A stretch of 30,658 nt of DNA from a virus. Both the position numbers and the translations under genes were made by a program. Under the pieces are notes generated by a model. It was not told the origin of the DNA. It did not search any database and saw nothing but the letters and a program-made list of their open reading frames with translations. Each line of letters begins with the position of its first letter. Position 1 is the stretch's first letter. Below, piece by piece: positions 1-30,658 of this stretch. The stretch spans positions 1 to 30,658 of the IMG/VR virus record IMGVR_UViG_3300030520_000087; one strand, given 5' to 3'.

Positions 1-1371
1 ACTCCCCAGTTCCACCGAGACCTGTGGAATCTATTCTGTTCGCCCGAACAGAACGTGGCAGTTGCGGCTCCTCGCGGCCATGCCAAGTCCACTGCGGGAA
101 CTCACGCCTTCAGTCTCGCAAGCCTTCTATTTGGTTCTGATGACTTCGCCCTCCTCGTGTCCGCGACCGAAGCGCTCGCCGCAGGGCATCTTGCAAATCT
201 CACCAGAATACTTACGGACAACCATGACCTACGAACCGAATTTGGTGTACGGGTCTTGCGGGCTAACGAAACCCAACTGGTAGCGGAGGCAGGGGGTCGA
301 GAGTTCTGCGTCGTAGGTAAGGGCGCTGAACAAGCCGTCCGTGGCCTTCTCTGGCACAACAAGCGCCCCTCCCTCATCGTCGTCGATGACTTAGAAAACG
401 ACGAAGCAGTCATGTCAAAGGAACGCCGTGAAAAACTCAGAGACTGGTTCAACAACGCCCTCCTTCCGTGTGGGGCCGATAATCTGCGAGTACGGTTCCT
501 TGGGACAATCCTACATATGGATTCGCTACTCGAACGGCTACTTACAGACCCTGACAATGGATGGGTGGGTCGTCGCTTCCGCGCCCATAAATCGTTTGAC
601 GACTTTGGCGAAATTCTCTGGCCCGAGAAATTCACGGAGGCACGCCTTCGTCGAGAGCGGCAGCGGTACATATCGGCAGGCAACCCCTCGGGCTACTCTC
701 AAGAGTATCTCTCTCACCCTGTTGCGGAAGCGGACGCCTACTTTCGGAAGAGCGACTTCCGTGCAATGACGGCGGCGGATCATGAAGAACCTAAGACGAT
801 GTACGCGGCGATTGACTTCTCGATTGGACAGTCCGATAAGGGCGATCCCACTGCCATTGTTGTTGGTGGAGTTAGCCCTGATGGCCTACTTCATATTGTG
901 GAAGTTATTGCCAAGCGTCTGGACCCTCTTGAATCGATAGAAGAGATGTTCCGCCTCCAGGAACTTTACAACATCGACTTCTGGGTCGTCGAGGACGAGA
1001 ATATCGCCAAGACCATCGGGCCGTTCTTGGAAGCCGAGATGCGGAAACGAGGGCGCTATCTATCGATTGAAAGGATTCGCCCCCACAAGGACAAGCAGGC
1101 TCGTGCCACTTCCATCCAAGCCCGGATGCGGGCAGGCGGCGTCCACTTCGACTGCGACGCCGAATGGTGGTTCTCGTTCTACGAAGAGATGATAAACTTC
1201 CCGCGTGGGAAGAACGACGACCGAGTTGACGCCCTGGCGTGGCTTGGCCTCTACCTCAACAAACTCTCCCCCTCTCTCACCCGCCGCGAGCTTGACGAAC
1301 TGGAGTGGGAAGAGGAGATGGAAGAATCTGGAGCCTTAGATGAAGGACGCAACCCTATCACTGGGTACTAG
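1..1371 (+). CDS. terL: Terminase large subunit, 5' partial
   Basis: DNA-packaging motor: an ATPase that pumps DNA through the portal, with an RNase H-like nuclease that cuts the concatemer. The frame is open from base 1, so the true start lies upstream; the GTG at 55 is internal. Seen: Walker A APRGHAKST at visible residues 23-31, Walker B-like LIVVDDLEND near 125-134, then a nuclease domain opening with AAIDFSIG near 269-276, an acidic VVEDEN strand, and a C-terminal DDRVDALAWL with an Asp near residue 410. This order is the standard TerL layout. The 3' end overlaps the next small ORF by 32 bases. First gene of the late operon seen here; the small subunit is not in the window. Confidence 0.95.
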   Translation, partial: TPQFHRDLWNLFCSPEQNVAVAAPRGHAKSTAGTHAFSLASLLFGSDDFALLVSATEALAAGHLANLTRILTDNHDLRTEFGVRVLRANETQLVAEAGGREFCVVGKGAEQAVRGLLWHNKRPSLIVVDDLENDEAVMSKERREKLRDWFNNALLPCGADNLRVRFLGTILHMDSLLERLLTDPDNGWVGRRFRAHKSFDDFGEILWPEKFTEARLRRERQRYISAGNPSGYSQEYLSHPVAEADAYFRKSDFRAMTAADHEEPKTMYAAIDFSIGQSDKGDPTAIVVGGVSPDGLLHIVEVIAKRLDPLESIEEMFRLQELYNIDFWVVEDENIAKTIGPFLEAEMRKRGRYLSIERIRPHKDKQARATSIQARMRAGGVHFDCDAEWWFSFYEEMINFPRGKNDDRVDALAWLGLYLNKLSPSLTRRELDELEWEEEMEESGALDEGRNPITGY

Positions 1372-1627
1372 CAGCGATGCCGCGCCCGTTGAGGTTCACC
1401 CGCGAAGAGGGGCGACACGAGGGCGCGCAGAACCGGATGTCAAGGGCGCCGAAGGCGGCGAGCGTAGCGAGCGAACCCTTGCACATCTGGGAGCGCCCGA
1501 AGTAAGCTCCTCCGTAGCGGTGAGCCGGGAGGGCGACGGCGAGCCCTACTCTCCCTACCCCACTGAAGATTGTGACGCCTGCCCTTGTGGTCTACCTATT
1601 TGGAATTGCAATCATGAGTGTTACTGA
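1340..1627 (+). CDS. Small Cys-rich protein between terminase and portal
   Basis: Candidate 95-residue protein, not recognised. The ATG is preceded by GGAG at good spacing inside the end of terL, and the stop lies beyond the portal ATG at 1614, giving overlaps at both ends as expected for a coupled gene. The middle is low-complexity and charged (Gly, Glu, Arg, Ala). The C-terminus is striking: CDACPCG followed by NCNHECY, six Cys in the last 18 residues, possibly a metal site. The portal ATG has only a weak ribosome site, so translation arriving through this ORF could drive portal synthesis. Against it: the middle is GC-rich and carries a short direct repeat (GCGAGCG-TA-GCGAGCG near 1460-1475), so this could instead be an untranslated leader. 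A 42-codon ORF in another frame starts at 1378. Confidence 0.45.
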   Translation: MKDATLSLGTSSDAAPVEVHPRRGATRGRAEPDVKGAEGGERSERTLAHLGAPEVSSSVAVSREGDGEPYSPYPTEDCDACPCGLPIWNCNHECY

Positions 1628-3920
1628 CTTCGAAGATCAGGCCCCGGCTAATGCTCCGTGGAACCTTGAACACTTCATCGCGCTCGACGAGAAGTTGATG
1701 CGCTCCTCGAACCTCGTCGACCGTTTCGACGAGCATGACCTCGACACCCTCGGTGCGATGGTCAAGCAGGACTTCGACAACGACCGGGTCTCTCGCCAAG
1801 AATGGGAAGAGCGGATGCAGTTGGCTATGCGCCTAGCCCTTCAAGTCACCGAGAAGAAGACCTTCCCGTGGCCGGATGCCGCCAACGTCAAGTTCCCTCT
1901 CTTGACTATTGCCGCCCTTCAGTATCAGTCTCGCGCCTACCCCGCGCTGGTCAACGGTGGACAACCTGTCGCTGCTCGTCCGCTACAGAAAATGCCTAAG
2001 CTGACGCTGCCTACGATGCCTCCTGCCCAGCCGGGTCAACCGCCTGACCCCCAGGCGCAGCAGGCTATGCAGCAAGCCCAGCAGCAAGCTCAGCAACTCA
2101 AGGCCAAGTTCGATGCCCTGACCCAACAGGCCAACGAAATAGCCGACCACATGTCTTATCAAATCCTCGAAGAGGACGAGACCTGGGAAGAGAACCACGA
2201 CAAGATGCTCTTGACCCAAGCCATCATGGGGTGCGCCTTCAAGAAGTCCTACTTCGACCCCATCCTGTGCCACAACGTTTCGGAGTTTATCTCCCCGAAG
2301 GACATCGTCGTGTCCTACTACACCAAGGACATTGAGCATGCCCCCCGCCTTACCCACATCATCTACCTCGACCCTAACGCCGTCTACGAGCGCCAAGCCC
2401 GAGGAATCTTTGCCGAGTTCAAAGAAGGTTCCCCCCGAGCCGAGCCCCGACTCCGCTACATGCTCGAAGAAGAGACCGACGACCGACAAGGAATCCGGCC
2501 TGTCGTGGCCGACCACGATGCTCCATACGAGTTGCTGGAACAACATCGCACGCTCGATTTGGACGGCGACGGCTACGCCGAACCATACATCGTCACTGTT
2601 CGCTATGATACGGCCCAAGTGCTGCGAATCGTGCCGCGTTTCACTCGCAAGGATGTTACTTTCCTACCCTCCGGAAAACTCATCCGAATCAACCCTCTGA
2701 CGATGTTCACGAAGTATCCTTTCATCCCCTCGCCGGATGGTGGCTTCTATGACCTCGGATTCGGTGCTCTACTCGGGCCGCTCAATCACGCCATTGATTC
2801 CTCGCTCAACCAGATGCTCGATTCGGGAACCCTTGCCAATGCTGGAGGGGGCTTCCTTGGGCGCGGGTTCAAGAATAAGAAGGGCGAGTATCGTTTCCGC
2901 CCCGGCGAGTGGAAGACTGTTGATGGAAGTGGAGATGACATCAGGAAGAGTGTTGTTCCTCTGCCCCCTCCACCGCCTAACCAGTCGCTCTTCCAACTGC
3001 TCACCCTCCTCATCGAGTATGGACAGCAGATCGCTGGTGCGGTTGACATTCTGCAAGGTAAGAACCCAGGTCAGAATACTCCGGCTGAGACTTCCCGTGC
3101 GATGGTAGAGCAGGGCATGAAGGTGTTCAACGGCATCTTCAAGCGGACGCATCGGGCTTTCACTCAGGAGTTGCGCAAACTGTTCCGCCTGAACTGCGTG
3201 TTCCTTGACGAGAGCATGCCGTACTTCGCTCAGTCAGCCCCGCCGCAGTCTAAGGCAGCAGCGCACCTCTACAAGAATGCCGAGGTTACGATCCGCCCTA
3301 GCGCCGACCCGTTCTACATGTCGGACGCCCAACGCTACAACCAAGCCTCGTCGCTGATGCAGGCGGCAATGGCGGCTCCAGGCTACGACATCTATCAAGT
3401 CCATCGTTACTACCTTCAAGCCCTGAAGGTCCCTGACATCGACAAGTTCCTACCTGATCCTAAGGGTCCGTTCGCCGTTCCGCCTCCGCAGAACCCGAAG
3501 CTTCAGATCGAGCAACTCAAGCAACAGTCGGCTCAGGCCAAGCAGCAACTCGACTTCAAGATCAAGCTCCTCGACTTGGTCTCCAAGGCTGAGTTGCAAC
3601 AAGCCCAAATCAAACTCTTGGAGGCACAAGTTGTTCAAACTCTTGCTGAGGCGAAGGGTGTGGATACTGGGCATCAGATTGCGCTTATTGAGGCGCAAAT
3701 CGGAGCCGCGAAGAACAAGCAAGAGGGAACGCTGGAGGCAATCAAAATCCTCCACTCAATGATGGGTGGCAACGATAAGGAGAGCGATGGTGGCAAGGAC
3801 AGTAGTGGTGGAGGAGGAGGACTGGGTGCTCTTCTCGGCGCATCCGGTGCAACAGGCGGTCAAGGCGATGCTGGAGCGGCACCTCCGGGAGTTGGAGGAG
3901 GAGGAGCTAGCCCGTTTTAG
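1614..3920 (+). CDS. Portal protein (P22-like)
   Basis: Dodecameric head vertex protein: the channel for DNA entry and exit, binding terminase and later the adaptor. 768 residues from the ATG at 1614; an in-frame GTG at 1572 adds 14 residues but has no better ribosome site. Length and order fit the large P22-type portals. There is an N-terminal helical region, a Gln/Pro-rich stretch around residues 130-190 (PAQPGQPPDPQAQQ), a core with DGDGYAEPYIVTVRYD and KYPFIPSPDGGFYDLGFG, and a PGQNTPAETSRAMVEQGMK helix typical of the wing/stem. The last 150 residues are long Gln-rich helices, like the P22 barrel, ending in a Gly/Ser-rich tail. It lies directly after terminase and before chaperonin and scaffold, the usual packaging-head order. 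Confidence 0.93.
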   Translation: MSVTDFEDQAPANAPWNLEHFIALDEKLMRSSNLVDRFDEHDLDTLGAMVKQDFDNDRVSRQEWEERMQLAMRLALQVTEKKTFPWPDAANVKFPLLTIAALQYQSRAYPALVNGGQPVAARPLQKMPKLTLPTMPPAQPGQPPDPQAQQAMQQAQQQAQQLKAKFDALTQQANEIADHMSYQILEEDETWEENHDKMLLTQAIMGCAFKKSYFDPILCHNVSEFISPKDIVVSYYTKDIEHAPRLTHIIYLDPNAVYERQARGIFAEFKEGSPRAEPRLRYMLEEETDDRQGIRPVVADHDAPYELLEQHRTLDLDGDGYAEPYIVTVRYDTAQVLRIVPRFTRKDVTFLPSGKLIRINPLTMFTKYPFIPSPDGGFYDLGFGALLGPLNHAIDSSLNQMLDSGTLANAGGGFLGRGFKNKKGEYRFRPGEWKTVDGSGDDIRKSVVPLPPPPPNQSLFQLLTLLIEYGQQIAGAVDILQGKNPGQNTPAETSRAMVEQGMKVFNGIFKRTHRAFTQELRKLFRLNCVFLDESMPYFAQSAPPQSKAAAHLYKNAEVTIRPSADPFYMSDAQRYNQASSLMQAAMAAPGYDIYQVHRYYLQALKVPDIDKFLPDPKGPFAVPPPQNPKLQIEQLKQQSAQAKQQLDFKIKLLDLVSKAELQQAQIKLLEAQVVQTLAEAKGVDTGHQIALIEAQIGAAKNKQEGTLEAIKILHSMMGGNDKESDGGKDSSGGGGGLGALLGASGATGGQGDAGAAPPGVGGGGASPF

Positions 3921-4047
3921 GGGTGGCGTGGGATTAGATGATCCGCATGAAGAAGCAGTTCGTAGAGCGAAGGCTATCGGTGCGCATGAGGTGTACTCTT
4001 ATTTACTAACGATGGATGAAGAGGACCTATGGGACGACCAAGCATAG
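3868..4047 (+). CDS. Small acidic protein, unknown
   Basis: 59-residue ORF overlapping the portal 3' end by 53 bases. ATG 3868 is chosen because it follows an AAGG-type site; the same frame is open back to a GTG at 3766, but that stretch is a shadow of the portal. Composition: a charged helix (LERHLRELEEEELARF), then HEEAVRRAKAIGAHEVYSYLLTM and an acidic end (DEEDLWDD). It is strongly acidic and probably helical, with no TM segment and no recognised family. Its position between portal and GroES-like gene suggests a head-assembly or regulatory role; this is inference from place only. Confidence 0.5.
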   Translation: MLERHLRELEEEELARFRGGVGLDDPHEEAVRRAKAIGAHEVYSYLLTMDEEDLWDDQA

Positions 4048-4159
4048 CGCAATGTAGAGGTAAGTTTTGCAGCAACTGTAATTTGATACTTGGTCATGCC
4101 GGAGATAGTGAGGTAGTTCTTTTAAACTGTGTGTCATATCTAGAAAGAGGAAGACATCA
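4048..4159 (+). other. AT-richer intergenic stretch before the GroES-like gene
   Basis: A non-coding gap of about 112 bases, one of the longest in the window and visibly richer in A and T than its surroundings. It holds a TTGATA at 4083-4088 that could be a -35 box, but no convincing -10 at 16-18 bases. It ends in AGAAAGAGGAAGACATCA, the ribosome site of the GroES-like gene. It may carry a promoter or an RNA processing site; no hairpin with a T-run is seen. Confidence 0.3.
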
Positions 4160-4477
4160 ATGACAACGAAGTGGAAGCCGAGTGGTAACAAGGTCCTGAT
4201 CTTGATGGACCCGCCCGAAACAACGACTGCGTCCGGCATCATCATTGCCGCTCCCGGTACGTTGGAAGGTCGTGCTGAGATGCAACAGATGGAAGGTACT
4301 GTGGTTGCTTTGGGGGCGCAAGCCTTCCACGACCAACCGGCAGACTGGGTCAAGGTGGGCGATAAGGTCCGCATTGCCAAGTTCGGAGGTTGGCTGTTTC
4401 AAGAAGGCGACCTGAAGAACAAGGTCAATTACCGAGTCGTTCACGACTTGGACATCATGATGGTTCTGGGGGAATGA
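4160..4477 (+). CDS. GroES-like co-chaperonin (Cpn10)
   Basis: Lid subunit for the host GroEL chamber. Phage homologues such as T4 gp31 and RB49 CocO replace or support host GroES so that capsid protein folds. Seen: 105 residues, about the 97 of bacterial GroES; GNKVLILMDPPETTTASGIIIA matches the first strands and the start of the mobile loop (canonical DRVLVKP...GGIILP), EGTVVALG the central strand, VKVGDKVRIAKFGGW the VKVGDKVLF...Y.G strand, and YRVVHDLDIMMVLGE the terminal strands. The mobile loop holds GIIIA, the hydrophobic tripeptide that docks to GroEL. Between portal and scaffold genes, so probably dedicated to head assembly. Ribosome site GAAAGAGGAAGA upstream of ATG. Confidence 0.9.
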   Translation: MTTKWKPSGNKVLILMDPPETTTASGIIIAAPGTLEGRAEMQQMEGTVVALGAQAFHDQPADWVKVGDKVRIAKFGGWLFQEGDLKNKVNYRVVHDLDIMMVLGE

Positions 4478-4478
4478 C

Positions 4479-5357
4479 ATGGCTGATATAAAAGATGTGT
4501 TGGGTGGTGGCGGCGCCGATGAAGGTGGCGGTGACGACCACATCGTGGCGGAAGCTCGTGAGCAAGGCTGGGTCCCACTTGCCGAATGGCGCGGTGACGA
4601 AGCCGAGTGGTCCGATGCTGAGACCTTCGTCAACCGGGGCAAGCAGATCAACCCGATCCTGCGCAAGACTCTCGCCAAGAAGGATGCGGAGATTACCCGC
4701 CTTAGGCAAGAGATGACGGAGCAGGGCGCCACCGTCAAGGAAATCCGGGAGTACCTCAAGAAGGTTGAGGACAACGCGATGACCAACGCCCTCCGGCAGT
4801 TGAAGGAGCAGCGCCGGGAAGCCCTAGCCAACGGCGATGCCCTTGCCGCTGAGGACCTCCGTGATCAGATGGATGAGTTGAAAGCGGCACCTTCCTCGAT
4901 CCCCGAGGTCAAGGCTCCTGCCAAGCAAGACCCTACTGTCCACCCGGACGTGCAGGAGTGGATGTCCGAGAACCCCTGGTTCGACGACCGCAAGAATCCA
5001 GAACTGGTGGAGTACGCCAACGGCGCAGCTTTATCCATTCAAGATCGGGAAATGAAGAAGCCCCAGGCCGAACGACTCACCCCCAAGCAAGTCCTGGCCG
5101 AGGTTGCCAAGAAGACTCGCAAGGTCTTCGCCAAGCAGTTCGAGGAGTTCGAATCTCCTGCCCCAGGTATGGTCGAAGGTGGTGGCGGCGGTGGCTCCTC
5201 CTTCACCCCGGCCAAGTCTGGCAAGGGCTTCAACTCTCTCCCCGCCGAAGTCAAAGCTCAGTTCGAGCGCTTCTACAAAGCGGGCTTCTATGTCGAGGGC
5301 GATAAGAAGATGGACAAGGCCAAAGCCCAGGCCGAATACTTCTCCAACTACCAGTAA
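4479..5357 (+). CDS. Head scaffolding protein
   Basis: Internal scaffold that guides procapsid assembly and is removed before packaging. 292 residues, acidic, with a Gly/Asp-rich start, then GWVPLAEWRGDEAEWSDAETFVNRG at residues 30-54, a pattern I know from podovirus scaffold proteins. A long coiled coil follows at about 65-135 (Lys/Glu/Arg heptads), then a Pro-rich linker, HPDVQEWMSENPWF near 155-168, a Gly-rich hinge, and a charged C-terminus that probably docks to the capsid protein. It starts one base after the GroES-like stop with GGGGGA just upstream, so the two are probably coupled. The major capsid gene is about 1.2 kb downstream. Confidence 0.8.
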   Translation: MADIKDVLGGGGADEGGGDDHIVAEAREQGWVPLAEWRGDEAEWSDAETFVNRGKQINPILRKTLAKKDAEITRLRQEMTEQGATVKEIREYLKKVEDNAMTNALRQLKEQRREALANGDALAAEDLRDQMDELKAAPSSIPEVKAPAKQDPTVHPDVQEWMSENPWFDDRKNPELVEYANGAALSIQDREMKKPQAERLTPKQVLAEVAKKTRKVFAKQFEEFESPAPGMVEGGGGGGSSFTPAKSGKGFNSLPAEVKAQFERFYKAGFYVEGDKKMDKAKAQAEYFSNYQ

Positions 5358-5366
5358 GGAACCATC

Positions 5367-5870
5367 ATGAGCAAGCAAGACCAGCACGAAGGCATCCCCA
5401 CCCGTGAGGCTATCGCGCCGCAAGTACGGTCCATCACAGATCGCGAAACGGCGGGCCGTTCCCGCCGTCCGATGCTCGGCGGATCGAAGCTTGGTGTCGA
5501 TTGCAGCAAACTTATGGCAAGTGGGTTATACTGCCACTGGATCAACGACTATCCCAATAGGGTGAATGAGGCCCTGGCTAACGGATACGAGTTCGTCTCC
5601 CAGAGTGAAGTCGAGATAGAGCCGGGAATGGGCGCTGCAAGCGCTGACTCCGGCGACCGAGTTAGCCGTATCGTAGGGCACACCGAACAGGGCGGGCCGC
5701 TGGTAGCCTACTTGATGAAGATCAAGCAGGAATGGAAGAACGAGAACGATGCGTTCTACCAGAAGCGGGCCGCAGCAATCGACAAGGCCATTCGAACGGG
5801 AACGACTACGCCGGTGGAAGGTGCCTACATTCCGAAAAGTGGCATCGACTACGGCTCGACGACTTCATAA
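5367..5870 (+). CDS. Conserved head-region protein, function unknown
   Basis: 167 residues; ribosome site AAGGAACCATC before ATG. The layout resembles a widespread phage protein found beside capsid genes: a short basic N-terminus, then GLYCHWINDYPNRVNEALANGYEFV (residues 53-77), then GGPLVAYLMKIKQEWKNENDAFYQK and a helical AAAIDKAIRTG, ending with a short YIPKSGIDY tail. I recall the W-x-N-D...A...GYEFV and YLM-I--EW pattern from other phage genomes, always without an assigned activity. No catalytic motif or TM segment is seen. Probably a minor head or assembly protein; this rests on place alone. Confidence 0.75.
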   Translation: MSKQDQHEGIPTREAIAPQVRSITDRETAGRSRRPMLGGSKLGVDCSKLMASGLYCHWINDYPNRVNEALANGYEFVSQSEVEIEPGMGAASADSGDRVSRIVGHTEQGGPLVAYLMKIKQEWKNENDAFYQKRAAAIDKAIRTGTTTPVEGAYIPKSGIDYGSTTS

Positions 5871-5885
5871 TTCTGGAGAATGACA

Positions 5886-6542
5886 ATGGCAAACCCTGCC
5901 GCTCCGCATGGCCTCCAGCCGGTCCAGACCCAGGACGGAAATCCCTGGAACGGCAAGGCGAACCTGTACCACATCCAGTCGACCGACACCAAGGCTTACT
6001 ACAATGGCGACATTGTTCAGTTGGTCCCTGCTGCCGGTCTGAACGGCTCCACGCAAGGTTCGGACATCAACGGTGTCCCGAACATCACCGGCTTCACCGG
6101 TTCCCAGACAGCTTGCTTGCCCATCGGCGCTATCGTCGGCGTGCAGGTTGCCCCTATCGGTGTCGGCGCTGGTCAAACTCAAGGCACCGCAGTCAACTTG
6201 AACCTCCAGTTCGTGCCAGCCGCCAAGCTGAACGACTACTACGTTTGGGTGGCGGACGATCCTTCGCTGCTATTTGAAATCCAAGGCTCGGCTTCTCTCG
6301 CGGCAGCGCAAGCTACCACGGTGGGTTCCAACGCCTCGTTCTTGCCCACGGCTCCTGCCAACACAATCGGACCTCTCTCGGCAACGGTGGTGGATACCAT
6401 CGCTGTGACGGCTACCCTGCCGCTGAAGATCGTCGGAATTCCCTACCGCCCCAACGTCGCATTCGGTGTGAACATGCCGCTGTTGGTTGTCTTCAACACG
6501 CATCAGTACGGCAAGCCGTCTCCTGGCACTGTCGGCGTCTAA
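5886..6542 (+). CDS. Capsid-associated structural protein (decoration-like)
   Basis: 218 residues from ATG 5886, chosen over the in-frame ATG at 5880 because GGAG at 5874-5877 lies 8 bases before it and only 2 before the other. The sequence fits a common phage virion family encoded beside the major capsid gene: PHGLQPVQTQDG...NLYHIQSTDTKAYYNGDIVQL, a variable loop, YVWVADDPSLLFEIQ, GSNASFL and TLPLKIVGIPYRPNV...LLVVFNTHQYG. It is almost all beta-strand by composition, with no Cys-rich or TM part. Likely sits on or beneath the capsid shell; the exact role is inference. Confidence 0.75.
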   Translation: MANPAAPHGLQPVQTQDGNPWNGKANLYHIQSTDTKAYYNGDIVQLVPAAGLNGSTQGSDINGVPNITGFTGSQTACLPIGAIVGVQVAPIGVGAGQTQGTAVNLNLQFVPAAKLNDYYVWVADDPSLLFEIQGSASLAAAQATTVGSNASFLPTAPANTIGPLSATVVDTIAVTATLPLKIVGIPYRPNVAFGVNMPLLVVFNTHQYGKPSPGTVGV

Positions 6543-6566
6543 ACCTAACCACAACGGAGAATCATC

Positions 6567-7487
6567 ATGGCAGTTGGTGGCATCATCAATACAGGCACCC
6601 ACCCCAAAGCCTTGTGGCCGGGTATCAAGGCGTGGTGGGGTCGGACCTACGCGGAGCATCCCGAAGAATGGCCGATGCTCTTCGAGCAGGACACCTCGCA
6701 CCAGAACTACGAGGAAGATGTTCAGATCACCGGCTTCGGGTTGGCTCCGGTCAAGCCCGAGTCTGGCGGTACGATCTACACCTCGGAACTCCAGGGCTTC
6801 ATCTCCCGCTACGTCCACCTCACGTACAGCCTCGGCTACATCGTGACGCAGGAAGAGTTGGAGGATGACCTCTACGAGAAGGTGTCCAAGCGGCGTGCTG
6901 CGAGTCTGGCATTTAGCTTCCGCCAGACCAAAGAGAACGTCGCAGCGAACATCTACAACAACGCGTTCACCACCGGCTTCAACGGCGGCGACGGAGTGAG
7001 CTTGCTGAACGTGGCTCACCCGAACACCTCGGGCGGTTCGTTCTCGAACATGCTCGCAGTGGGCGCCGACTTGTCGGAAGCGTCGCTCGAAGACCTCATC
7101 ATCCAGATCATGGGTACGGCGGATGACGTGGGCAACCTCATCAACATCATGCCGCAACGCTTGATCGTTCCGCGTCAGGAATGGTTCAATGCCAACCGAA
7201 TCATGAAGTCGGTGTTCCAACCGGGCACGGCCAACAATGACATCAACGTCATCAAGGCTACTGGCGCCATCCCAGGCGGCATCCACGTGAATCATTACCT
7301 CACGTCGCCGCATGCGTGGTTCCTCCGCACCAACTGCCCGGACGGCCTTAAGTCCTACACCCGTGTCCCAATCTCATTCGAGCAGGACAACGACTTCGAC
7401 ACCGACAACGCCAAGGCGAAGTCCCGTGAACGGTACTCGTTCTTCTGGACCGATCCTCGTGGTCTCTTCGGGTCGAACGGGCCGTAA
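6567..7487 (+). CDS. Major capsid protein
   Basis: 306 residues, preceded by ACGGAGAATCATC. Follows the scaffold module and resembles capsid proteins of podoviruses with P22-like packaging genes. Seen: KALWPGIKAWWGRTYAEHPEEWPMLF, EEDVQITGFGLA, TYSLGYIVTQEELEDDLYEKV with a long helix RRAASLAFSFRQTKENVAANIYNNAF (the spine-helix pattern of HK97-fold proteins), GGDGVSLLNVAHPN, LIVPRQEWFNANRI, and a C-terminal DFDTDNAKAKSRERYSFFWTDPRGLFG strand. Thousands-fold demand for this product fits the strong ribosome site and the nearby GroES-like gene. The HK97 fold is inferred, not tested. Confidence 0.9.
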   Translation: MAVGGIINTGTHPKALWPGIKAWWGRTYAEHPEEWPMLFEQDTSHQNYEEDVQITGFGLAPVKPESGGTIYTSELQGFISRYVHLTYSLGYIVTQEELEDDLYEKVSKRRAASLAFSFRQTKENVAANIYNNAFTTGFNGGDGVSLLNVAHPNTSGGSFSNMLAVGADLSEASLEDLIIQIMGTADDVGNLINIMPQRLIVPRQEWFNANRIMKSVFQPGTANNDINVIKATGAIPGGIHVNHYLTSPHAWFLRTNCPDGLKSYTRVPISFEQDNDFDTDNAKAKSRERYSFFWTDPRGLFGSNGP

Positions 7488-7500
7488 TCTGGAGAACGTC

Positions 7501-7668
7501 ATGCCTCTGAAAAAGGGTTCATCGAAGAAGACGGTTTCTTCGAACATCTCTGAGTTCCACAAGGGCAAGACGTTCGCCAAGACGGCGAAGAAGTTCGGGA
7601 AGGCCAAGGCGAATAAGCAAGCCGTCGCAGTGGCCCTCTCAACTGCCCGCAAGTCCAAACGGAAATAG
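7501..7668 (+). CDS. Small basic DUF6496-like protein
   Basis: 55 residues, very rich in Lys and Ser, beginning MPLKKGSSKKTVSSNISEFHKG and ending KANKQAVAVALSTARKSKRK. The conserved KQA(I/V)A(I/V)ALS helix near the C-terminus and the basic start fit the DUF6496 family of small phage and bacterial proteins of unknown function. The start at 7501 follows CTGGAGAACGTC right after the capsid stop; the frame is open further upstream but that part is a shadow of the capsid gene. The charge suggests DNA binding inside the head, but no role is known. Confidence 0.75.
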   Translation: MPLKKGSSKKTVSSNISEFHKGKTFAKTAKKFGKAKANKQAVAVALSTARKSKRK

Positions 7669-7671
7669 ATC

Positions 7672-7851
7672 ATGGCCGACTCTCGCAATCGGAAAGATTA
7701 CAAGCTGGGCGTGCAGGCAGCAGGCGTGTCCCTCCCCAACACTCCCTTCAAGGCAGTGCCGATGACGGCAACGCCCGTGTCGAAGCGCAACCCTGGCCTC
7801 GGTGCAAAGACAATCGCCCATCCGTTCAAGAACGGTAAGCCCCAAATCTAA
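7672..7851 (+). CDS. Small virion-region protein, unknown
   Basis: 59-residue ORF filling the space between the DUF6496-like gene (3 bases away) and the next structural gene. It starts MADSRNRKDYKLGVQAAGV, has SLPNTPFKAVPMTATPVSKRNPGLG and ends with HPFKNGKPQI. Basic, no TM, no known motif. Support is the tight fit of start and stop, the protein-like composition and the G/C third positions. The ribosome site is weak (GGAAATAG), so it may depend on coupling to the gene before. Function unknown. Confidence 0.6.
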   Translation: MADSRNRKDYKLGVQAAGVSLPNTPFKAVPMTATPVSKRNPGLGAKTIAHPFKNGKPQI

Positions 7852-7860
7852 GGAGCGGTC

Positions 7861-8640
7861 ATGGCCGTAGTAGCTTCTCAACCTCCGGTTCGGCAGACTT
7901 CGGGCGGCACGCCTGATGCCCCGTTCCAACCTCTCGCTGATTGCGGCAATTGGAACCCGTTGTTCTACCACGCCTTTGTCGATGACTTCGACCAGAGCTT
8001 GGGGATCACCGGGGCTTATGTCAATATCGGAACCACGCCGACGAATGCTGTAGTTGCCGGTGATGGTGGCATTGCTTCCTTCACCACGCTGGTTGCTGCC
8101 GGTTCCTTTGCTGGTGTGCAAACTCCGGTGGGCGGTTTCACTGTCAACACCCCCCCGAAGAAGGTGTTCTGGGAAGGCCGCTTTCAGATGGCGAACGTAA
8201 CCACCCAGACGTTTCTGGCTGGCTTGATTGCGACGTTTGCGGCTCCGGCCACCCCTACGGTGGTGAATGGCGTGTACTTCAGCAAGGCCGCTGGTGGCGT
8301 ACAACTGGTGGGCAACGTGACGGTGGCTTCGGCCACGGTCTCGGTGAACATCCCTCTGGGCGCTCTTGCCCTGACCAACGCAACCTACTTCGACCTCGCC
8401 ATCTACATCACCCGCCAAGGTGACGTAGAGTTCTACGCCGATACGCAGTTGGTTGGCTTCGTACCGCAGTCGAACATCGGCACCACGAACGGCCCGAACA
8501 ACGCTGGTTGTGTAGCCCGCTTGACGGCGCCGACTCTTCCGACTGTCCCACTGTCTCCGACGATAGTGTTCGGCAACGGGGCCACGGGAGCTATCATCGC
8601 CGGTCTGGCGGACTTCCACCAAGCCCAGAAGGAGCGGTAA
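7861..8640 (+). CDS. Beta-rich virion protein, unknown
   Basis: 259 residues, ribosome site AAGGAGCGGTC ending just before ATG. An N-terminal linker of about 50 residues leads into a beta-rich body of alternating Val/Thr/Ala/Gly stretches (VFWEGRFQMANV, QTFLAGLIATF, VNGVYFSKAAGG, ATVSVNIPLGA, TYFDLAIYITRQGDVEFYADTQLVGF). The stretch around residues 100-215 looks like a jelly-roll or concanavalin-like sandwich of the kind used for capsid decoration or cell-surface binding. No enzyme motif. Tight spacing to the next gene (one base) places it in the capsid block. Confidence 0.65.
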   Translation: MAVVASQPPVRQTSGGTPDAPFQPLADCGNWNPLFYHAFVDDFDQSLGITGAYVNIGTTPTNAVVAGDGGIASFTTLVAAGSFAGVQTPVGGFTVNTPPKKVFWEGRFQMANVTTQTFLAGLIATFAAPATPTVVNGVYFSKAAGGVQLVGNVTVASATVSVNIPLGALALTNATYFDLAIYITRQGDVEFYADTQLVGFVPQSNIGTTNGPNNAGCVARLTAPTLPTVPLSPTIVFGNGATGAIIAGLADFHQAQKER

Positions 8641-8641
8641 G

Positions 8642-9097
8642 ATGGCCTCGAATGCGACTCAGATTGAAATCGATGGGCCGCGTAATGTGGTTACAAAAAC
8701 CACAGGGGATGACACGGCTCCAACACCCGCCTTGCCAGCGTTTACGATTATTCAAGACCCAACTAACGGGTCCTTGAGTGACATGAACCCTGGCATGAGC
8801 GGATTACACCCGGCCACCCGCTTGCGCATTGACTGCATTCAGTATTCCATTTCGGACGGCATCGCTATCCAGTTGTACTGGAATGCCACCACACCTATCC
8901 TCATCACAGAGTTGTCAGGCCGGGGTAAGATAGAAGCCAAGTGGTTCGGGGGATTGCAAAATAATGCCGGTGTTGGTGTGACAGGGGCCATTAGTTTTTC
9001 GGTAATCGTTATCGATGCCCTGGCAGCGGGTACAGTTACCTGGACCCTGATGCTTCAAACTGTCAAGTACCGCCCCATCAGTGTTGGCGGGGCTTAA
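8642..9097 (+). CDS. Beta-rich virion protein, unknown
   Basis: 151 residues. GGAG lies 7-8 bases upstream of ATG. The first 60 residues are flexible (Pro/Thr/Asp), the rest beta-rich: TRLRIDCIQYSISDGIAIQLYWN, ILITELSGRGKIEAKWFGGLQNN, GAISFSVIVIDALAAGTVTWTLMLQTVKY. Alternating hydrophobic residues ending in a long strand suggest a small sandwich domain, perhaps a capsid decoration protein. No recognised family. Two similar small beta proteins lie either side. Confidence 0.6.
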   Translation: MASNATQIEIDGPRNVVTKTTGDDTAPTPALPAFTIIQDPTNGSLSDMNPGMSGLHPATRLRIDCIQYSISDGIAIQLYWNATTPILITELSGRGKIEAKWFGGLQNNAGVGVTGAISFSVIVIDALAAGTVTWTLMLQTVKYRPISVGGA

Positions 9098-9111
9098 CTT
9101 AGGAGTAATTT

Positions 9112-9438
9112 ATGGCTATCGCTACTGCAACTATCACCACCGAAACCGCAGACCTTCCGGACGGATTTGCGTCATTTGAGGGTTATGTGTTCAGCCTGGA
9201 TCATGCCGCAGGCACGGGGCATATTGAATCGCAGTCGGTTACCACCGACACCTGCACCTTCGCTACCGCCTTGAACCCAGGCGACTACACGGTCACTGTT
9301 CAAGCCAATGGCCTGATGACAGTCAATGGGGTAGCGCCTCTTGGCAATCCCGTGACAACCGCCTTTACGGTCCCGGCTGTGGTCGTGCCGCCTGCTACCT
9401 ACCAATCGCCCACTGGCGTAACGGTTACGCTTTCGTAG
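9112..9438 (+). CDS. Small Ig-like beta protein
   Basis: 108 residues after a good AGGAG site. Composition is Thr/Val/Ala-rich with NPGDYTVTVQANG, the pattern of a strand pair in bacterial Ig-like or fibronectin-like domains (L-PGDYTVTV-A). One Cys. The C-terminal 20 residues after VPAVVVPPATYQSP look like a flexible tail. Phages often display such domains on capsid or tail surfaces; here the location after the capsid gene favours a capsid ornament. The assignment is by pattern only. Confidence 0.55.
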   Translation: MAIATATITTETADLPDGFASFEGYVFSLDHAAGTGHIESQSVTTDTCTFATALNPGDYTVTVQANGLMTVNGVAPLGNPVTTAFTVPAVVVPPATYQSPTGVTVTLS

Positions 9439-9446
9439 GAGGTTAT

Positions 9447-9641
9447 ATGGGCCTGTATTCAAATCCCATTGCCTTATCGGTTGTGACGGAGGGGGTTGCG
9501 CCAGAACCTCTTCGGGTAGGGGAACGTGTCCTGTGGAAAGGTATCGAAGTACGTATTGTAGCTTTCCACCCCGGCTTGATTGAAGCCAGGAACCAGACTC
9601 TTTTGGTTCATGCCTCCCCGGACCAATTCACCTCCTGCTAA
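9447..9641 (+). CDS. Small protein with SH3/KOW-like beta pattern, unknown
   Basis: 64 residues, ribosome site AGGAGGTTAT. The second half reads LRVGERVLWKGIEVRIVAFHPGLIEARNQTLLVHASPDQF, alternating strands with a GERV turn like those of small SH3-like barrels. No known family. It is the last gene before the promoter/terminator-like island, so it closes the capsid transcript block. Confidence 0.5.
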   Translation: MGLYSNPIALSVVTEGVAPEPLRVGERVLWKGIEVRIVAFHPGLIEARNQTLLVHASPDQFTSC

Positions 9642-9656
9642 AATCTGCGGTATAAT
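9627..9656 (+). promoter_or_regulatory. Candidate sigma70-type promoter
   Basis: A perfect TATAAT at 9651-9656 with a TTCACC (4 of 6 matches to TTGACA) at 9627-9632, spacer 18. The -10 box sits in the loop of a small inverted repeat (TGCGG...CCGCA, 9646-9662). Lies partly in the end of the preceding gene. A start near 9663 would be followed within about 20 bases by the terminator-like hairpin, so if active it makes either a very short RNA or an attenuated transcript into the zinc-ribbon genes. Confidence 0.4.
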
Positions 9657-9678
9657 CCCGCAACGAGTCTACGTAGTG

Positions 9679-9702
9679 AGCCCTCTCCCCGAGGGCTTTT
9701 CC
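9679..9702 (+). terminator. Candidate intrinsic terminator
   Basis: A perfect 7-bp stem AGCCCTC / GAGGGCT with a 5-base loop (TCCCC), running directly into CTTTTCC and then TTT. It sits in one of the few real gaps of the late region, between the capsid block and the zinc-ribbon/tail block. The T-run is short (four), so partial read-through is likely, which would set the ratio of head to tail gene expression. Confidence 0.6.
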
Positions 9703-9721
9703 TAGTTTATGGAGCGTACTC

Positions 9722-9940
9722 GTGGCTACTCAACTGTTCTACATCTGCGACGTGTGTGGCAATCAAAGCCTCAACAAGTCGAACTTCAATACCCCCGTCC
9801 TGGCTGGCGCCGCTTCGAATCTCGTCGCAGTGATCCCATCTGTCCTGCTCTGCAACCCCTGCTGCACTGAACTCGGCGCCGCTGCGAACGTGACCTTGAC
9901 CGCTCGCCAGGGGATCAATGCGGGGGTGACGTTGCCATGA
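9722..9940 (+). CDS. Small zinc-ribbon-like protein
   Basis: 72 residues from a GTG start preceded by TTTATGGAGCGTACTC. Two Cys knuckles, CDVCG near residues 9-13 and CNPCC near 44-48, spaced about 30 apart as in a zinc ribbon. The region between is beta-like and hydrophobic. The stop overlaps the start of the next gene (ATGA), which also has a zinc knuckle, so the pair are probably co-made and may act together. Function unknown; a role in virion assembly is inferred from place. Confidence 0.65.
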   Translation: MATQLFYICDVCGNQSLNKSNFNTPVLAGAASNLVAVIPSVLLCNPCCTELGAAANVTLTARQGINAGVTLP

Positions 9941-10497
9941 GCGGGAATCGGGGTTACTTCAAGCTGGGCGACTACAACGCTATCTGCCGGGTCTGCGGGT
10001 TCAAGCGCAAGGCCAGCGAGTTGCGTCTGCGGTGGGACGGCGTCTACGTCTGCAAGGAGGACTGGGAACCGCGCCAGCCCCAGGACTTCGTTCGCGGTGT
10101 GCCCGACGAGCAGGCGCCGCCCTGGACCCAGCCCGAGGTACGGCCTGTCTTCCTGCCTCTCGGCCAACTCGGCCTCGGCGCCGGTCCTGCAATCCTCGGC
10201 GGCACCCCCAACCCTGGCGACGGCGTCACCCCAACCGAGGGCGTCGAGTACGGCAACCTCATCATCGGCACTCCCGCCGTCTACCGCAATCGCATCCTCC
10301 AGACGCCCGGTGTCGACTACAACCTCACGTCCAATTTCGGCAACCTCACCTTCACGTCTTCCCCCAACGAAGGTGATGTGTTGACATGGTCAGGCACGTG
10401 GAAAGACAACGCTCTGGTTCTCTGGACTATCGTTCAATTCCAGTTCGCCACTGGCGACGGCTCGACCACTTCTTACATCCTCTACGCAGCGAGTTGA
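9937..10497 (+). CDS. Zinc-knuckle virion-region protein
   Basis: 186 residues. The N-terminus has ICRVCGFKRKASELRLRWDGVYVCKEDWEPRQPQDF (residues 16-51), a pattern common in phages next to head-tail adaptor genes: CxxC, a W-D-G turn, then a third Cys followed by K-E-D rather than a fourth Cys, so Asp or another residue would complete a metal site. A Pro/Gly-rich linker follows, then a beta-rich C-terminal half (VYRNRILQTPGVDYNL..., FTSSPNEGDVLTWSGTW), resembling short virion fibre or plug modules. Start overlaps the previous stop. Exact role unknown. Confidence 0.7.
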   Translation: MSGNRGYFKLGDYNAICRVCGFKRKASELRLRWDGVYVCKEDWEPRQPQDFVRGVPDEQAPPWTQPEVRPVFLPLGQLGLGAGPAILGGTPNPGDGVTPTEGVEYGNLIIGTPAVYRNRILQTPGVDYNLTSNFGNLTFTSSPNEGDVLTWSGTWKDNALVLWTIVQFQFATGDGSTTSYILYAAS

Positions 10498-10498
10498 G

Positions 10499-11233
10499 AT
10501 GAGCACCACTTTTAGCGTTAGCCGGGACGATGTCATCAACAGGGCTCTGAGGCTCTGTGGCACCTACGACGCCACGAACCCGCCGACCAGCCAAGACTAC
10601 CAGTATGTGAGTCTCGCCTTCAATATGATGATTAAGGCGTGGATACTCCAGGGCCAGCCTATGTGGAAGGTGGTCGAGACGGTGCTGCCGCTGGTGGCGG
10701 GACAGAGGACGTATCAGATTGGGCCGTATGCCACCGGCACTGGCTCACTCGTGACGACCCGCATCTTGAAGGTGCAGCAGGCGTTCGTCCGGTTCAACCC
10801 CACCCAGTTCGATACTCCCATCGATCAACTCTCGATTCAAGAGTACAACATGTACGGAAGCAAGAACTCCCTGGGCGTAGTGAACTCGATGCTCTATCGC
10901 CCGTTCAATGACAACAACGGGAGTATCGAACCGCAGAACTCTGAAATCTTCGTCTACCCCACTCCTGCCGATGACAACTACTCGTTGCGGATGATTGGCC
11001 TCGTGACGCTGAACGATGTCGAGATTGGCACTGACCCGGTCGACTTCCCCCAGGAATGCTACATGGGGTTGACGTGGTGCCTTGCCAATGAGATCAGCCT
11101 CGAATACGCCACGTCTCTCGACCGCGTCCAGATGATCCAACAGCGCGCGGCGAAAGCCTACGAGGACATGATTAACTGGTCGCAGGAGAACACGGACTCG
11201 GTCAGGTTCCTCTACGATACCCGGAGCCGGTAA
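10499..11233 (+). CDS. Head-tail adaptor (P22 gp4-like)
   Basis: Binds beneath the portal after packaging and closes the channel. 244 residues: RDDVINRALRLCGTYDATNPPTSQDYQYVSLAFNMMIKAWILQG is the typical N-terminal helix pair of gp4-like adaptors, followed by a beta part (RTYQIGPYATG, TRILKVQQAFVRF, EIFVYPTPADDNYSLRMIGLVTLNDV) and C-terminal helices (ECYMGLTWCLANEISLEYATSLDRVQMIQQRAAKAYEDM). The stop overlaps the start of the nozzle-like gene by one base (TAATG), fitting stoichiometric assembly of the short tail. Confidence 0.8.
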   Translation: MSTTFSVSRDDVINRALRLCGTYDATNPPTSQDYQYVSLAFNMMIKAWILQGQPMWKVVETVLPLVAGQRTYQIGPYATGTGSLVTTRILKVQQAFVRFNPTQFDTPIDQLSIQEYNMYGSKNSLGVVNSMLYRPFNDNNGSIEPQNSEIFVYPTPADDNYSLRMIGLVTLNDVEIGTDPVDFPQECYMGLTWCLANEISLEYATSLDRVQMIQQRAAKAYEDMINWSQENTDSVRFLYDTRSR

Positions 11234-14076
11234 TGGATCAACCGCCAGTCCGCTTCCCTCTTGTCGAGCCCCTGGAGAACAGGGACGCTACCACCTCGAC
11301 CGATGCGAAGGTCCTCAACGGGATCATCGAGCAGTCGACTCGGGGGACTCTGCGCGTCATCAAAAGGCCGGGGCAAAGGTTGGCGTTCCAGGGGACGGTA
11401 GGTATTGGGCAGGGCATCGACAACTACCTCGGCAACCTCTACTCCATCTCGGGCGATACGCTCAATGCGTTCGGGGCGTCCTCCATCGTCCTGACCGCTC
11501 AACAGGTCACAGGGTCGGCTACCTTCTCTACCCGCACACTGCCTATGGGAGTTGGCTTCCAAGGCAAGCTGTGGATATTCGGTGGCATCAATTCGGCAGG
11601 AGTCCCACAGAACGATATCTGGTCGTCGGTCGATGGCTTGGCCTGGGTCAACAATGGGACGGCGGCATGGTTCCCCAGGGGCGGCGCCTCGGTCATCGTC
11701 TTCAACAACACCCTCTACCTGATGGGCGGGACGACTGGTGTTGGCTCGGGCAACATCGTCTTCGGGGATGTGTGGTCGACCCCCGATGGGATCAACTGGA
11801 CTCAGATCAGTGCGGCGGCATTCGGCCCTCGGTTCTCCTTCGGCGTCACCGCCTCCTCTTCTCTCATGTACATCGCAGGGGGTACAGCCGGTCCCGCCTC
11901 CAACGGAGCAGGCAACACCTTCTACTCCGATGTCTGGTCTTCCCCTGACGGCGTCTCGTGGACGCAGTGCGCCAAGGAAGCCCCGTGGGTTGCCCGCTCG
12001 AACCTCGGCTTCTTCTGGATGGGCACCAAGCTGACGGTCGTCGGCGGACAACTGTCGGACCCTTTCCACTTTGCAACCTCTGATTGCTGGACCTCCCCCG
12101 ATGGCACTACTTGGACCCGCTCATCTTCAAACCCGTTCGCTGTTGCGGCATCTGGTGTTTGGCCTATTGCGGCGTTTGACTCCTACGGGCAAGACTTCCC
12201 TATCCCGAGCCCGATCACGGTTTCTGGTGGCACTGGCGGCACGGGAGCAACAGCTTATGCTTTTACAGACTTTGATGACGATGGGGATGGGGACAAGTCA
12301 GCCCTCGGACCCTACGTACAAGTCACCTTCGGCAACGTCGGAAGCGGCTACACGGGAGCCCCGAACGTAGCCTTTGGCCTGAACGTTGGGTTCAATGCTG
12401 GCGCCTATGCGATGCTGGACGGCACCTCCAACGGCGGGGCCAAACAACTCCAGGCCACTACCCTGAACGGTGTCGTCTACCTCCTCGAATACAGCGCCTC
12501 CGGCTCTGACGTTCAACGTATCTGGTCGACCACGGACGGCGTGACCTTCGAGAATACGGGCACCAACTTCTCGGCGGGGTGGCCGGTACGAAGTGGCGGC
12601 GCCTTCTTCGGCTTCGGCAATCTCTGGGAGATTGGTGGGGAAGCCACGGCAACCTCCACCTTCTACGATGACGTGTGGCTGGTCGACTTCACCGGCTTGA
12701 CGGTGGCCCTGGCCCCTAACGTAGCAGGCGGCTTCTACCACTTCACTCAGACCGCTACCTCGATCACCACGCCCCTGCTGGTGTTCAAGTCGACGCATGA
12801 CCTGTACTCGTTCAACTCGAACCTGAACGCCCTGACGAAGCTGTCGAACGTTCCTAACTACCCAACCGTCACGGTCCCTGGCATCGTCTACCTCGATACC
12901 TTCTTCTTCGTGATGGACCCCGAAGGGCAGATTTGGAACTCGGCAGAGAACGACCCTTCGACGTGGACTGCCTTAGGCTTCATTGCAATGGAGAACGAAC
13001 CAAACGGTGGGGTGGCGATTGCCAAGTACCTCAACTACGTGGTGGGCTTCGGTGTGTGGAGCATGGAGTTCTTCGCGGATGCGGGTGTACCGCCGCCCGC
13101 TTCCCCGCTCCTGCCCAACACGTCCCTGCCTTCGCTGGTTGGGTGCGCCGCTGGCGAGTCGGTGATCGAGATGCAGAACTCGGTCGTGTGGATCGGCCAG
13201 ACCCGGCGTGAAGGTGCCTCGGTCTACATGATCCAGAACTATATGCCGGTGAAAATCAGCACAGCGTTCGTCGACCGTATCCTCCAGAACGATCCGTTGA
13301 ATAACATCTCGGCGTTCTCGGTGGATCAGTACGGCCATAGCTGCTACGTGTTGACCTTGCGCACGACTAACATCACGCTCGTTTATTCGTTCGACTCGGG
13401 CCTGTGGACCATCTTCACGTCCAACACGCAGAACCCGACTCAGCAGGTTACGCTGTTGGAAGCGGACCCGTATGGCACGGTGACGGCAGTGGTGCCCAAC
13501 AACGGCTCCTCGGATGGCGATCCTGTCGTTATCCAGGGCGCCGTCATCCCGGACTACAACGGCATCTTCAACATCACGGTAGTCGACACCAACACGTTCA
13601 CGTACCAGATCGGTACGGCTCCGGCAGGGAATCCTGGCAATGCTGGGTTCGCCAACTTCTCGGAGAACTGTTTCCGTCCGGTCGCCAGTGCCCAGGTGAT
13701 GGACTTGGACTATCTTCAGGACCCGACGAGCGGCGCCATCTACGTACAGGACTCGACTGACGTGACGGACAACGGTGGACCTATCGACCTCCAGATCATC
13801 ACCGACCGGTACGATGGCGGCATAAGCCAGTGGAAGGTCTGCCGCCGTATCACCCTCATCGCGGACATCCAGTCCTTCAACGTGATGGTGAGTTACTCGG
13901 ATAACGACTACCAGTCGTATTCGTCTAGCCGCTTCATGAGTACGCAGCAAGGGCAACGGGCAACGGTGACACCGGCAGGCAGGTTCCGCCGCAGGGCATT
14001 CAAGATTCGCCACACTGAACCAGTAGCATTCCGGGCCGAAGCCCTTGAGTTAGAAATTATTTTGGGAAGCTTCTAA
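11233..14076 (+). CDS. Tail nozzle-like protein (P22 gp10-like) with Kelch-type propeller
   Basis: 947 residues. N-terminal PPVRFPLVEPLENRDATTSTDAKVLNG and the IKRPGQRL segment fit packaged-DNA stabilisation/nozzle proteins that extend the portal-adaptor channel. Residues about 105-490 carry five repeats of a hydrophobic strand ending in GG (KLWIFGG, TLYLMGG, LMYIAGG, KLTVVGG, NLWEIGG) and five W-S-x-x-D-G-x-x-W/F turns (IWSSVDGLAW, VWSTPDGINW, VWSSPDGVSW, CWTSPDGTTW, IWSTTDGVTF), a Kelch-type beta-propeller. An insert at about 325-395 holds an acidic DFDDDGDGDKS loop, possibly calcium-binding, and a GSGYTGAPNVAF strand. Near 745-800 a further small beta module (SSDGDPVVIQG...NTFTYQIG) is inserted. 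The last 100 residues (RITLIADIQ...RRRAFKIRH) resemble the C-terminus of nozzle proteins. Confidence 0.75.
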   Translation: MDQPPVRFPLVEPLENRDATTSTDAKVLNGIIEQSTRGTLRVIKRPGQRLAFQGTVGIGQGIDNYLGNLYSISGDTLNAFGASSIVLTAQQVTGSATFSTRTLPMGVGFQGKLWIFGGINSAGVPQNDIWSSVDGLAWVNNGTAAWFPRGGASVIVFNNTLYLMGGTTGVGSGNIVFGDVWSTPDGINWTQISAAAFGPRFSFGVTASSSLMYIAGGTAGPASNGAGNTFYSDVWSSPDGVSWTQCAKEAPWVARSNLGFFWMGTKLTVVGGQLSDPFHFATSDCWTSPDGTTWTRSSSNPFAVAASGVWPIAAFDSYGQDFPIPSPITVSGGTGGTGATAYAFTDFDDDGDGDKSALGPYVQVTFGNVGSGYTGAPNVAFGLNVGFNAGAYAMLDGTSNGGAKQLQATTLNGVVYLLEYSASGSDVQRIWSTTDGVTFENTGTNFSAGWPVRSGGAFFGFGNLWEIGGEATATSTFYDDVWLVDFTGLTVALAPNVAGGFYHFTQTATSITTPLLVFKSTHDLYSFNSNLNALTKLSNVPNYPTVTVPGIVYLDTFFFVMDPEGQIWNSAENDPSTWTALGFIAMENEPNGGVAIAKYLNYVVGFGVWSMEFFADAGVPPPASPLLPNTSLPSLVGCAAGESVIEMQNSVVWIGQTRREGASVYMIQNYMPVKISTAFVDRILQNDPLNNISAFSVDQYGHSCYVLTLRTTNITLVYSFDSGLWTIFTSNTQNPTQQVTLLEADPYGTVTAVVPNNGSSDGDPVVIQGAVIPDYNGIFNITVVDTNTFTYQIGTAPAGNPGNAGFANFSENCFRPVASAQVMDLDYLQDPTSGAIYVQDSTDVTDNGGPIDLQIITDRYDGGISQWKVCRRITLIADIQSFNVMVSYSDNDYQSYSSSRFMSTQQGQRATVTPAGRFRRRAFKIRHTEPVAFRAEALELEIILGSF

Positions 14077-14077
14077 A

Positions 14078-15307
14078 ATGGACCCATCTTCGCTGGCACA
14101 ACTTCTCTCGGGCATCTTCAGTGGTGCTGCGGGCATTTCGCAACTCGGCTCGGCGGGGACTAACGCTGCGGCGGGCGCTGCTGCGGCTTCCCCCTTCGGC
14201 GGACAGTATGCCAACTACCAGCCGATGGTGAGCGGGCAGTTGGCTAACACGGGCGCCGAAGCCACTGCCGGGTCACAGTTGACCACAGGGGCGGGCAACG
14301 CTTTGATGGGGGCCAACACTGCTGTCACTGGTGATCCGGGGGCTCTTTCCACGGCGCAGAACCTGACCTCCGCACTCAACGGCCAGATCAGTGGTATCGC
14401 CGGGTTGAACACTAACGCCGGGTCGACGACCGCCTCCGAGAACAACGCAGGCTCAAACCTCACGAGCCAATTGTCTGCGCTCGCCGGTAACTACATGAGC
14501 AACCCCGCCATCCAGGCGCAGTACCAACTCGGGCTCAACTCGGCTACTCGCAGTGCTGCCTCCAGTGGCACGGCTGTCTCGGGCGCGGCTCTTACCCAAC
14601 TCGAACAGTACGGGCAGCAGTACGCTTCCGGCGCCTACCAGCAGACCTTCAACGATCTGGTCACAGGCTCGACGACCGCCAACAACGAGAACCTCCAAGC
14701 CACGCAAGAGCAGGCCGCGTTGCAGGGGCAGACCTTCAACCAAGGGTTGGCGCAGAACCAAGGTGAAGCCTCCTTGCTCCAACAACAAGAGCAGAACGAG
14801 ATGGGGTTCAACAGCGCCGCTGTCACGAATCAGCAGGACACGGCCAGCAACCTCATGAGCCAGATCAGCGGAGCAGGGTCCCTCTACAACGCCTCGACTG
14901 GCAACATCAACAATGCCAATCAGGGGTTGTTGAGTTCCTTGGGCCAGTTGAGCGGGGCTACCACAGGTTCGCCGGGAGCAGCGGGGCAGATTCTCTCGGG
15001 CCAGTTCGCCAACACGAACACCGCACTCGGCAACATCGGCGCCGGTATCACGGGAGCAGGGTCCGCTTTGGGCAGCAGCGCAGGCAGCTTGTTGTCCAGC
15101 CTTTTCGGCGGCAACTCCTCCGGCATCTCTGACAGCCTGTCCAGTCTCTTCGGCAGTGGCTCCGCTCAGGGGGCATTGAGCGGTCTGACAGTGGATGGGC
15201 TGGATAGTTCCCTCGGCTCTTCTGCAAGTGGCGGCTTCGAGTCCCTCCTGTCGGGCGGTACTGACTCCGGCGTGAGTGATGGGTTGAGCGCTCTCTTGGG
15301 GCTGTGA
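14078..15307 (+). CDS. Internal virion/ejection protein, Ala-Gly-Ser-rich
   Basis: 409 residues, first of four genes whose products look like proteins stored in the head and ejected with DNA to form a channel through the cell envelope. It is dominated by Ala, Gly, Ser, Asn and Gln. The N-terminus is hydrophobic and Ala-rich; the middle is helical and Gln-rich (NENLQATQEQAALQGQTFNQGLAQ, LQQQEQNEMGF); the C-terminus is a Gly/Ser-rich run of short hydrophobic repeats (LGSSAGSLLSSLFGG). This matches P22 gp7/gp20-type composition rather than sequence. Order right after the nozzle gene supports it. Confidence 0.65.
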   Translation: MDPSSLAQLLSGIFSGAAGISQLGSAGTNAAAGAAAASPFGGQYANYQPMVSGQLANTGAEATAGSQLTTGAGNALMGANTAVTGDPGALSTAQNLTSALNGQISGIAGLNTNAGSTTASENNAGSNLTSQLSALAGNYMSNPAIQAQYQLGLNSATRSAASSGTAVSGAALTQLEQYGQQYASGAYQQTFNDLVTGSTTANNENLQATQEQAALQGQTFNQGLAQNQGEASLLQQQEQNEMGFNSAAVTNQQDTASNLMSQISGAGSLYNASTGNINNANQGLLSSLGQLSGATTGSPGAAGQILSGQFANTNTALGNIGAGITGAGSALGSSAGSLLSSLFGGNSSGISDSLSSLFGSGSAQGALSGLTVDGLDSSLGSSASGGFESLLSGGTDSGVSDGLSALLGL

Positions 15308-16053
15308 TGGATAACTTTCTGACACAAGCCCTGAGCGTCAAGCAGAACGACCCCAGTGCTAACCCCCTCGCCTCGATACAGAACTTGAAGGCGCTGTATG
15401 GGGGGAATGGGTACAACTCCAATCAGGTGAACTCGAACCTGGGGAACCTTCTGACTACGGCGTTGGGGGGAACTCAGTCGGCGGGGTCCGCTGTGAACGG
15501 CAAGGGCGGCTCAGCCAACCAGGGCAGCGGTGGCGGGGCTGCTGGCAGCGGGCATGGTGCAGGAGTAGGGGGGACAGCTTCCAGCCAGTTTGGCGGCGAT
15601 TCAAGCGCTCTCGGCTCGGTCATGGGCGGTATAATGGGCCAGATCGGGAGCATGGCAATTGGGGGCCTTATCGGTGGGCCGATTGGCGGTATCGTCGGGC
15701 TCGCCCTCAGCCTCGGCGTCAAGACAGCAGTCAAGAACGCTCCAGGCGGCGACTCGAACGCAATGTCGGCGGGGCAGACCAATGCCAACGCTGCGGCCCT
15801 CGGTGCCACATCTGGTGTCGCTGGAGTCGGTGCCAACACGGCAGGCTTCGCAGGCCCCGGCCAGTCGGCGGACTCGGGCGCCAATGCTGAAGGCGCGGCC
15901 AGCAGCGGACAAGGAACAGACTCCGGCGCCCTCGGCGGTCCCGGCGCAGGCACAGGAGTAGGCTCCTACGGCGGTGGGCAAGGAGATGGCGGCGATGGTG
16001 GTGACGGCGGTGGAGATGGTGGGGAAGGTGGTGGTTCTGGAGGAGGTGACTAA
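15307..16053 (+). CDS. Gly-rich internal virion protein
   Basis: 248 residues from ATG 15307, overlapping the previous stop by one base (TGATG); a GTG one codon earlier is less likely. N-terminus helical (NFLTQALSVKQNDPSANPLASIQNLKALYGG), then Gly/Ala/Ser-rich. One strongly hydrophobic segment, residues about 101-132 (SVMGGIMGQIGSMAIGGLIGGPIGGIVGL), rich in Gly zippers, could insert into membrane when ejected. The last 35 residues are almost only Gly, Asp, Ser and Glu. Probably part of the ejection set; no family recognised. Confidence 0.6.
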   Translation: MDNFLTQALSVKQNDPSANPLASIQNLKALYGGNGYNSNQVNSNLGNLLTTALGGTQSAGSAVNGKGGSANQGSGGGAAGSGHGAGVGGTASSQFGGDSSALGSVMGGIMGQIGSMAIGGLIGGPIGGIVGLALSLGVKTAVKNAPGGDSNAMSAGQTNANAAALGATSGVAGVGANTAGFAGPGQSADSGANAEGAASSGQGTDSGALGGPGAGTGVGSYGGGQGDGGDGGDGGGDGGEGGGSGGGD

Positions 16054-16055
16054 GC

Positions 16056-17315
16056 ATGGCTGATTCTTTGTTTGATATTGCATTCCGAGGCTACTCGGCG
16101 CCCATCCAAGCGGAGCAGGAGAAGGCACGCACCGACTATCTGAAGACAACCAACGAGGCCGCTAAGGTGGAGTTGGCAAATCAGAAGTCGATGCAGGATG
16201 GCATGCAGCAGATTTGGGGACCCGGCGCGGGATTGACGGCAACCGATGCGGCATCCAACCCAACGCCCGACATGCTGCCTAAACTTCAGGCAACCGCTGG
16301 TCTGATGTTCAAGACGGGCAATGTCAAGGAGGCGGGCTCTCTGCTGTCGTCTATCTCGATGGCGGGGTATCGTGCCGCCGAGACTAGCAAGCTCCAGCAG
16401 TCCAACCAGCAGAACAAGATGAAGGCGGTAGGAGGCATCCTCAGCGCGGTTGATTCGCAAGAGGCTTACAACGCTGCACTGCCGGAACTCCAGGCGGCGG
16501 GTGTGGATATCTCGACGTTGAACCTGACGGGTGACTATCAGCAGGATGCGCCCAAGCTTCAGCAGATCGCCAAGTCGACGATGACCGCCGCCCAGCAGAC
16601 CACGGCCTCCGATAAGGAGCAAGCCTACAAGGGATTGAACTCCTACCGCAGTGCTCGCCTGTCTCAACTCGACCAGGGCCTTGGCATCAGCATCCAGAAG
16701 CTCAACCTTGAGCAGAAGCGCACCCAGGATGCGGAGTTCATGCAACATCATAAGGTGGGTGAGGACGCCATTCGGGACCAGCGGGCGCAGGAAGGACTCG
16801 ACATGCACAAGCTCGGGGACACGGCTCGTCAGGCGGCGAATGCGGCCAAGGTGCAGAAGCCGGAACTCGATGCGGCCAAGGGCGTCTTCGCAACCGATGA
16901 CCGCACGGCCAACATGCCGACTAACCTCCGCGATACGGTAGCCACGATGGCGGCGCAGCGGACGAAGTTGAAGTTGTCTCAGGACTTGAAGGATGCTCCC
17001 GCAGGCTCGACCTACGAGCCCGAGGACTACGACCAAGCGCTGGAAGAGACGATGCAGCAGATGGATAAGGAAGGGCTGTTCAAGCCTTCTGTTCCGGGCG
17101 GCAATGGCATGTTCGGCAGCGATCCTCAGTACTCCCACATCCCGCCGAAGGTTCAGCCCAAAGCAGGCCCGCAAGCACAGGGTAAGCCGTTGCCGCCTGC
17201 CGCAACCGCAGGCAAGTTCGACTCGGTCCTCTCTCTCCAGCAAGCCGTCAAGGACAAGAAGATCAGCCGAGATGATGCTATCGCCTATGCACGTAAACAA
17301 GGGTGGGTTCAATAA
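16056..17315 (+). CDS. Internal virion/ejection protein, helical
   Basis: 419 residues; GGAGG lies about 10 bases before ATG. Mostly alpha-helical and polar: SAPIQAEQEKARTDYLKTTNEAAKVELANQKSMQDGMQQIW near the N-terminus, then long Gln/Ala helices and DQGLGISIQKLNLEQKRTQDAEFMQHHKVGEDAI. A Pro-rich linker near 340-390 precedes a short C-terminal helix (SLQQAVKDKKISRDDAIAYARKQGW). The pattern of an N-terminal coiled region and no TM fits ejection proteins of podoviruses. Overlaps the next start by one base (TAATG). Confidence 0.65.
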   Translation: MADSLFDIAFRGYSAPIQAEQEKARTDYLKTTNEAAKVELANQKSMQDGMQQIWGPGAGLTATDAASNPTPDMLPKLQATAGLMFKTGNVKEAGSLLSSISMAGYRAAETSKLQQSNQQNKMKAVGGILSAVDSQEAYNAALPELQAAGVDISTLNLTGDYQQDAPKLQQIAKSTMTAAQQTTASDKEQAYKGLNSYRSARLSQLDQGLGISIQKLNLEQKRTQDAEFMQHHKVGEDAIRDQRAQEGLDMHKLGDTARQAANAAKVQKPELDAAKGVFATDDRTANMPTNLRDTVATMAAQRTKLKLSQDLKDAPAGSTYEPEDYDQALEETMQQMDKEGLFKPSVPGGNGMFGSDPQYSHIPPKVQPKAGPQAQGKPLPPAATAGKFDSVLSLQQAVKDKKISRDDAIAYARKQGWVQ

Positions 17316-20314
17316 TGGCACAAGCACTGCCTACCGCTAACGATGTGTTTGGTCCGCCGCCCGATCCGGGTGAGGCGGCTGGGTTGCCTAAGGGGCTGTG
17401 GCCTTTGGTGAAGGAGCAGGAGAGCAACACCCGGAATGACGCCGTCTCGAAGAAGGGTGCGGTGGGGGCGAGTCAGGTGATGCCCTCGACTGCGAAGAGT
17501 CCAGGCTTTGGGCTGGCTCCGTTCGACCCTAAGAACCCGGATGCTGGTGCCCCCTACCTGAAGAAGATGATCGACCTCTCAGGTGGCGATGTCGCCAAGG
17601 GACTCGCTCGTTACAACGCAGGGCCTAACGGCAACCTCGATAACCACGAGACCAAGAACTACGTCAACGGTCTGATGACTAAGTGGAAGCCACCGGCATC
17701 CGCCTTGTTCGGGGATGATGCACCTCCTGCTCTATCGTCGCTGTCGAAGGGGCCTACGCCTCCTGCCGCTGCGCAGAAGCCTAGCCCCGTCGAACAGAAG
17801 CAACAGCAGATGCAACAGGCGCAGAAGGATTCGAAGGAGCATCCGTTACTGGCACAAGCCGGTTTCTTCCACGAGGGGGAGACCCAGCCTGGAGACCCGC
17901 TCTACGCCATTATGCATCCGGCAGACAGGGCAGTGGACCTCATGGCGCAGGATGCCAAGACTTTGTTCAGTGACATCGGGAAGTTGGTGCAGAAGCCTTC
18001 CATCAAGGGGGCTTTTCATACCGCTCTTGATGCGCTGGGTCTGCCTTTCTCTCCGGTGACGAGTGTGACTCAGGGATTGCTGGGAGACCCTACCAAACAG
18101 GTAGCCCATCAACTGGGCATTCCATCGAAGTGGGACCCGACGATTGATACGATCACGCAGATGGCTGCGCCTGTTGGGCTGACCCGGAGCAAGACTCTTC
18201 AGGATGCGCTCGACCCGGTGGCGAAGTTCCTGCTCGGTGCCCAAGACACGGCACATGCCAATATGGTTGCGGGGCAATCGGCTCGACACGTGAGCCATCA
18301 ACTCGCTCGGGCTGAGGGAAAGACTGACGCCATCATGACCAAGTGGATGGCGAGTGTCGACCAGCAACTTCCCGCCAACTACGCCGCCATCAAGGAGGAC
18401 ATCTTCCATGCCTATGATAGTGGGGACACGTCTAAACTCTCGCCGGATGCGCTTGCTTGGAAGAAAAACGTGCTTGATCCGGTGGCTAAAAAGACGGCGC
18501 TCCTCCGAGACCGGCTCAAGAACGACTACGGCATCGACGTGGGACCGGACCAAGCGAACTACATAACCCGGCGCCCGATGGATAAGCCGACACGAGGTCT
18601 CTTCGGGGACTTCGATGCGCCTATGGATGTCAAGACTAAGCCCAAGACACTGGCGACTGGTGCGCCCGAGTTGAAGGAGCGGACGACCTTCGCTGTCGAG
18701 TCCCCTGGCGGCGACCGACTCATCGGTGTCACGGACCCGCAGACGGATCGGGTCATCCTCTATAAGAACAACCAGCGCATTGCGAGTGGAGTCGAAGATG
18801 GCAAAGGTGGAGTCGCAGTTCAAGGTGCAACGTGGGCAAAGAAAGGCGATGCAACCGTCAAGGAAATCGAGGCCAACACCAACTCTCGATACCACAAGGA
18901 CCCGGTTGCTGCTGTTGTCCAAGCGAACGTCGACATGCAGAAGGCCCTCATCAATGCGCAAGCGATTGAGAACATTAAGACCACGCCTGAGTTCCTGCAA
19001 ATGGCAAGGCCTGCAACGTCGGCCGCGCCCGCAGACTGGCGTACTGTTGACATGCCAGGGACGCGTCAGTTCGAAGGGTGGAAGATGCATCCGCAGATGG
19101 CGGAAACTTTTGAAGACTTTAAGGGCACGGTACACGGTGATCTTGTCGACAGGCTTGGGAAGTTGACTCGGTTTGTGGTGGGGAGTCTATTCTTCAACCC
19201 GCTCACTCACATCATGAACGTGCTGACGCACTCGGTCGTGGCGAAGGGGCTGGTGGGCAATGTGGTGGCGCTGGGCAAAGAGGCAGGCAGGGCGTTGAAC
19301 CCGAACCTGACCACCACCACTGTCGACGCATGGAAAGCAGTCTGGAATAAGGACCACAATTACATGAAGTACCTGAATGAAGGTGCGGGGTTGATGTACC
19401 CGAGTGTCTACACGAATGACTTCTTCGAGACGGTGTTGAAGAAGGTCGGCTCCGATCCGGCAGCGGGCTCGTTGGCAAAGTCATTCGGCTACGCCAACCC
19501 CGCCGCATGGGTCAAGGCCGTCTACGGCACATCCCGTAAGTCGCTCTGGTTCACCAACGATGTCATCATGATGCAAGCCTACTTGGAGAAGGAACGTGCG
19601 GGGTATACAGTGGCAGAGGCAGTGGCGGACGTGGAAAAGCACGTGCCGAACTATCGTGTTCCCAATCGAGTGCTTGGCAGTCGTGGTCTTAGTCTTGCGC
19701 TCCGTAATCCGGCCATCGCTGCTTTTGGACGTTACGACTATGGCCGTATGGCTTCTTACGGCCATATGCTTACTGACCTTACTCGAACCGACAAGGGACT
19801 TAATGCCCTTCAACGAGCTAAGGCTTTGGATCAGATCGCTGCGACTGCTTTCATTTCCTTCTTCGTTTATCCGCATATTATGGACAAGATGGCCGCGACT
19901 GTCACAGGGAATCCGAACGCCACTGCGACTCGCTATGGCCCTGCTACTATCCCTACCCTTGTCCACGATGCTTTCGTAGGGAAGAAGGATGCTACCCAGA
20001 TCATGGGGACGGCGTTCCCGTCTAGCCCTGCGTTTAAGATGGCCGGGGAATTGGCAAGCGACAAGGACTCGTTCACGGGTAAGAAGATTTATGGTAGCGG
20101 CGGGACTGGGTTGGATAAGTATCTGGAGAAGCAACTGGCGCCGTTGGCGTTGGTGCAGTCGTATAACTCGGGCAAGAAGTCTGTTAAGCAGATTATCTTG
20201 CAACAGTTTGGGATTAATAATCCCAGCCGGGAACAGGTCGAGAAAACGCAGAAGTGGTTAGAACGGACGAACAAGGCCAATGCACGGGCTGATGCGAAGA
20301 GGGATGCGCAATGA
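17315..20314 (+). CDS. Large ejection protein with lytic transglycosylase domain
   Basis: 999 residues from ATG 17315, chosen because it overlaps the previous stop (TAATG); an in-frame GTG lies 12 bases upstream. Residues about 28-125 form an SLT (soluble lytic transglycosylase) domain: WPLVKEQESNTRNDAVSKKGAVGASQVMPSTA with the catalytic Glu at 36, then LARYNAGPNG and TKNYVNGLM, the canonical later motifs. The rest is a long helical body with a hydrophobic part near 620-660 (RFVVGSLFFNPLTHIMNVLTH). Like T7 gp16, it would open the peptidoglycan during DNA entry. The stop overlaps the PurD-like gene start by four bases (ATGA). Confidence 0.85.
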   Translation: MAQALPTANDVFGPPPDPGEAAGLPKGLWPLVKEQESNTRNDAVSKKGAVGASQVMPSTAKSPGFGLAPFDPKNPDAGAPYLKKMIDLSGGDVAKGLARYNAGPNGNLDNHETKNYVNGLMTKWKPPASALFGDDAPPALSSLSKGPTPPAAAQKPSPVEQKQQQMQQAQKDSKEHPLLAQAGFFHEGETQPGDPLYAIMHPADRAVDLMAQDAKTLFSDIGKLVQKPSIKGAFHTALDALGLPFSPVTSVTQGLLGDPTKQVAHQLGIPSKWDPTIDTITQMAAPVGLTRSKTLQDALDPVAKFLLGAQDTAHANMVAGQSARHVSHQLARAEGKTDAIMTKWMASVDQQLPANYAAIKEDIFHAYDSGDTSKLSPDALAWKKNVLDPVAKKTALLRDRLKNDYGIDVGPDQANYITRRPMDKPTRGLFGDFDAPMDVKTKPKTLATGAPELKERTTFAVESPGGDRLIGVTDPQTDRVILYKNNQRIASGVEDGKGGVAVQGATWAKKGDATVKEIEANTNSRYHKDPVAAVVQANVDMQKALINAQAIENIKTTPEFLQMARPATSAAPADWRTVDMPGTRQFEGWKMHPQMAETFEDFKGTVHGDLVDRLGKLTRFVVGSLFFNPLTHIMNVLTHSVVAKGLVGNVVALGKEAGRALNPNLTTTTVDAWKAVWNKDHNYMKYLNEGAGLMYPSVYTNDFFETVLKKVGSDPAAGSLAKSFGYANPAAWVKAVYGTSRKSLWFTNDVIMMQAYLEKERAGYTVAEAVADVEKHVPNYRVPNRVLGSRGLSLALRNPAIAAFGRYDYGRMASYGHMLTDLTRTDKGLNALQRAKALDQIAATAFISFFVYPHIMDKMAATVTGNPNATATRYGPATIPTLVHDAFVGKKDATQIMGTAFPSSPAFKMAGELASDKDSFTGKKIYGSGGTGLDKYLEKQLAPLALVQSYNSGKKSVKQIILQQFGINNPSREQVEKTQKWLERTNKANARADAKRDAQ

Positions 20315-21618
20315 AGATTCTAATGATTGATGTGTATGGGACGGGGGTGGACTTCTGCGTCAGGAGTCAGGCGGCAGGCCATGATGTTAAGCACTACCTC
20401 TCTCCGGGTAAGCGGCCTAACATCGGCATGGGCCTGACGAACCGGGTTAAGGATTGGCGCCAGTGGATGCGCTGGGCTGACCTCATCATGTGTACTGCAT
20501 CAGCCAAGTATGGCTGGGAGATGGAGGACTATTATGCGAAGGGCTACCCGATATTCGGGGCCAACAAGGCCGCTGCGGCTTGGGAACTCGACCGGTGCGT
20601 GGGTCAGCAGGTGCTTGAGGATCACGGCATTAAGGTGCTTCCATATACCCGTTTCTCGTCTTACGATGATGCGATTGCCCATATCAAATCTAGTAACGGT
20701 GAGTTTGCTTGCAAGCCTATTGGTGATGCTGACCGCGCTCTTAGCTATGTCGGGAAGGGGCCTGACGATCTGGTAGCTATGATGAAGCGGGCGCAGAAGG
20801 TTTATGGGTCAGCTAAGCAGGACTTCATCCTTCAGGACAAGATGAAGGGGGTGGAGTTTGCCTGTGGTGCGTGGTTTGGGCCGCACGGCTTTAGTAGCGT
20901 GACCGAAGAAAATTTCGAACACAAGAAGCTCTTTGCCCACGACATCGGAATGAATACAGGCGAAATGGGAACGGCAATGAAGTACGTCGACCACAGCACG
21001 CTTGGAGACATGGTCCTCCGCCCCTTAGAGCAAGCTCTCAAGGCCATCAAGTTTTGCGGCAACATCGACGTATCGGTGATGATCGATGAGAAAGGGGTGC
21101 CGTGGCCCCTGGAATTCACCATGCGCTGCGGTTGGCCCGCCTTCTACCTGAACCAGCACCTCCACAAGGGCGACCCGGCCACATGGATTTACGACCTCGT
21201 CCACGGGAAAGACTCTCTTCGCGTATCATATGACCATTGCATCGGGGTGTGCATAGTCGGACCCTCCTTCCCGCACTGCCACATCCCCCACGAGGAAGTC
21301 GACGGCATCCCGCTCTTCGGCATCGACCACAAGAACTGGAAGAACGTCCACCTCGTGGAGGTCATGGCGAAGGAGCATGAGGTCTTCGAGAATGGAAAAT
21401 GGGAAGCACGAGATTTATTCTGCACTGCGGGGGAGTGGCCTCTTGTTGTGGTTGGTACTGGTGCATCTGTCAGCGATGCTAAGGATGATGCGTACCGTGT
21501 GGTTAAACAGTTGGAGATTCCTAATAGTCCCGCCTATCGTCATGATATTGGTGATCGTTGTGAGGGGCATATCAAGGATTTGAAGGCTATGGGATTTGCT
21601 AAGGAGTGGAGTTTCTAA
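20311..21618 (+). CDS. PurD-like ATP-grasp ligase (GAR synthetase-like)
   Basis: 435 residues, close to bacterial PurD (about 430), which joins phosphoribosylamine and glycine with ATP. Order of motifs matches: N-terminal Rossmann-like MKILMIDVYGTGVDF; GYPIFGANKAAAAWELDR at 78-95, the counterpart of GLPIFGPTKAAAQLE; the ATP-binding Lys strand FACKPIGDA at 132-140; FILQDKMKGVEFACGAWF; EHKKLFAHDIGMNTGEMG at 203-220, the counterpart of DHKR...GPNTGGMG; and GVPWPLEFTMRCGWP at 262-276, the counterpart of the VIEYNVRFGDPE metal site (Glu 268, Arg 272), but with CGWP instead of FGDP. The Gly-rich loop after the Lys is also altered, so substrate may differ. Coupled to the ejection gene upstream (ATGA) and the next gene downstream (TAATG). 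Could make a small molecule or modify a virion protein; unproven. Confidence 0.85.
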   Translation: MKILMIDVYGTGVDFCVRSQAAGHDVKHYLSPGKRPNIGMGLTNRVKDWRQWMRWADLIMCTASAKYGWEMEDYYAKGYPIFGANKAAAAWELDRCVGQQVLEDHGIKVLPYTRFSSYDDAIAHIKSSNGEFACKPIGDADRALSYVGKGPDDLVAMMKRAQKVYGSAKQDFILQDKMKGVEFACGAWFGPHGFSSVTEENFEHKKLFAHDIGMNTGEMGTAMKYVDHSTLGDMVLRPLEQALKAIKFCGNIDVSVMIDEKGVPWPLEFTMRCGWPAFYLNQHLHKGDPATWIYDLVHGKDSLRVSYDHCIGVCIVGPSFPHCHIPHEEVDGIPLFGIDHKNWKNVHLVEVMAKEHEVFENGKWEARDLFCTAGEWPLVVVGTGASVSDAKDDAYRVVKQLEIPNSPAYRHDIGDRCEGHIKDLKAMGFAKEWSF

Positions 21619-21899
21619 TGGCACAACCGTTGCAGCAACCACCGACCCAGCAGTTGACGGGACTGGGGAGTTTCACGGACTGGATTTACCAAGCGTGGCA
21701 GGCTATCACGGGGGTACAGGCGGCGACCACCAACATCTCCTTCTCGGCAGGGCCTCCTCCCACGACTACGGTCACGGGGAACTTGGCCGTGACGGGCAGC
21801 GAGACGGTGGGCGGCAACCTCACGGTAACGGGCGTGGTGACCGACTCCCTCTCCTACACCCACCAACTGGGCATCTACACTGGATTCCTGTCCCAGTGA
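21618..21899 (+). CDS. Small tail/fibre-like structural protein
   Basis: 93 residues from ATG 21618, which overlaps the PurD-like stop (TAATG) and has GGAG 6 bases upstream. N-terminal Gln/Pro-rich start, a short helix (FTDWIYQAWQAITGVQ), then GNLAVTGSETVGGNLTVTGVVTDSL, an imperfect strand repeat (GNL-VTG) of the type found in phage fibre and neck-appendage proteins. No enzymatic motif. Its coupling to the ligase gene is worth noting, since a small partner made in equal amount could be the ligase's substrate. Confidence 0.55.
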   Translation: MAQPLQQPPTQQLTGLGSFTDWIYQAWQAITGVQAATTNISFSAGPPPTTTVTGNLAVTGSETVGGNLTVTGVVTDSLSYTHQLGIYTGFLSQ

Positions 21900-21905
21900 T
21901 ATAAT
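21897..21905 (+). promoter_or_regulatory. Candidate extended -10 promoter before lysis genes
   Basis: TGATATAAT is a perfect TGn-TATAAT extended -10 element, which can work without a -35 box; no good -35 is seen 17 bases upstream. It sits at the stop of the preceding gene and in one of the few gaps, 28 bases ahead of the holin-like start. The TATAAT-yCCGC core also occurs at 9651-9660. An RNA start near 21912 would leave a short leader with an AGGAG site. Confidence 0.45.
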
Positions 21906-21932
21906 TCCGCGTGCCTAGCACAGGAGAGTAAA

Positions 21933-22151
21933 ATGAGCAACAGTCTTCAATTGCTTTACCTGAAGTTTGCGGTCGGCCTTATCCTCTTCGGGGTGTGGGT
22001 CTATCTCGACGTGGCGCATGTAGCCTTATCGGGCGACCTCATCGACTTCATCAAGTACGTGCTGGTGGGGTTAGCTGTGCACCTCGTCGGCAAGCAGAGC
22101 CCCGATCCTGTGCCTACTGTACAGGTGTTACCCCCACCTCCTTCCAATTGA
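21933..22151 (+). CDS. Two-TM small membrane protein, holin candidate
   Basis: 72 residues, ribosome site CAGGAGAGTAAA. Two hydrophobic segments: about residues 8-29 (LYLKFAVGLILFGVWVYLDVAH) and 38-52 (DFIKYVLVGLAVHLV), joined by a short polar turn, with a Pro-rich soluble tail (SPDPVPTVQVLPPPP). Small size, two TM helices and its place 2 kb ahead of the endolysin fit a class II holin that permeabilises the inner membrane at lysis. No specific holin family is recognised. Confidence 0.6.
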   Translation: MSNSLQLLYLKFAVGLILFGVWVYLDVAHVALSGDLIDFIKYVLVGLAVHLVGKQSPDPVPTVQVLPPPPSN

Positions 22152-22158
22152 GGAAATC

Positions 22159-22491
22159 ATGACCACATCTACCGATACTGCATCTACCGTGTTTGAACAA
22201 CTGGCAACGCTGTTTGGGAACGAAGCCTTCCAGGCTATCAATCCCATCGTCGTGGCGACCCTGGCTGACATCGAAGCCAATCCGCAAGCGTGGCTGAATC
22301 CGCTGTCGGCGCCTATCAAGGGTGCTGCTGCGGTGGCTGCTTTGACGGCGGCTCTGCCCAACCTCGAAGGCACGGCAGTTACCTCTGCTGCGGCCCTCGT
22401 GTCCGCCATCTGGACGAACCTCGGCGCCAAGCTGACGACCCCGGCCACCCCGGCTCAAGTCGCCGCAACCATCACCGGCTCCGCAACCTAA
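22159..22491 (+). CDS. Ala-rich small protein, unknown
   Basis: 110 residues after TTGAGGAAATC. Rich in Ala, Thr and Leu, helical: FEQLATLFGNEAFQAINPIVVATLADIEANPQAWLNPLSAPIKGAAAVAALTAALPNLEG. No clear TM segment and no enzyme motif. The ANPQAWLNPLSAPIKGAA stretch is distinctive but I do not recognise it. Lies in the lysis block between the holin candidate and the peptidase-like gene; could be a virion or lysis accessory. Confidence 0.55.
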   Translation: MTTSTDTASTVFEQLATLFGNEAFQAINPIVVATLADIEANPQAWLNPLSAPIKGAAAVAALTAALPNLEGTAVTSAAALVSAIWTNLGAKLTTPATPAQVAATITGSAT

Positions 22492-22495
22492 AGCT

Positions 22496-22963
22496 ATGGG
22501 CGCCATCACTCTCCAATTCACCTCGAACGGGGACTTCGGTTCCCAATTGATAAGGTGGTTCGACCACGGCCTCTACAGCCACGTCGACACTGTCCTCCCG
22601 GATGGGAGATTGCTTGGCGCCCGCAGCGACGTTGTGATGGGTGTTCCCAAAGGGGTGCAGATTCGCCCCGCCGATTACGTGCTTGACTACCAGACTCGCC
22701 GTGTGGTCCTGCCGGTGAGTAATGCGGTTGAGCAAGAGTACTACGCGTTCTTGATGAAGCAAGTCGGGCGCGAGTACAATCAACTCGCCATCCTCGCCTT
22801 CTTCTTCGGCGCCGCTTGGTCCAATCCCTCGAACTGGTTCTGTTCGCAACTGGTGACAGCAGGGTTGATTGACTCGGGCGCCATCTACAAGCCATCGACA
22901 CCGGACAGCAAGATTGCACCGGACGATCTGTTGCTTATCTGTTCTGTTCTCGTGCCTCTCTAA
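22496..22963 (+). CDS. Permuted NlpC/P60-like (YiiX-type) papain-fold protein
   Basis: 155 residues. Permuted NlpC/P60 proteins have the catalytic His first and Cys last. Seen: DGDF-like start (SNGDFGSQLIRWFDHGLYSHVD, His 29 in SHVD), LPDGRLLGAR, GVQIRPADY, then a helix (EYYAFLMKQVGREYNQ), SNWFCSQLVTAGL with Cys 116, and SKIAPDDLLLI. The SH-V / FCSQLV / PDDL set is typical. Such enzymes cut peptide or amide bonds, in cell-wall peptides or lipids. No signal peptide, so it would need the holin or be carried in the virion. Weak ribosome site. Confidence 0.75.
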   Translation: MGAITLQFTSNGDFGSQLIRWFDHGLYSHVDTVLPDGRLLGARSDVVMGVPKGVQIRPADYVLDYQTRRVVLPVSNAVEQEYYAFLMKQVGREYNQLAILAFFFGAAWSNPSNWFCSQLVTAGLIDSGAIYKPSTPDSKIAPDDLLLICSVLVPL

Positions 22964-22972
22964 GGAGCCAGC

Positions 22973-23287
22973 ATGGCCTTCACGATTGTTCAATATATCC
23001 GGCAGGTCAACGTGTCGGTTGTTGTGGCTTCAACGGTGCAGTACACGGTTCCTGCCTCCAGGCAGGATGTGGTGAAGTGCATCACGGTGGCGAATCCCAA
23101 TACCATCTCCGTCAACTTCAGTCTCAGCGCTCCGGTAGGGTCGCCCATCTTCGTCCTTACCCCCATCCCACCCAATCAAACTATGACGTGGACGGGGACC
23201 CTGGTGTTGAATGCTGGGGATACGATAACAACCGCCGCCTCTGCTACCGGGCTGTCCCTAACGGTCAGCGGGCTGGAGTCGCAATAA
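22973..23287 (+). CDS. Small beta-rich virion protein, unknown
   Basis: 104 residues with a strong AAGGAGCCAGC site. Alternating strands: TIVQYIRQVNVSVVVASTVQYTVPASRQDVVKCITVANPN, SVNFSLSAPVG, MTWTGTLVLNAGDTITTAASATGLSLTVSG. NAGDTI-T-A----LSLTVSG resembles the closing strands of phage tail/fibre beta-sandwiches that start with a P-A----V---VANP pattern. The stop overlaps the next start by one base (TAATG). Probably an appendage or attachment component. Confidence 0.55.
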   Translation: MAFTIVQYIRQVNVSVVVASTVQYTVPASRQDVVKCITVANPNTISVNFSLSAPVGSPIFVLTPIPPNQTMTWTGTLVLNAGDTITTAASATGLSLTVSGLESQ

Positions 23288-23766
23288 TGGGACACATCTT
23301 CCAAGGGCAACCCGAGTTGCCGGGGAATCGCCCCCTGACAATGGTTAGCCTCAGCACGCCGCAAACCATCTCGGCCAATACTCAAACTGCGGTGGCGTTT
23401 AATACCGTCGAGTACGACAACTTCTCCGCGTACAACACGGGCACCGAAGTCTACACCGCTCCGTGGGGTGGATTGTACCGGGTGTCGGCTACGTTGCTAC
23501 TGAGTAATGTCCCCACAGCGGCGGTTACCCCTGCGGTCTTGGAGGTTATCATTCAAGCGGCGGGCGGTGCTGTCGCGATAGGAGAGCTATCAGAGAACCA
23601 GTCGGCGGGCGTTGCCTACATCAACACGGTCTCGGTGGATATATTGACGGCGCTGACAGCGGGACAGTCCCTCTCCGTCCGCGCCTTCATCAGCCCAGCC
23701 GGGACCTGCACGGTCGCCGCCAGCGGAATCTCCACCAACTTCCGTATCGAATACCTCCAACCGTAA
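23287..23766 (+). CDS. C1q-like jelly-roll domain protein
   Basis: 159 residues from ATG 23287, overlapping the previous stop. Residues about 18-159 follow the C1q/TNF-type pattern: TISANTQTAVAFNTVEYDNFSAYNTGTEVYTAPWGGLYRVSATLLLS (F-T-P--GLY--------), then VLEVIIQAAGGAVAIGEL, TVSVDILTALTAGQSLSVRAFISPAG and a closing FRIEYL strand. In phages such trimeric domains cap fibres or bind cell surfaces. The gene lies among lysis genes, an odd spot for a tail fibre. Confidence in the fold is moderate, function is inference. Confidence 0.65.
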   Translation: MGHIFQGQPELPGNRPLTMVSLSTPQTISANTQTAVAFNTVEYDNFSAYNTGTEVYTAPWGGLYRVSATLLLSNVPTAAVTPAVLEVIIQAAGGAVAIGELSENQSAGVAYINTVSVDILTALTAGQSLSVRAFISPAGTCTVAASGISTNFRIEYLQP

Positions 23767-23772
23767 GGGGCC

Positions 23773-23988
23773 ATGATGGAACAGTTACGGCAACTAGAGC
23801 AGCGAGTCTTTGCGCTAGAGCAGAAGGTGGAGGCCGAGTGCAAGAGCCTGGACCAGAAGTTGGATCGGGTTCTTGACGTGGTCTCCTTGGGGCGCACCGC
23901 CCTCTTGTTCGCCAAGGCCGGGGGCTGGATCGTAGCGGCGGCAGCGGCGGCCATCGAGGTCTACCGCGCCATCACCAACAAGGGCTAG
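23773..23988 (+). CDS. Coiled-coil plus TM protein (XhlA-like, lysis accessory)
   Basis: 71 residues. Residues 1-38 form a coiled coil (LRQLEQRVFALEQKVEAECKSLDQKLDRVL, clean heptads). A single TM segment at about 47-64 (AKAGGWIVAAAAAAIEVY) ends in a short basic tail. This layout is that of XhlA-type haemolysin/holin partners. It starts after AAGGGGCC with a second ATG one codon later, and lies two bases ahead of the endolysin gene. Could be the second holin, a pinholin or an antiholin. Confidence 0.6.
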   Translation: MMEQLRQLEQRVFALEQKVEAECKSLDQKLDRVLDVVSLGRTALLFAKAGGWIVAAAAAAIEVYRAITNKG

Positions 23989-23990
23989 TC

Positions 23991-24461
23991 ATGTGCAATA
24001 TCAACTTTGACTACTGTGTACCATTCATCCTCGAACTGGAAGGGGGGTATGTGAATGACCCCTCGGACCCCGGAGGTGAGACCAACTTCGGCATCTCGAA
24101 GGCTTCCTATCCGAACCTCGATATCGCCAACCTCACCGAGGCTCAGGCGTCGGCCATCTACTACCAAGACTACTGGCTGAAATGGCAATGTGGGCAGATG
24201 CCAGCACACCTTGACCTTTGGTACTTCAATGCCTGTGTCATGAGTGGGGGGACAGCGGCGGTTAAGTTGCTCCAGCAGCTTGTAGGTGTGCCGGTCGATG
24301 GGGTATTTGGGCCACAAACGCTCACAGCGTTGCGCAGTTTCGATACCACCCGCTATCACGAATATCTCACGTTGCATCTTCAGCACCTCGAAGGTCTAGG
24401 GGTGTGGGCGAATTACGGGAAGGGGTGGACGAACCGCCTCTTCTTCATCGCCGCTCTCTAA
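23991..24461 (+). CDS. Endolysin, glycoside hydrolase family 108
   Basis: 156 residues. N-acetylmuramidase that degrades peptidoglycan at lysis. Residues 11-35 hold the GH108 signature ILELEGGYVNDPSDPGGETNFGIS, with catalytic Glu 17 in the EGGY motif and the DPGG-T--GI loop. Then LTEAQASAIYYQDYWLKW and LDLWYFNACVMSGG, the usual second helical part, and VPVDGVFGPQTLTAL, a peptidoglycan-binding-like C-terminal segment. No signal peptide, so a holin is needed. Last late gene: its TAA overlaps the stop of the convergent helicase-like gene. Confidence 0.92.
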   Translation: MCNINFDYCVPFILELEGGYVNDPSDPGGETNFGISKASYPNLDIANLTEAQASAIYYQDYWLKWQCGQMPAHLDLWYFNACVMSGGTAAVKLLQQLVGVPVDGVFGPQTLTALRSFDTTRYHEYLTLHLQHLEGLGVWANYGKGWTNRLFFIAAL

Positions 24462-25645
24462 AGGTGGAGGAGGATTGTTCCTCCTTCAACCCTCTGCTTC
24501 ACCATACCCGCAGCTTTAAGCCCTTTGACCACCGCTTGGAAATCATCAAGCTTGGGGAAGTAGTTGTGTACATGCTGATAAGCCGTAGCCATCGGCACTC
24601 CTTGCGCATGTTGCCCGATAAATGAGAGTAGTCGATCAGTCTGCGATGATGTCTCAGATTTCCCAATGCGGTCGAAGATTTGCGGCAGGCTGGCTTCCAG
24701 CGCGGTGATATGGGTCTCAGCATTTTGTAGGTCCTCGACGGTGATGAGCATGGAATCGCCACGGGCGGCGGATAGGATCATCGCCAGCTTGTGGATATGG
24801 GTTTGCTTCCGGGCGAGGTAGCCCCCGAAGCGTGCGTCATCGGCGCCCTTCTTGTGGAGGAAGTAGTGGGCCTGATACCACTCCTCGCCCCAAGCGATAG
24901 CCTCCTCCGTCATGCCGAACTCGCCCTTCAGTTTGGAGATAGCACGGAGGTCCTCGACGAGGCGAATCTCCTGCCTGCGCATCTCACTTGCCGCCGTGTT
25001 GAAGGCTAAGCCGGGGTAGGCAACCAGCTTCCGCTTCTCTTCCCCATAGACCCAGATGATACGGCTCACCAACCCGCCCTCGATCATGTACGGGGGGATG
25101 TTGCCGCTAATCCACCCGGGCGTAGTGCATGCAATCAGGTTGAGAAAGGTGTTCTCAATCGACTCAGCGCCATCCTTCTTCGTCTCCTTGTAGATCGATG
25201 CGCAGTCCCATAGGGACACCAGCATGTCCATCATCTCCCGGTCGTTCGGGGTCAGCAGGTTTCCAAACTCCCCAGAAAAAATGTTGAGTGAATGGGTCTC
25301 AATAGACTCGCCATGACCCTCCTCGGTAACTGAGTTCGCTTTCTTGAAGGACGAAACCAATGCTTGCCACGTAACGACATTCGGCCCGAAGAACACCTCG
25401 TCCACTTGGCGCAGCAACTTCACACCGATACCAGCACACGTTGTCTTCGAGATGATCCCAGGGGGAGCAACGAGGACCACGTAGAAGTTTGCGTACCAAC
25501 GAAACAATCCCTGCTCTAGCCATACCTTCCTCCCCAATGCGCCTGCAATAGTAGACACCCCCGTCCAGAAGAGGAGGTGATCCGGTGCTTCCCCGACCTG
25601 TCCGTAGCGCACGAACTCGTCGAGCCAGTTATCTAGCTTTCTCAT
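24458..25645 (-). CDS. DUF3987-like replication ATPase/helicase
   Basis: 395 residues from the ATG at 25645, which overlaps the polymerase stop (ATGA); an in-frame TTG at 25660 is less likely. Resembles DUF3987-type proteins, often near phage DNA polymerases and thought to be replicative helicases. Seen: FWTGVSTIAGALGRKVW, a P-loop-like VLVAPPGIISKTT at 58-69 in which Ser replaces the usual Gly before Lys, NIFSGEFGNLL (Glu 126, Walker B-like), IACTTPGWI near 171-179 (sensor-like) and GGLVSRIIWVYGE at 190-202 (Arg finger-like). A winged-helix-like end (TDRLLSFIGQHAQGVPMATAYQHVHNYF) may bind DNA. Role inferred from family and operon. Confidence 0.75.
   Translation of the reverse strand: MRKLDNWLDEFVRYGQVGEAPDHLLFWTGVSTIAGALGRKVWLEQGLFRWYANFYVVLVAPPGIISKTTCAGIGVKLLRQVDEVFFGPNVVTWQALVSSFKKANSVTEEGHGESIETHSLNIFSGEFGNLLTPNDREMMDMLVSLWDCASIYKETKKDGAESIENTFLNLIACTTPGWISGNIPPYMIEGGLVSRIIWVYGEEKRKLVAYPGLAFNTAASEMRRQEIRLVEDLRAISKLKGEFGMTEEAIAWGEEWYQAHYFLHKKGADDARFGGYLARKQTHIHKLAMILSAARGDSMLITVEDLQNAETHITALEASLPQIFDRIGKSETSSQTDRLLSFIGQHAQGVPMATAYQHVHNYFPKLDDFQAVVKGLKAAGMVKQRVEGGTILLHL
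24466..24487. terminator. Candidate hairpin at the convergent junction
   Basis: AGGAGGA (24468-24474), loop TTGT, TCCTCCT (24479-24485): a perfect 7-bp stem, extended by a G-U and a G-C pair. Lies five bases past the endolysin stop and inside the last codons of the opposing gene. There is no T-run on the plus strand, so as a terminator it is weak; it may instead protect 3' ends or arise from coding sequence. Confidence 0.3.
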
Positions 25646-26358
25646 TTGCAACGCCCCCAACTATCCGTCGATAGCTTCAGGCCAACAGGGACGATAAGAG
25701 GATCAGGGTAAGGAACGACAATGGTACTTTCGCGGGTGATATCCGCGATATGCTTCTCACGATCTTCCAGCGGAAACTGCCCAGTAAGAGAGTCGTGTAC
25801 TTGAAGCAATATATCCACATCAGGTAGGTTCGCATCGATGTTTGTGTAGGCGTGGTTGATGATGATGGCTACGGTGGATTGGGGAATCCATGCCACCATT
25901 TCGTTGATGATGTTGCCCTCGACCCGGTCGAACCACCTGCGCCGATAGCCGAAAGCATTCTCCATCGTGGCAGTGCGCTCCGCTTTCTTAGTGAGGCGCT
26001 CTTGCCACTGCTTAATTTCCGGGAACTTCTCGAAGTACCACTTCTGAATCCGTGTCACATCGTTGACCAAAAGGCCACACTGTCCGGCTATCGTAGGGGG
26101 CTTCCCCATGTAGTTGGTCCCGTGGCACAGCTTCTTGAAGACTTGGTAGGCCGGGTGGGACTTCGTGATCGACGGGTCGTGGTAATACTCCTGCGCGACG
26201 GCTACGTAAGGCTTTACTCCTGCCGCGAACAGGTCTTTCATCCCCCGGCAGTTCGACTCCCACGTCACTATTCTCAGGTCCGCTGAGTCCAAGTCCAGGT
26301 CGAACATCTCCCGTCCATTGTCCGGTATGAACATCTCTCGGCAGTTTGGGATTGCCAC
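25642..26358 (-). CDS. DNA polymerase family A, C-terminal catalytic half (split)
   Basis: 238 residues with the palm and fingers only. Start is GTG at 26358 with GGAG 8 bases upstream. Motif A is DLDLDSADLRIV with Asp 24 (canonical DYSQIELRI). Motif B is KKLCHGTNYMG at 75-85 (canonical K---[FY]G--YG), with His 79 where Pol I has Phe 762 and T7 has Tyr 526. Motif C is VHDS at 187-190, Asp 189 being the second catalytic carboxylate (canonical VHDE). It picks up the fold right where the N-terminal half ends after NLQNI. All three motifs look intact, so it should be active if it pairs with the other half. It is coupled by ATGA to the helicase-like gene. Confidence 0.9.
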   Translation of the reverse strand: MAIPNCREMFIPDNGREMFDLDLDSADLRIVTWESNCRGMKDLFAAGVKPYVAVAQEYYHDPSITKSHPAYQVFKKLCHGTNYMGKPPTIAGQCGLLVNDVTRIQKWYFEKFPEIKQWQERLTKKAERTATMENAFGYRRRWFDRVEGNIINEMVAWIPQSTVAIIINHAYTNIDANLPDVDILLQVHDSLTGQFPLEDREKHIADITRESTIVVPYPDPLIVPVGLKLSTDSWGRCK

Positions 26359-26752
26359 TGTGAATTCTCCGTTGCTTTTGAATGGCGTCTAGGGCTTGCT
26401 GCTCAGTGGTGAAGTGGCCCAGGTAAGCGTTGCCCCCCTTGGTGCCGCTTACGAACTTGGCGGTCCAGTCCCCGGTGCGGTAGTTGTAGCGCACACCTCC
26501 CATCTTGGGGGGTAGGCCGGTGATTCGGACCCCTACCATATCAGGAATCGAAACCCCACTGAAGACGCTAAGCACAATAAGGTGCTTAAGGGTGGGGTCG
26601 AATTCATTGCCCTCGTAGGCGTGCAGGGACCGCTCCGCTATGCCGGTGACATCGGTGAGCCCCGATACGGTGTAGTTGTAGTCAAGTCGGAACTTCTTCA
26701 GCCAGCGCGAGAAGTACGCGCCAGCCGAGGTCCGGGTTGAGGCTTTCGGCAT
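26012..26752 (-). CDS. HTH-AP2 DNA-binding protein, 3' end overlapping polymerase
   Basis: Open for 246 residues from the ATG at 26752, which has a perfect AAGGAG six bases upstream. Residues about 12-75 look like an XRE-type helix-turn-helix (LTDVTGIAERSLHAYEGNEFDPTLKHLIVLSVFSGVSI). Residues about 86-128 match an AP2 domain: GVRYNYRTGDWTAKF, GGNAYLGHFTTEQQALDAI. AP2 domains in phages usually occur with HNH nucleases; no HNH is seen here. After about residue 131 the frame runs 347 bases into the polymerase C-terminal gene in another frame, and this tail looks like a shadow (Pro, Gly, Arg-rich). So the working protein is perhaps 130 residues with a meaningless tail, or its 3' end was lost. It lies between the polymerase halves. 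Confidence 0.7.
   Translation of the reverse strand: MPKASTRTSAGAYFSRWLKKFRLDYNYTVSGLTDVTGIAERSLHAYEGNEFDPTLKHLIVLSVFSGVSIPDMVGVRITGLPPKMGGVRYNYRTGDWTAKFVSGTKGGNAYLGHFTTEQQALDAIQKQRRIHSGNPKLPRDVHTGQWTGDVRPGLGLSGPENSDVGVELPGDERPVRGRSKALRSRRAGVLPRPVDHEVPPGLPSLQEAVPRDQLHGEAPYDSRTVWPFGQRCDTDSEVVLREVPGN
26367..26370 (-). promoter_or_regulatory. Ribosome binding site of the polymerase C-terminal half
   Basis: GGAG in the context ACGGAGAATTCACA, 8 bases before the GTG at 26358. This decides that the catalytic half has its own translation start rather than being only a spliced or frameshifted exon. The site lies within the 3' part of the HTH-AP2 ORF. Confidence 0.6.
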
Positions 26753-26762
26753 GGCGGTCTCC

Positions 26763-27155
26763 TTAGAAAGCTTTGCCGCCTTCAGCAGCACGGTTCTCGA
26801 CCTTGTGGTCGGGGCGGACTGCGTTGAAGGCCAGCTTCTCTTCGATGGCGCCACCTAAGTCGAGGTCGAGGGCACCGGCCAAGTCGCCAATGCGAATCAT
26901 GGCATCAGCCAGTTCCACTTCCAGCATCGTCCGGTGCGGGAGCTTGTCGTCCATCAGGTTCTTGCGATAACCTTCGAGCCCCTCGCTAACCTCCGAGTGG
27001 ATGAGGCACAGCTTCTCCTGCACGATGCGATACTTCTTGAGGTTCTCCGGGGCGCAGAGGTTCTCGCCCGTCTTCAAGTCCGTCCACCATCCAGCATTGT
27101 AGGAAGCCTTAAAGCACACCGACACAAACTTGTTGACACCGTCACGTACTGACAT
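26763..27155 (-). CDS. MazG-like nucleotide pyrophosphohydrolase
   Basis: 130 residues from the second of two adjacent ATGs (27155, overlapping the polymerase stop as TGATG); the first, 27158, gives one more residue. GGAG lies 7 bases before the chosen ATG. All-alpha NTP-PPase pattern: HSEVSEGLEGYRKN with Glu 55 and Glu 58, then EVELADAMIRIGDLAG with Glu 81 and Asp 84, the E-x-x-E / E-x-x-D metal-binding set of MazG proteins. These hydrolyse NTPs or dNTPs to monophosphates, or lower ppGpp. Its position inside the polymerase split and next to a UDG domain suggests dNTP-pool cleaning, for instance removal of odd nucleotides. Confidence 0.85.
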   Translation of the reverse strand: MSVRDGVNKFVSVCFKASYNAGWWTDLKTGENLCAPENLKKYRIVQEKLCLIHSEVSEGLEGYRKNLMDDKLPHRTMLEVELADAMIRIGDLAGALDLDLGGAIEEKLAFNAVRPDHKVENRAAEGGKAF

Positions 27156-28816
27156 CATTCATCTCCAGCAGTAATGTTTTGCAGGTTATACCCGCTACCA
27201 AAGGCGTCCGTAGAGGACGAGAAACGGAACGTAGTTGTTCCAGTTATGTTGTAGGAGCAGTGGACTCTTCCATCATGGCCTATTGCTCCTGCCTTCAACG
27301 CGTTCGCTGCGACGGTTTCACAAGAGCGAAACTCTTTGATAGCATCAACCAGCGGTCGGAGGTATGGAACTTTTGCGCGGAACGTATCAAGCGCTGCGTC
27401 GTCACACGATGGACCGATAGAACCGCGTTTCTTCTGGACCGGTAAGCCAAGCTCTTCGTAGAAGAACTTCTGCATTTGCTTGGGCGACTTAGGGTTGAGC
27501 GGCCACCCCACCATCTGCTCGATAGCCTGGATACATTCCTTCGCATGGTGGTTCAGCCTCGCTCGCATTGCAGTCTGTCGTGCCTTATCGATGCGTACAC
27601 CCCGAACCATAGTACGCAGCACTGGATAGAATAGCTTCTGCTGAAAGTCGTGTGGTCCACGCAGTCCCATCTTATCCACAACGGTCTGAAGAACTTCATC
27701 GGCCTCATAAGTCCGAACGCAGTCCTCACAGTTGTACGTCCAATAACGATCTTCATCTTGGTCTGCTCCTTTGTCCCATTCCTTGCCATCATCCTTCCAA
27801 TACACGTACCACTCGTTAGTCATCGACGCGATATGGTCGAGGGACTTCGGCATTCCCGGAAAGCAAACGTGGAAGGCGACCATAGTGTCACGCCCAAAGC
27901 GTGGTACGAATCCCCAATGCCGCAGAATATACTGAGTGTCGTAGATGAAGTTTTGTCCGATGACCAATGCGTTACGGTGCGTGAGAACCCGATAGAGAAG
28001 GTAGACAATCTCAGCCTCATCGTCCTGTGACCAATAGCCGTCTGGACGGTCGACAGAGAGGAATGGGATGCAAATGGCATCGAGCTTGCTCCAGGCAATG
28101 CCCAAGCAAGTGATGTGCTGGGCGCGAGTTTCTATGTCGGTCGAGAGGACGAGGGGGGCGGTAGCTGCATCAAGCGTGGCTTCCAGATTCGCCATCGTTT
28201 CTCGCACCTGCTGCAATGAAGGTCGTATAGCAAACCTCCATGCGGGCTTAACAGGAGGGATAGTTGCGGCTTGTGCGGCCCTCCGCAAGTCTTGCACGAC
28301 GATGGGGCGTGTAGACCACTGGCGTAGGACAGAGGCAGGGTGCAGAGTAGGAACAATTGTTACCCCTGGAAGGGAAGGCACAGTAAGAGTGCTTCCACGC
28401 CACTTAGAAACAGAAACGAGGCCAGTAAGAGCCCAAAGAGCAGTATTACCCAGCGCAATAATGAGCCGGGGTTGAACGAGGGCGATTTCCTCTTGGAGCT
28501 TTTCATAGCCTTCCTTGATGTAGCGGTGAACGATGCGGCCTTGGCACTCGACGCCGTTTTCGGAGCCAGCCAACTCGGTCTGCCCCTTTTTTGTGGGGGG
28601 CGCCCACAACTCGATCTTATTCCCCGGCGGACGTTCACGCACGGCGCTCGTCACGAAGCACGAGGAAACGGCTATCCCGGCCTCCGCAAGCATGCGCCCT
28701 AGCAACTCCCCAGGGTTCTGCCCAAAAGGGCGTGGCACCCCCTTCCTGTCGAAATCTGGGGCATCCGAGATGACCATGATCCGGGCATCAAGTGGACCTT
28801 CAGGGCGAAACGACAT
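27155..28816 (-). CDS. UDG-like domain fused to exonuclease and N-terminal half of DNA polymerase family A (split)
   Basis: 553 residues from ATG 28816 (TGATG overlap with the gene before). Residues about 10-165 form a uracil-DNA glycosylase family 4/5-like domain: IMVISDAPDFDRKGVPRPFGQNPGELLGRML (canonical GEAPG...GRPFVG-AG-LL), LIIALGNTA near 118-126, and LHPAS at 158-162. It lacks the four Cys of the iron-sulphur type, as in SPO1-like polymerases. A 3'-5' exonuclease follows: DIET 227-230, NFIYD 289-293, YNCED 361-365. The thumb and start of palm (FYPVLRTMVRGVRID; LNPKSPKQMQKFF; TTTFRFSSS) end in YNLQNITAGDE and a TGA stop at 553. The catalytic motifs are in the separate gene at 25642-26358. 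Confidence 0.92.
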   Translation of the reverse strand: MSFRPEGPLDARIMVISDAPDFDRKGVPRPFGQNPGELLGRMLAEAGIAVSSCFVTSAVRERPPGNKIELWAPPTKKGQTELAGSENGVECQGRIVHRYIKEGYEKLQEEIALVQPRLIIALGNTALWALTGLVSVSKWRGSTLTVPSLPGVTIVPTLHPASVLRQWSTRPIVVQDLRRAAQAATIPPVKPAWRFAIRPSLQQVRETMANLEATLDAATAPLVLSTDIETRAQHITCLGIAWSKLDAICIPFLSVDRPDGYWSQDDEAEIVYLLYRVLTHRNALVIGQNFIYDTQYILRHWGFVPRFGRDTMVAFHVCFPGMPKSLDHIASMTNEWYVYWKDDGKEWDKGADQDEDRYWTYNCEDCVRTYEADEVLQTVVDKMGLRGPHDFQQKLFYPVLRTMVRGVRIDKARQTAMRARLNHHAKECIQAIEQMVGWPLNPKSPKQMQKFFYEELGLPVQKKRGSIGPSCDDAALDTFRAKVPYLRPLVDAIKEFRSCETVAANALKAGAIGHDGRVHCSYNITGTTTFRFSSSTDAFGSGYNLQNITAGDE

Positions 28817-29166
28817 CAGAGGTTCCTCATAAAGTCTTTGTGGGCGTCGTAGTCGAAGCCGTTGGGCAGTTCCCGAGACGTTTGCAGAGGCGGCGCCAGT
28901 AGACTGGCGTACCACGTGATGTAGCGGCTGGCCGAGGACAGTGAGACCTCGGTTCCTCCATAGAAACTCTGCGCCTGCCGCGAAGTGATCTTGGCACGGA
29001 AGACATCCGCACTCATCACCGATATCACCTCCCCCTCGAAGATGTCGGCGGTGTTGGGATTGATGGAGGTGTCGTCGTAATGGAAGCGATCCCCCACTTG
29101 GATGTTGTGGGGGGAAGCCATCTGCGCCCCGTAGGGGGTATAGGGATTCGTTGCCCATTGAGTCAT
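28816..29166 (-). CDS. Small protein with shared C-terminal motif, unknown (a)
   Basis: 116 residues from ATG 29166, which overlaps the preceding stop (ATGA); the frame is open further upstream but that is shadow. Beta-like body: NIQVGDRFHYDD, ADIFEGEVISVMSADVFRAKIT, reminiscent of a small SH3-like or PUA-like barrel, but not recognised. It ends NGFDYDAHKDFMRNL. This tail is shared with two nearby small proteins. Its ATGAGG codons (Met-Arg) supply GAGG for the polymerase start 8 bases on. Function unknown. Confidence 0.6.
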   Translation of the reverse strand: MTQWATNPYTPYGAQMASPHNIQVGDRFHYDDTSINPNTADIFEGEVISVMSADVFRAKITSRQAQSFYGGTEVSLSSASRYITWYASLLAPPLQTSRELPNGFDYDAHKDFMRNL

Positions 29167-29459
29167 AGCGACCTCATGAAGTCTTCGTATGCTTCGCGGT
29201 TGAAGTGGACCACGGCCCCGCCTACTGCGGCGACAGCCTTGTCGGGGTGAGCAGCGCACCAGTCGAGGTAGCGGCGTTCGACTACGGCCACCTGGTGCTT
29301 GGTGAAGGGAACTATGTCGCCGTCTTCGGGGGACTCTCCACGAGAGACGACATTGAAGAAGGCCGTCTCATGGGTCCGGGCATCGTAGGTGATGAAGGCT
29401 GTATAGACGCCTGCCCTAGACAGGTCGTTATCTACACATTCGTGTTTGTAAAAGATCAT
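29163..29459 (-). CDS. Small protein with shared C-terminal motif, unknown (b)
   Basis: 98 residues; start ATG at 29459 overlaps the preceding stop (ATGA) and has ACAGGA upstream. Alpha/beta: MIFYKHECVDNDLSRAGVYTAFITYDARTHETAFFNVV, then VAVVERRYLDWCAAHPDKAVAAVGGAVVHF. It ends FNREAYEDFMRSL, matching the tails of its neighbours at the residue level though third codon positions differ. GAGG in the Met-Arg codons lies 5 bases before the next start. No known family. Confidence 0.6.
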   Translation of the reverse strand: MIFYKHECVDNDLSRAGVYTAFITYDARTHETAFFNVVSRGESPEDGDIVPFTKHQVAVVERRYLDWCAAHPDKAVAAVGGAVVHFNREAYEDFMRSL

Positions 29460-29692
29460 GGTAAGTTCCTGTGTTTAAGGGGCCATCCCGTCTTGCGGCG
29501 TTCCTCGTCGCGGGCTTGGTGGTTCTTCCACCAGAGTTGAACGGTCTTACTACACTGGGGGATGAGGCCAGCCTCGGCAGCTTTGTGTAAGACTTCGCAA
29601 GCCACTGCTGCTGCTAGGTCGGCACTGGAAATATCGAGACCGTACATCAACTTGTTCTCGTGCTCATCTTGCCCGTTGTCAGAGCATGGCAT
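29456..29692 (-). CDS. Small helical protein, unknown
   Basis: 78 residues from ATG 29692 overlapping the preceding stop (TGATG), with GGAGAAGGG just before. Contains LDISSADLAAAVACEVLHKAAEAGLIPQ, mostly helical, then a basic C-terminus (RDEERRKTGWPLKHRNLP). Two Cys early on. It does not carry the shared FMR tail. No recognised family; a small accessory in the early operon. Confidence 0.55.
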   Translation of the reverse strand: MPCSDNGQDEHENKLMYGLDISSADLAAAVACEVLHKAAEAGLIPQCSKTVQLWWKNHQARDEERRKTGWPLKHRNLP

Positions 29693-29829
29693 CACCCTTC
29701 TCCTCTCATAAATGCTTTGTGCGCTTCCCAATCTACTTCCTCGGGGTCGAGGCCAGCACGGTGCTTGGGCTTGGGCTCCTCGGGGGCGGTGCGGAACTCA
29801 GGCGCCGGGTACTTGTAGCAGACGATCAT
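29692..29829 (-). CDS. 45-residue protein with shared C-terminal motif, unknown (c)
   Basis: A 46-codon ORF. ATG 29829 overlaps the preceding stop (ATGA). Pro/Glu-rich body (YPAPEFRTAPEEPKPKHRAG) then LDPEEVDWEAHKAFMRGEG at the end. The tail matches FDYDAHKDFMR and FNREAYEDFMR of genes (a) and (b). The rest seems a flexible linker, so the tail may be the working part. Its AGAGGAG codons (Met-Arg-Gly) are the ribosome site of the next gene. Confidence 0.55.
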   Translation of the reverse strand: MIVCYKYPAPEFRTAPEEPKPKHRAGLDPEEVDWEAHKAFMRGEG

Positions 29830-30032
29830 GATTGCCCCTTCTCGATGTAGACGAAGTCAACATCAGGTCTGTTGGTGATGAGCCAGGAGTCGCACTCTTC
29901 GACGGAGTTACCTGTGAAGAGAAGCACCATTGGATGCCCCTCGCAGTCGAACAAGTTCCACTTGTCATCGCCGTGCCACTTCACGTCGAGGTGGCGTGAG
30001 GGCGGTTGCCCTTCATATAAATCTTCGAACAT
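29826..30032 (-). CDS. Small unknown protein
   Basis: 68 residues, start ATG 30032 with AAGGAGGG eight bases upstream. Contains HLDVKWHGDDKWNLFDCEGHPMVLLFTGNSVEECDSWLITNRPDVDFVYI, an alternating beta-alpha pattern of a small alpha/beta fold. Its stop overlaps the next start (ATGA). No known family and no clear catalytic motif. Confidence 0.6.
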   Translation of the reverse strand: MFEDLYEGQPPSRHLDVKWHGDDKWNLFDCEGHPMVLLFTGNSVEECDSWLITNRPDVDFVYIEKGQS

Positions 30033-30224
30033 CTAATTTCCCTCCTTGCGTTGTTGCGCAAACCAATCCATCGACTGGTCCTCGTCGAGTTGCCATCCGC
30101 ACTCCGGGCAGACGGGAACCCAATAAGTTATCTCGGTGCCGTGTTCATTGAGGCGTTCGTTCTCCTCCAACTCTGGCTCAATCTCTTCTCCGCAGTCTTG
30201 GCAAATACAAGTCCAGCGTGACAT
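30033..30224 (-). CDS. Small zinc-ribbon protein
   Basis: 63 residues. ATG 30224 is preferred to 30239 because GAGGAG lies 7 bases upstream; the earlier ATG overlaps the preceding stop. Two knuckles, CICQDCG at residues 6-12 and CPECGW near 43-48, linked by an acidic loop (EEIEPELEENERLNEHG), so a classic zinc ribbon. Many phages have such small proteins; they may bind DNA, RNA or host polymerase. No specific family. Confidence 0.7.
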   Translation of the reverse strand: MSRWTCICQDCGEEIEPELEENERLNEHGTEITYWVPVCPECGWQLDEDQSMDWFAQQRKEGN

Positions 30225-30235
30225 AGGACTTCTCC

Positions 30236-30658
30236 TCATTCGAACTCCGGTTCAGGTCGGCGGACGTGGAAGACGGTTAGGCCCTCACCGGTCAGCATCT
30301 CTACGATTCGGGGCTCGTCTTCGAATGCGCAGATAACTCGTTCTTTGGGAACGGGGGAGTCGTTGAGCCACCTCTTCTTCAGACTGGCGGCGCTCAGGAA
30401 AGTTCCCTCGGGGCGCATCAGGAGTTGGTGGTACGGGATTGAGTGGCGTTCCAGCCAGATTTTGGTCATGGCTTCGACACCAACTGTTCTTCCTGTCCAC
30501 AACCAAATTTGTTTTCCGCTCTGGGACAGGGCGCGCAGCATCGCTACTGTCGCGGGAATGGGTAGGTCGTACTCGCACTGGGATTCGGACCCGGTCCAAT
30601 CTATGTTCTCCCGAGAGAGGTAGTGAAGGCGGTGGTCGATGTTGGCGATGGTGCCGTC
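30236..30658 (-). CDS. HAD-superfamily phosphatase (nucleotidase/PNKP-3'-phosphatase-like), 5' partial
   Basis: The frame is open to the window edge, so the 5' end of the gene is missing; 140 residues seen. It begins DGTIANIDHRLHYL, the second half of the HAD nucleophile motif DxDGT. It continues IWLWTGRTVGVEAMTKIWLERHSIPYHQLLMRPEG (motif II Thr-Gly-Arg and the typical LLMRP), SLKKRWL (motif III Lys) and FEDEPRIVEML (motif IV acidic pair), ending VFHVRRPEPEFE. This is the pattern of HAD proteins like the phosphatase half of T4 polynucleotide kinase. It probably removes 3' or 5' phosphates from nucleic acid or nucleotides. Confidence 0.8.
   Translation of the reverse strand, partial: DGTIANIDHRLHYLSRENIDWTGSESQCEYDLPIPATVAMLRALSQSGKQIWLWTGRTVGVEAMTKIWLERHSIPYHQLLMRPEGTFLSAASLKKRWLNDSPVPKERVICAFEDEPRIVEMLTGEGLTVFHVRRPEPEFE

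Follow-up and report, generated by a model that had tools for sequence, protein, structure and literature searches.

A 13-residue C-terminal ending shared by otherwise dissimilar small proteins of a phage clade, a possible docking helix

Introduction

Three small proteins, denoted a, b and c, end in a common sequence of 13 residues with the consensus [FIV][ND]x[DEK]A[HY]x[DE]FM[RK][GSN]L-stop. They are encoded in a replication operon on the minus strand (24.5-30.6 kb) of the DNA analysed here, the window, which comprises 30,658 bases of an IMG/VR virus record. The same ending is found in related phages (L016, L017, L118, L139/G006, L052/G050821, L090 and L101), gathered as relatives of the polymerase and of protein b, and it is carried by at least four different bodies, namely those of the SH3-like protein a, of protein b, of a CxxC protein and of protein c, while a 196-residue protein of L090 probably represents a further distinct one. 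Judged from the sequences and from structure prediction, the ending is best explained as a C-terminal docking (targeting) helix that would bind one partner, a reading to which we assign a probability of roughly one half (0.52).

Results and Discussion

Definition and statistics of the ending

Table 1. Features of the tail-gene cassette and its borders in the window.
Feature	Position	Strand	Remarks
Protein a gene	28816..29166	-	116 aa; putative SH3-like beta body and tail; stop 28816-28818
Tail of a, FDYDAHKDFMRNL	28819..28857	-	translation, profile
Met-Arg codons with GAGG (28825-28828), overlap of the stop with the ATG of the DNA polymerase gene	28814..28830	-	
Protein b gene	29163..29459	-	98 aa; body of unassigned fold and tail; stop 29163-29165
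Tail of b, FNREAYEDFMRSL	29166..29204	-	translation, profile
TGAGGTCGCTATGA, ribosome site and overlapping stop/start	29163..29176	-	recurs in L017, at the end of a gene without tail
Protein c gene	29692..29829	-	45 aa; short body and tail; stop 29692-29694
Tail of c, VDWEAHKAFMRGE, then G and the stop	29698..29736	-	translation, profile
Small protein between b and c	29456..29695	-	without tail
UDG-PolA DNA polymerase, first part	27155..28816	-	3' border of the cassette
HAD polynucleotide-phosphatase gene (PF25109)	30236..30658	-	5' border of the cassette; truncated by the window end

Every tail terminates in FM[RK][GSN]L except that of c, which reads FMRGEG (C-terminus VDWEAHKAFMRGEG before the stop), and the position of the tail is strictly terminal, with an offset from the stop of 0, or of 1 in c. 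Translation bears out the C-terminal motif that the initial annotation had described for a, b and c, and its span from 28816 to 29829, and places all three genes on the minus strand, where that annotation had given no strand; the recurrence is larger than first noted, extending over eight related phages and at least four bodies without detectable mutual similarity. In the window, the translations of the gene between b and c and of the two genes upstream of c do not contain the motif.

With a position-specific profile, 14 tails from the eight phages score 32.6-43.5 bits, the next best of 2,567 ORF ends 11.2 bits and the best internal place 10.6 bits. Since these tails trained the profile, their scores are circular, and the profile was retrained with one body family left out at a time; every tail then scores 21.3-36.4 bits as compared with at most 12.6 bits for 2,553 other ORF ends. 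A DNA pattern anchored at the stop, A[HY]x[DEA]FM[RK]xL-stop, occurs in nine stretches among 2.9 million viral contigs, all of them from this clade, and a slightly stricter pattern has a single occurrence among 84,980 prokaryote genomes (Agathobacter), for which no covering ORF of at least 25 residues was found. By this search of gene ends, which had been proposed with the motif, and by the held-out profile, the motif is far commoner at gene ends of the clade than expected, and chance similarity is not the explanation of the endings.

Copies of the motif elsewhere in viral contigs (82 stretches) are mostly internal, many belong to one family, or they lack the final xL (L024, L103); the match AFDEFMKG of an Erwinia phage is internal in another protein and not a tail. 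A tblastn search of 50,697 phage records with a, b, their tail-bearing relatives and two tail peptides of 21-25 residues yielded no relative, and the tail profile gave chance matches only among PDB sequences.

Bodies of the tail-bearing proteins

The bodies were regarded as unrelated from the outset, and profiles from which the tails had been removed agree with this, the comparisons of b with CxxC, b with SH3-like and CxxC with SH3-like each giving a probability below 1%; these profiles are shallow (3-5 sequences) and of low power, such that the result may reflect missing evidence as much as a true lack of similarity. Divergence of the bodies from one ancestor is, with the same little power, unsupported. 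The 196-residue protein of L090 does not match the SH3-like profile, and a 103-residue protein of the same phage matches the CxxC profile only in the region of its CxxCG. Pfam, PHROGs and PADLOC assign neither a, b and c nor the remaining tail proteins to a family, the matches being weak and non-significant; with respect to an OB-fold, a, b and c have no convincing Pfam or PHROG match and b has no fold match, Foldseek with the b model returning nothing at E<=0.001. The SH3-like body of protein a is our own reading of its VGDR...FEG sequence and of a beta-rich model, without a library match.

Conservation of the tail in homologues

The initial annotation had named two findings that would refute the motif, no excess at gene ends and its absence from homologues; both were looked for, and neither refutes it. 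All detected relatives of b carry it (4/4 distinct proteins, with Ala replaced by Gly in L118), as does a relative of a in G006, whereas a distant SH3-like paralogue of a in L090 (3881-4135) ends LPKGFI-stop, with the stop located where the tail would start. The tail is likewise present in every relative detected for the CxxC protein, a result that is partly circular because their search used a pattern within the tail; the search for b relatives used body patterns and is not circular. In relatives of b the tails are 62-77% identical as compared with 36-54% for the bodies, and in full-length CxxC proteins (L101 and L090 left out) the corresponding values are 69-85% and 36-53%. The tail is thus better conserved than the bodies in both families.

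Protein motif and ribosome site

The GAGG that had been placed 5-8 bases upstream of the next start is present for b and a; in c a AGAGGAGAAGGG stretch precedes a GTG/ATG start. The initial annotation had also set the Met-Arg codons, as part of a ribosome site, apart from the rest of the motif, and this division holds up by codon counts and by a neighbouring gene in L017 that shares the end without the motif. There, TGAGGTCGCTATGA closes both b and its tail-less neighbour, which reads it as RSL-stop only, so that the gene end combines a ribosome-site module (the last 3-4 residues) with a protein motif lying further upstream. Arg codons of the tails are AGR in 11/11 cases, as compared with 22% in genome-wide usage (p ~6e-8 if independent), which is the constraint expected from the downstream gene's Shine-Dalgarno site; it explains the last residues alone, namely Met-Arg/Lys, and not the rest of the motif.

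The further claim that third codon positions differ is correct overall but not for Arg (AGR only) and for the Asp/Glu before Phe (GAC/GAA only). Ala is encoded by all four of its codons, Phe by both and Leu by four. Among pairs of tails on different bodies 160/336 same-residue codons are identical, as compared with 134 expected from codon usage, and among pairs from the same genome 16/34 as compared with 13.6; these counts are guides, related sequences being non-independent, and the excess resides mainly at Arg and at the Asp/Glu before Phe. At the latter (tail position 8, 13 tails) every Asp is encoded by GAC and every Glu by GAA, although usage is about even, and the ribosome site provides no explanation. 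The CxxC protein of G005 and the 196-residue protein of L090 have 12/13 tail residues in common, with ~8/11 informative codons changed. The tail is conserved as protein sequence.

These data bear on the reading of the ending as a gene-end module, 3' end and ribosome site together, that was copied and has no protein function. The Arg codon constraint and the occurrence of the L017 module without the tail are in line with it, and copying of this kind does occur here: the neighbouring L090 genes 3881-4135 and 4132-4329 end LIDYLPKGFI-stop and PIDYLPKGFV-stop, the AAGGGG ribosome site included, with 27/30 bases of the IDYLPKGF[IV]-stop ends identical by eye. Codon identity within genomes close to the usage expectation and the free choice of Ala and Phe codons argue to the contrary, as do the persistence of the tail beyond the divergence of the bodies and the 103-residue L090 protein, which retains FMRGL with no start just downstream in the frame of the next gene. 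Taken alone, the copied module is therefore improbable. Gene-end copying may nevertheless have spread the tail between genes, the L090 pair being a fresh example with another ending; it may account for the spread of the tail but not for its maintenance.

Gene context and distribution

By their polymerases, the phages with tails group as a single clade (100/100 support). No tail is found in its sister group, nor in the sequence examined of distant polymerase relatives (~30-50% identity). No clade contig covering the cassette is without a tail gene, and these genes are always located between the HAD_PNKP (PF25109) and UDG-PolA genes; there are one to three per genome, in varying combinations of bodies. 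HAD_PNKP, the clade-specific gene adjoining them, is present in 7/7 of the tail genomes that were compared, whereas 7 tail-less sets, the majority of them partial, gave no detection; it is a candidate partner by association only. The structural genes are likewise clade-specific, hence co-occurrence does not point to a replication partner alone. This would also suit a tail that directs proteins into the virion, as a cargo-loading peptide binding the capsid interior in the way encapsulin cargo uses C-terminal peptides, but the tail genes belong to the replication operon, whereas the structural genes lie on the other strand, and we regard virion loading as very improbable.

Several further observations concern the gene maps. 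In L090 two tail-bearing ORFs (3148-3459 and 3294-3884) have 166 bases in common, read in different frames, and the first tail is encoded within the second ORF. The PolA gene of the window (25642-28816, minus strand) is split after NLQNI, as it is at the same site in other clade members, and its parts are separated by two ORFs, one (26763-27158) for a MazG-like pyrophosphatase and one whose HNH/AP2-like matches are weak; this region has no Rfam match at the gathering threshold. In Vibrio phage vB_VspS_VS-ABTNL-3 (L115, 11956-15090) the annotation divides the polymerase into two genes that flank a small one, an arrangement like that of the window clade. A 59-residue ORF (L113, 80-259; MW202489.1) is annotated as class D beta-lactamase OXA-58, for which it is far too short, probably a misannotation.

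Predicted structure of the tail

AlphaFold models, which are weak owing to alignments of 3-4 sequences, contain a helix at residues 88-97 of b, with a confidence of ~81 in the last block, and one at residues 106-114 of a (mean pLDDT 57.9), following a stretch (86-102) with pLDDT below 50. In a and the CxxC proteins a proline/glycine-rich linker joins the tail to the body, and the tail of a is predicted to be a terminal helix after a disordered linker. In such a helix the hydrophobic positions 1, 5, 9 and 13 together with 6 and 10 would lie on one face, and [ND] at position 2 would be suited to a helix cap.

A helix that packs on its own body or self-associates, serving folding or oligomerisation with no outside partner, would be consistent with the fairly confident terminal helix of the b model, which looks as if it could pack on the body, and with the single tail gene of two genomes. 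One sequence recurring on several unrelated bodies is hard to reconcile with packing on each of them, and in a the helix comes after the disordered linker, so that this reading seems rather unlikely, though the tail may still mediate self-assembly. Less probable still is a stability or degradation signal for a host or phage protease. Its strictly terminal placement on short early proteins would be fitting, but known bacterial C-terminal degrons use fewer positions than the thirteen conserved ones with a putative helical face found here, and the single place in the prokaryote genomes indicates that the tail is no copy of a common host tag.

A terminal helix on a flexible linker, with a sequence retained across changing bodies, is what a docking tail usually looks like, and docking is favoured; the docking, recruiting or degradation role suggested with the motif would be a reasonable one. 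The general mark of such tails, one shared short terminal sequence on unrelated proteins with conservation at the protein level, is present. Against docking stands the fact that most cassette proteins of the clade are tail-less, including the likely SH3-like paralogue in L090; the single tail genes of G006 and G050821 imply that several tagged proteins per genome are not required.

Proposed mechanism and comparison with known systems

As the ending is kept at protein level, it is probably an address tag for one common partner. Each genome carries this portable tag on between one and three small early proteins with different bodies. The tail would be bound by the common partner, and several small proteins could thereby be gathered at a single site, for which the DNA replication/repair machinery of the phage is the most likely candidate. 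The last tail codons double as the ribosome site of the downstream gene. More tentatively, this may amount to an address-tag system in which a dedicated phage partner (the UDG-polymerase, the HAD phosphatase or some other protein of replication, for instance) would assemble small proteins whose set varies, the tag being retained while the bodies that bear it are exchanged between related phages.

Sliding-clamp binding motifs (the PIP box and the bacterial QLxLF type) are short motifs common to unrelated replication proteins. The 14 tails differ from them in having no QxxL/IxxFF or QLxLF-type sequence and no Gln-led hydrophobic motif, and no clamp gene is among the cassette genes noted. Encapsulin cargo-loading peptides place one peptide, often C-terminally, on unrelated cargoes of one binding partner. 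The phage tail resembles them in being one terminal peptide on unrelated proteins and is set apart by gene context, as no shell gene is seen and the tail genes adjoin the HAD_PNKP and UDG-PolA replication genes (for encapsulin cargo targeting, see excerpts of PMC5959871). SSB-Ct, according to excerpts of two papers (PMC7145534, PMC10018359), is a short conserved C-terminal peptide that follows a disordered linker and docks in DNA metabolism. The likeness extends to the short conserved terminal peptide behind a disordered linker, but one SSB bears the tip that many partners bind, whereas here many proteins bear the tail, and the phage tails have no acidic tip ending in PF. A G006 early protein (L109, 2361-2795) ends PVPDDLPF-stop, similar to the SSB-type acidic tip. 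No matching shared phage ending is found by title or abstract in the open-access literature. A portable C-terminal docking peptide is of a known kind; the tail sequence family and its use on varying small phage proteins appear to be undescribed.

The function of most small early phage genes is not known, and a tag on unrelated ones would indicate a same place of action. Identification of the single partner would assign a function to all tagged proteins together. The locus furthermore depicts how a tag is retained as bodies turn over, and how gene ends can serve jointly as protein motif and ribosome site.
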